Assembly (NCBI RefSeq): GCF_900215435.1
Contig: NZ_OCMY01000001.1
Coordinates: 3,286,001 to 3,350,000, forward strand
DNA length: 64,000 bases
Origin: Candidatus Pantoea floridensis
GTDB taxonomy: Bacteria > Pseudomonadota > Gammaproteobacteria > Enterobacterales > Enterobacteriaceae
Direction: 5' to 3'
The position numbers and the translations under genes were made by a program. Under the pieces are notes generated by a model. It was not told the origin of the DNA and did not search any database. It saw nothing but the letters and a program-made list of their open reading frames with translations. Position 1 is the first letter of the stretch, and each line of letters opens with the position of its first letter. Positions 1 through 64,000 of the stretch are shown piece by piece.

Positions 1-620
1 CCAGTGAAGACACTGGCACCAAGATGATGGGCTTCTCCGGTCGCGTGAAAAATCCTGGCGTGTGGGAACTGCCGTTCGGTACCACCGCACGTGAAATCCT
101 CGAGGATTACGCTGGCGGCATGCGCGATGGCTTGAAATTCAAAGCCTGGCAGCCAGGCGGGGCAGGAACCGACTTCCTCACCGATCAGCATCTCGATCTG
201 CCCATGGAATTTGCCAGCATCGGTAAAGCCGGTAGCCGTTTAGGTACCGCCTTGGCAATGGCGGTCGATCACGAAATCAATATGGTTTCGCTGGTGCGCA
301 ATCTGGAAGAGTTCTTTGCACGCGAATCCTGCGGCTGGTGTACGCCATGCCGTGATGGATTGCCGTGGAGCGTGAAGATCCTGCGTGCGCTGGAGCAGAA
401 GAAAGGCCAGCCGGGTGATATTGAAACTCTGCAGCAACTCTGCCGTCAGCTTGGCCCAGGTAAAACCTTCTGTGCCCACGCACCGGGCGCCGTTGAGCCA
501 TTGCAGAGCGCGATCAAATATTTCCGTGAAGAGTTTGAAGCTGGCATTGCGCCGCAGGTGTTTGGCAATACCCGAGCCATCGGCGGTATTCAGCCGAACC
601 TGCTGAAAGCGCGCTGGTAA
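1..620 (+). CDS. nuoF: NADH-quinone oxidoreductase subunit F, C-terminal part (5' end outside window)
   Basis: This is the last ~205 codons of NuoF, the NADH- and FMN-binding subunit of the complex I peripheral arm. The open frame runs in from the window edge (frame of position 3), so the visible internal ATGs at 24 and 27 are not the start. The motif [10 protein letters not shown] followed by [11 protein letters not shown] supplies the four cysteines of the N3 [4Fe-4S] cluster, which passes electrons from FMN to NuoG. The C-terminus ends in LLKARW, as in enterobacterial NuoF. About 100 nt separate it from nuoG on the same strand, as expected for the nuo operon. Identity is secure; only the missing N-terminal half cannot be judged. 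Confidence 0.97.
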
Positions 621-722
621 TCAGCCGCCGTACACGGAGCTCACCCTGGCCGAAATGGCGAGGGGAAAGAATTAGATGTTTAACGCTCGTCTTAGGGCGA
701 GCCTTACGGAAGCATGTTCACT

Positions 723-3446
723 ATGGCTACAATCCATGTAGACGGTAAAGAATATGATGTGAACGGAGCGGACAACCTGCTGCAGGCGTGTCTCTCTCTG
801 GGCCTTGATATTCCTTATTTTTGCTGGCATCCGGCGCTGGGAAGCGTAGGGGCCTGCCGCCAGTGCGCGGTGAAGCAATTCCAGAATGCCGAAGATACCC
901 GCGGTCGCCTCGTCATGTCCTGCATGACGCCGGCGTCGGACGGCACCTTTATTTCCATCGACGATGGCGAAGCGAAAGAGTTTCGTGAAAGCGTGGTGGA
1001 ATGGCTGATGACCAACCATCCGCACGACTGCCCAGTGTGCGAAGAGGGCGGTAACTGCCACCTGCAAGATATGACGGTAATGACCGGACACAGTTTCCGT
1101 CGCTACCGCTTCACTAAGCGCACGCACCAGAATCAGGATCTCGGCCCGTTCATTTCGCACGAGATGAACCGCTGTATCGCCTGTTATCGCTGCGTGCGTT
1201 ACTACAAAGATTATGCCGACGGCAAAGATCTTGGCGTTTACGGTGCACATGACAACGTCTACTTCGGTCGTCCGGAAGATGGCACGCTGGAAAGCGAATT
1301 CTCCGGTAACCTGGTAGAAATTTGCCCGACCGGCGTATTTACCGATAAAACCCACTCTGAACGTTATAACCGTAAATGGGACATGCAGTTCGCGCCAAGC
1401 ATCTGCCAGCAGTGCAGCGTGGGTTGTAATACCAGCCCTGGCGAGCGCTACGGTGAATTGCGTCGTATTGAAAACCGCTACAACGGCAGCGTAAACCACT
1501 ATTTCCTCTGCGATCGCGGCCGTTTTGGTTATGGCTACGTTAATCGCAAAGATCGTCCTCGTCATCCGGTGCAACAGCGCGGCAACGATACGGTCAGCCT
1601 GAATGCTGAACAAGCGGTGAATGCGGCGGCGGATGTTCTGCGTCGAGCGAAGAAAGTGATCGGTATCGGTTCACCTCGTGCCAGCATCGAAAGCAACTTT
1701 GCGTTGCGTGAGCTGGTGGGCGCAGAAAACTTCTCTACCGGTATGCCGGCAGGTGAGCAGGCGCGCGTGGAGCTGATGCTGAAAGTGCTGCAGGACGGCG
1801 GCGTTTACACGCCATCGCTGCGCGAAATTGAAAGTTACGATGCGGTGCTGGTGCTGGGTGAAGATTTGACTCAGGTTGGCGCGCGCGTGGCGCTGTCTGT
1901 ACGCCAGGCGGTAAAAGGTAAAGCACGTGAGATGGCAGCCGCACAGAAAGTGGCTGACTGGCAAATCGCGGCAATCCTTAATATCGGTCAGCATGCCAAA
2001 CATCCGCTGTTCGTGACCAACGTTGACGAAACCCGACTGGATGATATCGCGGCATGGAGCTATCGTGCGCCGGTGGAAGATCAGGCACGCCTCGGTTTCG
2101 CCATTGCCAATGCGCTTGATGAAAGCGCTCCGGCAGTAAGCGGTTTCGACAGCCAACTGAACGGCAAATTAGATGTCGTGGTTCAGGCGCTGGCGGGTGC
2201 GAAAAAACCGCTGATCATCTCAGGTACGCATTCCGGTAGCATCGCGATGATTGAAGCCGCCGCGAACGTGGCGAAAGCCTTGAAAGCGCGCGGAGCCGAT
2301 GTCGGCATTACCTTGCTAGCCGGTGCGGCGAACAGCTTTGGCCTCGGCCTGATGGGCGGGCAATCGCTGGATAGCGCACTGGAGCAGCTGAGTAAAGGCG
2401 AAGCCGATGCGTTAGTGGTGCTGGAAAACGATCTCTATCGTCATGCGCCAAAAGCCAAGGTGGATGCGGCGCTGGATACTACAGCGAATGTGATTGTGGT
2501 CGATCATCAGCGTACTGCAACATTGGAGAAAGCCGGTTTAGTGCTTTCTACCGCCAGCTTCGCTGAGAGCGATGGCACATCGATTAACCACGAAGGTCGC
2601 GCTCAGCGCTTCTTCCAGGTTTATGATCCTTCTTATTACGATAACAGCGTAGTGATGCTGGAAAGCTGGCGCTGGTTACGCTCGCTGCACAGTGCCATTG
2701 AAAGTCGTCATATCGATTGGACGCAGTTAGACCACGTCATTGATGCCACCGTTGCGGCTCTTCCGCAGCTGAAAGGCATTAAGGATGCCGCGCCAGATGC
2801 GAGCTTCCGTATTCGCGGTCAAAAACTGGCCCGTTCACCGCACCGCAGCAGCGGCCGTACCGCGATGCGCGCCGATATCAGTGTGCATGAACCGCGTCAG
2901 CCGCAGGATAAAGACACCATGTTTGCCTTCTCGATGGAAGGTAACAACCAGCCGGGTGCACCACGTTCGCAAATTCCATTTGCCTGGGCGCCAGGCTGGA
3001 ACTCGCCGCAAGCATGGAACAAATTCCAGGCTGAAGTGGGCGGCAAACTGCGTCATGGCGATCCGGGCGTGCGATTGTTCGAAGCGAGTGATCGCACACT
3101 GCCATGGTTCACCGCTATTCCAGAAAGCTTCGTTGAAGGCAGCCAGTGGCGTGTCGCACCTTACTACCAGCTGTTTGGTAGTGAGGAGATGACGCAGCGT
3201 TCACCGACATTCCAGAAACGGATGTCTCCGGCCACGCTGGTGATCAACCCTGCCGATGCTGAGAAACTGGGCGTGAATAACGGTTCCTCTGTGGAGCTGG
3301 TATGCGCCGGTGAAACGCTGCGTTTGCCGGTACGTTTCTCTGCGTCACTGCAAGCTGGGCAGGTAGGTTTACCGCTCGGTATGCCGGGCGTGCCGCCGTT
3401 CCTCTCAGGTGCGCAAATTGACAAACTGCAGGAGGCCGCGCAATGA
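723..3446 (+). CDS. nuoG: NADH-quinone oxidoreductase subunit G
   Basis: Large iron-sulfur subunit of complex I, 907 aa, carrying electrons from NuoF towards NuoI. Visible cluster ligands, in order: an N-terminal [2Fe-2S] ferredoxin site ([15 protein letters not shown]), the His/Cys N5 site ([12 protein letters not shown]), the N4 site (CIACYRC with a later CPTG), and the extra N7 site (CQQCSVGC), which E. coli-type NuoG has. A molybdopterin-oxidoreductase-like domain fills the rest. I prefer the ATG at 723 (protein [11 protein letters not shown]) to the one at 714, because GGAAG lies about 10 nt upstream of 723 but directly abuts 714, and because the E. coli protein starts at the equivalent residue. 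The stop overlaps the nuoH start (ATGA), suggesting translational coupling. A small hairpin (GCTCG/CGAGC) lies about 20-40 nt upstream. Confidence 0.98.
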
Positions 3447-4420
3447 GCTGGCTGACACCGGATGTTATTGAAATCCTGATCAACATCGGCAAAGCGCTGG
3501 TCATCCTGCTGGTAGTGGTAGGTTGCGGCGCCTTTATGAGTTTCGCTGAACGTCGTCTGCTCGGTTTATGGCAGAACCGTTACGGACCGAACCGTGTCGG
3601 TTGGGGCGGCTCGCTGCAGCTGGCTGCTGACATGATCAAAATGTTCTTCAAAGAGGACTGGGTTCCGCCGTTTACCGATCGCTTCATCTTTACGCTGGCA
3701 CCGGTTATTGCCTTCGTATCGCTGCTGCTGGCGTTTGCCATTGTGCCGGTTTCGCCAACGTGGATGGTCACTGACCTGAACATCGGTTTGCTGTTCTTCC
3801 TGATGATGGCGGGTCTGGCGGTTTATGCGGTGCTGTTCGCCGGCTGGTCAAGTAACAACAAATACTCACTGCTGGGTGCGATGCGTGCCTCAGCGCAGAC
3901 GCTGAGCTACGAAGTGTTCCTTGGTTTGTCACTGATGGGGGTGGTGGCGCAAGCCGGTTCATTCAACATGAACGCCATCGTCGAAAGCCAGGCGCATCTG
4001 TGGAACATCATTCCACAATTCTTCGGCTTCCTGACGTTCTGTATCGCGGGCGTAGCGGTCTGTCACCGCCACCCATTTGACCAGCCAGAAGCCGAGCAGG
4101 AACTGGCGGACGGTTATCACATTGAATATGCCGGTATGAAGTTCGGCTTGTTCTTCGTCGGTGAATACGTTGCGATCACCACCGTGTCAGCGCTGATTGT
4201 TACGCTGTTCTTCGGTGGCTGGCACGGTCCGTTCCTGCCGCCATTCATCTGGTTCGCTCTGAAAACAGCGTTCTTTATGGTGATGTTTATCCTGATTCGT
4301 GCTGCGCTGCCGCGTCCACGCTATGACCAGGTGCTGTCGTTCGGCTGGAAAGTGTGTCTGCCGTTGACGCTGTTGAACCTGCTGGCAACCGCCGCAGTGA
4401 TTCTGTCCACCGCGCAGTAA
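3443..4420 (+). CDS. nuoH: NADH-quinone oxidoreductase subunit H
   Basis: Membrane subunit of complex I that forms the quinone-chamber interface between the peripheral and membrane arms (ND1 family). It is 325 aa, exactly the E. coli length. Conserved features include the [18 protein letters not shown] segment after the first helix and the acidic loop [18 protein letters not shown], typical of the quinone-site region. Multiple hydrophobic helices span the rest. It overlaps nuoG by 4 nt and is followed 11 nt later by nuoI, so it is plainly inside the operon. Nothing unusual is seen. Confidence 0.98.
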
Positions 4421-4431
4421 GGGACAATGAA

Positions 4432-4974
4432 ATGACTTTAAAAGATATTGTCGTTGGCTTCGGCACGACAGTGCGCAGTATCTGGATGATAGGCATGCAT
4501 GCCTTCGCCAAGCGCGAAACTCAAATGTATCCGGAAGAGCCGGTTTATCTGCCGCCGCGCTATCGTGGACGTATTGTGCTGACGCGCGATCCGGATGGGG
4601 CCGAGCGTTGCGTAGCCTGTAACTTATGTGCGGTAGCGTGCCCTGTGGGCTGTATCTCGCTGCAGAAAGCCGAGACGCAGGATGGACGCTGGTATCCGGA
4701 GTTTTTCCGCATCAACTTCTCACGCTGCATCTTCTGTGGTCTGTGCGAAGAAGCTTGCCCAACCACCGCGATTCAGCTGACGCCAGATTTCGAACTGGGT
4801 GAGTTCAAGCGTCAGGATCTGGTGTATGAGAAGGAAGATCTGCTGATTTCCGGTCCGGGTAAATACCCGGAATACAACTTCTATCGTATGGCTGGTATGG
4901 CGATCGACGGAAAAGAGAAGGGCGAAGCGGAAAACGAAGCCAAGCCGATCGACGTCAAAGGGTTGTTACCTTAA
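4432..4974 (+). CDS. nuoI: NADH-quinone oxidoreductase subunit I
   Basis: 180-aa ferredoxin-like subunit carrying clusters N6a and N6b, which relay electrons to N2 in NuoB. Two canonical [4Fe-4S] motifs are visible: [15 protein letters not shown] and [14 protein letters not shown]. The ATG at 4432 gives [11 protein letters not shown], the same start and length as E. coli NuoI. A longer in-frame reading from 4354 runs back into nuoH and has no support. The acidic, lysine-rich C-terminus ([17 protein letters not shown]) is normal for enterobacteria. nuoJ follows after 10 nt with an AAGGAG ribosome-binding site. Confidence 0.97.
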
Positions 4975-4984
4975 GGAGCCAGGT

Positions 4985-5536
4985 ATGGAATTTGCGTTTT
5001 ATCTTTGCGGACTGGTGGCGGTGCTGACGACGTTGCGCGTCATCACGCATACCAATCCGGTACATGCGCTGCTGTACCTGATTGTCTCGCTGCTGTCGAT
5101 CGCTGGCGTGTTCTTCTCGATGGGGGCTTACTTTGCTGGCGCCCTGGAAATCATCGTCTATGCCGGTGCCATTATGGTGCTGTTCGTCTTCGTGGTGATG
5201 ATGCTGAACCTGGGTAAAACCCAGCAGGATCAAGAGCGTGAGTGGCTGAAGCCTTCACTGTGGATTGGTCCAGGCATCGTCTCTTTGCTGCTGTTGGTGG
5301 TGATGATTTACGCTATCAGCACTGCGCACGATCAGGGCATTGATGGCACCATCATCGACGCCAAAGCCGTAGGTATCAGCCTATTTGGTCCGTACGTTCT
5401 GGCAGTGGAACTGGCATCCATGCTGCTGCTGGCCGGTCTGGTGGTGGCATTCCATATTGGGCGTGAAGAGCGTCACGGCGAAGTGCTGAGCAATCGTCAA
5501 GCGGATGCGCAAGCGAATAAGGAGGATCACGCATGA
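4985..5536 (+). CDS. nuoJ: NADH-quinone oxidoreductase subunit J
   Basis: Membrane subunit of complex I (ND6 family), 183 aa, with five predicted hydrophobic helices. The third helix region ([20 protein letters not shown]) is the conserved ND6 signature with the pi-bulge involved in coupling. It starts behind a good ribosome-binding site (AAGGAGCCAGGT) and its stop overlaps the nuoK start by 4 nt. The tail is charged ([14 protein letters not shown]). Confidence 0.97.
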
Positions 5537-5835
5537 TCCCGTTACAACACGGTCTGATGTTGGCCGCTGTGCTGTTTGTTCTCGGCCTGACCTCCGTGGT
5601 GCTGCGTCGTAATATCCTGTTTATGCTGATTGGTCTGGAAATCATGATCAATGCCTCGGCGTTAGCGCTGGTGGTGGCGGGCAGCTATTGGGGACAAGCT
5701 GACGGCCAGGTGATGTACATTCTGGCCATCAGCCTTGCGGCGGCGGAAGCGAGTATTGGTCTGGCGCTGTTGCTCCAGCTCTATCGTCGTCGTCAGACGC
5801 TGAACATTGACACAGTGAGCGAGATGCGCGGATGA
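5533..5835 (+). CDS. nuoK: NADH-quinone oxidoreductase subunit K
   Basis: 100-aa, three-helix membrane subunit (ND4L family). The two buried glutamates needed for proton coupling can be seen in [10 protein letters not shown] (helix 2) and [13 protein letters not shown] (helix 3). Length equals E. coli NuoK. It overlaps nuoJ and nuoL by 4 nt each (ATGA type), which points to coupled translation of J-K-L. No anomalies. Confidence 0.98.
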
Positions 5836-7667
5836 ATCTTCTTTATTTAACCGTATTATTTCCGCTGATTGGCTTCTTGCTGTTAGCGTTTTCACGCGGT
5901 CGCTGGTCGGAAAACCTGTCGGCTGCCGTTGGCATGGGTTCTGTTGGTCTGGCAGCATTGACCACTATTTATGCCGGTTTTGACTTCTTCAACCAGGGCC
6001 AGCAGCCGTTCACTCAGGCGCTGTGGACCTGGATTCACGTTGGCAATTTCAATATCAAAGTAAACCTGGTGCTGGATGGCTTATCGCTGACCATGCTGTC
6101 AGTCGTCACCGGCGTTGGTTTCTTCATCCACATGTTCGCTTCATGGTACATGCGTGGCGAAGAAGGTTATTCGCGCTTCTTCGCATACACCAACCTGTTC
6201 ATTGCGAGCATGGTGGTGTTGGTGCTGGCCGATAACCTGATGCTGATGTATCTCGGCTGGGAAGGCGTGGGCCTGTGCTCCTATCTGCTGATTGGCTTCT
6301 ACTACAGCAATCCAGAAAACGGCAAAGCGGCGATGAAAGCCTTCATCATCACCCGCGTTGGTGACGTGTTCCTCGCTTTCGCGTTGTTCATCCTTTACAA
6401 CGAACTCGGTACGCTGAACTTCCGCGAACTGGTTGAGCTGGCACCAGCGCACTTCGCTGCTAACAATCACATGCTGCAGTGGGCAACGCTGATGCTGTTG
6501 GGTGGCGCGGTCGGTAAATCTGCACAGCTGCCGCTACAAACCTGGCTGGCGGATGCGATGGCGGGCCCAACTCCGGTTTCGGCGCTGATTCACGCCGCAA
6601 CCATGGTTACCGCCGGTGTCTACCTGATTGCGCGTACGCATGGTTTGTTCCTGTTGACGCCGGAAGTCCTGCATCTGGTGGGCATTGTGGGTGCGGTTAC
6701 GCTGGTGCTGGCAGGTTTTGCTGCGCTGGTGCAAACCGACATCAAACGCGTGCTGGCCTACTCCACCATGAGTCAGATCGGCTACATGTTCCTCGCGCTT
6801 GGCGTGCAGGCATGGGACGCGGCAATTTTCCATCTGATGACGCATGCGTTCTTTAAAGCCTTGCTGTTCCTCTCTTCAGGCTCGGTCATTCTTGCCTGCC
6901 ACCATGAGCAAAACATCTTCAAGATGGGCGGCCTGCGTAAGAGCATTCCGCTGGTCTACGTCTGCTTCCTGGTGGGCGGCGCGGCGCTGGCGGCACTGCC
7001 GCTGATCACCGCAGGCTTCTACAGTAAAGATGAAATCCTGTTTGGTGCGCTGGCAAATGGCCACATCAATCTGATGGTTGCGGGTCTGGTGGGTGCATTC
7101 CTCACCTCGATCTACACCTTCCGCATGATCTTTATCGTGTTCCACGGCGAAGAGAAAATCCATGCGCACGCCGGCAAAGGCATTACGCATCATCTGCCGC
7201 TGATTGTGCTGATGGTGCTCTCCACCTTTATTGGTGCGCTGATTACACCTCCTTTGGCGGGCGTATTGCCACAGAACGAGTTTGGTGAAGGCGGCAAAGT
7301 GATGCTGGAAATCACCTCAGGCGTAGTGGCTATCGTCGGAATCCTGATCGCTGCAGCGCTGTGGCTGGGTAAACGTCAGCTGGTGACCAGCATCGCCAAC
7401 AGCGCGCCGGGTCGTTTCTTCGGCACCTGGTGGTTCGCGGCCTGGGGCTTCGACTGGCTGTATGACAAGGTGTTCGTAAAACCTTATCTCGGCATCGCCT
7501 GGCTGCTGAAGCGCGATCCACTTAACTCACTGATGAACCTGCCTGCGCTGCTGTCGCGTATCGGTAATAAAGGATTGGTGGTGAGCGAAAACGGTTATCT
7601 GCGCTGGTACGTGGCTTCGATGAGCGTTGGCGCGGTGGTGGTGCTGGCGCTGCTGCTGGTGATGTAA
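5832..7667 (+). CDS. nuoL: NADH-quinone oxidoreductase subunit L
   Basis: Distal antiporter-like subunit of complex I (ND5 family), 611 aa. It contains the conserved helix with [17 protein letters not shown], the proton-channel region [20 protein letters not shown], and the typical C-terminal extension that includes the long amphipathic lateral helix HL (region after [11 protein letters not shown], up to the last membrane helix). It overlaps nuoK by 4 nt. Unlike the upstream junctions, it is separated from nuoM by an 84-nt spacer with a perfect small hairpin. Confidence 0.98.
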
Positions 7668-7714
7668 AGATTGATGAGCGGGGCGGGTTCGCTCGCCCAA
7701 TTAGAATGTCAAAA

Positions 7715-7734
7715 ATTGCCTGAAGTAAGGCAAT
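7715..7734 (+). other. Perfect hairpin in the nuoL-nuoM spacer
   Basis: Arms ATTGCCT and AGGCAAT pair perfectly around a 6-nt loop, directly upstream of AAAAAGGGAAG, the ribosome-binding site of nuoM. A second, GC-rich stem (GGGCG/CGCCC) lies about 35 nt earlier. There is no U-tract long enough for a terminator. It may affect mRNA processing or NuoM translation; this is inference. Confidence 0.5.
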
Positions 7735-7751
7735 AAAAAGGGAAGTTTGCC

Positions 7752-9272
7752 GTGTTATTACCTTGGCTAATAATCATACCTTTTGTCGGTGGCTTGCTCT
7801 GCTGGCTGGCGGAGCGCCTTGGCGCGAAAGTTCCGCGCTGGATTGCCATGATCACCATGGGCCTGACGCTGGCGCTTGGCCTGCAGCTCTGGTTGCAGGG
7901 AGGCTATTCACTGACGCAGGCTGCGGGCATTCCGCAATGGCAATCGACTTTCTCCGTGCCGTGGATTCCGCGTTTTGGTATCAACTTCCATCTGGCGATT
8001 GATGGTCTGTCGCTGCTGATGGTGGTGTTGACCGGCCTGCTCGGCCTGATGGCAGTACTGTGTTCCTGGAACGAAATTGAGAAGTATCAGGGCTTCTTCC
8101 ACCTCAATCTGATGTGGATTCTTGGCGGTGTGATTGGCGTGTTCCTCTCCATCGACATGTTCCTGTTCTTCTTCTTCTGGGAAATGATGCTGGTGCCGAT
8201 GTACTTCCTCATCGCGCTTTGGGGGCATAAAGCTTCTGACGGTAAAACGCGCATCAGTGCGGCGACCAAGTTCTTCATCTATACCCAGGCTTCCGGTCTG
8301 ATTATGCTGGTCGCGATTCTGGCGCTGGTATTTGTACACTACAACGCAACCGGCGTGTGGACCTTCAGCTATGAAGAGTTGCTGAAAACCCCGATGTCAC
8401 ACACCGTTGAATATCTGCTGATGCTGGGCTTCTTCATCGCCTTTGCGGTGAAAATGCCGGTGGTGCCACTGCACGGTTGGCTGCCTGATGCGCATAGCCA
8501 GGCACCGACCGCGGGTTCAGTTGACCTCGCCGGTATTTTGCTAAAAACCGCCGCCTACGGCCTGTTGCGCTTTAGCCTGCCGCTGTTCCCGAACGCGTCT
8601 GCGGAATTCGCACCTATTGCGATGTGGCTGGGTATTATTGGCATCTTCTACGGGGCGTGGATGGCCTTCTCACAGACTGATATCAAACGTCTGATTGCCT
8701 ACACCTCGATTTCGCACATGGGCTTCGTGCTGATTGCCATCTACACCGGCAGCCAGTTGGCATTCCAGGGCGCGGTTATCCAGATGATTGCCCATGGCCT
8801 GTCTGCGGCGGCGCTGTTTATCTTGTGTGGCCAACTGTATGAACGTCTCCATACGCGTGATATGCGTCAGATGGGGGGGTTGTGGTCGCGGATTAAGTGG
8901 ATTCCGGGTCTGTCGCTGTTCTTCGCAGTCGCTAACCTGGGTATGCCGGGTACCGGTAACTTCGTTGGCGAATTCATGATTCTGACCGGCAGCTTCCAGG
9001 TGGTGCCGGTGATTATCGTAATAGCGACCTTTGGTCTGGTGTTTGCTTCGGTTTACTCCTTGATCATGATGCAACGCGCTTATTTCGGTGAAGCGAAATC
9101 GAAAGATCCGCTGCCGGGCATGTCACCGCGTGAGTTTATGACTATCGGCGTATTGGTGGTGCTGTTGGTGCTGCTGGGGATTTATCCACAGCCGATCCTC
9201 GACACGTCCCATGCTGCGATGAGCAATATTCAGCAGTGGTTTACCGCTTCAATTTCAACTACAAGGCCGTAA
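7752..9272 (+). CDS. nuoM: NADH-quinone oxidoreductase subunit M
   Basis: Antiporter-like membrane subunit of complex I (ND4 family), 506 aa. Characteristic stretches are FFFWEMMLVPMYFLIALWG (helix with the key glutamate) and KMPVVPLHGWLPDAHSQAPT (broken-helix proton channel with its lysine). The start is GTG (protein MLLPWLIII), chosen because the ribosome-binding site GGGAAG lies 7 nt upstream and because this is the usual enterobacterial start. nuoN begins 6 nt after the stop. Confidence 0.97.
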   Translation: MLLPWLIIIPFVGGLLCWLAERLGAKVPRWIAMITMGLTLALGLQLWLQGGYSLTQAAGIPQWQSTFSVPWIPRFGINFHLAIDGLSLLMVVLTGLLGLMAVLCSWNEIEKYQGFFHLNLMWILGGVIGVFLSIDMFLFFFFWEMMLVPMYFLIALWGHKASDGKTRISAATKFFIYTQASGLIMLVAILALVFVHYNATGVWTFSYEELLKTPMSHTVEYLLMLGFFIAFAVKMPVVPLHGWLPDAHSQAPTAGSVDLAGILLKTAAYGLLRFSLPLFPNASAEFAPIAMWLGIIGIFYGAWMAFSQTDIKRLIAYTSISHMGFVLIAIYTGSQLAFQGAVIQMIAHGLSAAALFILCGQLYERLHTRDMRQMGGLWSRIKWIPGLSLFFAVANLGMPGTGNFVGEFMILTGSFQVVPVIIVIATFGLVFASVYSLIMMQRAYFGEAKSKDPLPGMSPREFMTIGVLVVLLVLLGIYPQPILDTSHAAMSNIQQWFTASISTTRP

Positions 9273-9278
9273 TTCGCC

Positions 9279-10736
9279 ATGACAATAACTCCTCAACATC
9301 TGATCGCATTACTGCCGCTGTTGATCGTCGGATTGACGGTGGTGGTGGTGATGCTGTCCATTGCGTGGCGACGCAATCATTTTGTTAATGCCACGTTGAC
9401 GGTGATCGGACTTAACATTGCGCTGTTTTCTCTGTGGTTTGTCGGCCAGGCGGGGGCGATGGATGTCACGCCGCTGCTGCGCGTAGATGGCTATTCAATG
9501 TTCTATACCGCGTTGGTGGTATTAGCGAGTCTGGCTACCTGCACCTTTGCTTATCCATGGTTAGCCGGATTCCCGGACAATAAAGATGAATTCTATCTGC
9601 TGGTACTGATTGCGGCTCTCGGTGGCATTGTGCTGGCGAGTGCTAATCATCTGGCAGCGCTGTTCATCGGTATTGAACTGCTGTCACTGCCGCTGTTTGG
9701 TTTGATTGGTTACGCCTTCCGCCAGAAACGTTCGCTGGAAGCCTCGCTGAAATACACCATTCTGTCAGCTGCGGCTTCATCATTCCTGCTGTTCGGTATC
9801 GCGCTGATCTATGCCGATTCCGGCAGCTTGAGCTTTGTGCAGTTGGGTAAAAGCCTGAGCGACAGCATGATTCAGGAGCCACTGTTGCTGCTGGGGCTGG
9901 GTATGATGATTATCGGTCTGGGCTTTAAGCTTTCCTTGGTGCCGTTCCATCTGTGGACGCCAGACGTTTATCAGGGTGCGCCTGCGCCGGTTTCAACCTT
10001 CCTGGCTACCGCCAGCAAGATCGCTATATTCGCCGTGATTATGCGCCTGTTCATGTACGCGCCCGTCACTGATAGCGAAGCCGTTCGAACCGTGCTCGGC
10101 ATCATTGCCTTTGCCTCGATCCTGTTCGGTAACCTGATGGCGATTTCCCAGAGCAACATCAAGCGTCTGCTGGGTTATTCATCAATCGCGCATTTAGGTT
10201 ATCTGCTGGTGGCGCTGATTGCGGTGAAAACCCATCAGCTGTCGCTGGAAACCGCCGGAGTTTATCTGGCCGGCTATCTGTTCAGCAGCCTTGGTGCGTT
10301 CGGTGTGGTGAGTCTGATGTCGAGCCCATACCGTGGTCCGGATGCGGATACACTTTACTCATATCGTGGTCTGTTCTGGCACCGTCCGATTTTGTCAGCC
10401 GTTATGACCGTAATGATGCTGTCACTGGCGGGTATCCCGATGACGCTCGGCTTCATTGGTAAGTTCTACGTTATCGCTTCGAGTGTGAATGCACATCTGT
10501 GGTGGTTGAGTGGTGCCGTGGTTGCCGGTAGTGCGATTGGTCTTTACTACTATCTGCGCGTGACGGTGAGTCTGTATCTCAGCCCACCAGAACTGCATAA
10601 CCGCGATACACAAGCCAACTGGGCATTTACAGCGGGTGGTGTGGTGGTGCTGATCTCCGCAATTCTGGTGCTGCTGCTTGGCGTTTATCCGCAGCCGCTT
10701 ATCTCGCTGGTGCAGATGGCTCAGCCACTGATGTAA
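9279..10736 (+). CDS. nuoN: NADH-quinone oxidoreductase subunit N
   Basis: Antiporter-like membrane subunit of complex I (ND2 family), 485 aa, last gene of the operon. Visible hallmarks are [40 protein letters not shown] (channel lysine and broken helix) and [18 protein letters not shown]. It is followed 22 nt later by an intrinsic terminator, which closes the nuo transcription unit. Confidence 0.98.
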
Positions 10737-10758
10737 TCCAAATTGATGCGACAACTGA

Positions 10759-10786
10759 AATCGGGCCCACGGGTCCGATTTTTTTT
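10759..10786 (+). terminator. Intrinsic terminator of the nuo operon
   Basis: GC-rich stem (AATCGG..CC with GG..CCGATT) closed by a short loop and followed by eight T residues at 10779-10786. It is placed just after the nuoN stop. Confidence 0.9.
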
Positions 10787-10923
10787 GCCTGAAGGAGGCC
10801 GGAATGAGAGTTTGCACACATTGCACAGATAAGGTCTGAGGCGCGTAAAGCTGTTCAATGCGGTGCGCATTAGCGCTGTGGTACTCTTGCAGCATCATTT
10901 TTACGCTAAGAAAAGGAATCGCC

Positions 10924-11376
10924 ATGGAAATGCTTTGGCTTGATTGTCACCACAGCGAACTGACCGCAAAGCAACTCTATACGCTGCTCGTGCTACGTAA
11001 TCACGTCTTCATCGTGGAACAAAAGTGCCCTTATCAGGATATTGATGGCCAGGATTTGGCGGCAGACAATCGCCATATTCTCGGGTTTCTCGACGGTAAA
11101 CTGCTAGCGTACGCGCGGGTGCTAACACCATCGCAAGAGGGAGCTCCGGTGCTCATCGGCCGAGTCATCGTTTCTGAAGAGGCGCGCGGTTTGAAATTAG
11201 GCTATCGCCTGATGGAGAAGGCGCTGGAAAGCTGCGAGAAATACTGGCCACAGCAAGCGGTTTATCTCTCTGCTCAGGCACATCTGGAAGGTTTTTACGG
11301 ACGGTTGGGCTTTAAAGCGGTCACGGAAGTCTACATGGAAGACGATATTCCTCATATCGGCATGCAGAAAGCATAG
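10924..11376 (+). CDS. elaA: GNAT-family acyltransferase ElaA
   Basis: 150-aa GCN5-related N-acetyltransferase of the ElaA family; its physiological acceptor is not known. The acetyl-CoA-binding segment GRVIVSEEARGLKLGYRLM (motif A, Q/RxxGxG/A type) and the later FYGRLGFK motif are clear. The start at 10924 has AAAAGGAA upstream and yields MEMLWLDCHHSELTAKQLY, matching the family N-terminus. An in-frame ATG at 10858 would add 22 residues without a ribosome-binding site and was rejected. It is a single-gene unit convergent with opgD, sharing a stem-loop with it. Confidence 0.93.
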   Translation: MEMLWLDCHHSELTAKQLYTLLVLRNHVFIVEQKCPYQDIDGQDLAADNRHILGFLDGKLLAYARVLTPSQEGAPVLIGRVIVSEEARGLKLGYRLMEKALESCEKYWPQQAVYLSAQAHLEGFYGRLGFKAVTEVYMEDDIPHIGMQKA

Positions 11377-11400
11377 CGGCGAGGATCGCTCCTCGCCGCT
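11375..11400. terminator. Shared stem-loop between convergent elaA and opgD
   Basis: Two perfect 11-bp arms (AGCGGCGAGGA and TCCTCGCCGCT) around a 4-nt loop, overlapping the elaA stop codon. There is no T-tract on either side, so it may act as a weak or 3'-end-protecting structure rather than a strong terminator. Confidence 0.7.
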
Positions 11401-11404
11401 ATCA

Positions 11405-13063
11405 TCAGCCCGGCGTCATCTGCCGATCATCAACATATTTACGCTGGTCTGGCGGCGGCGGGAAGTACTGATAAAGCCAGGTTTCACTTAGCGTCTCATC
11501 CTTGGTGCGCAGGAACAGACGCATATCTACCGGCTTGGTAGAAGCGCTGCTCGGATACCAGTCAAACAGAATGCGGTAACCGTTCAGCGGTTCGACATAA
11601 AGTATCTCGACCTGCTTAAACGTACCATCAGAAACGGTAATCACCGGCTCAATACCCTTAGGTGCAGCGGCTTTCAAATCACCCCCGACAAAATCAATGG
11701 CAAAGCGGCGGCACCACTGATCCGGGAAGTGTTCGCCTGGCGCCCAACCTTCCGGGAAGCCACCAATTCCGGTACGGGTTGCATCGACACGCGCTAAACC
11801 ACTGCGCACTGGCGGCAACTGGCTCCAGTAGAGCTTGTACTGGAAGTTGAATTCGCTACCGGCTTTCACCGGTTCTGACGGCTGCCAGAAGCAAACAATG
11901 TTATCCAGCGTTTCACCGGTGGTAGGAATCTCCATCACATTAATGGCGCCTTTGCCCCATTTGCCAATCGGTTCCACCCACAGGCTTGGGCGTTTGTCGT
12001 ACCAGCCAATCACATCCTGGTAATTTTTAAAGTCATGATCGAGCTGCAGTAGGCCGAATCCACGCGGGTTCTCGTCTTGATAGGCGTTGAACTGCAAGCG
12101 CTGCGGGTTATTGAGCGGGCGTGCAATCCATTCACCTTCACCGGTCCACATCGCCAAACGATCGGAGTCGTGAATTTGCGGATGGTAAGTGTTGCACATG
12201 CGGCGCTCATTGGTGCCGCAGCTGAACATGCTGGTCATTGGCGCGATGCCGAGCTGGCGGATTTCGTTACGCGCAAACAGATGGTTCTCAACCTCCATCA
12301 CCACGCGTTTTTCTTCGCAGTGAATGGTGAACTTGTAAGCTCCGGTAATGCTGGCACCATCAAGCAGCGCATACACCACAAACGTGGTGTCATCGGCTTT
12401 CGGCGTTTCAAACCAGAAGGCGGTGAAGTCCGGGAACTCCTCTTTGCCATTGCTAAAGGTATTAACCGCCACGCCGCGCGCGGACAAGCCGTACTGGAAG
12501 GTCTCATCGACGGCGCGGAAATAGCTGGCGCCGAGGAACGAGACGATATCGCGGCGCGCCAGTTCCGGTTTTTTAAACGCACGAAAACCGGCAAAGCCGA
12601 GGTCGGTTTTACCTACCAATTGTTTGGTATCAACGTTGGCATCGTGGTAGTTGAACAGTTCTGGACGGAAGTGGATCTCGCGTGCTTCGCGGCTAGCGGC
12701 ATCGACCGAAAACATGCGAATGCGGCGCTTAAAACCCATACCAACGTGGAAGAATTGCACATCGAGTTCGCGATCGGGAATGTTATTCCACAGCGAGTGA
12801 TTGGCATCATACTGAATTTCGTTATAGGCCTGAGGCGTTAAATTGGCCAACGTATCGGGCAGGGGGCCGGGTGCGCCACCCCAGGGCTGTTTTGCCAGCG
12901 CGGAGGCTTTCTTTTTCAGTGAGTCGAAATCGAAGCGAACCGCGGTACCGTCGGCGATGCCATCATCGGCCCAGGCGGATTGTGCAAACAGCGTGGAGAG
13001 ACCCGTCATGCCGCTAACAGCGGAGAGGGCCATGGACGCTTTCATAAATTTTCTACGATTCAT
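11405..13063 (-). CDS. opgD: Glucans biosynthesis protein D (periplasmic, Tat-exported)
   Basis: 552-aa protein of the OpgG/OpgD family, which shapes the beta-glucan backbone of osmoregulated periplasmic glucans. The N-terminus [18 protein letters not shown] is a twin-arginine signal (NRRKFMK) with a hydrophobic core and a cleavage-like ending at QSAWADDG. This is what distinguishes OpgD from the Sec-exported OpgG. The body is the MdoG domain and the protein ends in RQMTPG. It is transcribed alone, convergent with elaA and divergent from elaB. Two short palindromes lie about 55-80 nt upstream of the start. Identification rests on family resemblance and the Tat signal. Confidence 0.93.
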
Positions 13064-13116
13064 GCCGGAAATCTAATCCTTAGCTGCTCGGGTGTATTGT
13101 GACTGTCGTGCGTGCT

Positions 13117-13141
13117 TCACACATGTGTGACGCTGAGCGTC
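13117..13141. promoter_or_regulatory. Two adjacent palindromes upstream of opgD
   Basis: TCACACATGTGTGA (13117-13130) is a perfect 14-bp dyad, and GACGCTgAGCGTC (13129-13141) is a second dyad overlapping it. They lie 54-78 bp upstream of the opgD start, in the 308-bp gap that also holds the elaB promoter region. The arrangement looks like a regulator-binding site, but I cannot name the protein. Apart from this and AT-rich promoter-like sequence, I see nothing else in the 13064-13371 gap. Confidence 0.4.
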
Positions 13142-13371
13142 AGGCTACAGGGGGTTACGACAGTGGCGAAATTAAAAAATTCAGTCCGCAGAAAATTTAT
13201 CAGATTAATCAAATAAGCGAAGCAGATTTCGCGCCGCCGGGCCGCGGATAACATAACTTTGCAATGAAATGGATGAAACTCAGTAGAATCCTGGGGAGTC
13301 GTCGCCAGCAAAATTGGAATTTATGACTATAGTTAAACCACAACGAGTTAGGAACATGGAGGAACGACATA

Positions 13372-13680
13372 GTGTCATCATCAGACCAATTTGAAACCCA
13401 CCTTGACGACGACCTGGCGCTGCTGACCGAAACGCTGGAAGAAGTATTACGCGCTTCGGGTGACCCGGCCGATCAGAAATACATCGAGCTGAAACTCAAG
13501 GCTGAACAAGCGCTGGAGGACGTAAAGTCACGCGTTAGCCAGGCGTCCGACAGCTATTATTATCGTGCCAAAAATGCGGCTTACCGCGCCGATGATTATG
13601 TGCATGAAAAACCGTGGCAGGGGATTGGCATCGGTGCCGCCGCTGGCCTGTTTGTCGGTTTACTGCTGGCACGACGTTAA
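13372..13680 (+). CDS. elaB: ElaB/YqjD/DUF883-family tail-anchored protein
   Basis: 102-aa protein of the ElaB/YgaM/YqjD (DUF883) family, whose members associate with ribosomes and the inner membrane in stationary phase in E. coli. The N-terminal two thirds is charged and helical (TLEEVLRASGDPADQKYIEL), then comes the family signature YYYRAKNAAYRADDYVHEKP, and the protein ends in one glycine-rich membrane helix plus RR, a C-terminal tail anchor. The start is GTG at 13372, with GGAGG 9 nt upstream; a nearby ATG at 13356 is in another frame. Confidence 0.92.
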   Translation: MSSSDQFETHLDDDLALLTETLEEVLRASGDPADQKYIELKLKAEQALEDVKSRVSQASDSYYYRAKNAAYRADDYVHEKPWQGIGIGAAAGLFVGLLLARR

Positions 13681-13825
13681 GTTCCAACGGGCGCGACACG
13701 CCTCGCGCCCGCTTCCTGCTTCTCCTCTCATTCATTCCCATCAAATCTCTGTTTCGCATCATCCGCGATTGTGTTTCGCCTGCGCGCTTTCTACAGTAAG
13801 GCAACAGGGATAAGGAGAACACAAC

Positions 13826-15022
13826 GTGATACGTGTAGAAATGCTCTCAACGGGCGATGAAGTGTTACATGGGCAGATTGTCGATACTAACGCCGCCTGG
13901 CTCGCCGATGTGCTTTTCCAGCACGGCTTACCGATGACCAGCCGCAGCACCGTGGGCGATGCGATGACCTCATTGGTTGAAGCCTTGCAGAGCCGCAGCC
14001 AGATTGCCGATGTGCTGATTGTGAATGGCGGTTTAGGACCGACCAGTGACGATCTCAGCGCACAGGCCGCCGCCACTGCCAGCGGTAGCGAATTAGTGAT
14101 TCAGCAAGCCTGGCTGGAAAAAATGGAAGCCTGGTTCGCCAGCCGTGGGCGGGTTATGGCGCCGAGCAATCGCAAGCAGGCGGAAATCCCGGCAAATGCT
14201 GAGATGCTGGATAACCCGGTCGGCACCGCATGTGGCTTTGCGTTGCAGCTCAACCGTTGCTGGATTTTCTTCACGCCAGGCGTGCCGTCGGAATTTAAAG
14301 TCATGGTCGAGCAGGAGATCATTCCACGTCTCAAAGCGCGCTTTGCGTTGCCAGAACCGCCGCTGTGTTTACGCCTCACCACCTTTGGCCGCGGCGAAAG
14401 TGATATTGCCGCCGAGCTCGAGCCACTACCGCTGCCGGCAGGCGTGGTGATGGGTTATCGCTCGTCAATGCCGATCATCGAGATCAAACTCACCGGACCC
14501 GCCGAGCAGCGCGTGGCGATGGAGCAAGTGTGGCAGCAGGTAAAACTGTTGCTGGCTGAATGCACTATCTTTGAGGGCACCGAAGGATTACCGGCGCTGC
14601 TGGCGCGCGAACTGCAGCATCGTGGCTTACGTCTGGCGCTGAGTGAGCAGTTCACCGCCGGTTTACTTCACTGGCAGCTGGCTGCCGCAAACGTTGCCCT
14701 CAGTAAAGCGGAGATCTTGCCGGCGCAGGATGAAGATCTGGAATCATTGGTTGCGCGCACGCGTGATTGGGCGCAGCAGCAGAGTACCGCGCTGGCGTTA
14801 TCCGTCGGCAATCTGGAAGAGGGCGAGGTATCGATTGCGCTGCACACGCCGGAAGCGAGCTGGGGCCAGCGTGTGAAGTTTATGCATGGTCGTCATAATG
14901 TGGAAACGCGGCAGAAAGTGGTGGCGATGATGGCGATGAACATGCTGCGTCGCTGGCTGCACGGCAGCGAGGTCAGCACCGGTCACGGCTGGATTGATAT
15001 TCTTGAAACAGTCAAAAACTAG
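13826..15022 (+). CDS. CinA-like protein (YfaY type) with degenerate amidase domain
   Basis: 398 aa with the two-domain layout of CinA: an N-terminal MoaB/MogA-like domain (ADVLIVNGGLGPTSDDLSA, residues ~50-75) and a C-terminal CinA/PncC-like domain (from ~residue 250). Active NMN deamidases carry ESCTGG in the second domain; here the aligned segment reads SEQFTAG, so the catalytic serine is lost. The enterobacterial YfaY proteins are similar in length, and this is the likely ortholog. The start is ATG at 13826 with AAGGAG upstream. Function is unknown; a pyrophosphatase activity in the N-terminal domain, as in other CinA proteins, is possible but not shown. Confidence 0.85.
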   Translation: MIRVEMLSTGDEVLHGQIVDTNAAWLADVLFQHGLPMTSRSTVGDAMTSLVEALQSRSQIADVLIVNGGLGPTSDDLSAQAAATASGSELVIQQAWLEKMEAWFASRGRVMAPSNRKQAEIPANAEMLDNPVGTACGFALQLNRCWIFFTPGVPSEFKVMVEQEIIPRLKARFALPEPPLCLRLTTFGRGESDIAAELEPLPLPAGVVMGYRSSMPIIEIKLTGPAEQRVAMEQVWQQVKLLLAECTIFEGTEGLPALLARELQHRGLRLALSEQFTAGLLHWQLAAANVALSKAEILPAQDEDLESLVARTRDWAQQQSTALALSVGNLEEGEVSIALHTPEASWGQRVKFMHGRHNVETRQKVVAMMAMNMLRRWLHGSEVSTGHGWIDILETVKN

Positions 15023-15030
15023 CGCGCCGT

Positions 15031-15054
15031 AAGGTCGCCATTCATGGCGACCTT
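15031..15054. repeat. REP-like palindrome, type GGTCGCCAT/ATGGCGACC
   Basis: Two 11-nt arms (AAGGTCGCCAT and ATGGCGACCTT) with a 2-nt loop, between the convergent CinA-like gene and yfaE. The same core recurs at 19273 and 62497. It resembles the dispersed palindromic units of Pantoea genomes and may also serve as a bidirectional transcript end. Confidence 0.8.
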
Positions 15055-15076
15055 CTCAATCATGGCTCGATCTCAA

Positions 15077-15337
15077 TCACAGCTCGATCTCAATTTCCCC
15101 TTTGGCGCGACAGCAGCAGGGCAAAATCTCGCCTTGCTGCACAAACGCCAACGGGGTTTCCGCATAATCCACTTCGCCTTTCAGTAAGCGCATGCGGCAA
15201 GAGCCGCAGTAACCTTCGCGACACTGAAATTCCACGCACAGATTGTTTGCTTCAAGCGTGGCCAGCAGATTAGGGTGATCTTCTGCGCACTCCAGCCGGG
15301 AGCCGGAACTACGCAGAATAACAACAGAACGACTCAT
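15077..15337 (-). CDS. yfaE: 2Fe-2S ferredoxin YfaE (NrdB cofactor maintenance)
   Basis: 86-aa plant-type [2Fe-2S] ferredoxin. Ligands are in CREGYCGSC (Cys39, Cys44, Cys47) and the later PCCC cluster (residues 74-76). In E. coli YfaE reduces the di-iron centre of NrdB to regenerate the diferric-tyrosyl radical. Its start is 2 nt after the nrdB stop on the same strand, which fits this partnership and indicates one nrdA-nrdB-yfaE transcript. Confidence 0.94.
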   Translation of the reverse strand: MSRSVVILRSSGSRLECAEDHPNLLATLEANNLCVEFQCREGYCGSCRMRLLKGEVDYAETPLAFVQQGEILPCCCRAKGEIEIEL

Positions 15338-15339
15338 AA

Positions 15340-16470
15340 TTACAGCTGGAAGCCGTCGAAATCGTCTTCGCCCACTTCAGAATCAATCTGACCGACCAAA
15401 TACGAGCTCACTTCCACTTCCTGCGGTGCAACCTGCACGTTATCTGACACCAGCCACGAATTGATCCATGGAATCGGGTTCGAACGCGTCTGGAACGGCA
15501 AATCGAGGCCAACAGCCTGCATGCGGATGTTAGTAATGTACTCGATGTACTGGCACAGAATGTCTTTGTTCAGACCGATCATCGAACCGCCGCTGAACAG
15601 ATATTCTGCCCACTCTTTCTCCTGCTCGGCCGCTTTCTTGAACAGGTCGTAGCATTCATCGCGGCACTCGGCGGCAATCGCTTTCATCTCTGGATCGTCT
15701 TCACCGGTGCGCAGCAGGTTCAGCATATGCTGGGTGCCAGTCAGGTGCAGCGCTTCGTCGCGAGCAATCAGCTTGATGATTTTAGCGTTACCTTCCATTA
15801 GCTCGCGCTCGGCGAAAGCAAATGAACAGGCGAAGCTGACGTAGAAGCGAATTGCTTCCAGCGCGTTGACGCTCATCAGGCAGATATACAGCTGTTTTTT
15901 CAGATCGCGCAGGTTAACGGTGACGGTTTTACCGTTCACCTGATGCGTGCCTTCGCCCAGCAGATGCCAGTAGCTGGTCATCTCGATCAGATCATCGTAG
16001 TACTTCGAGATATCTTCCGCGCGCGCCAGAATTTGTTCGTTGGTGACGATATCGTCAAACACCACCGCCGGATCGTTAACGATATTACGGATGATGTGGG
16101 TGTAAGAGCGCGAGTGGATGGTCTCGGAAAACGCCCAGGTTTCAATCCAGGTTTCCAGCTCAGGAATGGAAATCAGCGGCAGCAGCGCCACGTTCGGGCT
16201 ACGTCCCTGAATCGAATCCAGCAGCGTTTGATACTTCAGGTTGCTGATGAAGATGTGTTTTTCATGCTCTGGCAGCGCCTGGTAATCGATACGATCGCGC
16301 GAGACGTCGACTTCTTCCGGACGCCAGAAGAAGGAGAGCTGCTTCTCAATCAGCTTTTCAAAGATGTCATATTTCTGCTGATCGAAGCGGGCAACGTTCA
16401 CTGACTGGCCGAAGAACATGGGCTCTTTCAGCTGGTCATTTTTGTTCTGCGAGAATGTGGTGTAAGCCAT
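15340..16470 (-). CDS. nrdB: Ribonucleoside-diphosphate reductase 1, beta subunit
   Basis: 376-aa class Ia R2 subunit that holds the di-iron site and the stable tyrosyl radical starting the radical relay to NrdA. Iron-ligand motifs and the radical tyrosine environment are visible around [15 protein letters not shown], and around [15 protein letters not shown] further on. The C-terminal [12 protein letters not shown] contains the acidic/aromatic tail that docks on NrdA. It lies between nrdA and yfaE, with a GC-rich hairpin in the nrdA-nrdB gap. Length equals the E. coli protein. Confidence 0.98.
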
Positions 16471-16489
16471 TTTGAGTCCAAATGTGAAG

Positions 16490-16511
16490 AGGGCCGACCG
16501 TTGCCGGCCCT
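16490..16511 (-). other. Hairpin in the nrdA-nrdB intergenic gap
   Basis: Arms AGGGCCG and CGGCCCT around an 8-nt loop, between the nrdA stop and the nrdB start. No T-tract follows on the minus strand, so it is more likely an mRNA-stability or attenuation element than a full terminator. It could set the nrdA:nrdB ratio; that is inference. Confidence 0.5.
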
Positions 16512-16523
16512 GACAAGATGAGA

Positions 16524-18809
16524 TTAGATCTTACATGCGCCGCTTTCGCAGCCATCATCCTGAATAGAAGGCGCCAGATCGTCCTGTGCATCTTCTGCAC
16601 CATCACGGGTGTTTTGATAGTACAGGGTTTTCACGCCAAATTTGTAAGCGGTCAGCAGGTCTTTCAGCAGCTGTTTCATCGGTACTTTGCCATTGGCAAA
16701 ACGGCTCGGATCGTAGTTGGTGTTCGACGAAATCGCCTGATCGATAAACTTCTGCATCACGCCAACCAGCTGCAGATAACCGTCGTTGGACGGCATTTCC
16801 CACAGCAGTTCGTACTGATCTTTCAGACGCTCATACTCTGGCACCACCTGACGCAGAATGCCGTCTTTGGATGCTTTGATGCTGATGTGACCACGCGGTG
16901 GTTCGATACCGTTAGTCGCGTTCGAAATCTGCGAAGAGGTTTCAGATGGCATCAGCGCCGAGAGCGTAGAGTTGCGCAGACCGTGCGTGGTGATCGACTC
17001 ACGCAGACCTTCCCAATCCAGATGCAGCGGCTCGTTGCATACCGCATCGAGATCCTTTTTATAGGTGTCGATCGGCAGAATGCCCTGCGAGTAAGTGGTC
17101 TCTTTGAACCACGGGCAGGCACCTTGCTCTTTCGCCAGTTCGTTCGAGGCTTTCAGCAGGTAGAACTGAATCGCTTCGAAGGTTTTGTGCGTCAGGTTGT
17201 TGGCGCTGCCATCAGAATAACGCACGCCGTTTTTCGCCAGGTAATAGGCGTAGTTGATCACGCCGATGCCCAAGGTACGACGGCCCATTGCACCGCGTTG
17301 TGCCGCGGGGATGGGGTAATCCTGATAATCCAGCAGCGCATCAAGTGCACGCACTGCGAGGGTTGCCAGCTCTTCCAAATCGTCGAGGCTGTTAATCGCG
17401 CCCAGGTTAAAGGCCGACAGCGTACACAGGGCGATTTCGCCGCTTTCGTCATTAACATCGTTAAGCGGTTTGGTTGGCAGGGCAATTTCCAGACACAGAT
17501 TCGATTGGCGAACCGGCGCGATGCTCGGATCAAACGGGCTGTGGGTGTTGCAGTGATCGACGTTCTGAATGTAGATACGGCCAGTCGAAGCACGTTCCTG
17601 CATCATCAGTGAGAACAGTTCAACCGCTTTCACGCGCTGCTTGCGGATGCTGTCGTCTTTCTCGTATTTGGTGTACAGACGCTCGAACTCGTCCTGATCG
17701 GCGAAGAACGCATCGTACAGGCCCGGTACGTCAGACGGGCTGAACAGCGTGATGTCTTCACCCTTCAGCAAGCGGGTGTACATCAACTTGTTAATCTGCA
17801 CACCGTAATCCATGTGGCGCACGCGGTTGCCTTCAACACCACGGTTGTTTTTCAGCACCAGCAGGCTTTCCACTTCCAGATGCCACATCGGATAGAACAG
17901 CGTTGCTGCACCACCACGCACGCCGCCCTGTGAGCAGGACTTCACCGCGGTCTGGAAATGTTTGTAGAATGGAATACAGCCGGTATGGAACGCTTCACCA
18001 CCGCGAATTGGGCTACCCAGCGCACGGATGCGGCCGGCGTTGATGCCGATACCGGCGCGCTGTGAAACGTATTTCACAATGGCGCTGGAGGTAGCATTGA
18101 TCGAGTCAAGGCTATCGCCGCACTCGATCAGCACGCAAGAGCTGAACTGACGGGTTGGGGTACGCACGCCGGACATAATCGGCGTCGGCAATGAGATCTT
18201 GAAGGTAGAGATCGCATCGTAGAAGCGCTTCACGTAATCCATACGGGTTTCGCGCGGGTAGCCAGAGAACAGGCAAGCCGCCACCAGAATGTAGAGGAAT
18301 TGAGCGCTTTCGTAGATTTCACCGCTGACGCGGTTCTGCACCAGATACTTTCCTTCCAGCTGCTTAACCGCGGCGTAGGAGAAGTTCATGTCGCGCCAAT
18401 GGTCGATGAACTCGTCCATCTGCGCGAACTCTTCGGTGCTGTAATCTTCCAGCAGGTGACGGTCATATTTGCCCATCTCAACCATCTTCACCACCTGGTC
18501 GTACAACTTCGGCGGTTCAAACTGGCCGTAAGCTTTTTTACGCAGGTGGAAGATCGCCAGGCGCGCGGCCAGGTATTGGTAATCTGGCGCATCACGTGAG
18601 ATCAGGTCTGCGGCAGCCTTGATGATGGTCTCATGAATATCAGAGGTTCTGATGCCATCATAGAACTGAATGTGTGAGCGCAGTTCAACCTGTGAAACGG
18701 AAACGTTGTTCAGCCCTTCGGCTGCCCAATCCAGTACACGGTGAATTTTGTCGAGATCAATGCGCTCCTGGCGGCCATCGCGTTTAGTAACGAGCAGACT
18801 TTGGTTCAT
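16524..18809 (-). CDS. nrdA: Ribonucleoside-diphosphate reductase 1, alpha subunit
   Basis: 761-aa class Ia R1 subunit, which reduces ribonucleoside diphosphates to deoxy forms. An N-terminal ATP-cone ([20 protein letters not shown]) gives dATP/ATP activity control. Active-site cysteines appear in [21 protein letters not shown] and [11 protein letters not shown], and the C-terminal shuttle pair in GCESGACKI. Length matches E. coli. It is the first gene of nrdA-nrdB-yfaE, and its upstream region carries a DnaA-box match and an NrdR-box match, in keeping with known control of this operon by DNA replication and nucleotide state. Confidence 0.98.
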
Positions 18810-18855
18810 GTCGCGTTTTTACCTGTCCATGCATGAATGACGTATTTATCCCCCA

Positions 18856-18880
18856 TCTATGCACAAGGTCTATGCACAAG
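18856..18880. repeat. Tandem 12-bp direct repeat upstream of nrdA
   Basis: TCTATGCACAAG occurs twice (18856-18867 and 18869-18880), one base apart, 47-71 bp upstream of the nrdA start. The 13-bp period could present two sites at slightly over one helical turn. The binding protein is unknown. Confidence 0.55.
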
Positions 18881-18900
18881 CCGCTCGTTGTGAGTAAGCC

Positions 18901-18925
18901 TGTGAATAAACACTATATATAGGGG
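18901..18925. promoter_or_regulatory. DnaA-box and NrdR-box matches in the nrdA control region
   Basis: TGTGAATAA (18901-18909) is, on the minus strand, TTATTCACA, a full match to the DnaA-box consensus TTATNCACA. Directly next to it, ACACTATATATAGGGG (18910-18925) matches 14 of 16 positions of the recalled NrdR-box consensus aCaCwAtATaTwGtGt. I do not see a good second NrdR box at the usual ~31-bp spacing. The rest of the 531-bp gap to ubiG (18810-19340) holds AT-rich sequence and a REP pair near ubiG, with no gene I can support. Confidence 0.6.
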
Positions 18926-19272
18926 GTGCGGGAAGTTTGAACAACAATATGGTGAGTATTCTAGTCAGCAATCTCTTCTTAACAAGAGTTGATTTTCACT
19001 AAAAAATCGTCCTTAGAGGGTGGCTAAAATCCTGGATCCCCATGCCGCAAGGCCTGCACATCGTGTCAACCGCTCAGTACTTTTTTTTCACTTTATGATC
19101 GAGCGCGTGTTTCTTGCTCAACTGATACGATTCGAGAATTATCTGAGGTCAAATAAGCCCTGACAAGGCCGCCAGCAGCGAACTTATCTAAAATTGCTTA
19201 TGAATTTTTTGTGACTTGCTAAGCCTATAAAAAAGGCAGGCACGCGTCTAAAAGGAAATTGATCTGGATAGC

Positions 19273-19332
19273 GGGTCGCCATGAATGGCGACCCTGCGGG
19301 CAGAATATTGTAGTGTGCGCATTCATGCGCAC
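19273..19332. repeat. REP-like pair downstream of ubiG
   Basis: First stem: GGGTCGCCAT/ATGGCGACCC (19273-19294). Second stem: GTGCGCAT/ATGCGCAC (19315-19332). They are about 20 nt apart, with loops GA and TC, so the two units face each other as in a BIME. The first shares its core with the units at 15031 and 62497. Confidence 0.75.
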
Positions 19333-19340
19333 CGGGTTGA

Positions 19341-20066
19341 TCAATCCTGGCGGTGGGTATGAATCATATAGTTCACGTCAACGCCGCGGCCGAGTCGGAA
19401 CTGATTACTCAGCGGATTGTAGTGCAGGCCAATCATATTTCTTTCGCGCAGCGGCGTTTCATCCACCCAATTCAACAACTCGGCCGGACGGATAAACTTC
19501 TTCACGTCATGGGTGCCGCGCGGCACCATGCGTAGCACATACTCTGCACCAAATACCGCCAGCAGCCAGGCTTTGGGATTACGGTTAATAGTGGAGAAGA
19601 ACACTTCGCCGCCCGGCTTCACCAGTTGTGCGCAGGCTAGCACCACGGAACGTGGATCGGGCACATGCTCCAGCATCTCCATACAGGTCACCACATCATA
19701 TTGACCAGCATGGCTGGCGGCGTGATCTTCCACGGTTTGCTGTACGTAATTAACGCTGACGCCGCTCTCCAGCGCGTGCAGACGCGCCACTTCCAGCGGC
19801 TCCGCACCCATATCCAGGCCAGTAACCTCAGCGCCTTCGCGCGCCATGCTTTCGGCCAGAATGCCGCCACCGCAGCCAACATCGAGGACTTTCTTACCGA
19901 ACAGGCCATGGCTGTGCTGCGCAATCCAGCCAAGTCGCAGGGGATTGATGCGGTGTAGAGGCTTAAATTCACCTTCTAAATCCCACCAGCGCGATGCCAC
20001 CGCCTCAAACTTGGCGATCTCGGCGTGGTCAACGTTCTGGCGGCTTTCCTGCGGTTGTTCACTCAT
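19341..20066 (-). CDS. ubiG: Ubiquinone biosynthesis O-methyltransferase
   Basis: 241-aa SAM-dependent methyltransferase that performs both O-methylation steps of ubiquinone synthesis. Motif [17 protein letters not shown] (SAM binding) and [12 protein letters not shown] are clearly seen, as is the family N-terminus [23 protein letters not shown]. It is divergent from gyrA, with a 176-bp shared upstream region, the same arrangement as in E. coli. Confidence 0.97.
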
Positions 20067-20169
20067 TGAATCATCACTCCAGACAAAATATTCCCTCAGT
20101 ATAAACGCTTAAGCGCGGTGAGCGCATCTCTGGCAGCGAAGGAAAAGCGGCATTAAGCCCTGGTTTACG

Positions 20170-20198
20170 TTCACCGAAGGGAAGCGATGTGATATACT
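20170..20198 (+). promoter_or_regulatory. Likely gyrA promoter
   Basis: A -10 box TATACT (20193-20198) and a -35-like TTCACC (20170-20175) with 17-bp spacing, about 45 bp upstream of the gyrA start. Position and form fit the single sigma-70 promoter of gyrA. Supercoiling-sensitive control is known for gyrA but cannot be read from this sequence. Confidence 0.6.
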
Positions 20199-20242
20199 TT
20201 CGCACCTTTAAATCCGGGATTATGTAGAGGGATAGCGGCTCC

Positions 20243-22882
20243 ATGAGCGACCTTGCGAGAGAAATTACACCGGTCAATATCGAAGAAGAGTTAAAGAACT
20301 CTTACCTCGATTACGCCATGTCGGTCATTGTTGGCCGAGCCTTACCCGATGTGCGTGATGGTTTGAAGCCGGTACACCGCCGTGTGCTTTTTGCCATGAG
20401 CGAACTGGGTAACGACTGGAATAAACCCTATAAAAAATCCGCCCGTGTGGTCGGTGACGTCATCGGTAAATATCACCCGCACGGCGATTCCGCGGTATAT
20501 GAAAGTATCGTGCGTATGGCCCAGCCGTTCTCCCTGCGCTATATGCTGGTTGACGGTCAGGGTAACTTTGGTTCAGTCGACGGCGACTCCGCTGCAGCGA
20601 TGCGTTATACCGAAGTCCGTATGGCAAAGATTTCCTCGGAGCTGCTGGCTGACCTGGAAAAGGAAACCGTCGATTTCGTGCCGAACTATGACGGCACCGA
20701 GCAGATTCCTGAAGTCCTGCCAACCAAAATTCCTAACCTGCTGGTAAACGGTTCTTCCGGTATCGCGGTAGGTATGGCCACCAATATTCCACCGCACAAC
20801 CTCACGGAAGTGATTAACGGCTGCCTGGCTTTCATCGAAGATGAAGACATTACCGTTGAAGGCTTGATGGAGCACATCACCGGGCCAGATTTCCCGACTG
20901 CTGCGTTTATCAATGGCCGCCGCGGTATCGAAGAAGCCTATCGCACCGGGCGCGGCAAGATTTATATCCGCGCGCGTGGCGAAGTGGAAACCGATGCCAA
21001 GACCGGGCGTGAAACCATCATCGTTCACGAACTGCCGTATCAGGTGAACAAAGCGCGTCTGATCGAGAAGATTGCTGAGCTGGTGAAAGAGAAGCGCGTT
21101 GAAGGTATCAGCGCACTGCGTGATGAATCTGACAAAGACGGCATGCGTATTGTCATTGAGATCAAACGCGATGCGGTGGGTGAAGTGGTTCTCAACAACC
21201 TCTACTCACTGACGCAGCTGCAGGTTTCTTTCGGCATCAACATGGTGGCGCTGCATCAGGGCCAGCCGAAGATCATGACGCTGAAAGGCATCATTGAAGC
21301 CTTCGTGCGCCATCGCCGCGAAGTGGTGACGCGTCGTACCATTTTCGAACTGCGTAAAGCGCGCGATCGTGCCCACATCCTTGAAGGCTTGGCGATTGCA
21401 TTGGCGAACATCGATCCGATCATCGAACTGATTCGTCGTGCACCAACACCTGCAGAAGCGAAACTGGGCCTTTTGGCGCAGTCGTGGGATCTCGGCAATG
21501 TGGCTGCCATGCTGGAACGTGCCGGTAATGATGCCGCGCGTCCGGAGTGGCTGGAAGCCGAGTTTGGTATTCGCGATGGTCAATATTATCTGACCGAGCA
21601 GCAAGCGCAGGCGATTCTGGATTTGCGTCTGCAGAAACTGACCGGCCTTGAGCACGAAAAACTGCTCGACGAGTACAAAGAGCTGCTGGACCAGATTGCT
21701 GAACTGCTTTACATCCTGCAGAGCGCTGAGCGCTTGATGGAAGTGATTCGTGAAGAGCTGGAGCAGATGCGCGATCAGTTCGGCGATGCCCGTCGTACGG
21801 AAATCACCGCCAATAGTGCTGACATCAACATCGAAGACCTGATCAATCAGGAAGACGTGGTGGTTACGCTGTCGCATCAGGGTTATGTCAAATATCAACC
21901 GTTGACCGACTATGAAGCCCAGCGCCGCGGTGGCAAAGGCAAATCAGCCGCACGTATTAAAGAAGAAGACTTTATCGATCGTCTGCTGGTGGCCAACACC
22001 CACGACACCATTCTGTGCTTCTCCAGCCGTGGCCGTCTCTACTGGATGAAGGTCTATCAGCTGCCAGAAGCCAGCCGTGGTGCGCGTGGTCGTCCCATCG
22101 TTAACCTGTTGCCGCTGGAAGCCAACGAACGTATCACCGCTATCCTGCCGGTGCGTGAATATACCGAAGGCTTCAACATCTTCATGGCAACCGCGAGCGG
22201 CACCGTGAAGAAAACCGCTCTGCAAGAGTTCAGCCGTCCACGTAGTGCGGGCATCATCGCCATCAACCTGCGTGAGGATGATGAGCTGATTGGTGTGGCG
22301 CTGACCAACGGTAGCGACGAAGCGATGCTGTTCTCTGCCGCCGGTAAAGTGGTGCGCTTTGCCGAAACCGCCGTGCGTGCGATGGGCCGTTCTGCCTCAG
22401 GCGTTCGCGGTATCAAGCTGGCTGAGAAAGACAAAGTGGTGTCGCTGATTGTGCCACGCGAAGAGGGCGCGATCCTCACCGTGACGCAGAACGGTTACGG
22501 TAAACGTACTGCTAATAGCGAGTATCCAACCAAATCGCGTGCAACGCAGGGCGTGATCTCGATTAAAGTCACCGATCGAAACGGGCCAGTTATTGGCGCG
22601 GTACAGGTGGTGGATGGCGATCAGATCATGATGATCACCGATGCCGGAACGCTGGTACGTACCCGCGTGTCGGAAGTCAGCGTGGTTGGCCGTAACACTC
22701 AAGGCGTGATTCTGATCCGTACTGCGGAAGATGAAAATGTCGTGGGTCTGCAACGTGTTGCTGAGCCGGTGGAAGAGGAAGAACTCGACGCCATTGACGG
22801 CAGCGTAGCGGAAGGCGAAGAAGATATCGCGCCGGAAGTGGAAAGCGATGACGAAGCGCCGGAAGCCGACGACGAAGAGTAA
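20243..22882 (+). CDS. gyrA: DNA gyrase subunit A
   Basis: 879-aa breakage-rejoining subunit of DNA gyrase. Same N-terminus and numbering as E. coli: the quinolone-resistance region reads [19 protein letters not shown], so residue 83 is Ser and residue 87 is Glu (Asp in E. coli). The catalytic tyrosine is Tyr122 in AAMRYTEVR. The beta-pinwheel C-terminal domain begins near [17 protein letters not shown] and carries the GyrA-box [12 protein letters not shown]. The tail is strongly acidic. It is monocistronic and followed by a strong terminator. Confidence 0.99.
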
Positions 22883-22900
22883 TCCGTAAGGTGGTTGATA

Positions 22901-22935
22901 AACGGCAGGTCATTAAATTGACCTGCCGTTTTTTT
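22901..22935 (+). terminator. Intrinsic terminator of gyrA
   Basis: Perfect 12-bp stem (AACGGCAGGTCA with TGACCTGCCGTT), 6-nt loop, then seven T residues. Confidence 0.93.
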
Positions 22936-23046
22936 ATCTGAGTTTTACGCTAACGGCGCACGCCAACTGGCTTTTTAGGGCCGATAAAGCTAGTGTATGG
23001 GAGCTTTCCAACATCCTGATAACCCCTTACCGCCAGTGAGCCTCTT

Positions 23047-25902
23047 TTGAAATATCTTGTCTCCTTTCGCACCACGCTCCGTATCTCGCGCTACCTTTTT
23101 CGTGCGCTGGCGTTGCTGCTCTGGGCGCTGGGTGCGCTACTGACGACTTTTTACATCATCAATGTGCTGCACGAGAAAGAGAATGCGGTTCGTCAGGAGT
23201 TTGCAACGAATTACGGCCAGGCGGAATGGTACATCCGTCACTCTGCTGATGTGATGCGCGAACTGAAATACATCACCGAAAATCGCCTGAGCAGTAGCGC
23301 TAACGGTCTGGACGTGTTGAACGGTTTACCGCCGGGCAAAGGCACGCTGCCGCAGTTCACGCCGCTATTTTCCGACGGTGACTGCACCTCAATGAGCAAC
23401 ACCTGGCGCAATTCGCTGGATTCGCTCAGCGATTACATTAATTACTGGAAAAGTAACTTTGCCTCGGCCTATGAATTGAACCGGGTGTTTTTCGTCAGTG
23501 GCGAAAATCAGTGTCTGGCAGATTTCACCATCGGCACCAACAATTCAGTCGATCGTGAACGCAGCCTGAAAGCACTGCGCGAGCGTGTCCTGCACTATCG
23601 GAATGGTAATGAAGAAGAGCGCCGCAATCCGATGTACTGGATCACCAGCAGCGCGCAGCCAGGCGTCGGCAACTTCTATATGGTGATGCCGGTGTATGTG
23701 GCAAACAAACTGCAGGCACTGCTCGGCGTAGAGCAGAATATTCGCCTGGATGAGTTTATTCAGCCGGGCGGTTTGCCGCTGGTGGCCACCATCACCGATG
23801 AAAACTATCGGCCGCTGATCAGCTCGCGTCGCGGTGGTCCGGGTTACTCGCTGGACGACCTGCCGGACAACAGTACCTGGTTTGGTTATCTCGATAGCTA
23901 TCGCCAGCTGGTGTTGAAAAAGCCGCTGCCGCCAACCAATCTTAATGTGGTGTGGTCGCTTTCCACCGATGTGTTAATGGATCAGCTCAAACTGATGCTC
24001 ATTAACGCGCTGTTACTCAACATCTTCACGGCGGTAATTTTGTTCACGCTGGCGTGGATATTCGAGCGGCGTATGTTCCTGCCGGCGGAGGAGAATGCGC
24101 ATCGGCTTGAGGAGCACGAGCAGTTTAACCGTAAGATTGTCGCTTCTGCGCCGGTCGGTATCTGTATTTTGCGTACCAGCGACGGTACCAATATTCTAAG
24201 TAATGAGCTGGCGCACAACTATCTGACGCTTCTCACACAGGAAGATCGCCAGCGGCTGAATGAGATTATCGGCGGTCAGCAGGTCAATTTCGTTGATGTG
24301 CTCACGGGAAGTAATACCAACCTGCAGATCAGCTTTGTGCACTCCCGCTATCGCAATGAAAACGTCGCGATTTGCGTGCTGGTGGATGTTTCGGCGCGCG
24401 TGCGCATGGAGCAATCGCTGCAGGAGATGGCGCACTCGGCCGAGCAGGCCAGCCAGTCAAAATCAATGTTCCTGGCTACGGTTAGCCATGAGTTGCGTAC
24501 GCCGCTTTACGGTATTATCGGTAACCTCGATCTGCTACAAACCAAAACGCTGCCGAAAGGCGTCGATTCGCTGGTTACCGCTATGAACAACTCCTCGAGC
24601 CTGTTGCTGAAGATCATCAGCGACATTCTCGACTTCTCTAAAATCGAATCTGAACAGCTGAAAATCGAACCACATCCGTTCTCACCGCGAGAAGTGGTCA
24701 ATCACATCGCCAGCAATTATTTATCATTGGTGGTTCGCAAGCGCCTGACGCTGTATGTATTTATCGAAAATGATGTGCCGCTGGCGCTGGATGGCGATGC
24801 GATGCGTTTGCAGCAGGTCATTTCAAACTTGCTGAACAACGCCATCAAGTTTACCCACACCGGCTGCATCATTCTGCATGCCTATGTTAAAGAGGGGTAT
24901 CTGGCGTTCCGCGTGCGCGATACCGGCGTCGGCATTCCGGCCAAAGAGGTAACGCGCCTGTTCGATCCCTTCTTCCAGGTGGGTTCTGGCGTGCAGCGCA
25001 ACTTCCAGGGAACCGGATTGGGTCTGGCGATCTGCGAAAAGCTGATCAACATGATGGATGGCGATATCGAAGTCGATTCCGAGCCAGGCATGGGCAGCCA
25101 GTTTATCGTGCGCATTCCGATCTATTCTGGTCAGCTGGCAGCGCCACCGCTGCTGGACGGTTTACAGGAAAAAGCCATCTGGCTGGATATGCGCAATGAG
25201 TATCTCGCCAGCTTCCTGCTGCGTTTGCTGCAACAGCAGGGCATTCAGGCGGCGTATTATCAGGGCCAGGCGGCGAGTGATGATGTCATTATCAGCGATC
25301 ATGACGAACTTCCCGCACAAAGCGGGCGTGCGTGTATTCGTATCTGCGGTGAGCACATTGATATGCCGCAGGAAACCTCGCCGGGGCAGTGGATTCAGAG
25401 CAGCGCCATGCTGCACGATTTACCGCAGCTGCTTGGCCGTATTTACCGTATCAATATCAATAGTGAAACCGCCACGCCGCTGCCGCTGGCTACACCGCAG
25501 GAAACCGCCAATTACGACGATATTATGGTGCTGATCGTCGATGACCATCCAATCAACCGCATGCTGCTGTCAGAGCAGCTTGGTACCGTCGGTTATCAAA
25601 CCAAAACGGCACAGGATGGCGTTGATGCATTGAACGTGCTGAGTCGTAACCATATCGATATTGTGCTGAGCGACGTCAACATGCCAAATATGGATGGTTA
25701 TCGCCTAACGCAACGTTTACGCCAGTTAGGGCACACGTTCCCGGTGATTGGCGTTACGGCGAATGCGCTGGCAGAAGAGAAGCAGCGTTGTATGGATGCG
25801 GGCATGGATAACTGTCTGTCGAAACCGGTGACGCTGGATGTGCTAAAAACCACGCTAGCGATGTATGCAGAACGCGTCAGGAAGGGCAGGGAAGGGACCT
25901 AG
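23047..25902 (+). CDS. rcsC: Hybrid sensor histidine kinase RcsC
   Basis: 951-aa inner-membrane hybrid kinase of the Rcs phosphorelay, which sees envelope stress and controls capsule, motility and biofilm genes. Layout: TM helix ~17-40, large periplasmic domain, second TM ~315-335, linker/PAS-like region, HisKA with SHELRTPLYG (His ~480), ATPase domain (DTGVGIPAKEV, GTGLGLAICEKL), an RcsC-specific ABL domain, and a receiver domain with LSDVNMPNMDG (Asp ~876). The start is TTG at 23047, giving MKYLVSFRTTLR, equivalent to the E. coli N-terminus. It is convergent with rcsB, with a stem-loop between them. Confidence 0.96.
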   Translation: MKYLVSFRTTLRISRYLFRALALLLWALGALLTTFYIINVLHEKENAVRQEFATNYGQAEWYIRHSADVMRELKYITENRLSSSANGLDVLNGLPPGKGTLPQFTPLFSDGDCTSMSNTWRNSLDSLSDYINYWKSNFASAYELNRVFFVSGENQCLADFTIGTNNSVDRERSLKALRERVLHYRNGNEEERRNPMYWITSSAQPGVGNFYMVMPVYVANKLQALLGVEQNIRLDEFIQPGGLPLVATITDENYRPLISSRRGGPGYSLDDLPDNSTWFGYLDSYRQLVLKKPLPPTNLNVVWSLSTDVLMDQLKLMLINALLLNIFTAVILFTLAWIFERRMFLPAEENAHRLEEHEQFNRKIVASAPVGICILRTSDGTNILSNELAHNYLTLLTQEDRQRLNEIIGGQQVNFVDVLTGSNTNLQISFVHSRYRNENVAICVLVDVSARVRMEQSLQEMAHSAEQASQSKSMFLATVSHELRTPLYGIIGNLDLLQTKTLPKGVDSLVTAMNNSSSLLLKIISDILDFSKIESEQLKIEPHPFSPREVVNHIASNYLSLVVRKRLTLYVFIENDVPLALDGDAMRLQQVISNLLNNAIKFTHTGCIILHAYVKEGYLAFRVRDTGVGIPAKEVTRLFDPFFQVGSGVQRNFQGTGLGLAICEKLINMMDGDIEVDSEPGMGSQFIVRIPIYSGQLAAPPLLDGLQEKAIWLDMRNEYLASFLLRLLQQQGIQAAYYQGQAASDDVIISDHDELPAQSGRACIRICGEHIDMPQETSPGQWIQSSAMLHDLPQLLGRIYRININSETATPLPLATPQETANYDDIMVLIVDDHPINRMLLSEQLGTVGYQTKTAQDGVDALNVLSRNHIDIVLSDVNMPNMDGYRLTQRLRQLGHTFPVIGVTANALAEEKQRCMDAGMDNCLSKPVTLDVLKTTLAMYAERVRKGREGT

Positions 25903-25910
25903 TGAAAGTA

Positions 25911-25935
25911 CGGGCGGTGTGTGCAACACCGCCCG
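25911..25935. terminator. Stem-loop between convergent rcsC and rcsB
   Basis: Perfect 10-bp arms (CGGGCGGTGT and ACACCGCCCG) with a 5-nt loop in the 39-bp gap. The adjoining T-tracts are weak on both strands. Confidence 0.65.
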
Positions 25936-25941
25936 CAAGTA

Positions 25942-26592
25942 TTACTCTTTGTCGACCTGAGTGGCGCTAACGGAAGAGAGATAGTTCAAAAGCGCAATAT
26001 CGTTTTCCACGCCCAGTTTCATCATCGCTGATTTCTTCTGGCTACTGATGGTTTTGATACTGCGGTTCAGCTTCTTGGCAATCTCCGTCACCAGGAAGCC
26101 TTCTGCGAACAGACGCAGCACTTCGCTCTCTTTCGGCGACAGACGCTTGTCACCGTAGCCACCGGCGCTGATGCGCTCCAGCAGTTTTGCCACGCTTTCC
26201 GGCGTATATTTTTTACCTTTCTGTAAAGCAGCCAGGGCTTTAGGCAGATCGGTTGGTGCGCCTTGTTTCAGGACAATCCCTTCAATATCCAGATCCAACA
26301 CCGCGCTCAGGATCGCTGGGTTATTGTTCATGGTAAGAACGATAATCGAGAGATCCGGATAGTGACGTTTAATGTATTTGATCAGGGTGATACCGTCGCC
26401 ATACTTCTCGCCCGGCATTGAGAGATCGGTAATCAGGACATTGGCGTCCAGTTTGGGCAGGCTGTTTACCAGTGCTGTTGAGTCTTCAAACTCACCTACA
26501 ACGTTAACCCATTCGATCTGTTCCAGCGACTTACGGATACCGAACAGAACGATCGGATGGTCATCGGCAATAATTACGTTCAAGTTATTCAT
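25942..26592 (-). CDS. rcsB: Response regulator RcsB
   Basis: 216-aa NarL/FixJ-type regulator, output of the Rcs phosphorelay. Receiver domain at the N-terminus with phospho-acceptor Asp56 in VLITDLSMPG; LuxR-type HTH at ~150-205 (LSPKESEVLRLFAEGFLVTEIA). The ATG at 26592 gives MNNLNVIIADDHP, the standard start. An upstream in-frame start at 26643 would add 17 residues that overlap rcsD coding sequence and was rejected. It begins 1 nt after the rcsD stop, so rcsD-rcsB are co-transcribed and probably translationally coupled. Confidence 0.97.
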   Translation of the reverse strand: MNNLNVIIADDHPIVLFGIRKSLEQIEWVNVVGEFEDSTALVNSLPKLDANVLITDLSMPGEKYGDGITLIKYIKRHYPDLSIIVLTMNNNPAILSAVLDLDIEGIVLKQGAPTDLPKALAALQKGKKYTPESVAKLLERISAGGYGDKRLSPKESEVLRLFAEGFLVTEIAKKLNRSIKTISSQKKSAMMKLGVENDIALLNYLSSVSATQVDKE

Positions 26593-26593
26593 C

Positions 26594-29257
26594 TTATTGG
26601 TTACCTTGCTGCAGCAGTTGGCTGACGTACGCGTCAATTTCACTGGTGGTATTTTTAATGGTCAAATCGTCACATACTTTTATGTGTTGTTCTAACGCTT
26701 CACAAAGCTGTTTACCTGACCCCAGATTGAGCATGGCAAACACGCCTTTCAGGCGATGTGCTGTCTGAGCAAGCGAGGGATAATCCTTTTCCGCCGCTTC
26801 AGTATACAGTCTCTTCACATCTGGCGGTACTGTCTCGGTAAACAGCTGGAAATAGCCACCGCTTAACAGCGGTGAGGCTGCTTCATCTTCGCTACTCTCC
26901 TCCATTAAATCATGGGCAAGTTGCTTCTCGATCAGGGCCAGCAACGCATCAAGCAGCGCGTTGCTGAGATTGAAGTTGACCCTGAATTGCTTATCATTCA
27001 GTGCGTGATGACCGATTTCGTCACCGGCCAGCAGCAGCGCCCAGCCCGTCATGCGGGCGGGATCGTCGGTTACCAGGACATCATGATCCTGGCCGGTCAA
27101 ACGTTCGTCGGAAGTCAGGCATTTCGCTCCCCAGTTTTCCAGATGGCGGCAAACAATTTTATGCACGTCTTCAACGGCGATATCGACCAGAGCGGTCACG
27201 CCTTCCAGCAGCTTCTCTTCCTGTTCGCCCTGCTGTTCCAGCGCCAGCGGCAGCTGAATGTTATAGCGCGTTCCGATATCGGGTTTAGCGATGATCTCAA
27301 GCTGGCCACCCATCTGTTTACACAGCTGTTTACACAGGAAAAATGCCATGCCCGATGCCTGGCCGAAGCGATCTTGCGTAGTATCGCCAAGGTAGGGGAA
27401 ATCGACATTCGCCAGTTCATCGATGCTCAGGCCGGAGCCGGTATCCACCAGCTGCAGCAATACCTGATTGGGTTTTTCCTCGCTGGTTTTAATCTCCAGC
27501 GAAATCTTGCCCCAGCGTGTGGTGGTCAGCGAATAGTGCATTAACGTGGTCAACACTTTGCGCAGGGCGCGACGATCGCCAAAGCGCATTTCATCATTGG
27601 CAAGATGATTATTCACCACCAGCGCCAGACCTTTACGACGCAGCAACGGCAGGCTTTCCAGCGCGATTTCGTCCAGCATATCCTGCAGATTGAATACGCT
27701 GGCATCCGGCGACCAGTCATGCGCTTCGAGGCGATTAAGCAGCACAATGTCATCCACCAGCCGTGCCAATGCCTGACTTTCGTCGAGCAGATCGAGCACG
27801 CTTTCATCATCGTCCCGCTGGCTGAGCTGCACCAGCTGCGTCACCATGCTTTGCAAGGGGCGATTCAGCGCATGTCCCAGATTTTGCATCAGCTGCTGAC
27901 GCATTTGGTGATTACGATCCAGCACCTGTTGCGCCTTCTGCAGCTTCTTATTGACCAGTAATTCTCGGTCCTGATCGCGCATCATAAATAGCTGCGTATG
28001 CGGCGACAGCACGCTGCGCGCATGGCGAATTTCATACACTTCGTTATTGATGGTCGCTTGCAATACGCCCTGATGCTGATCGGACATATTGATGATTTTC
28101 TGCAGATTCAGATGCGGCAGCAGGTGTTCAGCGATTTTATTGCTGAGCAGCGTGCGGTTAGTCGCGAAGTCATACACCAGCAAACCCACGGGCAGACTGG
28201 CAACAATCTCTTCGTTCAGCATCCGAAGGGAATCGAGTTCGGCGCTCTGGTTCTCGTTAGGGCGCAGCGATTGCTGACGCAGCAGGGTGATACCGGCAAT
28301 CGACAGCAAAAACAGCACAAGGTTGATCAACAGCGGCCACATCAGATTATGCAACGTATCCATCGCCAGGCTCGTGAGCGGCACGCGGTACACTAACTGC
28401 AACGACGTACTTGGCAGTGAGGCAGCAATTTCCAGGTTAGGGTTAACCAGCGCCACATGGGTGCTTTCACTGCTGCTATCGTCGTTGCTGGTGGGGGTGC
28501 TGCTGGTTTGCGTGGCATCCTGACGCAGCTGGAAATTCTCCAGCGGCATATTGCGCGGAATCAGATCGTTAACCGGCAAATCAAAGGCCACGACGGTGGC
28601 TAAATGGCCCGGCTGGTTGAAGGTGGTGCGCAGGGTAAAGTAGTGATCGTTCTGCCAGGCAAAGTGGCGTAGCGGTGAGAAGCTTTCACGCTCATCCAGC
28701 GCATTGGCCTGCTGCAACATTTCGGCGCGGCGGCTATCGACCAGCGTATTGATCGCGCTCTCTTTGTAACGTGTCGCCATGTCTTTCAGCGGCAGGGTGG
28801 AGATCATGATCAGGCTATTGTCCTGACCATTCAGAAAATACATCGACCAGGTTGGATTCTCCGCGCCCCACAGCGTATCAAGATAGTTGGACATGCGCAT
28901 GGTCATATCCAACGTGCTGCTATCGTGCGATCCAAAAATCAGCGCTTCGGTTTTACGGCGGGTTTTTTCCAGATAATAGACATCCGGGCGCAGACGCGTT
29001 TCCTGCAGATTGCTATTCGGCGTTGAGCCGGCGGCGCTGGTGGCAAGATTTTCATAGATCTGCCAGGTGGCAAAGCGCGATGCATCAATGCGTTTCTGCA
29101 TGGCACGCGCCAAATCGGTCATCGCATAGCGCTTTTCCGTAATCCAGGCATTGACGCTGTTGTGCACCATCGCGCCCAGCGCCAGAAAAAGCACCAGGTT
29201 AAACACCACGAAAAAGCGCGTAACGTTGCCGGATGTCAGAGGAAATTTATAAAGCAT
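26594..29257 (-). CDS. rcsD: Phosphotransfer protein RcsD
   Basis: 887-aa membrane protein that carries phosphate from RcsC to RcsB. Two TM segments flank a periplasmic domain (the first at ~13-32, the second near residues 308-330), followed by a HisKA-like region lacking the catalytic His (NLGHALNRPLQSM in place of SHELR) and a C-terminal HPt domain with AQTAHRLKGVF (His834). It starts only 20 nt after the stop of the MFS gene on the same strand, which is unlike E. coli, where rcsD faces micF/ompC. Its promoter must therefore lie inside or upstream of the MFS gene. Confidence 0.96.
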   Translation of the reverse strand: MLYKFPLTSGNVTRFFVVFNLVLFLALGAMVHNSVNAWITEKRYAMTDLARAMQKRIDASRFATWQIYENLATSAAGSTPNSNLQETRLRPDVYYLEKTRRKTEALIFGSHDSSTLDMTMRMSNYLDTLWGAENPTWSMYFLNGQDNSLIMISTLPLKDMATRYKESAINTLVDSRRAEMLQQANALDERESFSPLRHFAWQNDHYFTLRTTFNQPGHLATVVAFDLPVNDLIPRNMPLENFQLRQDATQTSSTPTSNDDSSSESTHVALVNPNLEIAASLPSTSLQLVYRVPLTSLAMDTLHNLMWPLLINLVLFLLSIAGITLLRQQSLRPNENQSAELDSLRMLNEEIVASLPVGLLVYDFATNRTLLSNKIAEHLLPHLNLQKIINMSDQHQGVLQATINNEVYEIRHARSVLSPHTQLFMMRDQDRELLVNKKLQKAQQVLDRNHQMRQQLMQNLGHALNRPLQSMVTQLVQLSQRDDDESVLDLLDESQALARLVDDIVLLNRLEAHDWSPDASVFNLQDMLDEIALESLPLLRRKGLALVVNNHLANDEMRFGDRRALRKVLTTLMHYSLTTTRWGKISLEIKTSEEKPNQVLLQLVDTGSGLSIDELANVDFPYLGDTTQDRFGQASGMAFFLCKQLCKQMGGQLEIIAKPDIGTRYNIQLPLALEQQGEQEEKLLEGVTALVDIAVEDVHKIVCRHLENWGAKCLTSDERLTGQDHDVLVTDDPARMTGWALLLAGDEIGHHALNDKQFRVNFNLSNALLDALLALIEKQLAHDLMEESSEDEAASPLLSGGYFQLFTETVPPDVKRLYTEAAEKDYPSLAQTAHRLKGVFAMLNLGSGKQLCEALEQHIKVCDDLTIKNTTSEIDAYVSQLLQQGNQ

Positions 29258-29277
29258 AGTGTCTCAGGACCATGGAA

Positions 29278-30432
29278 TTAGCGCGCAACCCGTCGGGCAC
29301 TGGCCGCGACGGCCAGCAGTAGCAGAGCGATCAGTAAAAATGCGCCACTCAGGCTGATCCACTGGGATATCAATCCGATTAAAGCCGGACCTGAAAGAAT
29401 ACCCGCATAGCCTAAGGTTGTCATGGCCGAAATCGCCAGATTTGACGGCATATCGTGTTGATTCCCGGCGGCATTGAACAGCATCGGTACCGTATTAGCC
29501 AGGCCAAAACCAACCAGCAGGAATGCCAGCAGGGCAATTTGCGGCCATGGCAGTAAAACCGCCAGCGTCATGCCGGCTGCAGCGGCTAATGCACCGGTTA
29601 ACATCACCGGATAGCGGCCAAAGCGTTGAATCACTTTGTCGCCCGTCAGACGGCCGATCGTCATCGCCACCGAGAATACCGCGTAGCCCAAGCCAGCATG
29701 TGCAGGGCTCATAGCAGGGCTCTGCAACAGCAGTAGCGCGCCCCAGTCGAGTACGGCACCCTCGGCAAGAAACAGGATAAAACAGAGCAGGCCAAGGAAA
29801 GCCACCCAGCCCCGCGGGATAACCAGCCACGGCTGATCGGGCTGATGCAGACGTTCCTTCATTAACGTCGGCAGGCTCCACACCAGCAGCAGTACGATCA
29901 GCACCATCACCACGCCGACGGCTTGCAACGGCGTCAGGCCGCTGCCCAGCAGTAAGCTGACGGAACCCGCGCCAATAATGCCGCCAAGACTGAAGAAACC
30001 GTGAAAGCCGGACATCATCGGTTTACGCGCCGCTTTTTCCACTTCAACGGCCTGTACGTTCATGGCGACATCCAGCATGCCGAGCCCGGCGCCAAAAACC
30101 ATTAAAGTCGCGGCCATCAGCCACATTTCATCAAGCGTCGCCAGCAGCGGCAGGGCAACCAGCACCACCAGCGTGGAACAGAGCATCACCCGACGACCAC
30201 CGAAGCGCGCGATCAGACCGCCGGTAACCGGCATCGCGGCCAGTGAACCGATGCCCAGGCACAGCAGCAGGCCACCAAGCGATGCACCGCTCAGCGCTAA
30301 ACGCTGGCTGGCAAAAGGCACTAACGGTGCCCAGGCTGACATGCCCAATCCAGCGATAAGGAAAACGATACGTGTCCCCAGGTTGACACGATGATGCAAT
30401 TTATTCTGCTGTGCGGCGTCCAGTGCTGTCAT
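29278..30432 (-). CDS. MFS transporter, YbjJ-like
   Basis: 384-aa major facilitator with about 12 hydrophobic helices. The loop 2-3 motif is LIARFGGRRVMLC. The overall look (early VFLIAGLGMSAWAPLVPF; FHGFFSLGGIIGAG in the middle; TLGYAGILSGPALIGLISQ near the end) resembles the YbjJ-type transporters of enterobacteria, whose substrates are not established. It lies immediately upstream of rcsD (20 nt), same strand, and may be co-transcribed with rcsDB. The E. coli rcsD-ompC interval lacks this gene. Substrate is unknown. Confidence 0.85.
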   Translation of the reverse strand: MTALDAAQQNKLHHRVNLGTRIVFLIAGLGMSAWAPLVPFASQRLALSGASLGGLLLCLGIGSLAAMPVTGGLIARFGGRRVMLCSTLVVLVALPLLATLDEMWLMAATLMVFGAGLGMLDVAMNVQAVEVEKAARKPMMSGFHGFFSLGGIIGAGSVSLLLGSGLTPLQAVGVVMVLIVLLLVWSLPTLMKERLHQPDQPWLVIPRGWVAFLGLLCFILFLAEGAVLDWGALLLLQSPAMSPAHAGLGYAVFSVAMTIGRLTGDKVIQRFGRYPVMLTGALAAAAGMTLAVLLPWPQIALLAFLLVGFGLANTVPMLFNAAGNQHDMPSNLAISAMTTLGYAGILSGPALIGLISQWISLSGAFLLIALLLLAVAASARRVAR

Positions 30433-30861
30433 AAATGTTATTTTTCATTAGCGTATAAAGCGACGAAGTTTAGCATTAAAGCCAGCGTCGCACCGCGCAT
30501 CAGAGGATATCCGATCACAAGTTATCAACGCCAGAAACAGGCATATTACCGATTTTTTACCAGGCGCCGCGCTTTTCCAGAACTTTCCTGGGCTGTACCA
30601 GGCAAAACTGGAGTGACTTAAGTAAAATTTTCCCTGCTGATTGTTGCAGTATACTGATGAGATATGCCGCGCGGCACGCGGCTGACACACGATTCTTTTG
30701 GCGCTGTCGCAAAGCGCACATTTCCGGATTTTCGCCAATAGGCAGCGACCACGTAAACCCGATATGTTAGCTATCCCATCGGCTCCCGGTGCGGAATAGA
30801 GCGAGATCGATATTATTTCTCCCCTTTGGGAGAAAATTTGCTGTGTCTTAATTTCATCCTT

Positions 30862-30994
30862 GTTACCGGCAGGTAACCCCTTTTCATCAGGCGAAGCGGG
30901 CCGTTTATTAACGGCCTGTATGGCGCACCGGTCCGCTTAAAACATTAATAAGCATAATGACTGTGGCAAATCATTCCCTGTAACGAGGTTACCT
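30862..30994 (+). promoter_or_regulatory. Structured leader with possible RBS-pairing switch
   Basis: The leader of the Ig-repeat gene holds a hairpin with arms GTTACC (30862-30867) and GGTAAC (30872-30877). AGGTAACC (30871-30878) is also perfectly complementary to GGTTACCT (30987-30994), the eight bases just before the ATG, which contain the ribosome-binding site. A second stem, GGCCGTT/AACGGCC (30899-30916), lies between. The two pairings exclude each other, so translation could be switched. The rest of the 562-bp gap (30433-30994) has a perfect 8-bp stem (TTTCTCCC/GGGAGAAA, 30816-30835) and no gene I can support. Regulation here is inference. Confidence 0.35.
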
Positions 30995-32800
30995 ATGTCT
31001 TCACGTCAATCCGAACATCAATTAGCAGCAATTTTACAATCGGCAGTCAGCCTTTATCCGGTGGATGATAACTCAGCAAGTCTGCAACTTCGCAGCATAG
31101 ATACCACGCCGCCCGCAGCGCTGCATCCTTATGAACCGATAGCCCAGGATGGCATCATTGCCGCATGGGAAGCGGGCAAAAATATTCACCTGCGCGGACG
31201 CGCTGAATCTGAGCCCGGCGCGACGGTTACTTTGACCTTTAACGGTGAAAGCTGGCACAGCACGGTGAATCAATGGGGCTACTGGAATGCATCGATGCCG
31301 CCATCGGTACTCCACGGATTGGCTGATGGCGCCTATTCGTTGACGCTCACCATTACCGATAAAGCCGGTAACAGCACCGATACTCAGGTTGAATTTGGGA
31401 TTTACGTCGATAAAACCATCAAACCCACGCTCACCGTCGATCCCATCAGCGGTGATAACGCTGTTAGCGTTGCGGAAGGGATTTACGGCGTGGACGTGCA
31501 CGGAAGCGCCACGCATATGCCGAATAACAGCCACGTCACGCTAACGTTAGCCGGTAAAACTTATACCGGTAGCGTTAATGGACAGGGTGAATGGACGGCC
31601 ACAATCCAGGAACAGGATCTGCAGGCGCTACAGGATGGTGTTTATAGCCTAAAAGTCAGCGCCACCGATCCCAATGGCAAGACCGCTACCACGCATCAGG
31701 ATGTCACGCTGATCACCCATGTCAGCAGCTTGCCGCACATCAGTTTTGACAAAGTGACAGCCGATAACGTCATCAATAAAGAGGAGAGCCAAAACGATCT
31801 CACCTTTAGCGGCGATCTCTCCGTGGTGGTGCCGGGCCAGCAACTGTTGCTGTGCAGCGGCGATGCAGTCTATCACGCGCAGATTGGCAGCGATGGGCAT
31901 TGGCAGGTCACCATTCCAGCCAGCGACGTGGCGAGTTTTATTGCGCTGGGCGAAGTTCGCGTTTATGCGCTGGATGGTGCAGGCAACAGCACCGACGCGA
32001 TGCTGGAACTGAACGTGGTAACCAAGCTGCCCGACATCTATTACGAAATCAATATCGGTGGTGATACCACACTCAACCAGCAGGAAGCGCAGCACGATCT
32101 CAGTTTCTATCTGGAAGGCGTCAGGGAATTGACGATTAACGGTAAAAACTACACGCCGGTCGATGGCACGGTGACCATCAGTGCCGCAGATTTACAGGCG
32201 CTGCCGGATGGTGAAGTATCAGCGCTTGCCACGCGCGGAGATGAGTACGGCAACCATGACACGCAGATCATCGAGAATCTGTTCAACGTTGCTATCCATC
32301 AGTTGCCGACAATGACGCTGAATCAACCTTTTGGTGATGGCGTGTTGGATGCGGTGGAGGTTAATAACTGGCATCTGATTCAGGGCAGCAGCACTCATCT
32401 TGAGCAGGGCAGTGTAGTCACCTTGACGCTCGGCGATCAGAGCTACAGCGCCACGGTAAAAGCCGATGGTAATTGGTCGCTGACAATTTTAGCTGGTCAG
32501 CTCGCTCCCCTTGATGACGGCAGCTATCAGATGAAGGTTAGCGCACAGGATAAAGCGGGCAACGTGGCGACGGCAATGCAGCCGGTGACGATCGACAGCC
32601 ACGAGGCGGTTGCCAGCGCCAGCAGTGAGCCGGCAGGCACGCTGCTCGCGAATGTCAGTGCAGGCAGCCTCGACCATAGCGATCAACATGGCGATGCGTC
32701 GATCCTCCGCGGCAGTGAAACGCATTACAACGCCAGCGACAGCAGCTATACCCTCGCCGATCATCTGCAGCAGCAACACCCGTTGCAGACAGTCGTTTAA
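30995..32800 (+). CDS. Ig-like-repeat protein, likely type I secretion substrate
   Basis: 601 aa, no signal peptide and no membrane helix. From ~residue 40 to ~530 there are about five repeats of ~95 residues with the bacterial Ig-like pattern of BapA/LapA-type adhesins: a start like D..I..DN.., then GS....PG..VTLT..G..Y...V...G.W..T......L..L.DG.Y...V.A.D.AGN. Repeats 1, 2 and 5 are typical; 3 and 4 have diverged. No RTX nonapeptides and no LapG-type retention module are visible, and the protein is far smaller than known giant adhesins. The C-terminal ~70 residues are Ser/His/Asp-rich and end in LQQQHPLQTVV, a possible secretion signal. The two downstream genes encode a matching exporter. 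Export by that pair is inferred. Confidence 0.75.
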   Translation: MSSRQSEHQLAAILQSAVSLYPVDDNSASLQLRSIDTTPPAALHPYEPIAQDGIIAAWEAGKNIHLRGRAESEPGATVTLTFNGESWHSTVNQWGYWNASMPPSVLHGLADGAYSLTLTITDKAGNSTDTQVEFGIYVDKTIKPTLTVDPISGDNAVSVAEGIYGVDVHGSATHMPNNSHVTLTLAGKTYTGSVNGQGEWTATIQEQDLQALQDGVYSLKVSATDPNGKTATTHQDVTLITHVSSLPHISFDKVTADNVINKEESQNDLTFSGDLSVVVPGQQLLLCSGDAVYHAQIGSDGHWQVTIPASDVASFIALGEVRVYALDGAGNSTDAMLELNVVTKLPDIYYEINIGGDTTLNQQEAQHDLSFYLEGVRELTINGKNYTPVDGTVTISAADLQALPDGEVSALATRGDEYGNHDTQIIENLFNVAIHQLPTMTLNQPFGDGVLDAVEVNNWHLIQGSSTHLEQGSVVTLTLGDQSYSATVKADGNWSLTILAGQLAPLDDGSYQMKVSAQDKAGNVATAMQPVTIDSHEAVASASSEPAGTLLANVSAGSLDHSDQHGDASILRGSETHYNASDSSYTLADHLQQQHPLQTVV

Positions 32801-32810
32801 CCCACATACC

Positions 32811-32837
32811 AACCGCTAGCGCTCTCCGCTAGCGGTT
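32811..32837 (+). other. Strong stem-loop between substrate and exporter genes
   Basis: Arms AACCGCTAGCG and CGCTAGCGGTT (11 bp, perfect) with a 5-nt loop, in the 72-bp gap. No T-tract follows. It could lower or process transcripts so that exporter is made in smaller amounts than substrate, as seen in other type I secretion operons. Confidence 0.65.
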
Positions 32838-32872
32838 GCCAGCCTCTTTCCATTGCTTATGAGACCACAGGG

Positions 32873-35005
32873 ATGACTGCACAACCCTTTAACAGCGACA
32901 ACGGCATCGCGGCGATGCTGCGTGTGGCGGCACGTTTCGGCAAACCAGCGGATGGCAGTACGCTGCATCAGCAGATGCGTTGGTTTCAACATCTGGCTCC
33001 CGCGCAACAGTTAGCACGTCTGGCTGAACTACTGGGATTGCATTTCATGCTGATTCCTCACGATAAACTCCGCTGGCGTCAGGAAATTGTTCCGGTGTTG
33101 CTGCTGCTGGAAAACGGCAGCCTTGCCTTGATTGAAGAGGTAGATCGCGATGGCGGCGTACGCTATTGGCTGAGCGAAGGTGGCGACGTGATGCGTTCAG
33201 CCTTGCTGAGCGATTTGTTAGCGCAGGCACAGGCCAATGTCGGCGTGATTGGCGTGGCGGCGCGCGGGCGAGATGCGCGCATTGATGAATTTGTGCAACC
33301 CTATGAGCCACACTGGTTCTGGCATAATTTTCGCGGCATGAAGCGACGCATGGCTGAAATCAGTCTGGCATCGCTGGTAGGCAACGTGCTGGCGCTGGCG
33401 GGAATTCTGTTTTCGATGCAGGTGTACGATCGCGTCATTCCCGCGCAGTCACAGCCGACGCTATGGGTGCTGTTTACCGGCGTGTTGCTGGCGGCTGCGC
33501 TTGAATATCTGATCCGCCTGATGCGCACTCAGGTTTCCGATCTGATGGGCAAGCGCATCGACCTAAAAATTTCAGCCATGCTGTTCGCGCGTGCCATGAA
33601 CATTCGTAATGAAGCGCGGCCACGCTCTACCGGATCCTTTATTGCCCAGCTGCGCGAGATCGATCAGGTACGCGAACTGCTGACCTCCACCACAGTGAAT
33701 GCCGCGGCCGATCTGCCATTCGTGCTGCTGTTTTTATTGATCATGGCATCAATTGGCGGCTGGCTGGTGTTGATTCCGCTGCTGGCGATTCCGCTGATCG
33801 TTGTTCCGGGGTTGCTGGTACAGATCCCCATGGCGCGGCTGGCGCGGGAAGGGCTACGCGAGAGCGCACTGCGCCAGGCGGTGCTGGTGGAGACCCTTGA
33901 AGGGGTGGAAGACATCAAAGCGCTGCAGGCCGAACCCTATTTTCAGCGCCAGTGGGAGCAAACCCACGACGTCAGCGCCACCATCAGCAACCAGCAACGC
34001 TTGTGGGGCGCGCGTCTTACCGGTTGGTCAGGAAGCGTCCAGCAGCTCACTTATGCCGGTATGCTGGTATTTGGCGTGTATCTGGTACTTGATAATCAAA
34101 TTACCACCGGCACGCTGGTGGCCTGTAGCTTGCTCTCTGCGCGCACTATTGCACCGCTCATGCAGCTCACCATGGTGTTCTCGCGCTGGCAGCATGCGAA
34201 ATCGGCCATGAAAGGGCTGGATGAATTACTGAAAAAGCCGCTCGATCAGCCCGACCGCGCTACGCTGGCGCATTGCCCGGTGCTTACCGGCCATTTTCAG
34301 CTGCAAAACGTGCACTATCGCTATGACGAGGAGAGCGGGAACAGTGTGCTTAACCTTCCGCAATTGCAGATTACGCCTGGCGAGCGCGTGGCAATTCTTG
34401 GCAAAGTCGGCGCGGGCAAATCAACGCTGCTGAAAATGCTGGCCGGACAAGCGCGCGCCAGCCAGGGAAAAGTGTTGGTGGATGGCGTGGATATCACCTG
34501 TATCGATCCGGTCGATCTGCGCCGCCAGCTTGGCTGGCTGTCGCAGGATTCCAGGCTGTTCTTTGGCACGCTGCGGCAGAACCTGTTGCTCGGTAATCCG
34601 CATGCCAGCGAGCAGGAGATGTTGCAGGCACTGCGCATTAGCGGCGCGCTGGCGTTGGTACAGCAGGATGCTGCCAGCCTCGATCGCATTATTCACGAAG
34701 GGGGACGGGGATTGTCCGGCGGTCAACGGCAAATGGTATTGCTTAGCCGGTTGATTCTGCGCCAGCCGCAGGTGGTGCTGCTGGATGAACCCACCGCAGC
34801 CATGGATGAACAGCTGGAAGCGCAGGTCATTCGGCAGCTGGCACAATGGGTGACGGGCCGCACGCTGGTGTTGGTAACGCATCGTCCTGCCTTACTGCGT
34901 ATGGTGGACCGCATCGTGGTAATGGATAACGGACGCATTGTGGCTGACGGCGCGCGCGACGAGATTCTGCGCCACGCCGCGGCGAATAAGGGAGATGCAG
35001 CATGA
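32873..35005 (+). CDS. Type I secretion ABC transporter (LapB/HlyB-like)
   Basis: 710-aa fused exporter. The N-terminal ~140 residues form a C39-peptidase-like domain without the catalytic cysteine (a CLD as in HlyB/LapB), so the substrate would not be cleaved here. Then comes a six-helix ABC membrane domain (~160-450) and an ATPase with Walker A GKVGAGKST, signature LSGGQRQM and Walker B VVLLDEPTAAMD. It lies between the Ig-repeat gene and the HlyD-type gene, and its stop overlaps the latter by 4 nt. It most likely exports the Ig-repeat protein from the cytoplasm in one step with a TolC-type outer-membrane channel encoded elsewhere. Confidence 0.88.
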   Translation: MTAQPFNSDNGIAAMLRVAARFGKPADGSTLHQQMRWFQHLAPAQQLARLAELLGLHFMLIPHDKLRWRQEIVPVLLLLENGSLALIEEVDRDGGVRYWLSEGGDVMRSALLSDLLAQAQANVGVIGVAARGRDARIDEFVQPYEPHWFWHNFRGMKRRMAEISLASLVGNVLALAGILFSMQVYDRVIPAQSQPTLWVLFTGVLLAAALEYLIRLMRTQVSDLMGKRIDLKISAMLFARAMNIRNEARPRSTGSFIAQLREIDQVRELLTSTTVNAAADLPFVLLFLLIMASIGGWLVLIPLLAIPLIVVPGLLVQIPMARLAREGLRESALRQAVLVETLEGVEDIKALQAEPYFQRQWEQTHDVSATISNQQRLWGARLTGWSGSVQQLTYAGMLVFGVYLVLDNQITTGTLVACSLLSARTIAPLMQLTMVFSRWQHAKSAMKGLDELLKKPLDQPDRATLAHCPVLTGHFQLQNVHYRYDEESGNSVLNLPQLQITPGERVAILGKVGAGKSTLLKMLAGQARASQGKVLVDGVDITCIDPVDLRRQLGWLSQDSRLFFGTLRQNLLLGNPHASEQEMLQALRISGALALVQQDAASLDRIIHEGGRGLSGGQRQMVLLSRLILRQPQVVLLDEPTAAMDEQLEAQVIRQLAQWVTGRTLVLVTHRPALLRMVDRIVVMDNGRIVADGARDEILRHAAANKGDAA

Positions 35006-36171
35006 GCATGGTGATCGTCGATAAAGATCTGGCGCGGCGCGAGCGTCGCACGTCGGCCATTATCTGGCTGTGCGTGTTGACGCTGCTGCTGTTTCTGCTG
35101 TGGGCGCACTTTGCGGTGTTGGATGAAGTAACGGTAGGCATCGGCAAAGTTACGCCATCAACCCATGCGCAAATGATCGAGAGTCTGGATGGCGGCATCG
35201 TCAAACAGCTGAACGTGCACGAGGGGACTATCGTGCAGCGCGGGCAGGTGCTGGCCACGCTTGATCCCACGCGCTTTCAAACCAATTTTGGTGAAGCGAT
35301 TGCGCGCGTCCGCACATTGCGCGCTTCGGCTGAGCGGTTACAGGCCGAGCTCAGCGATCGACCGCTGAACTTTAGCGCAGAGATCCAGCAATATCCCGAT
35401 CTGATCGCGCGTGAAACCCAGCTATATCAGGCTCGCCGGCAAAATTTTGTCGAAACGGTTGGCAATCTACGGCAATCCCTCACGTTGGTGCAGGCGGAAC
35501 TCAATTTGACAGAGCCGCTGATGCTTCGCGGCGCGGCCGGGAAGGTGGACGTTATCCGTCTGCAACGGCAGGTAAGCGATTTGCGTGGCAAAATCGACGA
35601 GGCACGTAACGACTATTATGTGCGCGCGCATGAAGAGCAGGTGAAGAACAACGGTGAACTGGATGCGCAGCTGCAGGTTGCCGCGGGAAAACAGGATCTC
35701 CTTGCACGTACGACGTTACTCTCGCCGGTGCGAGGCATAGTGAAAGATATTCGCGTCTCTACGGTTGGCGGCGTATTGGAGCCGGGCGGCAAACTTATGG
35801 AGATTGTGCCGCTGGAGGATCAGCTGCTGATTGAGACGCGTATCAATCCGCGTGACATTGGCTACATTCGTCCCGGGTTGCCTGCGGTGGTCAAGATCAC
35901 CGCCTTTGATGCCGCCATCTACGGCGATCTCCGTGGGGAGGTGGAAACGGTATCGCCGGACACGCTGCAAGATGAAGTCAAGCATGATGAATTTTATTAT
36001 CGCGTCTATGTACGCACTAACAAGGCGGAGTTAGTGAATAAGCACGGGCGTAAATTTGCCATTATGCCGGGCATGGTGGCGAATGTTGAGATTAAAACGG
36101 GTCAGAAAAGCGTCATGGATTATTTGCTCAAGCCTCTGAATAAAGCCAAAGAATCGTTACGTGAGCGCTAG
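35002..36171 (+). CDS. HlyD/LapC-family membrane fusion protein
   Basis: 389-aa periplasmic adaptor of a type I secretion system. A single N-terminal TM helix (~19-38) is followed by a biotinyl-lipoyl-like half motif (IVKQLNVHEGTIVQRGQVLATLD), a long coiled-coil hairpin (~95-230) and the second lipoyl half (LLSPVRGIVKDIRVSTVGGVLEPGG), then the C-terminal beta-barrel domain (IKTGQKSVMDYLLKPL), the family's typical ending. ATGA overlap with the ABC gene shows one operon. No outer-membrane channel gene follows, so TolC is the presumed third component. Confidence 0.9.
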   Translation: MSMVIVDKDLARRERRTSAIIWLCVLTLLLFLLWAHFAVLDEVTVGIGKVTPSTHAQMIESLDGGIVKQLNVHEGTIVQRGQVLATLDPTRFQTNFGEAIARVRTLRASAERLQAELSDRPLNFSAEIQQYPDLIARETQLYQARRQNFVETVGNLRQSLTLVQAELNLTEPLMLRGAAGKVDVIRLQRQVSDLRGKIDEARNDYYVRAHEEQVKNNGELDAQLQVAAGKQDLLARTTLLSPVRGIVKDIRVSTVGGVLEPGGKLMEIVPLEDQLLIETRINPRDIGYIRPGLPAVVKITAFDAAIYGDLRGEVETVSPDTLQDEVKHDEFYYRVYVRTNKAELVNKHGRKFAIMPGMVANVEIKTGQKSVMDYLLKPLNKAKESLRER

Positions 36172-36353
36172 CAATAAGCGCCGTATATTCATCCAGCGAT
36201 CTTTGTTGTCCACGGAAATTAACATTTCTGCATTTAGGCTATCGATTGAACAATATGTGCGAAAATAGGCAAATAATGCGCTAACTCTTATGGGTTAATT
36301 TAACCCTGATAATTAACTTTACAGAAAATAAGGGTGGGCGCTGGAGAGCAGAC

Positions 36354-36447
36354 AAAAAAATGCCGGACAATCATGTCCGGCGGGAAATTAGGGTAAATCA
36401 AATCATTCGGGGTGAATGAAGGTAATAATGAAATAAATGATGATAGC
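36354..36447 (-). ncRNA. micF: MicF antisense RNA
   Basis: On the minus strand the RNA would start GCTATCATCATT, identical to the 5' end of E. coli MicF, which pairs with the ompF leader. It continues with an AT-rich body (TATTTCATTATTACC, CTTCATTCA) and ends in a stem with arms GCCGGACA and TGTCCGGC followed by seven U (36354-36360). Length (~94 nt), position (divergent, upstream of ompC) and structure agree with MicF. It should repress an OmpF-type porin made elsewhere. The rest of the 596-bp gap (36172-36767) holds OmpR-type sites and the ompC promoter. Confidence 0.92.
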
Positions 36448-36599
36448 GGGATAATTGTATGCTCTGGCTGAAAATGATTTTTGTCATTCAGTGCGAAAAT
36501 GTAATTCATGTAATTTATTGATTTTAAGTGATTAAAATGTTTGTTGTCATTAAGTGCTATATTTTTTACCTATCTGTGCTGGTTATTAGTTCCGCTGAA

Positions 36600-36643
36600 T
36601 TTACATCCTGAAATAACTAATAAATACACTGAAACACTTTTGG
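36600..36643 (+). promoter_or_regulatory. OmpR-box-like sites upstream of ompC
   Basis: TTTACATCCTGAAATAACTA (36600-36619) and AATACACTGAAACACTTTTG (36623-36642) match the known OmpR-box pattern TTTACATTTTGAAAC in spacing and bases. They lie about 125-170 bp upstream of ompC, between it and micF, where OmpR acts in E. coli. Confidence 0.65.
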
Positions 36644-36767
36644 AAATTTAGTAGCATTTTCGTGATAGATTATTGCCCAACATAAAATAACAATGGCTTG
36701 CCGGCTGAATTTTTAATCGTTCAGTTCGCAGTGGCATAAATAAAGGCACATTAAAGAGGGTAATAAA

Positions 36768-37877
36768 ATGAAACGTCGCGTTCTCTCCCTGATGATTCCT
36801 GCATTGCTGGTAGCAGGTTCAGCAAGCGCAGCTGAAATTTACAATAAAGATGGCAACAAATTAGATCTCTACGGCAAAGTTGACGGTCTGCACTATTTCT
36901 CCGACAACTCTGGCTCAGACGGTGACCAGTCTTACCTGCGTTTTGGCTTCAAAGGTGAAACTCAGGTGACCGATCAGCTGACCGGTTACGGCCAGTGGGA
37001 ATACCAAGCTGCATTGAACACTGCAGAAAGCGAAGGTACCGCTAACAGCTTCACCCGTGTCGGCTTTGCGGGTCTGAAATTTGGTGATGCAGGTTCATTC
37101 GATTATGGCCGTAACTACGGCGTGATGTACGACCTGGGCGCCTGGACTGACGTACTGCCAGAGTTCGGCGGCGATACCTACGGTGCGGACAATTTCCTGT
37201 TCCAGCGTAGCAACGGTCTTGCCACCTATCGTAATACCAACTTCTTCGGTTTGGTGGATGGCTGGAACTTCGCGGTTCAGTATCAAGGCAAAAACGACAA
37301 CCCTACCGAATCCTCATCCGGCCGTGATGTGCTGGGCGAAAATGGCGACGGCTACGGTTTGAGCACCACCTATGATCTGGGTTCCGGTTTCGGTATCGGT
37401 GCGGCAATGTTCCAGTCTGACCGCACCAATAATCAGAATGGCAATGCGCCAGGCATTCTGGGCCGTGGTGATAAAGCCGAAGCTTATAGCGGCGCGCTGA
37501 AGTATGACGCCAACAACATCTACCTGGCCGCGATGTACAGCCGTTCGTACAATGCCACGCGCTTTGGTTCAAGTGACGCAACCGCTTACGGTTACGCGAA
37601 CAAAGCGGATAACTGGGAATTGGTGGCGCAGTACCAGTTCGACTTCGGCCTGCGTCCTTCACTGGCCTTCGTGTCTTCTCGCGGTTCCGATATCGAAGGT
37701 TACGGCAGCCAGAACCTGAAGAAATATGTTGATGTGGGCGCGACCTACTACTTCAACAAAAACATGTCGACCTATGTTGATTACCAAATCAACCTGCTGG
37801 ATGACAATAACTTCACCGATGCCGCCGGTATCAATACCGATGACGTCGTAGCGGTAGGCCTGGTTTACCAGTTCTAA
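36768..37877 (+). CDS. ompC: Outer membrane porin, OmpC type
   Basis: 369-aa trimeric general porin. A 21-residue Sec signal ends in GSASA, and the mature protein begins [19 protein letters not shown]. Constriction loop L3 carries the family motif [13 protein letters not shown], and the protein ends in the barrel-insertion signal VGLVYQF with terminal Phe. It sits next to micF as in E. coli. The ribosome-binding site is AGAGGG, 7 nt from the start. Confidence 0.95.
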
Positions 37878-37884
37878 TCGTGAT

Positions 37885-37915
37885 GGAGCGTGACAGCGCG
37901 TCACGCTCCCGTTTT
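37885..37915. terminator. Terminator shared by ompC and the convergent tetR-type gene
   Basis: Perfect 10-bp stem (GGAGCGTGAC with GTCACGCTCC), 5-nt loop, followed on the plus strand by CGTTTT. It overlaps the 3' end of the TetR gene. Confidence 0.75.
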
Positions 37916-38464
37916 CAGCAGTGCGCTTAGCGCGCCTCGCAATATCTCAACTATCTGTTTTGCCTCTTCCCCAATCTGCACCTGTACAATGGCACCTTCA
38001 ACCAGCAACACAATCTGCGCCGTTTTCATCTGCTGCTCGGGCGCCAGCTTTTCTTTGATTGCCTGCGCCATCTCGTGCTTATGCTGGCGAATCAGTTCGC
38101 TGGCTTCAGCTAAGCTGCTGCCTAATTCCGCCGCTGTGTTAATAAAGGCGCAGCCGCGAAAATCGGCATCGTTAAACCAACTCAGAAGTGCCGCGGGCAG
38201 GGCATCGTCCAGCGTAACGTGCTGATTCAGTGCAGCGCGAAATGCCGCCATCCAACGCTGATGACGCTGCTGTAAAAACGCTAAAACCAGCGTATTTTTT
38301 GCCGGAAAATGACGATAGAAAGTCACCTTCGTCACGCCGGCCTCCGCGATCACTCTATCCACACCCGTAGCGCGAATACCCTGCTGGTAAAACAATTGTT
38401 GTGCGCACAACAAGATGCGATCGCGGGCAGAGGCTGCGGCATCAAATATCAGAGGTTCAAGCAT
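37901..38464 (-). CDS. TetR-family transcriptional repressor
   Basis: 187 aa. The N-terminal HTH is typical (ARDRILLCAQQLFYQQG, then VDRVIAEAGVTKVTFYRHF at ~35-53), and the C-terminal ligand domain resembles TetR_C families with unknown ligands. It is divergent from the SnoaL-like gene. The 93-bp gap contains two clean palindromic operators, so it very probably represses both genes. The inducer is unknown. Confidence 0.9.
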   Translation of the reverse strand: MLEPLIFDAAASARDRILLCAQQLFYQQGIRATGVDRVIAEAGVTKVTFYRHFPAKNTLVLAFLQQRHQRWMAAFRAALNQHVTLDDALPAALLSWFNDADFRGCAFINTAAELGSSLAEASELIRQHKHEMAQAIKEKLAPEQQMKTAQIVLLVEGAIVQVQIGEEAKQIVEILRGALSALLKTGA

Positions 38465-38482
38465 AATTAATCCTGTTCAAAT

Positions 38483-38539
38483 ATGTAGACAGAATTGTCT
38501 ACATCCGGCAGGATGAATCAAGTAGACAGACCTGTCTAC
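38483..38539. promoter_or_regulatory. Pair of TetR-type operators
   Basis: Operator 1 (38483-38504): arms ATGTAGACA and TGTCTACAT, 4-bp spacer. Operator 2 (38522-38539): arms GTAGACAG and CTGTCTAC, 2-bp spacer. Both share GTAGACA/TGTCTAC and their centres are 37 bp apart, between the divergent TetR and SnoaL-like genes. Confidence 0.88.
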
Positions 38540-38557
38540 ATGTTCAGGAGAGAAAAT

Positions 38558-39013
38558 ATGTTGGTGCCACCGTTTAATCAGGAAACGGCGTTAAAGAAAG
38601 TCCGCATGGCGGAAGATGCGTGGAACAGCTGCGACGCACAGCGGGTTTCATTGGTTTATAGCGAAGATACGCGCTGGCGTAATCGCAGCGAATTCGTCAA
38701 TGGACGTGCGGAAGTCGTGACATTTCTGCAACGTAAATGGGTAAAAGAGTTGGATTACCGACTGATCAAAGAGCTGTGGGCGTGGCACAACGATAAGCTG
38801 GCGGTGCGATTTGCCTATGAGTGGCATGATGACAGCGGCAACTGGTTCCGCAGCTATGGCAATGAGAACTGGCACTTTGGTGCCGATGGCTTGATGATTC
38901 AGCGCTTCGCTTGTATCAATGATCTCCCCATTGCCGCAGAGGATCGTCTGTTCCACTGGCCTGCTGGAACGCGCCCGGACGCGCATCCGGGCTTAAGTGA
39001 ACTGGGGCTATGA
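38558..39013 (+). CDS. DUF1348 / SnoaL-like (NTF2-fold) protein
   Basis: 151-aa nuclear-transport-factor-2-like protein of the DUF1348 family ([36 protein letters not shown], shown in part; later [16 protein letters not shown]). Members are small cone-shaped proteins and their reaction is not known. I use the ATG at 38558, 8 nt after AGGAG; an upstream in-frame ATG at 38495 lies inside the operator region and has no ribosome-binding site. Control by the divergent TetR protein is likely. Confidence 0.85.
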
Positions 39014-39019
39014 AGAAGA

Positions 39020-39172
39020 TTACTGCATCCCGCGCCATTTTTTTGCTTTAGGTGCCGGTTGCAGTGGCGGCGTGGTGGCCATACTGCCTTCCATTGCCAC
39101 GCCCGCCAACGTAAAGGCCGAGAAACTCAGCCAATGCTGCCATTTACTGCTTTGCGTTTTGCTCTTTTCCAT
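39020..39172 (-). CDS. Small hypothetical protein, 50 aa
   Basis: Not recognised. The ORF has GAGG about 7 nt before its ATG and encodes a short protein with a mildly hydrophobic middle (WLSFSAFTLAGVAMEGSMA) and a basic tail (PKAKKWRGMQ). It lies behind a 37-aa ORF on the same strand, with a third frame (77 codons, 39144-39377) overlapping both. Whether it is expressed is uncertain. Confidence 0.35.
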   Translation of the reverse strand: MEKSKTQSSKWQHWLSFSAFTLAGVAMEGSMATTPPLQPAPKAKKWRGMQ

Positions 39173-39319
39173 TCTGCACCTCGCTGATGTTCAACTCATC
39201 CTCAACGATGCAGAATTCATGCCAGACCACCGCTCGCAGCGCCACGCGCAGCGTCAGCACTTTGCTACACTGCGCCGGCGCTGAAGCGGTGCAGAAGGGG
39301 GATTTTCTGGTGCAAAAAT

Positions 39320-39433
39320 TTAACGTCGGCGTGAAGGATAATGTTGAATCAGACGGTGGCGATAGCGTTCCCAGCATCTGTAGCTGCCGAAAATAAACAG
39401 TCCGGTGGTCACTGCAATAATGAAATAAACCAT
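39320..39433 (-). CDS. Small membrane protein candidate, 37 aa
   Basis: Not recognised. One predicted membrane helix at the N-terminus (MVYFIIAVTTGLFIFGSY), then a strongly basic tail (RYRHRL..PSRRR). The ribosome-binding site AGGAG lies 6 nt upstream of the ATG, better than chance. It is divergent from apbE across a 141-bp gap. The single-TM, basic-tail form is typical of real bacterial small membrane proteins, but no family is visible. Confidence 0.45.
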   Translation of the reverse strand: MVYFIIAVTTGLFIFGSYRCWERYRHRLIQHYPSRRR

Positions 39434-39574
39434 CTTAGCTCCTGTAGGTAAAAACGGTGCAGGAACGCGTTATCCTGTCTTAGGGTTCAGCGAACATCAA
39501 GCAGCTTTAGATGGATTTACAAGCGATTTATGCTTTGTAACCGGCTGTAGTAACAGTTAACAGATGAGGAAGAG

Positions 39575-40612
39575 ATGCGTTTTCAGAATATTCTGCTGAT
39601 AGGGCTGGTGGCTTTTGCCCTGAGCGGTTGTGAAAAAAATGATAGCCAGCCAGCAATGGTGCTGGAAGGTAAAACCATGGGCACGGTCTGGCGCGTCAGC
39701 GTAGCGGGCGTGGCGTCATCACGTCATGCTGCATTGCAGCAATTGATTCAGCAGCAGTTGGATCGCGATGACGGAGAATTATCGACGTGGAAACGCGATT
39801 CGGTCTTGTCGCGCTTCAATCAGTATCAGGGCAGCGCACCGCAGGCGGTGAGCAGCGATATGGCGGACATTGTCACCATGGCGCTGCGTATTGGCAAAAT
39901 GACCGGAGGAGCAATGGACATCACCGTTGGTCCGCTGGTTAATTTGTGGGGTTTCGGCCCAACGAAGCAACCGGCGCACACGCCGACGGAGGCCGAAATC
40001 GCTGCGGCTAAAGCGCTCACCGGTTTGCAGCATCTGCACGTAATTCAGGGCGTTGAGGGACAATGGCTGCAGAAAGATCTGCCCGGCCTGTACGTGGATC
40101 TCTCCACCATGGGCGAGGGCTATGCCACCGATCATCTGGCACGTCTGATGGAGCAGCAGGGCATTACCAACTATCTGGTTTCGGTAGGGGGCGCGGTGCT
40201 GAGTCGTGGCGTTAACGCTAACCAGCAACCGTGGCGCGTGGCCATTCAGAAACCAACCGATCGTGAAAATGCGGTGGAAGCACGTGTCGATCTGCAGGGG
40301 CACGGCATCAGTACCTCAGGCAGCTATCGCAACTATTATGAACTGGACGGCAAACGCATTTCGCACGTCATCGATCCCGCAACAGGCAGGCCGATAGAGC
40401 ACAAGCTGGTTTCAGCAACCGTGATAGCGACCACCGCACTGGAAGCGGACGGCTGGGATACTGGCTTAATGGTGCTTGGCAGCGAGCGCGCCCAGGCGCT
40501 GGCGCTTAAAGAGCATCTGGCAGTCTATTTGATTAGCAAACAGGGCGATGGCTTTACGCACTGGATGTCGCCACAGTTCAAATCCTTCCTGATCGATCAG
40601 ACATCGCAGTAG
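39575..40612 (+). CDS. apbE: FAD:protein FMN transferase (ApbE lipoprotein)
   Basis: 345 aa. The signal ends in a lipobox LSGC (Cys19), so the protein is a periplasm-facing lipoprotein. ApbE attaches FMN covalently to Thr/Ser of flavoproteins such as NqrB/C and RnfG/D. Family motifs: GKTMGTVWRVS, DITVGPLVNLWGFGP, LYVDLSTMGEGYATD, ISTSGSYRNYYE and HVIDPATGRP. It is followed 14 nt later by alkB. The E. coli order is apbE-ada-alkB; ada is missing here. Confidence 0.94.
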   Translation: MRFQNILLIGLVAFALSGCEKNDSQPAMVLEGKTMGTVWRVSVAGVASSRHAALQQLIQQQLDRDDGELSTWKRDSVLSRFNQYQGSAPQAVSSDMADIVTMALRIGKMTGGAMDITVGPLVNLWGFGPTKQPAHTPTEAEIAAAKALTGLQHLHVIQGVEGQWLQKDLPGLYVDLSTMGEGYATDHLARLMEQQGITNYLVSVGGAVLSRGVNANQQPWRVAIQKPTDRENAVEARVDLQGHGISTSGSYRNYYELDGKRISHVIDPATGRPIEHKLVSATVIATTALEADGWDTGLMVLGSERAQALALKEHLAVYLISKQGDGFTHWMSPQFKSFLIDQTSQ

Positions 40613-40626
40613 TAAAGGAGGCGTAA

Positions 40627-41268
40627 ATGTTGGATTTATTTAGCGACGAAGCCCCGTGGCAAGAGCCGCTGGCCGAGGGTGCCGTGATTCTGCGGCGTCG
40701 TGCACGCGACAGTGCCGACGCGTTGCTGGCGGCGATTCACCACATTGCCGGGCAAAATCCGTTTGCTCATCGCATTACGCCTGGCGGCCATCGTATGTCG
40801 GTGGCGATGACAAACTGCGGCAATTTTGGCTGGTCAACCGATTCGCGCGGCTACCAATATACCGAACAGGATGCCAGCAGCGGGCATCTGTGGCCGCCGA
40901 TGCCTGCGCTGTTCCGCGAACTGGCGCAGCAGACGGCAGAAGAAGCCGGTTTTGCCGCTTTCAATCCCGACGCCTGCTTGATTAACCGCTATGAGCCTGG
41001 TGCCAAATTGACGCTACACCAGGATAAAGATGAGAAGGATCTGCGCCAACCGATCGTCTCTGTTTCGCTGGGTTTGCCAGCGGTGTTTCAGTTCGGCGGC
41101 TTTGAGCGTGGTGACGCCACGCAACGCGTACTGCTGGAACATGGCGATATCGTGGTGTGGGGTGGCCCTTCACGCCTGCGTTATCACGGCATTCTGCCAC
41201 TTAAACCGGGCATTCATCCGCAGGCGGGTGCTTTCCGCTACAACCTCACATTCCGCCGTGCGTTTTAG
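40627..41268 (+). CDS. alkB: Alpha-ketoglutarate-dependent DNA dioxygenase AlkB
   Basis: 213-aa Fe(II)/2-oxoglutarate dioxygenase that removes alkyl groups (1-meA, 3-meC) from DNA bases. Iron ligands His131 and Asp133 are in LTLHQDKDE and His187 in LRYHGILPL; Arg204 and Arg210 (GAFRYNLTFRRA) bind 2-oxoglutarate. Numbering matches E. coli AlkB. Ribosome-binding site AAAGGAGG. Since ada does not precede it, its adaptive-response control by Ada cannot come from an ada-alkB operon. Confidence 0.96.
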   Translation: MLDLFSDEAPWQEPLAEGAVILRRRARDSADALLAAIHHIAGQNPFAHRITPGGHRMSVAMTNCGNFGWSTDSRGYQYTEQDASSGHLWPPMPALFRELAQQTAEEAGFAAFNPDACLINRYEPGAKLTLHQDKDEKDLRQPIVSVSLGLPAVFQFGGFERGDATQRVLLEHGDIVVWGGPSRLRYHGILPLKPGIHPQAGAFRYNLTFRRAF

Positions 41269-41283
41269 ACTTTTATTTTTGTC

Positions 41284-41317
41284 GCGGCGCAATTTATTGC
41301 GCGATAAATCGCGCCGC
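41284..41317. repeat. Compound palindrome downstream of alkB
   Basis: An outer stem GCGGCGC/GCGCCGC encloses two mutually exclusive inner stems, GCGCAA/TTGCGC and GCGCGAT/ATCGCGC. The structure has the form of a dispersed repetitive unit and differs from the GGTCGCCAT type. It may end the alkB transcript. Confidence 0.55.
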
Positions 41318-41434
41318 TGTAAAGGTGCGATGAAAAGCGTTTTGCTAAGGGAAATACGGGATGAGAATTATTCTTGCTATCAGCGGGGGCGACATTAAAC
41401 TGCAGGCTGCTTTATTGAACGCTGGAATTTTTTA

Positions 41435-43087
41435 ATGGCATTGCTGCATGTAGTTTATCGCCAGTACCGCTGGCCTTTTATTGGTGTCATTCTTCTCACG
41501 CTGCTGAGTGCCGTGCTCGGTATCGGCCTGATTGCCTATATCAACAACGAACTGATCGTTGCGGTAAATACCTCGATTTCTGTCCTGCCGAGTTTCCTTG
41601 GCCAGCTGTTCTTGCTGATGGCGGTTACGCTTGGCTCACAGCTGGCGCTGACCATGCTCGGCCACCATTTTGTCTGGCGTCTGCGCGGCGAATTCATTAA
41701 ACGTATTCTCGATACGCGCGTAGAGCGCATTGAACAGATTGGTAATGCTCAGCTATTGGCCGGCCTCACCAGCGATGTACGCGCCATCACCATTGCCTTT
41801 GTGCGTTTACCGGAGCTGATTCAGGGCATCATTATTACCCTGGGGTCGGCACTTTATCTCGCCTGGCTCTCGCCGAAGATGCTGCTGATCACCAGCCTGT
41901 GGCTGGTGGTAACGCTGGTTGGCGGCTGGCTGCTGGTGTCACGGGTTTATCAGCACATGGCTAAGCTGCGCGAGGTTGAAGATGAGCTGTACCGTGACTT
42001 CCAAACCATTATTGAAGGACGTAAAGAGCTGCAGCTCAACCGTGAACGCGCGCAGCTGATTTACGAAACCGTGTATCAGGAAAATGCCAAAAGCTATCGC
42101 CATCACATTGTACGTGCCGATACCTTCCATCTTAGCGCGGTGAATTGGTCGAATATTATGATGCTGGGCGCAATTGGCATTGTGTTCTTTATGGCTAATG
42201 GCCTTGGCTGGGCCAACACCGCCGTCGCGGCAACCTATTCACTGACGCTGCTCTTCCTGCGCACGCCGCTGCTGGCGGCGGTTGGCGCCTTGCCGACGCT
42301 GCTGAGCGCACAGGTGGCGTTCCGCAAGCTCAATACTTTTGAACTGGCGCCGTATAATGAAGCGTTCAAAGCATTGCCTAACGTCAGCGACTGGCAAACG
42401 TTAGAGCTAAGCGATGTCTGCTTCCATTATGGCGAGCGCGGCTTCCAGGTTGGACCCATTAACCTGACGCTGCGTCGCGGGGAATTGGTGTTTCTGATTG
42501 GCGGCAACGGCAGCGGAAAATCCACATTAGCCATGCTGCTCACCGGCCTTTATCAACCGCAATCGGGCAGTTTGTTACTTGATGGCAAGGTGGTTGACTG
42601 GCATAACCTCGAAGCCTATCGCAAACACTTCTCGGCGGTGTTCACCGATGTGCACCTGTTTGACCGGTTAATCGGCCATCAAGGTCAACCGGCTAATCCG
42701 GCGCTGGTGCAGCAGTGGCTGGAACGTTTAAAGATGCAGGATAAGCTCAAGCTGGAAGGCAACAGGGTGCTGAATCTGCAGCTGTCGAAAGGACAGAGCA
42801 AGCGTCTGGCGCTGCTGCTGGCGGCCGCGGAGGAGCGTGATATTTTGCTGCTCGACGAATGGGCGGCGGATCAGGATCCGCATTTCCGGCGCATCTTCTA
42901 CCGCGAGCTATTGCCGTGGTTACAAGCTTCAGGCAAAACGGTGTTCGCCATCAGCCACGACGATCATTACTTTATTCATGCCAATCGTCTGCTGGAGATG
43001 CGCGAAGGGCAGCTGAGCGAGTTGACTGGCAATGAACGCGACATGGCCACGCTGGATGCGGTGCAACGTACCGATACCGGGCATTGA
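41435..43087 (+). CDS. yojI: ABC transporter YojI (peptide exporter)
   Basis: 550-aa fused ABC exporter, orthologous in place and sequence to E. coli YojI, which exports the antibacterial peptide microcin J25 with TolC and thereby gives resistance. Six-helix membrane domain at the N-terminus (~1-300), ATPase with Walker [10 protein letters not shown], a degenerate signature ([13 protein letters not shown]) and Walker [14 protein letters not shown]. Degeneracy of the LSGGQ motif is shared with YojI/cyclic peptide exporters. A terminator lies 122 nt downstream. Confidence 0.93.
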
Positions 43088-43209
43088 TGTTAGCCGGGAA
43101 AGCTTAGCGAAAACCCTTATTGGGCAAGGCGTTGCGCAGGGAGTAAAGTCACTCGCAGCAGAAATCCTCGTTTCTGCGTCCCTAAACATTTCTGTCGTCT
43201 TGTGTTGTC

Positions 43210-43243
43210 ACCGGCTCAGGGGAATTTCTGAGCCGGTTTTTTA
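43210..43243. terminator. Terminator between yojI and the PPTase gene
   Basis: Stem ACCGGCTCAG/CTGAGCCGGT (10 bp, perfect), loop of 8 nt, then TTTTTTATTTT on the plus strand. It overlaps the end of the minus-strand PPTase gene. Confidence 0.88.
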
Positions 43244-43966
43244 TTTTGTCGGCAACGGATGGATAAGCAGCGTCGTAACGTGCCCTGCGTGGAGCCAGAA
43301 GCGCGCCTGTAAGCGGGTATTGCTGGCAAAAGCTGTAGAGAAATCATGCGTTAGCCGCAGCTGAGCGATGCCTTGCGTGATGTCCAGTCCTACGAGTTCC
43401 GCCTGCAGAAAATCCATTGGCTGGTGCAGCTGCGGCCACAGCGCTTTATATAAACTCTCTTTCAGCGAAAACAGCAGCGTAGCCGCCTGTGCAAAGGGCA
43501 AAGGTTGCGCCAATAGTCGCCGCTTTTCATGCTTGCTCATCAACAAATCGGCCGTTTCCTCTGCGGTTTCCTCTGCCATCACCTGCTCCACATCCACTCC
43601 AAGACTCAGCGGCTCACGCGTTGCGGCTACCACGGCAATGTTATGCGTATGCGATAGTGATCCCTGCATGCCGGCTGGCCACAGCGGTGAACGATCGGGC
43701 GCATTACGCAAGACAAAGCCAGGTAAACCGAGTTGCGCCACGCTTTGCTGAACCAGCCAGCGGCTCGCCAGATGTTCGGCTTTACGCTTTTTCACGGCAC
43801 CTTGTAGCGATTCAGGCAGCGGCAAATGCCACGCCTGATGCAGATCGCTATGCCAATGGTTTTGATCGAATTCACACCAGGCGATCGGCAAGCTATCCCG
43901 CGTAATACCGGCGGCGCGGATAAAGGCAGAAGAGGGCAGCGCAAGGGATGTTTGAGAGGGAAACAT
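43241..43966 (-). CDS. EntD-like 4'-phosphopantetheinyl transferase
   Basis: 241-aa Sfp/EntD-type transferase that loads the phosphopantetheine arm on carrier proteins of NRPS/PKS or fatty-acid type. Motifs in order: VKKRKAEHLASRWL (EntD N-terminal motif), GSLSHTHNIAVVA, LGVDVEQVM (Mg-binding Asp/Glu) and LLFSLKESLYKALWPQ (catalytic). No NRPS, siderophore or PKS gene lies nearby, so it is a stand-alone activator whose target is outside the window. It need not be EntD itself. Confidence 0.85.
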   Translation of the reverse strand: MFPSQTSLALPSSAFIRAAGITRDSLPIAWCEFDQNHWHSDLHQAWHLPLPESLQGAVKKRKAEHLASRWLVQQSVAQLGLPGFVLRNAPDRSPLWPAGMQGSLSHTHNIAVVAATREPLSLGVDVEQVMAEETAEETADLLMSKHEKRRLLAQPLPFAQAATLLFSLKESLYKALWPQLHQPMDFLQAELVGLDITQGIAQLRLTHDFSTAFASNTRLQARFWLHAGHVTTLLIHPLPTK

Positions 43967-44043
43967 AAAAAATCACGGCTGACGGAAAACGTAGTTTTAC
44001 CAGTCAGCCGGATGGAGAGCAAGCTAAAGGGGCTCGCTCACTT

Positions 44044-44331
44044 TTAGTTATTCGGGGGAATTGCCATACCTTTAATCTGCACCACAAAGTGCTGATGACC
44101 TTTGGTGATGCGCGCGCCCCGATCGCACCAGCGCGTGGCCAGACGGAAGAAGTCGTCGCTGCCGATATCGTAAGCCAGTTCCACTTTATTGATACCCGAG
44201 TGCAGCAGCTCTTCCGCATCCTGCAGGTTTTTTGCTTTGATGACCATAATGGTTTCCATCGAAAAAACAGGAGTCCTAAGAGTAAGAGAAGTCTGTGACA
44301 TTTTTGTTTCAGTTTGATGAAGTGCTGTCAC
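44044..44331 (-). CDS. Conserved-looking small protein, function unknown
   Basis: Not recognised. 95 aa if translated from GTG at 44331 (GGAG 4 nt upstream), or 71 aa from ATG at 44259 (METIMVIKAKNLQDAEELL). The C-terminal part looks folded and non-repetitive (ELAYDIGSDDFFRLATRWCDRG, given here in part, and ITKGHQHFVVQIKGMAI). GC content and codon use match the core genome, and it ends just beyond the PPTase gene's start. It lies just outside the tRNA-Pro island. Confidence 0.6.
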   Translation of the reverse strand: MTALHQTETKMSQTSLTLRTPVFSMETIMVIKAKNLQDAEELLHSGINKVELAYDIGSDDFFRLATRWCDRGARITKGHQHFVVQIKGMAIPPNN

Positions 44332-44565
44332 AATTCTCCAAAAATGTGATCTGGCTCGGCTCGGTTGCTTTCGGTAAGTTACTGATTTTTTTGATGAGAA
44401 TGATGATTTTGTTGGCGTAATTCTGATTGTTTCGACGTGATATGAAGGGTGTTAGAAGGGGATGAGGCCGAGTGGTGAACTCACAAGGATAAAGGGTTAC
44501 GTCATCATTTAGAAAACAGCTTTTGAAAGTGCTGGTTACGACCTGCCGCTCTGTGAAATTCAGGC

Positions 44566-44593
44566 AAAAAAAAGCAGCCATAAAGGCTGCTTT
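44566..44593 (-). terminator. Ancestral tRNA-Pro terminator, displaced by the island
   Basis: On the minus strand: stem AAAGCAGCC/GGCTGCTTT with a 5-nt loop and then eight U (44566-44573). It lies 10 nt beyond the left att repeat. Before integration this would have stood directly downstream of the tRNA-Pro gene that now ends 6.3 kb away. Confidence 0.75.
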
Positions 44594-44602
44594 CTTCGGG
44601 AT

Positions 44603-44627
44603 TTTGGTCGGCACGAGAGGATTTGAA
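44603..44627. repeat. Left att direct repeat of the tRNA-Pro island
   Basis: 25 bp, beginning TTTGGTCGGCACGAGAGG, identical to 50869-50893, which includes the last 23 nt of the tRNA-Pro gene with its CCA. This is the usual target of tyrosine integrases. Confidence 0.92.
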
Positions 44628-44682
44628 TTTTATCTTTAACTTGCTGTTTATTATGTATTTATACAGTAATTATCTTACTTGA

Positions 44683-44705
44683 TATGCCTAATGGTATGCC
44701 TAAAT
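44683..44705 (+). repeat. Left arm-type repeat (TATGCC units)
   Basis: TATGCCTAATGGTATGCC followed by TAAAT; 21 of 23 bases match 50718-50740 near the other island end. It is built of two TATGCC units and probably binds the N-terminal domain of the island integrase. Confidence 0.65.
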
Positions 44706-44978
44706 ATTTTTTATAGTATTGTTGCCGTTAATATGAAAAGCATGAATTTAAAGTTGGTCATAAAACCAACACGAAGTAATCCATTAACATAAGGAAAATA
44801 AAAAGAATTTATTAATGGAAGATTGGAAAAAAAAGGACAGTTATGTTTATATTTTAAGTCATTGAAATAAAAGGATATAAAATAAAATTTGGCTTTAATG
44901 TGGTTATAGGAAATTACTTCGCCTTGTCATTACATCTGATATTGATAAAATCTTAATCAATCAAGTAATTCTTATGCA

Positions 44979-44984
44979 TATACT
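44979..44984 (+). promoter_or_regulatory. Likely -10 box of the hamA-like gene
   Basis: TATACT 33 bp upstream of the ATG. No strong -35 is seen at 17 bp, only AT-rich sequence. The ribosome-binding site AAGGGAAG lies 6 nt from the start. Confidence 0.4.
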
Positions 44985-45017
44985 AAAATAGCATAAAGTT
45001 TATGAAGGGAAGTAAAC

Positions 45018-45899
45018 ATGGATAACATGTTGAAATTAAGGACAAAAAATCAGATTTTCAAGTATGAAGTCCCTCTTACAGGCTGTGGGATTCACGACAG
45101 TACATTCACTTTAGACTTTGAAGAAGGAATCTATAGGCAAAATGATCTCGTTGGTCTCATAAGAGATGTAGTACCTTACTTTTCATTAACACAAAGTGAA
45201 CTGGAAGAATTAGAAATATCAGAGTTGCATCGGAGGAGTTTCACTCGTATCTCTGATGCAAGAAAGCAGTCAAAAGGAGATTATGGTGAGCTTCTTTTAT
45301 ATCTGATTCTGAGTATCTTTTATGATGTCCCTAAGTTTGTTACAAAAGCGCGTTTAAGATCAATCACAAGAGAACAAATCAAAGGGTTTGACTGCGCTCA
45401 TTTTTCATTAGATGGAGAAAAAGTTACTTTATGGTTAGGAGAAGCTAAGTTTCATAAAACGCTTAGTAATGCAATCTCGTCAGCACTCGAATCGCTCACA
45501 GAGCATATAGGTGATAAAAATAGAATTAAGAGTGAATTGAGGTTGCTTGGAGGAGAGATTGAAATCAATAAATCATTAGATGAAAATGCCTATTATAAGT
45601 TAAAAAGTTACGTGGATGGTGGTAAATCACTGGATTCAATCGATATAGCCGTTCCGGTATTGCTTACTTACGATAGTAAATATATATCTTCATGTAATGG
45701 GAATAAAAGTACATCTATAAAAAGTGAACCATTTCTTTCCGAGGTCAAAAAAGAGTTACAGACTCATTTCGAGACCATTTATAAAAAGACATGGCCTGAA
45801 GATAAAAATATTAGGTTGGTGTTTTTTCTTTTCCCTTTCGAAAGCGTAACAGAATTAAAAGAAAAAATCGAAATGGTAGAAATGGCGATGAGGTTCTGA
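45018..45899 (+). CDS. hamA: Hachiman HamA-like nuclease (DUF1837)
   Basis: 293 aa. A DUF1837-type PD-(D/E)xK nuclease is indicated by GDYGE (87-91), GFD (123-125) and WLGEAKF (139-145), with Glu142 and Lys144 as the E-x-K pair. In Hachiman, HamA is the DNA-degrading effector held by the helicase HamB. The next gene, 10 nt downstream, encodes a superfamily II helicase, which is the defining pair. Codon use is AT-rich, unlike the flanking core genes. The active site appears intact, so any failure of the system would come from the partner gene. The family call is from motif and context memory, not a search. Confidence 0.82.
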   Translation: MDNMLKLRTKNQIFKYEVPLTGCGIHDSTFTLDFEEGIYRQNDLVGLIRDVVPYFSLTQSELEELEISELHRRSFTRISDARKQSKGDYGELLLYLILSIFYDVPKFVTKARLRSITREQIKGFDCAHFSLDGEKVTLWLGEAKFHKTLSNAISSALESLTEHIGDKNRIKSELRLLGGEIEINKSLDENAYYKLKSYVDGGKSLDSIDIAVPVLLTYDSKYISSCNGNKSTSIKSEPFLSEVKKELQTHFETIYKKTWPEDKNIRLVFFLFPFESVTELKEKIEMVEMAMRF

Positions 45900-45909
45900 A
45901 GGAAATATT

Positions 45910-48156
45910 ATGGAAAATATTTACGATATCGAAATTGAACTCTATGAACTATTTAAAGATAAAGGTCAACTTGATTTCGAAAGAATAGAAAACGCTCTCA
46001 TTCTAATTTACAGAGAATTGGACAACTCTGAGAATTATAATTTATGTGTGAAGTTAATATGCTTTATAGCGGATAAAAAGATTAAGGATAAAATGATTCA
46101 GCAGTTACTTCATGATTGCATCGTTAAATCCAGAATATTTATGTATGATGATATGCTTTCACGTAATGAAATAAACTACAATCCAGAGGTGTCTCCACAG
46201 GATATATTTTTGAGGGGTTTTTATACAAGTTCGAAATCAGAAACGACTTTAACGAAACCTCAAAAGGAAATCTTTAATTCATTTCAAAAAAATAAACGCT
46301 TAATAGTAAGTGCTCCTACCTCTTTCGGTAAAACTAGAATTATCAGAGAAATCATATCGCATAACACCTACAAAGTTATCGTGATAATAATGCCAACCAT
46401 ATCATTGTTATCAGAGGCATATCATGACTTCAAAAATGAATTCAACACTGAATACCTTGTATCAAAGTCATCAAAAATAAAAATAAGCAATGAGAAGAAA
46501 TATATTCTTGTTCTAACCCCTGAGCGTATGAGCGTACTTATTCAGGATAACCCCTCACTGGAAATAGATTTTTTTGTAATGGATGAGGTTTACAAGGCAG
46601 ACTACAAACTCAATGATGAAAGATTCAGAGTTTTTGCAGATGTACTATATAGATTAACAAAGAATGGTGCTGATTTATATCTTATCGGTCCCTACATAAA
46701 TGACTTTAGTAAGAAGTTTAGAGAAAAATTCCATATTACCATGTTGAAGTATGATCTTGAGATAGTACAAAAGGATTACTATGAGTTTGATTATATAAAT
46801 TCACGGGGAATAAAGGAAGTTGAAGGTGTTGTTCTAAAAATAATAGGCGATAAGTACAAAAACTTGTTAAGAGTTACACGGAAAAGCAATGTGGACGGTA
46901 AGTTTTTAATTTATCGCTATCAGAAAAGATATGTAGAACAGTTGGCCGAGAAATTTTTAGAAGATTTACCGTTAGTTCCGTTCAATCAAGAGTTGATAAA
47001 TTATTTGGAGCAAAATATTTCTAAAACGTGGTCTCTAAATGATTGTTTAAAAAAAGGTGTTGCATTCCATCATGGGGCAATGCCAAGACATATTCAAGAT
47101 TTAATCATAGATGAATTTAACTCATCCGAAGGAGATTTGAAATATCTTTTTTGTACTACGTCTTTGACTGAAGGAGTAAATTCAACAGCAAAGAATGTTA
47201 TTTTATATGACTTAAAGATTGGAAATGGCGAGCCATTAGCTAACTTAGATAGAAGAAACATTGAGGGACGAGCAGGACGGTTTATGCGTCACTTTCTTGG
47301 CAGGGTGTTCTATTTTGAAAAAGTAGAGTAGGAATTAGATAAAGTTACCAATGTTGAAATAGAATTTGTTGATAGCACAACGCCGAATATGGAGACTTTA
47401 GTTCAATTAGAAGAACGCGACATAACAGATGAACAGAAGGCAGAATTTGCTAAATTTGTACAGTCATTAAACGAACAAAACATTCCTCTTGCGTTATTGA
47501 AAGAAAATAAGTTTGTAAGCATAACAGGTCAGATTGCGCTGATTAATCATCTGAGAAATATCAGCAATTTTGAACTTTATCACTATACCTCACAGAGACC
47601 TACATTAGATAAAACAGAAGCTATCTTAAGTGTGATTTATGACCACTTATTCACTGAAAATAATAAAGGACAGAGGTTCAATAATGAGAACAGTGAGTAT
47701 GGTAAAAAAATTCTTCTGGATTTAACTAAGTACTACATATATCAGCAACCAACTTTCCATGCATTGCTAAACTCAAGCACAATGAAGTATTTAAGTCCAA
47801 ATGAAAATGCAAGGATTAGACTTACATTTGACACAATAACAAAATACTTTGAGTTTATCTGGCCCCGTTACTTTAAAGCTTTCGAGGTTATATTTAATTT
47901 TGTTGCAATTGAAAAGAACAAAAAACCACTGAGTTTAGATTATATAGTTGCATTACTCGAATATGGAACTAATGAGAATCACGAAATAATCTTGAGGGAT
48001 GCTGGGATACCTAGGGAGATGATTGGTAAACTTTCAGAGTTTTTCATTTCTTGTGAAAACTTTCAAGAAGTCCAAGAGGTATTTAATAAAATCAGAGGAC
48101 AGGTTAAGTCTAGGTTGAGTGAAATCGAGTATAAAATATTTTGTAAATATGTCTAA
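45910..48156 (+). pseudogene. hamB: Hachiman HamB-like SF2 helicase, interrupted by in-frame TAG
   Basis: One frame of 748 codons, broken only by TAG at 47329-47331. The first 473 residues hold the whole helicase core: Walker A APTSFGKT (Lys141), motif Ia MPTISLLSE, DEVY box VMDEVYKAD (225-228), motif V TTSLTEGVNS and motif VI RRNIEGRAGR (Ski2-like). The 274 codons after the stop continue in frame to TAA/TCT-rich sequence ending KIFCKYV and give the C-terminal domain. The next ATG (47389) has no ribosome-binding site, so restart is unlikely. The cell makes either a core-only helicase or, by amber readthrough, the full protein. I class it as a pseudogene with reservation. Confidence 0.78.
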
Positions 48157-48191
48157 TGTATTTGAAAAGCATAAAATAATAGGGCATGGGC

Positions 48192-48723
48192 ATGAAAAAC
48201 TGGTCAACAGAAGACACCAAAGCCGTCAAAACATGGCTGGACATTGAAAACTACAAAAGATTTGAAGAAATCACGCTTTTGGGCAAGAGCGCTCCTTTTT
48301 AAGCCATGGCCTACTGAAGAAGAAAAGGTCGGGCTTGGGGGATACATGAGACAAATCTTCAACGGAAAGCCCATGTTATTCAGATCTGAACAACTCGACT
48401 ACATGGAAGATGACCACACCCTTCAGAGTCCCCCTCATATCTTTGTTACGGATATAACAAGGCTTGCTGAACTCAGCATAACCGCATTGAGAGTTAATCT
48501 CATCTCTTGGGAGCAGGGAAGTGACGAGTATGGTGTTAACTTGCCTCAACACGATGCTTATGTTTCAACTGTCATGTCAGCAATATGTGAGAAAACAGTT
48601 CTTCTGGAAATCGATCTTGCCAGTGGTACAGACGACGAAATTGCAGAGTCAATCAAAACAGCACTTCCGCAATGGCGGAGCGTGAAAGGCATAAAAGCAG
48701 ACGAGTCAGGTGCGGTACGCTTC
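48192..48723 (+). pseudogene. Frameshifted, IS-truncated gene of unknown function
   Basis: A good start (MKNWSTEDTKAVKTWLDIENY) runs 36 codons to a stop at 48300-48302. The +1 frame then stays open from ~48244 and reads LLFKPWPTEEEKVGLGG to GADESGAVRF-like sequence, where the TGA stop is formed by the first three bases of the IS. The protein thus has a frameshift (or small deletion) near 48270-48300 and a lost C-terminus. It resembles proteins that accompany integrases on islands (possibly DUF6387), but I am not sure of that. Confidence 0.6.
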
Positions 48724-48794
48724 TGACCTGCTCCCCGTTGATTAACACACCGCGATGTTAGTAATGTCTTCATAAACCACATGAGGACATCCCC

Positions 48795-49058
48795 ATGAAG
48801 AAGCGTTTTTCTGACGAACAGATCATCAGTATTCTCCGCGAGGCCGAGGCTGGCATTTCCGCCCGTGAGCTTTGCCGTAAGCATGCTATTTCTGACGCAA
48901 CCTTTTACACCTGGCGTAAGAAGTTTGGGGGCATGGAAGTCCCTGAAGTAAAACGCCTTAAGTCGCTTGAAGAAGAGAACGCCCGTCTCAAGAAGTTGCT
49001 TGCAGAAGCTATGCTGGATAAGGAAGCATTACAGGTAGCGTTGGGCCGAAAGTACTGA
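48795..49058 (+). CDS. IS3-family transposase OrfA
   Basis: 87 aa: N-terminal HTH ([22 protein letters not shown], given in part; [17 protein letters not shown]) and a C-terminal leucine-zipper-like helix ([20 protein letters not shown]). It is expected to form the OrfAB fusion by -1 frameshifting near the CCGAAAG before its stop, since the orfB frame is open there. Confidence 0.94.
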
Positions 49059-49087
49059 CGACAGACCACAAGCGGGAAGCTGTTGTA

Positions 49088-49915
49088 GTGATGTGTAAAG
49101 CGACGGGTCTGTCGCAACGTCGAGCCTGCAGGCTGACTGGTTTGTCCCTGTCGACCTGCCGCTATGACGCTCAGCGTCCGGCGGCTGATGCCCATTTATC
49201 AGGGCGCATTACTGAACTGGCACTGGAGCGCAGGCGTTTTGGCTACCGCCGCATCTGGCAGCTGCTGCGCCGTGAAGGGCTTCTGGTTAATCACAAGCGC
49301 GTGTACCGTCTTTATCATCTGAACGGGCTGGGCGTTAAACGCAGACGTCGTCGTAAAGGGCTTGCAACAGAACGTCTGCCGCTGCTCCGCCCGGCGGCGC
49401 CCAACATGACCTGGTCGATGGATTTCGTCATGGATGCGCTGGCTACTGGTCGCAGGATCAAGTGCCTTACCTGCGTCGATGACTTCACAAAGGAATGCCT
49501 GACGGTCACTGTTGCCTTCGGGATTTCAGGCGTGCAGGTCACGCGTATTCTGGACAGCATTGCGCTGTTTCGCGGCTATCCGGCTACGATAAGAACCGAT
49601 CAGGGCCCTGAGTTTACCTGCCGCGCGCTCGATCAGTGGGCCTTTGAGCATGGAGTGGAGCTGCGACTTATCCAGCCCGGCAAGCCGACACAGAACGGAT
49701 TTATTGAGAGTTTTAACGGACGCTTTCGCGATGAATGCCTGAATGAACACTGGTTCAGCGACGTCAGTCATGCCAGGAAAACCATCAGCGAATGGCGTCA
49801 GGATTATAACGAATGTCGCCCGCACTCCACGCTGAATTATCAGACGCTGTCTGAATTTGCAGCGGGCTGGAGAAAGGGTAATTCTGAGAGTGAAGGATCC
49901 GACATTACTAACTGA
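49088..49915 (+). CDS. IS3-family transposase OrfB (DDE catalytic part)
   Basis: 275 aa from ATG at 49088; the frame is open upstream to about 49052, in the -1 register relative to orfA. HTH_21-type segment ([20 protein letters not shown]) and integrase core with the DDE triad in [20 protein letters not shown] and [11 protein letters not shown]. No damage is seen, so the element may still be active. Confidence 0.94.
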
Positions 49916-49941
49916 GTTTTGTATTTAATCCTGGGGGCAGG

Positions 49942-50655
49942 TCAGCGTGTCTGTCTGCCAATACTTGCAAATGCGAGAGCTTTCATAAGGAGGGGAAGTT
50001 GTTCAGGCGCAAGGGCAGGGCGGTGTTTTACCTTTGGCTTATGAAAAGTCTTACCGATTTTTGCAGCTGGGTTTGAACTGACTAAACCAGAGTTCAGAGC
50101 ATAATCCATAACCTCATTAATACGCTGACTCAACCGTTTGACGGTTTCGAGTCTGCCAGCTACGTGAGTAGGTTCTAACGCTCCAATGAACTGTTGGGCA
50201 GTAATGACGGAAATAGGCATAGAGCCAATATGAGGAAACACGTATTTACTCATTGAACGCCAGATATCATTGAGTGTGTGAGTTGCTAATCCGGCTGCTT
50301 CTTTGGTCTTAAACCACTCCGCTGCAACTTTTTCAAAAGTACTTTCACTCACACTTTTCTGACGAAGCTGCTCTGCCTGCTTATGCTCCTAGGGATCAAT
50401 ATCTTTACTGAGAAGAGAGCGGGCTGCTTCACGATTCTGACGAGCCTCAGAGAGCGAAACAGAGGGGTAAGAACCGAAGCTGATCATGGCTCGTTTGCGA
50501 GTGAAGGGTTTGTAATAACAAAACCGCCAGAGTTTTGAGCCTCCGGTAGTTACCTGCAGTTCCAGACCGTCTCCGTCATAAAGAACTAATGTTCGCTCAG
50601 GAGCTTTGGCATTCTTCACTTCGGTATTGTTTAGGGGCTTAGTCTGTCTTGCCAT
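49942..50655 (-). pseudogene. P4-type tyrosine integrase remnant
   Basis: Reading from 50655: an arm-binding DUF4102 domain (LNNTEVKNAKAPERTLVLYD, later ISFGSYPSVSLSEARQNRE), then an in-frame TAG at 50391-50389, then the core-binding SAM-like domain (STFEKVAAEWFKTK, HIGSMPISVITAQQF, NPAAKIG). The frame enters the IS right end, where GRQTR is followed by a stop made by IS bases. The catalytic domain with R-H-R-Y is deleted. It lies next to the tRNA-Pro att site, the standard position for this integrase class. Confidence 0.9.
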
Positions 50656-50685
50656 ACGTAATCTCCATTCTGTCCCTAAGAGGGC

Positions 50686-50740
50686 TTAGGCATATCATAA
50701 AGGCAGTTTTAGAAACGTATGCCCAAGGGTATGCCTAAAT
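50686..50740. repeat. Right arm-type repeats (TATGCC units)
   Basis: TATGCCCAAGGGTATGCC plus TAAAT at 50718-50740 matches the left repeat at 21/23 bases. An inverted single unit TTAGGCATATC (50686-50696) is the exact complement of GATATGCCTAA at 44681-44691. They lie just upstream of the integrase start, as integrase arm sites and self-regulatory operators do. Confidence 0.65.
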
Positions 50741-50786
50741 CAGGTGGATTCCACTGTATCAATCTGGATTTTACTAGACAACAGAA

Positions 50787-50815
50787 AAACAGCAGGTTGC
50801 TACAACCTACTGTTT
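50787..50815 (-). terminator. Island-supplied terminator downstream of tRNA-Pro
   Basis: On the minus strand: stem AAACAG.AGGTTG / CAACCT.CTGTTT with one mismatch, followed by five U. It lies 54 nt after the tRNA CCA end and replaces the original terminator now at 44566. Confidence 0.65.
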
Positions 50816-50868
50816 CAACTGTTTTTTATGGTTCTCTCTGGACTTCACCAGACAAAACGTTGGGATAA

Positions 50869-50893
50869 TTTGGTCGGCACGAGAGGATTTGAA
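50869..50893. repeat. Right att direct repeat (within tRNA-Pro)
   Basis: Identical 25 bp to 44603-44627. It covers the 3' acceptor strand, the CCA and part of the T arm of the tRNA, so integration restored a whole tRNA gene. Confidence 0.92.
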
Positions 50894-50947
50894 CCTCCGA
50901 CCCCGGACACCCCATGACCGTGCGCTACCAGGCTGCGCTACGTGCCG
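50871..50947 (-). tRNA. proL: tRNA-Pro (anticodon GGG)
   Basis: 77 nt with encoded CCA. The minus strand begins CGGCACGTAGCGCAGCCTGG, has the anticodon stem-loop CGGTCATGGGGTGTCCG with anticodon GGG, a T-arm GGTTCAAATCC and acceptor CGTGCCG-A-CCA. It closely matches E. coli proL, which also lies beside yejM. It is the integration site of the island. Confidence 0.96.
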
Positions 50948-51017
50948 AACGTGATGGAATATTACTGTTTCTTCGCACGATTGCAATATGAGCAGCATTT
51001 AACTGCCTCATTATTAA

Positions 51018-52772
51018 TCAGTTTGCGATGAATCGCTTCTCTTCAGTCAATACCTGTAACAGCAGCGCCAGCTGTGGCTTATGATCTTTCAGCCGTTTGC
51101 CGTGGATATCGTATGCGCTATAGCTGCCATTATTATTCAGCACTAACGTTACCGTCGGCGTGGTCACCACCAGCTTGCCGTCTTCGCTGCTGGCAACCCA
51201 ATCATGGCTGCGTTGCGCGGCAAACAGATCTTCACCCTGCGAATAGTTGGACGGATTAGTGCGCACATGCAGCAGACGCTGCATCAGCGTGGTCATGACG
51301 TCTTGCTGATCGGTTAAACGATCGATGGTTTGTGCGGGCGTATTCGGCCAGTGCACCACCAGCGGCACCTGTAGCGTGGCGCGATTGCCTGGATTGTCAT
51401 CATTGCTATCCGGATTGACGGCACGTTGCGCGGTAATCACGACCACAGTATTTTTCAACAAATCACGCTGTTGTAGCGTTTGCAGCACGGCATTGATTTG
51501 CTCATCAACACCGCCAGCCTGACGTAGATAGCTGCGCTGACGCGCCTTCACGTTATCGCCGTTGATGGTGACACCGTTCAGGGCAATCCATGAGAACCAC
51601 GGTGTACCGTTCGCTTTCTGACCGTTAAGCCAGTTTTGCCACTGCGTTACCGTGGTGCTGTTCGGCTGCGTGTCGGCCTGCGGTAGCGAATAATCCGCTA
51701 ACAACGCCTGACGATAAAGCGGCTGGCTAAAGCCATCCGAAGAGAACAAGCCGAACTGATAACCTTGTGCATTCAAAGCATTCAGCAGAGCGGAGGGCAT
51801 ACGCGATGCCAGTACGCCATCCATGTAGCTGGAAGAGATGCCGTAGAACAGGCCAAACAGGCCTTTTTCCGGCTGCAACCCGGCGCTGTAATGCTGCGTA
51901 AAGCGCACATTTTCGCTGGCAAATTGATTGAGTGATGGCAGCGCTTTGTCCAGCGTACCGTTATTCAGACCGTCAACGGTTAGCACCAGCAGGTTATGGC
52001 GCGTGCCAGCATCACGGAAAGTAATGTCGCTGAGCGGATACTGCACCGACAGCGCTTCCGGATCGCCCTGTTGCACCAGACGGCGCTGGTACTCTTGCGC
52101 ATCCAGCAAGCCGTGGCGTTCAAGGAAGCGACGCGCGGTCATCGGATAGGAGAGCGGCAGATTGGCGCGCTGCATGGTAATGGGACGATAGAAATTGGCG
52201 TCGGCCCAGATATACAGCAAATGGCTGGCGAAGAAGGCGCTGATAAACAGAGCGGCCAGCGGCTTACCGAACGAACGCCGATTGAGGCTGCGCAGCTTTT
52301 GCCAGCTCCAGGTGGCGAACAGCATCTCCACGAGAAAAATCAGAGGCACGCTGATAAACATCAGCTGCCAGTCGCGCGCCATCTCGCTTTGGTCCGGGTT
52401 GATCACCAGCTCCCACACCACCGGATTAAGGTGCAGGTGGAAGCGGCTGAAGACCGCGCTGTCGACCATAATCAGCGTTAATCCGGCGGTAGCGATAATC
52501 GCCGATAGCACCCTAAGCAAGCGCTGTGACATCACCACAAAGGTGAGCGGGAAAATGATCAGCAGATAACCGGCGAAGACGATGAAGCTAAAGTGGCCGA
52601 TCCAACTGGTATAGGCATAGATGCGGCCCGCAAGCGACGCGGGCCAGTCGGCAACCAACAGATAGCGGCTGCCTAAAATAAACGCGAAGATAATATTAAA
52701 CAGGGCAAACCAATGCCCCCAGCCGATCATCTGGGAGACTTTTTCGCGGTAGCGCTGCCGGTTGGTTACCAT
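51018..52772 (-). CDS. yejM: Inner-membrane LPS-sensing regulator YejM (PbgA/LapC)
   Basis: 584 aa: five N-terminal TM helices (~20-190) and a large periplasmic arylsulfatase-like domain (LLVLTVDGLNNGTLD onward). YejM senses periplasmic LPS and controls LpxC degradation through LapB/FtsH, so it sets LPS synthesis. The catalytic metal-site residues of true sulfatases appear incomplete, as in YejM. It is in order with yejL (22 nt upstream) and tRNA-Pro downstream, the same as in E. coli. Confidence 0.95.
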   Translation of the reverse strand: MVTNRQRYREKVSQMIGWGHWFALFNIIFAFILGSRYLLVADWPASLAGRIYAYTSWIGHFSFIVFAGYLLIIFPLTFVVMSQRLLRVLSAIIATAGLTLIMVDSAVFSRFHLHLNPVVWELVINPDQSEMARDWQLMFISVPLIFLVEMLFATWSWQKLRSLNRRSFGKPLAALFISAFFASHLLYIWADANFYRPITMQRANLPLSYPMTARRFLERHGLLDAQEYQRRLVQQGDPEALSVQYPLSDITFRDAGTRHNLLVLTVDGLNNGTLDKALPSLNQFASENVRFTQHYSAGLQPEKGLFGLFYGISSSYMDGVLASRMPSALLNALNAQGYQFGLFSSDGFSQPLYRQALLADYSLPQADTQPNSTTVTQWQNWLNGQKANGTPWFSWIALNGVTINGDNVKARQRSYLRQAGGVDEQINAVLQTLQQRDLLKNTVVVITAQRAVNPDSNDDNPGNRATLQVPLVVHWPNTPAQTIDRLTDQQDVMTTLMQRLLHVRTNPSNYSQGEDLFAAQRSHDWVASSEDGKLVVTTPTVTLVLNNNGSYSAYDIHGKRLKDHKPQLALLLQVLTEEKRFIAN

Positions 52773-52794
52773 ATTATGAGGTCAAATCTGCATA

Positions 52795-53022
52795 TTAATG
52801 AGCGTTGTCGTCGCGTACGGAAGACTGTAATGCTTCCGCGAAAGATCGTGCCAGGGTGCGGCGTTGAGCCGGTGAAACGCTGGTATTGATCAAATTAGTT
52901 ACCATGTTACCCAATACCATAAGGGAAAGGTCGGTTGGCGCTTTGTCTTTCTCAAGAATCTGCGCCATCTCTGCGAGGAGCTTTTCCACGCGTTCGTCAC
53001 TGTAACGGGATGATTGTGGCAT
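52795..53022 (-). CDS. yejL: UPF0352 protein YejL
   Basis: 75-aa small helical protein of the UPF0352 family ([36 protein letters not shown]). Function unknown. It lies upstream of yejM on the same strand with a 22-nt gap and is divergent from yejK, as in E. coli. Confidence 0.95.
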
Positions 53023-53180
53023 ATCGTCGTCTAATCAAGGGTGAAAAGGCGGTATATTACCGTAACAACGCACTTTTTTCCGCAATTTTATCGCAAGCAG
53101 AGCGATCAGTTTGTGCTGGTAGTTGAAAGCAGCAGCGGGCGGTGTTTGAATACGCGCCTGAGCTAAAAGGAGAGTCTACC

Positions 53181-54185
53181 ATGAGTCTGGATATCGACCA
53201 GATTGCCCTGCATCAGTTAGTTAAACGTGATGAAAACCAGCTGGAACTGGTACTGCGCGACACCTTGCTGCCAGCTACCCGGGCGGTTGAAGAGATGGCG
53301 GAAGAGCTGCATCGGGTTTACAGCGCCAAAAGCAAAGCTTACGGCCTGTTTAACCAAGATAGCGAGCTGGCGGATGCGCTGCGTAACTGCCGCAAAGGGG
53401 AGGATGACTTTCTGGCATTTAGCCGTGCGGCCACCGGTCGCTTGCGTGATGAACTGAGCAAATATCCGTTTGCGGAAGGTGGCGTGGTGCTGTTCCTGCA
53501 CTATCGCTATCTCGCCGTGGAGTATTTGCTGGTCGCGGTATTAAACAGCCAGTCGAGCATGCGCGTGAACGAGCAGCTTGATATCAGCAGCACCCATTAT
53601 CTCGATATCAACCATGCGGATATCGTGGCGCGTATCGACCTTACCGAATGGGAAACCAATCCGGAATCTACCCGCTATTTAACCTTCCTGCGTGGCCGCG
53701 TGGGGCGCAAAGTGGCGGATTTCTTTATGGATTTCCTCGGCGCGAGTGTGGGTCTGGATACCAAAGCGCAAAACCGCGGCTTGCTGCAAGCGGTGGATGA
53801 TTATTGCGCGGAATCGGACCTCGATAAAAATGAGCGTCAGAATTACCGTCAGCAGGTTTACAGCTACTGCAATGAGCAACTGCAGGCGGGCGAAGAGATT
53901 GCACTGGAAGACCTGTCCAGTGAATTACCGCCGCTCGGCGAAAAAACTTTCCAGGCCTTCACCCAGGAACAAGGGTATGAGCTGGAAGAAACCTTCCCGG
54001 CCGATCGCAGCACGCTGCGCCAGTTGACCAAATTTGCGGGCAGCGGCGGTGGATTAACATTGAACTTTGACGCGATGTTACTTGGCGAACGTATTTTCTG
54101 GGACCCAGCGACCGATACGCTGACGATCAAAGGTACGCCGCCGAATCTGCGCGATCAGTTGCAGCGTCGAACCAGCAGCAAATAA
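53181..54185 (+). CDS. yejK: Nucleoid-associated protein YejK (NdpA)
   Basis: 334 aa, NdpA family; nucleoid-associated, with reported effects on topoisomerases. The ATG at 53181 gives [13 protein letters not shown], preceded by AAAGGAGA, and matches the E. coli start; a longer reading from 53142 was rejected. It ends in LQRRTSSK and is followed by a strong terminator. Confidence 0.95.
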
Positions 54186-54188
54186 ATG

Positions 54189-54221
54189 AAAAAGCCGGGC
54201 AGAGAGTTGCCCGGCTTTTTT
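54189..54221 (+). terminator. Terminator of yejK
   Basis: Stem AAAAGCCGGGCA/TGCCCGGCTTTT with a 6-nt loop and a T-run to 54221. The A-rich 5' arm makes it usable from the minus strand too, just beyond the autotransporter stop. Confidence 0.9.
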
Positions 54222-54238
54222 ATATAAGGACTTTCTGA

Positions 54239-57200
54239 TCAGAAAGAATAGTTCAGCGAACCGTTGAGTGCGGTGTCGGTCTGATACTTTCCGCCTGCAC
54301 TGTGCTTCACCCCTACCTGCAATGACCAGTTATCGCTGATCGGCCCCTCAAATCCTACATGCAGGCGATAGCGGTTGTCGCTCCACGCGTTGTAGACGCG
54401 GCTGGCGTGGCTGTCTGCAAGCGTCAGCGTTGAGCTGCTGCTGCCCGGCGAATATTGCTTGCTGATATCAGCGAACAGTGACACCTCTGGCAGCACAGAA
54501 CCCAGACCACGCTTTCTCAGTGCAATGCCGGGTGATACCGACCACGGCGTGGCGCTGCTTAATGCGATATCGGCATCGTAACCCTGCAGCTGATAGCCCG
54601 GCAGATAGCCGACGCGGGTTTCCAGGTAAGGTGAGAAGGTGAAGGAATCATCAAACAGCGCGATTTCACGCCCCGCTTTTGCGCTTGCCGCCAGCATCTG
54701 GCTGGTGCGCTGCGTGCCTTGTACCTCCAGCGCCGGATCCAGCTTTAAATCCTGACGCAGGTGGATATAGCGTGCCGCCAGGTCGGTAAACCAGCCGCTA
54801 TCTGCCAGCCAGGTGGCATAGGTGCCGAAAGTACTGAGCTGATTTTTAATCGAGCCCGCACCTTTCGCGCTACCCAAACCATGGCTGGCCATCAGGCCAT
54901 ACCGCCACGCGCCGTCCTGTTTATCTGCGCCCAGTTCAAACGCCTGCTGCTGAATGTTAACGCCCGCTACGCCGCCGTGGTTATAGCTATAACCGCCCCA
55001 GACGCCGTGCATCTGCACATCGCCATGCAGCGTTTGCGCGCGATCGTTAAGTGAAGCGGTAATTTCACTGAACAGATACTGTCGTGACGCCAGCAGCGCG
55101 CGGGTATTGTGCAGCAGACCGTTATTATCGCTGATGATAAACCAGTCTTCCGGTTTACCCGGCTCGGGTACGGGATCGATAACCGGTTCGGGTTTTGGAT
55201 CCGGAGTCGGGTCGACCACTGGATCCGGCGTCGGCACCGGAACGGGATCAATCACCGGCACCGGCGTTTTCGCGATGATCCACTTCACGCGGCCCGCGTC
55301 CTCAATGACCTGATAGTCCGGGGTGTAGAGGGAGAATCCCCGTCCGATCGGCGGCAGGGTGAAGTAGTCATGCGCGGTGCCGGCCGGCGCATCCAGCAAT
55401 ACGATCTGGTTCGGAACCTTATCCGGGAAGGTTTCGCCGAGCATAAAGCCGAGATCAAGCGTGTTGCCAGCGCCCTGCGCCGATTTATCAATGTACAGGC
55501 TGTCGCTGATGCCGGTTTGCGGGGCAATACCAAAACCCAGCTGCAGGTTGTTGGCATACAGATCTTCTACCCACAGCTGTTTAGGCTGCCAGGTTTTATC
55601 GTCATCGGCGAGCGTCGAGATAATGCCGCCCTGCGGCGCGCTGAGGCGCTGCATGCGGCTGTCGCCCGTCAGGTTCCAGAAGGTTTCACCCGACATCGTA
55701 ACCCGCGCGGTATTCCGGTCGGTGATGCGGCCACGTAAGTCGACCTTACCGAGATGAAGTTCAGCCTGGTCGCCCAGAGTGATATCGCCGTGTACCGTAC
55801 TGGCGGGCAGGGCGCGTAACGCTGCTGCATCACGCGCTGCGGTTTCGCAGGAGGTTGCAGTGCTCTGTACCGGCGAAACGCAGCGTAAAATCTGGTGTTG
55901 ATCGTCCGCTCCGGGCTGGTAACCCAGCAGCACCTGGCTGTTGTCACCGGCCTGAATGTTGGCTTTCACCTGCGCGTATTCGCCCACCTGCAGCCGCGTG
56001 TTACTGGCGGCGACGATGTTGTCAGCAATAAAGGTTGAGGTGTACCAGTCGTCATCGATGATCAGGCCGCCGGCGTGCGGTACCGGCTGGCCGGAGAGCA
56101 GCAGCGTGCCGTTATTCACATTAATGTTGCCATTGATATTACTGCCGCCGGTCAGCGCCAGCCTGGCAGCAGACATTTCCGGTGAGAAATCAAAGTTAAA
56201 CTGGCCGTTGACGCCGTCCGGATCGTAAGAGCCGATATAGCCGCGGTAGACCAGATTATTGAACTGCATGGCGCGGTAGGCTCGCGCTTCTTCTGCGTCA
56301 AAACCGATATATTTCCAGTAGCTATTGTCCTGCTGATTGGTCGGGAACCAGCTGTAGGTGCTGGTTTTAAGCTGGAAGTATTCAATGCGCTGCGAGCGGT
56401 CGTTCCAGTCTTCGTAAATATCGCCAATAGTGCCCGCATGGGTGGCGGAATCCCACTCCTGAATGGTGATATCAGCAGGTTTGAAGCCGGTCAGCGTCAG
56501 GCTGGCAGCGCGATCGGCGCTCTGGTTTATCAGCGTGGCACCGCTGTCGGTGTGGTTAATTTTTTTCATCGTCAGGTCGTGGCCGTTCAGATCGAGCCTG
56601 CCGCCGCGATAGCCGAAGAAAATATCGTCACCTGCAACCTGGTTATCGCCATTGAGAACGACCATCGGGCGGCCGCTGACGATCATCACTCGTGAGAAAG
56701 CCTGCTGATTGCCCTGATCGTCGGCCTGCTGATCGAGAATGACGGTGCCGTCGCCGACGTTGAGGCCGCCTTGGTTTTTGCCTTTGGCGTTGACGTGCAG
56801 CGTACCAGCGCCAATTTTATGCAGGTCATCATCGGCAAGGCCATTGACCTGCCACAGCACCTTTTTGTCCGCGTCGACTTCAATACCGCCGCCAACCCAG
56901 GTGGCAGTAGCGCCCTCCGCTGATTTCACGGTGTAGTTATTTGAGAACTGTAGCTTGCCAGCACCGAGATTAACGGCATCGCTCAGGATGATGTCACCGC
57001 CCGCGCCGTTGAAGCGGATATCTTTGCTGGCATCAAGCTCATCGAAACTGGCATTAACCGGAGCAAGATGACGATATTTTCCGTCCAAACCCTGCCAGCT
57101 CCAGTTTTGATCTCCCTGATTAATTGATGCGGGATCCCAGACAATATTTCCCGCACCTGCAATGTCAGTTACATCGGGTGAAATATTATCTGCCACAATT

Positions 57201-58042
57201 TTATCGAAAAAATCATCAGGGATTAATGAAGCATAAGACTCCCTGGTATAGGGGGGGCTACCATATCTACTACCAGAATGGGCAGCTGCTAATTTCCATT
57301 GTTTATCGAATGAATCATAAACGTAGACAGGACTACCACTATCACCGGGCTGGGTAGTAATAGAGAGTGGCGTCGATAGTGGGCTACCAGGGGCGTACTG
57401 CTTGTAATAAAAGTAATTCTTTGTGAACTCGACGACAGCCGGATTAATAACACCTCCTGCAAGCCATTTGTATGCGCCTGAGATTTGGTTAACATCCGTT
57501 AAGTCGTCATTAATCTGAACCATACCTCCTGAACCAACGCGAGCATAGGCGGTATATCGTGTCCCATGGCCTGCCTTTAATTCACTGTTTTCTACGCGTC
57601 CAACAGGTGCGACTTCCGTTACAACCTTATTCAGGCGTGGAAACATGAAGTCCTGATCAATCGCGTCATATACGGCGTTGCGATTAATAAAATGGTAGCG
57701 CTGAGCATATTCTGACGGGCCACCAAAAAAAACGCTGGTCAAGTCTTTTACATGGCGCGCGCTCATCATATAAGACGGTGCCGTTAACACCGCATAACCC
57801 CGACGAGATACACTGCTCATGTCCGGCATCGGGAAATCAAGATAGCCGTCCAGCTCGCCATTTTTTTTATAAACCGGAATATTACTCACCCCGACGCGGT
57901 ATTTGCCCATATTTTCCGCAAAGTCGCGATAGTCCTGCACATTGGTGTCATGCCGCATAACGCCTGCTGAGGAAGACAGGCAGATAAACAGCGTGCCGTA
58001 AGAGATGATGTTGGCTTTTTTCACATGAATTCCCTTTCTCAT
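54239..58042 (-). CDS. S6-family serine protease autotransporter
   Basis: 1267 aa, type Va secretion. Short signal (KKANIISYGTLFICLSSSAG) with cleavage near residue 26. Chymotrypsin-like S6 domain with His97 (MMSARHVKD), likely Asp131 (DQDFMFPRLNK) and Ser235 (GDSGSPVYVY). Then a beta-helix passenger with the SPATE/IgA-protease signature GGRLDLNGHDLTMKKI. A Pro/Asp-rich linker (PVPVPTPDPVVDPTPDPKPE and more, ~residues 955-990) leads to a 12-strand barrel ending NYSF. The usual SPATE cleavage motif (EVNNLNKRMGDLRD) is not present. An alternative GTG start at 58024 has its own AAAGGGA. It is inserted between yejK and rplY, which are neighbours in E. coli. Confidence 0.9.
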   Translation of the reverse strand: MRKGIHVKKANIISYGTLFICLSSSAGVMRHDTNVQDYRDFAENMGKYRVGVSNIPVYKKNGELDGYLDFPMPDMSSVSRRGYAVLTAPSYMMSARHVKDLTSVFFGGPSEYAQRYHFINRNAVYDAIDQDFMFPRLNKVVTEVAPVGRVENSELKAGHGTRYTAYARVGSGGMVQINDDLTDVNQISGAYKWLAGGVINPAVVEFTKNYFYYKQYAPGSPLSTPLSITTQPGDSGSPVYVYDSFDKQWKLAAAHSGSRYGSPPYTRESYASLIPDDFFDKIVADNISPDVTDIAGAGNIVWDPASINQGDQNWSWQGLDGKYRHLAPVNASFDELDASKDIRFNGAGGDIILSDAVNLGAGKLQFSNNYTVKSAEGATATWVGGGIEVDADKKVLWQVNGLADDDLHKIGAGTLHVNAKGKNQGGLNVGDGTVILDQQADDQGNQQAFSRVMIVSGRPMVVLNGDNQVAGDDIFFGYRGGRLDLNGHDLTMKKINHTDSGATLINQSADRAASLTLTGFKPADITIQEWDSATHAGTIGDIYEDWNDRSQRIEYFQLKTSTYSWFPTNQQDNSYWKYIGFDAEEARAYRAMQFNNLVYRGYIGSYDPDGVNGQFNFDFSPEMSAARLALTGGSNINGNINVNNGTLLLSGQPVPHAGGLIIDDDWYTSTFIADNIVAASNTRLQVGEYAQVKANIQAGDNSQVLLGYQPGADDQHQILRCVSPVQSTATSCETAARDAAALRALPASTVHGDITLGDQAELHLGKVDLRGRITDRNTARVTMSGETFWNLTGDSRMQRLSAPQGGIISTLADDDKTWQPKQLWVEDLYANNLQLGFGIAPQTGISDSLYIDKSAQGAGNTLDLGFMLGETFPDKVPNQIVLLDAPAGTAHDYFTLPPIGRGFSLYTPDYQVIEDAGRVKWIIAKTPVPVIDPVPVPTPDPVVDPTPDPKPEPVIDPVPEPGKPEDWFIISDNNGLLHNTRALLASRQYLFSEITASLNDRAQTLHGDVQMHGVWGGYSYNHGGVAGVNIQQQAFELGADKQDGAWRYGLMASHGLGSAKGAGSIKNQLSTFGTYATWLADSGWFTDLAARYIHLRQDLKLDPALEVQGTQRTSQMLAASAKAGREIALFDDSFTFSPYLETRVGYLPGYQLQGYDADIALSSATPWSVSPGIALRKRGLGSVLPEVSLFADISKQYSPGSSSSTLTLADSHASRVYNAWSDNRYRLHVGFEGPISDNWSLQVGVKHSAGGKYQTDTALNGSLNYSF

Positions 58043-58172
58043 AATTCCCTAAAGTCACGAAGAAAGGCGTCATAGTTTCATGTAATCGCGCAAAGCTTAC
58101 GCAGAAACGTCTCAAAGAATTAAGCGGGGAGGAGGGGTAAACGCGGGGTTTTAACGGTGGATTTTAGACAAA

Positions 58173-58202
58173 ATAAAAGGGCCGGTTTCGCAACCGACCC
58201 TT
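58173..58202 (-). terminator. Terminator of rplY
   Basis: On the minus strand: stem GGGTCGGTT/AACCGGCCC (G-U pairs allowed) with loop GCGA, followed by TTTTATTTTG. Confidence 0.85.
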
Positions 58203-58224
58203 CTACCAACAACTCATTCAGCGA

Positions 58225-58509
58225 TTAAGCGCGAACGAAGTCGATGTGGTGCAGTTTTGGCTTGAACGGATGACGCTGTACCGCCTGAGCTTTAACTTTC
58301 ACTTCTTTACCATCAACAACGATGGTCAGCACTTCGCTGTAGAACTCAGGTTTAACCTGCACGTTCATTACGGCGTCGTGGTCCAGTTCGATAGCAACTG
58401 GTGCTTCATTACCGCCATAGATGATGGCTGGGAATTTGTTTGCTACACGCAGGCGGCGGCTCGCACCCTTACCCTGGTCTTTACGTACTTCAGCGTTAAT
58501 AGTGAACAT
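58225..58509 (-). CDS. rplY: 50S ribosomal protein L25
   Basis: 94-aa short-form L25 that binds 5S rRNA. The N-terminus [20 protein letters not shown] is the standard start, so I use 58509; the ATG at 58524 would add five residues (MKRYQ) over the ribosome-binding site. Ends [11 protein letters not shown]. In E. coli L25 represses its own mRNA through the leader; that region here (58510-58640) is not obviously 5S-like. Confidence 0.97.
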
Positions 58510-58640
58510 TTGATATCTCTTCAATAATTCCTGCTACAGGCGACCCAGCAACAGGACGGTTATTCAAACTGCTTTTACGGATGCAAAAGCGGGCGGCATT
58601 ATAGCCCCAAAGGGGGGGCAGGGGCAAATGATTCCGCCGC

Positions 58641-60395
58641 TCAGCGCAGTTCGTTGGCGCGACGATAACGTCCTTGATAATCAAACATTTTCTCACGGAT
58701 CTGCCAGAAATGGCCTTTCGCACGTGCTACCACAAAATCGGGATGGCGCAGCAAGGGTTGCAGCGCCATGACATCGGCAGCGGTTTGCCATCCAAGTTCC
58801 ACGCCTGGCGCGCGCTGATGCGGACGCATAAACACTTGCTCAAAAGCTTTACGCTGCGCCGGCGTTTGCAGGCGAAAACGCTCGCTTACGCTGGTGCCAT
58901 CTTCATCAAAATAGCTGGCCTTAAGCCATTCGCCTTTGTCGTCGCGTCCTTGTTCCAGCGTCATGCCGGCACAGCGCAGTACGCGCGCATCTTTCAACTT
59001 CAACGCGGCTTTCAGCATATCGTCAGGATCGACCAAAATTTTGTCGCACTGCTGGCAGCGGCGGGCGGCGATGTCATTCTCGGCACCGCAATCCGGACAG
59101 CTTTTAAAACGAAAACGATAGTCACACTGTTCGCGCTGGCCTTCATCATCTTCCAGCACACCCTGACAGCGGCGACCAAAATGCTCAATGATGTGGCCAT
59201 CTTCCGTTGCTTTGCCCCAGAAAGTATTGGCGAAACCGCAAGCGGGACAAAAAACCTGCACCGGCTGATTATCGCTGGCGCCTTTTGGTGCGCCCACTTC
59301 CGGCGTGAAAAGATCGTGCGGATTACCGGCGTAATCGAGCACCAGACAATCAGTTTTGCCGGGCGAGAGCCGCAGGCCGCGACCAACAATTTGCTGATAC
59401 AAACTTACCGATTCGGTGGGGCGCAAAATCGCGATCAGATCAACATGCGGTGCATCAAATCCGGTAGTCAGGACCGCCACGTTGACCAGAAACTTCAGCT
59501 GTTGCGCTTTGAACTCGCCAATCAACCGATCGCGATCTTTCACCGCGGTTTCCGCCGACACCAGCGCGCTGTTCTCTGGCAACAGCGTCAGAATTTCTCG
59601 CGCATGTTCCACAGTGGAAGCAAACACCATTACGCCGTGCCTGTCCTCAGCAAACTCCACGATCTGGCGGATAATATGTGGCGTCACGCGATGCTGCTGT
59701 TTCAGCTCGCGGTTAAGATCGGCTTCACTAAACAAGCCGTTATTTTGTGGAATCAACCGGCTGAAATCATACTGCACCACCGGCATATCCAACCGCTCCG
59801 GCGGCACCAGAAAACCGTGTTTAATCATGTAGCGTAACGGCAGCTCATAAATGCAGTCGCGGAACAGCGCTTTCTCATCACCGCGCACCATGCCGTGATA
59901 GTGGAACTGATAAATCCAGCCTTTACCGAGGCGGAAGGGCGTGGCGGTTAATCCCAGCAAACGTAGGCTGGGATTGTGCTGACGCAGATGAGCGAACAGC
60001 TGCTGATACTGGCTCTCTTCGTTATCACTAATGCGATGACATTCATCAACAATCACCAGTGAAAAGGCGCTGTCGAAGCGATCAAGATTACGTGCTACCG
60101 ATTGCACGCTGCCAAATACCACTTTGCTTTCACTTTGTTTGCGTTGTAAACCGGCGGCGAAGATATCCGCTTGCAGGCCATATGCCTGATATTTGCTGTG
60201 GTTCTGCTCCACCAATTCTTTGACATGGGCCAACACCAGTACACGTCCGCGCGCCAGCCTTGCCAGCTCAGCAATTACCAGGCTTTTTCCCGCACCGGTC
60301 GGCAACACAATCACCGCAGGCGTGGTATGACGGCGGAAATGGTTGAGGGTGGCGTCAACCGCCTCTTGTTGGTATGGGCGCAGAGTGAATGACAT
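58641..60395 (-). CDS. radD: DNA repair helicase-like ATPase RadD (YejH)
   Basis: 584-aa superfamily II protein that helps RecA-dependent repair after crosslinks and radiation. Walker [13 protein letters not shown] box VDECHRISD, motif [15 protein letters not shown], motif [10 protein letters not shown], and C-terminal zinc-binding cysteines ([30 protein letters not shown]). Start chosen at 60395 ([15 protein letters not shown]), matching E. coli; a start at 60428 would add 11 residues. Divergent from rsuA, as in E. coli. Confidence 0.95.
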
Positions 60396-60559
60396 CGGGG
60401 CAAACTTTTTTCTGGAACGGGCGCGCATTATGTCATGAAAGCAGCTGAAACGCAGGATCGCCTCTGTTAGCCGCAGCGGGTTCCCGCTATACTGCCCACA
60501 CCTTATTCAGGGACAAAACACCGTTTCAGTTTCCCCGCAGTAACAGGCAAAACGAATTC

Positions 60560-61282
60560 ATGCGACTCGAAAAATTCATATCTCAGCAGCTGGAAGTCAG
60601 CCGTGCTATCGCTGGACGCGAAATCCGCGCCAAAAAAGTCACGATCAACGGCGAAGTGGTCCGCGATGCGGCTTACAAAGTATTGCCAGACGATGAAGTC
60701 GAATATGACGGCAATCCGCTGGTGGTACAGCAAGGCCCGCGCTATTTCATGCTGAACAAGCCGCAGGGTTACGTCTGTTCAACCGACGATCCCGATCATC
60801 CTACCGTGCTGTTCTTCATTGAAGAGCCGGCGGCGTTCAAGCTGCATGCGGCAGGGCGCCTGGATATCGATACCACCGGTTTAGTACTGTTAACCGATGA
60901 TGGGCAATGGTCGCACCGTATTACTTCACCAAAGCATCACCTTGAAAAAACCTATCTGGTGGAAGTGGAAGAGCCGATCGATCCTTCCCTGGTGGAGAAA
61001 TTTGCGGCGGGCGTACAGCTGCACAATGAAAAAGATCTCACCAAACCGGCGGTGCTGGAGATTCTTGATGAGAAGGCCGCGCGTCTGACGATCAGTGAAG
61101 GGCGCTATCATCAGGTCAAACGCATGTTTGCTGCGATGGGTAATCACGTTTCAGCGCTGCATCGTGAACGCATCGGTGACATCGAACTGGATGACGATCT
61201 CGGTGAAGGTGAATATCGCGAGCTGACCCAGGAAGAGGTTGATAGCATCGGCCTGCCTGAAGAGCTTAAACAACGTAAATAG
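60560..61282 (+). CDS. rsuA: 16S rRNA pseudouridine(516) synthase
   Basis: 240 aa. N-terminal S4 RNA-binding domain ([20 protein letters not shown]) and the RsuA/RluB catalytic domain with GRLDIDTTG; the catalytic Asp is Asp102. It makes pseudouridine 516 in 16S rRNA. The C-terminus is ~9 residues longer than in E. coli (ends EELKQRK). bcr starts 12 nt downstream, so the two are one operon. Confidence 0.96.
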
Positions 61283-61294
61283 CAGGAGAACGCG

Positions 61295-62488
61295 GTGCGT
61301 AAGGAAAAGAATTCACCGGTTGGCTTAGTGATCATTCTCGGATTGCTGGCGATGTTGATGCCGCTCTCTATCGATATGTATCTGCCAGCAATGCCGCAAA
61401 TCGCCCGCGAATTCGCGGTATCGGCTGGCAGCGTACAGATGACGCTCAACCTTTACATCCTCGGGTTTGCCATCGGCCAGTTAGTATACGGGCCTTTGGC
61501 GGACAGCTATGGACGTAAGCCGGTGATCGTGCTGGGAACGCTGATCTTTGCCTGCGCCGCAGCGGCTTGCGCGTTATCACAAATCATCGATCAGCTGATC
61601 TTTATGCGTTTCCTGCACGGCTTATCTGCTGCCGCAGCCAGCGTGGTGATCAACGCCCTGATGCGCGATACCTACTCGAAAGAGGACTTCTCGCGCATGA
61701 TGTCGTTTGTCATGTTGGTCACCACCATCGCGCCGCTGCTGGCGCCGATCATCGGTGGCTGGCTGCTACTGCTGTGGAACTGGCACGCGATCTTCTGGAC
61801 GCTGGCAGGTGCGGCACTGATTACGACGGTGCTGGTGGTGACACAGATCCGTGAAACGCTGAAGCCCGAGCAGCGCCAGCGTTTTCATCTGCGGACGACG
61901 ATGAGCAACTTCGTGGCGTTAGTGCGCCATAAGCGCGCATTTAGCTATATGCTGGCAAGCGGATTTTCTTTTGCCGGTCTGTTTACCTTCCTCAACGCCG
62001 GCCCCTTCGTTTACATCGAAGTGAATCACGTTTCGCCACAAAACTTCGGCTATTACTTCGGTCTGAACGTGGTGTTCTTATTCGTGATGACATTGATCAA
62101 CAGCCGCGCGGTGCGCCGCTTTGGTCCGCTGAAAATGTTTCGCCTTGGGCTAGTGATTCAGTTCGCCATGGGCGTTTGGCTGCTTATCTCTAGCGCGCTG
62201 GATTTAGGTTTCCTCTCGCTGGTGTTTGGTGTAGCGATGTTCATTGGCTGCGTATCGACGGTATCGTCGAATGCGATGGCGGTGATTCTTGATGAGTTCC
62301 CGCATATGGCCGGCACCGCTTCATCACTGGCCGGTACGCTGCGCTTTGGCGTGGGCGCATTAGTCGGGGCACTGCTGTCGTTGGTGAGTATTAACAGCGC
62401 CTGGCCAATGGTGGCTACCATCGCGCTGTGTGCCACCGTTTCAATTGTGCTGTTTACCTATGCATCACGCCCGCATCATTCGGTTTAA
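61295..62488 (+). CDS. bcr: Bcr/CflA-family drug efflux MFS transporter
   Basis: 397-aa, 12-helix drug:H+ antiporter (DHA1). Motifs: [14 protein letters not shown] at the first helix end, [16 protein letters not shown] (motif A) and [20 protein letters not shown] (motif C-like). In E. coli Bcr exports bicyclomycin, sulfonamides and cysteine. The start is GTG at 61295 with AGGAG upstream. In operon with rsuA, as in E. coli. Confidence 0.94.
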
Positions 62489-62496
62489 GTTATTGC

Positions 62497-62568
62497 GGTC
62501 GCCATGAATGGCGACCCTACATGCCTGAAATCCCAACCTTTTCCGTAGGGTCGTCATTTATGACGACC
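62497..62568. repeat. Inverted REP pair (BIME-like) downstream of bcr
   Basis: Unit 1: GGTCGCCAT/ATGGCGACC with CCTAC attached (62497-62520). Unit 2: GTAGG, then GGTCGTCAT/ATGACGACC (62545-62568). They are mirror-oriented, about 24 nt apart. Unit 2 has compensating changes (GCC to GTC with GGC to GAC) that keep pairing. The remainder of the 390-bp gap before yejG (62489-62878) is AT-rich and presumably holds the yejG promoter. Confidence 0.85.
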
Positions 62569-62878
62569 TGGTATTTATTCAAATCTCATCTCACCGCTCG
62601 CGAATCCCCATTCATTCGTTATGCTTAATGTTTCCGTAATGTGAAAATTTATAGATAAAAAAGTAACGACATTGCGTCTAAAATGATTGTTAACGGCGGC
62701 TGAACAGGGTAAACATAGGCCTAAATGTGAGAAGCCTCGCAAATTATCTATTAGCTACACGCTTTGTGCTTAAAACAAGAAGGCAAACCAAGTCCGCATT
62801 CTGAGCTAACCAGGTTGGGATTCACCGCGTTATGCCGTCGTCGTGAATAAAGTAAACGTCTCTGGGGGCCGTATAACT

Positions 62879-63205
62879 ATGCTGCAACTTTCTGTTGTGC
62901 ATCGCTTGCCACAACATTATCGCTGGTCGGTTGATCATGTAGGTGAAATAGAGCGTCAGGAAACGGCGGATGGCGTGCATGCCGGGGATTTAGTGGTGCT
63001 GCGTCTGCTCAGCCACGATGGTCATCCGGCGTTGGAAATTCTGCACCAGCTGCAAGAAACGCTGGCGCAAATTCAGGTCGAGTGCAAAATCGCCGAGTGT
63101 GAAGGGCAGCCGTGTCTACTGATTCGGCGTGATGATGAAAGCGCGACCAATTGCTGCCTGAAAAATCAGGGCGTCGCCATTGCTGAAACCTTCGATGGTC
63201 ATTAA
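62879..63205 (+). CDS. yejG: YejG family protein
   Basis: 108 aa, similar to E. coli YejG along its length (LQLSVVHRLPQHYRWS; later KIAECEGQPCLLIRRDDE; LKNQGVAIAE). Function unknown. The ATG at 62879 follows GGGGGCC by about 10 nt; an upstream GTG at 62843 would add 12 residues and has weaker support. Its stop overlaps the yejF stop region (63202-63205) on the opposite strand. Confidence 0.88.
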   Translation: MLQLSVVHRLPQHYRWSVDHVGEIERQETADGVHAGDLVVLRLLSHDGHPALEILHQLQETLAQIQVECKIAECEGQPCLLIRRDDESATNCCLKNQGVAIAETFDGH

Positions 63206-64000
63206 TTGATGTCTTTACCCTGTGCGGAAGCCAATAGCTGGCGTGTGTATTCAGCCGTTGGTGCATTAAACAGCGTATCGCAGTCACCTTGTTCCACCAC
63301 CTCGCCCTGCCGCAGCACAATGAGCTGATGGCAGAGTGCGCGTACTACCTGCAAATCATGGCTAATAAACAGGTAAGCCAGCTGATGCTGCTGCTGTAAG
63401 CGGCGCAGCAAGGTCAGGATCTGTTTCTGCACGGAACGATCGAGTGAAGAAGTCGGTTCATCTAACACAATAAGCTGGGGTTCAAGAATCAGCGCCCGGG
63501 CGATGGCAATACGCTGACGCTGGCCACCCGAAAACTCGGCGGGATAGCGGTTACGGCTATCGGTATCCAGCCCGACCTCCTGCATCACCGCAATCACCTT
63601 TTCTTCTTGTGCGGCCGCGCTGAGTTCAGGACGATGCACCGCTAACCCTTCGGCAATCACTTGCTGCACCGTCATACGCGGATTGAGCGATGAATTAGGA
63701 TCCTGGAACACCACCTGGATGCGCTGGCGCAGCGGCAGCAATTGTTTCGGTGAGAGCTGATGCAGCGGCTGATCCTCAAACCAAATCTCTCCGCGTGCGG
63801 TAATCAAACGCAGCAGAGCCAGACCGGTGGTACTTTTGCCGGATCCCGATTCTCCTACCAGTCCAAGGCTTTCACCCCGGCGTAGCGTAAAGCTAAGATC
63901 TTGCAGCGCCATTTTTTCCGCTACGGTACGCCGCAGTAGGCCACGACGGATAGGGAAGCCAACCTGCAGGTTTTTCACCTGCAGCAGCGGTTGCGCATTG
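63202..64000 (-). CDS. yejF: Microcin C/peptide ABC transporter ATP-binding protein YejF, C-terminal half
   Basis: About 266 codons of the second ATPase domain of the fused YejF protein, which powers uptake of oligopeptides and microcin C with YejA/B/E. Walker A GESGSGKST, Q-loop VVFQDPNSSLNPRM, signature FSGGQRQR, Walker B LIVLDEPTSSLD. The frame continues upstream past the GTG at 63978 to the window edge, so the gene is partial. yejF next to yejG and bcr is the E. coli order. Confidence 0.92.
   Translation of the reverse strand, partial: NAQPLLQVKNLQVGFPIRRGLLRRTVAEKMALQDLSFTLRRGESLGLVGESGSGKSTTGLALLRLITARGEIWFEDQPLHQLSPKQLLPLRQRIQVVFQDPNSSLNPRMTVQQVIAEGLAVHRPELSAAAQEEKVIAVMQEVGLDTDSRNRYPAEFSGGQRQRIAIARALILEPQLIVLDEPTSSLDRSVQKQILTLLRRLQQQHQLAYLFISHDLQVVRALCHQLIVLRQGEVVEQGDCDTLFNAPTAEYTRQLLASAQGKDIN

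What the first reader, a model, noticed from the sequence alone, without database searches (positions are those of the whole stretch)
45018..48156. Hachiman-type defence pair in a tRNA-Pro island, helicase frame cut by one TAG
Seen: a DUF1837-like nuclease with GFD and E-x-K residues intact, followed after 10 nt by an SF2 helicase that is complete in one frame except for TAG at 47329. The stop falls exactly between the helicase core and the C-terminal domain. Known: HamA is a nuclease kept in check and activated through HamB. Inference: a core-only HamB would either free HamA (toxic), leave the system silent, or form a regulated short form. The intact, presumably toxic nuclease next to a broken partner makes the allele worth testing.
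Basis: partly seen in the sequence, partly recalled or inferred. Interest (0 to 1): 0.75.

Follow-up and report, generated by a model that had tools for sequence, protein, structure and literature searches.

The report
Broken Hachiman phage-defence pair
A known bacterial anti-phage system (Hachiman) sits in a small, decaying mobile island, and its helicase gene appears to have been cut very recently by a stop codon, which most likely leaves the system silent rather than dangerous.

Summary
Window 45018-45899 is an intact HamA (PF08878, E 5.5e-35; D125, E142 and K144 invariant in 24 of 24 aligned sequences). Ten bases later comes a HamB helicase frame cut by TAG at 47329, at the end of the second RecA domain; the C-terminal part follows in the same frame. 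The pair lies in a 6.3-kb island bounded by 25-bp tRNA-Pro repeats; the four other relatives I fetched have an uninterrupted site. The host is probably Pantoea. A sister genome (G046) carries the same island, 94% identical, with HamA intact and HamB broken elsewhere. The integrase is truncated in both.

Codons after the stop show the same constraint as the rest (dN/dS about 0.1), so the lesion looks very young. Published ECOR31 work reports that loss of HamA or HamB ends defence, HamA is insoluble alone, and cells with complex-disrupting mutations stay viable; it also notes more drug sensitivity with mutant HamB than mutant HamA. Best reading: a recent null allele in a decaying island. "Freed toxic HamA" is weakly supported; of 11 other short relatives among the 120 listed, none ends at this boundary. 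An ordinary broken member of a known system.

The parts
44603..44627 (+). distal 25-bp direct repeat of the tRNA-Pro 3' end (island boundary)
   Evidence: exact 25-mer at 44603 and 50869 on the + strand of the window; single copy in each of the 4 uninterrupted sites fetched from relatives
45018..45899 (+). hamA, intact DUF1837 nuclease subunit, 293 aa, D125/E142/K144
45910..47331 (+). hamB, N-terminal helical region plus RecA1 and RecA2 core, 473 aa, ends in TAG 47329-47331
47332..48156 (+). hamB remainder (C-terminal part) in the same frame after the stop; ATG at 47389 lacks a ribosome-binding-like sequence
48186..48726 (+). remnant of a DUF6387 gene: 20-nt gap relative to the G046 copy near 48277 and missing its 3' end
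   Evidence: PF19924 positions 34-178 of 258 for ORF 48244-48723; gap
48795..49915 (+). IS3-type element (type by recall), two transposase ORFs
   Evidence: PF01527, PF13276, PF00665, PF13683
49942..50655 (-). broken phage-type integrase: arm domain 50655-50389 and central domain 50352-49942, no catalytic domain matched
   Evidence: PF13356, PF22022; one open frame in G046 over the same part
50869..50893 (+). 25-bp repeat at the tRNA-Pro 3' end (other island boundary)
50871..50947 (-). tRNA-Pro (ggg), integration target

Best explanation
A Hachiman anti-phage operon (HamA nuclease, HamB Ski2-like sensor helicase) arrived on a small integrase-bearing island that inserted at tRNA-Pro. The island has since lost a working integrase, taken in an IS element, and its hamB has very recently acquired a nonsense codon right after the second RecA domain. 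The product, if stable, keeps the region that by position corresponds to the HamA-contacting N-terminal helical domain of ECOR31 HamB, and the ATPase core, but lacks what follows, where in ECOR31 the winged-helix and C-terminal helical domains form the DNA cleft. It should therefore neither sense DNA ends properly nor ratchet to activate HamA, so the system is silent and close to harmless. Shown here: the genes, the stop, the boundary, the island, the lack of relaxed constraint, and a second, different break in a sister genome. Inferred from published work on a distant homologue: loss of sensing and harmlessness.
For: Profiles and folds; stop at the end of the RecA core; island with 25-bp repeats, and an uninterrupted site in each of the 4 other relatives fetched; integrase, DUF6387 gene and hamB all broken; second copy in G046 with HamA intact and a different HamB lesion, a frameshift in an A-run; dN/dS 0.10 for HamA, 0.05 for the HamB N piece, 0.10 for the HamB C piece, and 1 of 9 amino-acid differences scored in the C piece is window-derived, so the lesion looks young; published ECOR31 genetics and structure (PMC12278908).
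Against: Conservation of the C piece is also what a frame still in use would give. ECOR31 HamB (1174 aa) is a distant homologue, so silence and harmlessness are carried over. The same paper reports more drug sensitivity with mutant HamB than with mutant HamA, which hints that a defective HamB may not be entirely neutral under DNA damage. No expression data. The single base is unverified, and the G046 lesion sits in an adenine run and may be an assembly error.
Confidence: 0.76

Rival explanations
1. Core-only HamB is a stable short form that still holds HamA in an inactive complex or gives an altered, regulated response.
For: The stop falls at a clean domain boundary, and the N-terminal region that contacts HamA in ECOR31 lies in the N piece.
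Against: 108 of the 120 HamB relatives listed are 700 aa or longer; of the other 12 only the window's own cluster ends at this boundary. G046 and a Cronobacter sequence break elsewhere. In the published structure DNA binding uses domains missing here.
Confidence: 0.08
2. The stop is an assembly or sequencing error, or a minority allele of the culture.
For: The codons after it show normal constraint; the G046 lesion lies in an adenine run, a typical error site.
Against: The window lesion is a base substitution, not a run-length change, in a 5-contig assembly rated 100% complete; neighbouring island genes are broken too.
Confidence: 0.08
3. Intact HamA is left unrestrained by the broken HamB and harms the host.
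For: HamA degrades cellular DNA when activated (abstract); strains with mutant HamB were more sensitive to mitomycin C and bleomycin than HamA mutants; ectopic Hachiman expression is mildly toxic (passage).
Against: HamA insoluble without HamB; cells with interface mutations viable. Two sequenced genomes carry intact HamA beside a broken HamB.
Confidence: 0.05
4. The stop is read through or suppressed, so some full-length HamB is made.
For: Conserved C piece in frame.
Against: 5 of the 24 other window genes I picked end in TAG, so TAG serves as a stop here; youth of the lesion explains the conservation. No search for a suppressor tRNA or a recoding signal was made.
Confidence: 0.03

Closest known systems
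Hachiman HamAB, E. coli ECOR31 (PDB 8VX9/8VXA/8VXY; Tuck et al. 2024)
   Different: ECOR31 HamB is 1174 aa while the close relatives of the window HamB are about 745 aa; HamA shows no sequence match to it at 0.001; the window HamB is cut after the RecA core
AbpAB of E. coli (PDB 8zue)
   Different: AbpA carries an N-terminal Cap4 nuclease and a HamA-like domain with inactive residues (passages of PMC10732053 and PMC12278908); the window HamA has no such N-terminal domain and keeps D/E/K
Intact relative in Rahnella laticis (L021)
   Same: HamA 72%, HamB N piece 72% and C piece 56% identical, same gene order; an integrase-like ORF lies upstream (by look)
   Different: HamB is complete at 744 aa
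Same island in sister genome G046 (L022)
   Same: Same tRNA-Pro site and 25-bp repeats, 94.4% identical over a 4189-base alignment, HamA intact
   Different: HamB broken by a frameshift at another position; other transposase-like ORFs lie against the integrase (by look)

Membership tests
Hachiman (HamA subunit) | DUF1837/HamA domain with D-ExK nuclease residues | tested here: met
   PF08878 121.7 bits against a cut-off of 25; D125, E142, K144 invariant in 24 of 24
Hachiman (HamB subunit) | Ski2-like SF2 helicase core of HamB type | tested here: met
   PDLC00184 E 2.4e-196; DEAD and Helicase_C domains; Walker A, motif II and motif VI columns present in the alignment (motif names recalled)
Hachiman (HamB subunit) | Complete HamB with its C-terminal domains in one polypeptide | tested here: not met
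   In-frame TAG at 47329; remainder lies beyond the stop
Hachiman | Adjacent hamA-hamB genes | tested here: met
   10-nt gap, same strand
Hachiman | Confers phage protection | not testable with these tools
   needs a bench assay
AbpAB | AbpA with an N-terminal Cap4 nuclease domain fused to a HamA-like domain | tested here: not met
   Window HamA is 293 aa and shows only PF08878 in Pfam at 0.01

The most novel reading that the evidence does not exclude
HamB is lost recurrently and independently while HamA is kept (window, G046, possibly a Cronobacter strain), either because HamB is an on/off site with adenine runs acting as a switch, or because a HamA with a core-only HamB still does something useful. 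The sensor would then be the evolutionary valve of the system.
Probability: 0.06. Interest if true: 0.5.

Novelty: new member of a known kind. Interest (0 to 1): 0.22.

Why it matters
It shows a Hachiman operon decaying through its sensor subunit while the nuclease gene stays open, which fits the published view that HamA needs HamB for activation. The truncation at a domain boundary also suggests a simple test of which HamB domains hold HamA and which trigger it.

Tried and rejected
Bias towards hamB lesions: hamB is 2247 of 3129 coding bases (72%), so two independent lesions both falling in hamB has a chance of about 0.52 by length alone; no special force is needed.

Third case: P0087 (Cronobacter sakazakii, 375 aa) matches the 745-aa P0007 at 99% over residues 1-368 and then diverges. 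HamA cluster P0123 lists the same longest contig length, but whether both lie on one contig was not proved. Several of the other short hits are on contigs under 5 kb and may be edge cuts.

Surveys, each tally including the window genome itself: HamB N piece in relatives 17 of 99; HamA in the genus 6 of 61 and in the family 12 of 392; an intact HamB relative in the order 10 of 394 and in the class 2 of 369 at 1e-30. In some searches every match other than the window genome was at 37% identity or less and had no internal stop. The family, order and class samples are draws from larger groups, and no match to G046 appears in their answers, so they may miss close copies. Genome contigs gave one confirmed relative, Rahnella, of 33 pattern matches; viral contigs gave 3 pattern matches and no confirmed relative. 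No match in E. coli genomes or plasmids at megablast level.

No promoter excess: 11 sites against a shuffle mean of 17.4. The C piece has no PDB sequence match better than E 0.84. No suppressor tRNA search was made.

Literature: Hachiman with HamA and HamB 19 papers, with pseudogene 6, with Pantoea 3, a looser search on truncated or incomplete systems 15, of which 14 listed. I saw listings, passages of PMC12322248, PMC12479173, PMC10732053 and PMC11514479, and of PMC12278908 the abstract, passages and Results parts 1 and 2. None of what I saw reports this allele; most of those papers were not opened.

Full report
Observation. The sequence contains what was described. HamA is 45018-45899, HamB starts at 45910, an in-frame TAG stands at 47329-47331, and the rest of HamB continues in the same frame to 48156. 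Both parts match the same PADLOC HamB profile in consecutive stretches, 5-474 and 495-738 of 738. HamA passes the Pfam HamA cut-off (121.7 bits against 25), and its D125, E142 and K144 are invariant in 24 of 24 aligned sequences. NCBIfam named neither protein, and HamA has no PDB match by sequence at 0.001.

Island. A 25-bp repeat of the tRNA-Pro 3' end lies at 44603 and 50869. Island GC is 0.393 against 0.535 and 0.542 in the flanks. In the four other relatives I fetched (G059, G004, G028, G052, at 87-88% in the neighbouring gene) the sequence matching the left flank at 44560-44627 runs straight into the tRNA, with one copy of the repeat: 4 of 4. Between that short match and the next shared gene these relatives have other sequence of varying length. 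The island holds a broken integrase without a matched catalytic domain, an IS3-type element, a damaged DUF6387 gene and the Hachiman pair.

Host. The host genome has a 4.41-Mb chromosome and a 742-kb second contig. A 12-kb stretch of its third contig matched 8 plasmid records: the best two are Pantoea (84.7% over 45% and 74.5% over 11% of the query), the others short matches to Methylocystis (3) and Klebsiella (3). I take the host to be Pantoea; this is an inference.

A second copy. Of 61 genomes of the genus, the window's included, 6 have a HamA match and only G046 has a close one besides the window itself, 97% identical. G046 carries the same island at the same tRNA. The island is 94.4% identical over a 4189-base alignment, while the neighbouring flanks are 84-89%, so it was probably exchanged more recently than the two species split. 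In G046 HamA is intact, HamB is sense at the window's stop but its frame ends after 604 aa through a frameshift in an adenine run, and other transposase-like ORFs (by look) lie against the integrase. The G046 lesion could be an assembly error.

Age of the lesion. Between window and G046, dN/dS is 0.10 for HamA (10 non-synonymous, 23 synonymous differences), 0.05 for the HamB N piece (16.5, 67.5) and 0.10 for the C piece (12, 25). Amino-acid differences were polarised by majority of three relatives (P0002-P0004 for HamB). In the N piece 7 are window-derived, 6 G046-derived and 1 unpolarised. In the C piece 1 is window-derived, 5 G046-derived and 3 unpolarised; this count covers 226 of the 255 C residues, leaving out about 29 around the frameshift and the 19 codons between the stop and 47389. 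There is no sign of relaxed constraint after the stop, so the lesion looks recent.

Is a short form known? Of 225 HamB relatives at 1e-60 the best 120 were listed. Of these 108 are at least 700 aa and 12 are shorter. Mapped on the window pieces, only the window's own cluster ends at 473; of the other 11, six or seven run on past it, and four end before it (residues 291-372) (P0017 runs 64 residues past its match, which ends at 470). The ATG at 47389 is not preceded by a ribosome-binding-like sequence, unlike hamA and hamB (by eye), and 5 of the 24 other window genes I picked end in TAG (gene names recalled). Neither restart nor general suppression is favoured.

Mechanism. In ECOR31, HamB's N-terminal helical domain binds HamA, the winged-helix and C-terminal helical domains form the likely DNA cleft, and helicase ratcheting is proposed to activate HamA (PMC12278908, Results parts 1 and 2). 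Deleting either gene ends defence; HamA is insoluble alone; cells with interface mutations are viable. A core-only HamB should thus fail to sense DNA and leave HamA inactive. This step is inferred from a distant homologue. Against full harmlessness, the same paper found mutant-HamB strains more sensitive to mitomycin C and bleomycin than mutant-HamA strains and mild toxicity on ectopic expression. The toxic-HamA idea is therefore not excluded, but silence is better supported.

Verdict. This is most likely a recently broken member of a known system in a decaying island. The parallel break in G046 is worth a note but is expected from gene length alone about half the time.

Noticed in passing
L008 (G055), around 661-2643: A distant HamB/AbpB-like gene in the same genus with one in-frame TGA; no HamA match in that genome at 1e-3 with the window HamA.
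   Followed up: no
L004 (G043), L005 (G023), L006 (G057): AbpAB-like pairs: HamA-like matches in open frames of 485-488 aa beside HamB-like frames of 727-734 aa. Their N-terminal domains were not searched.
   Followed up: partly
L022 11978-14068: In G046 three genes that look like an arsenic-resistance set (by recall) lie just outside the distal repeat of the island; G059 has a similar pump-like and a further gene at the same site.
   Followed up: no
PDB 8zue: The entry title calls it the Hachiman system of E. coli while its chain B is named anti-bacteriophage protein B (AbpB), a naming overlap to watch.
   Followed up: no
window 54239-58042: A 1267-aa protein with an autotransporter-like look (by recall), much less conserved in G046 (71% nucleotide identity over 901 bases) than its neighbours.
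   Followed up: no
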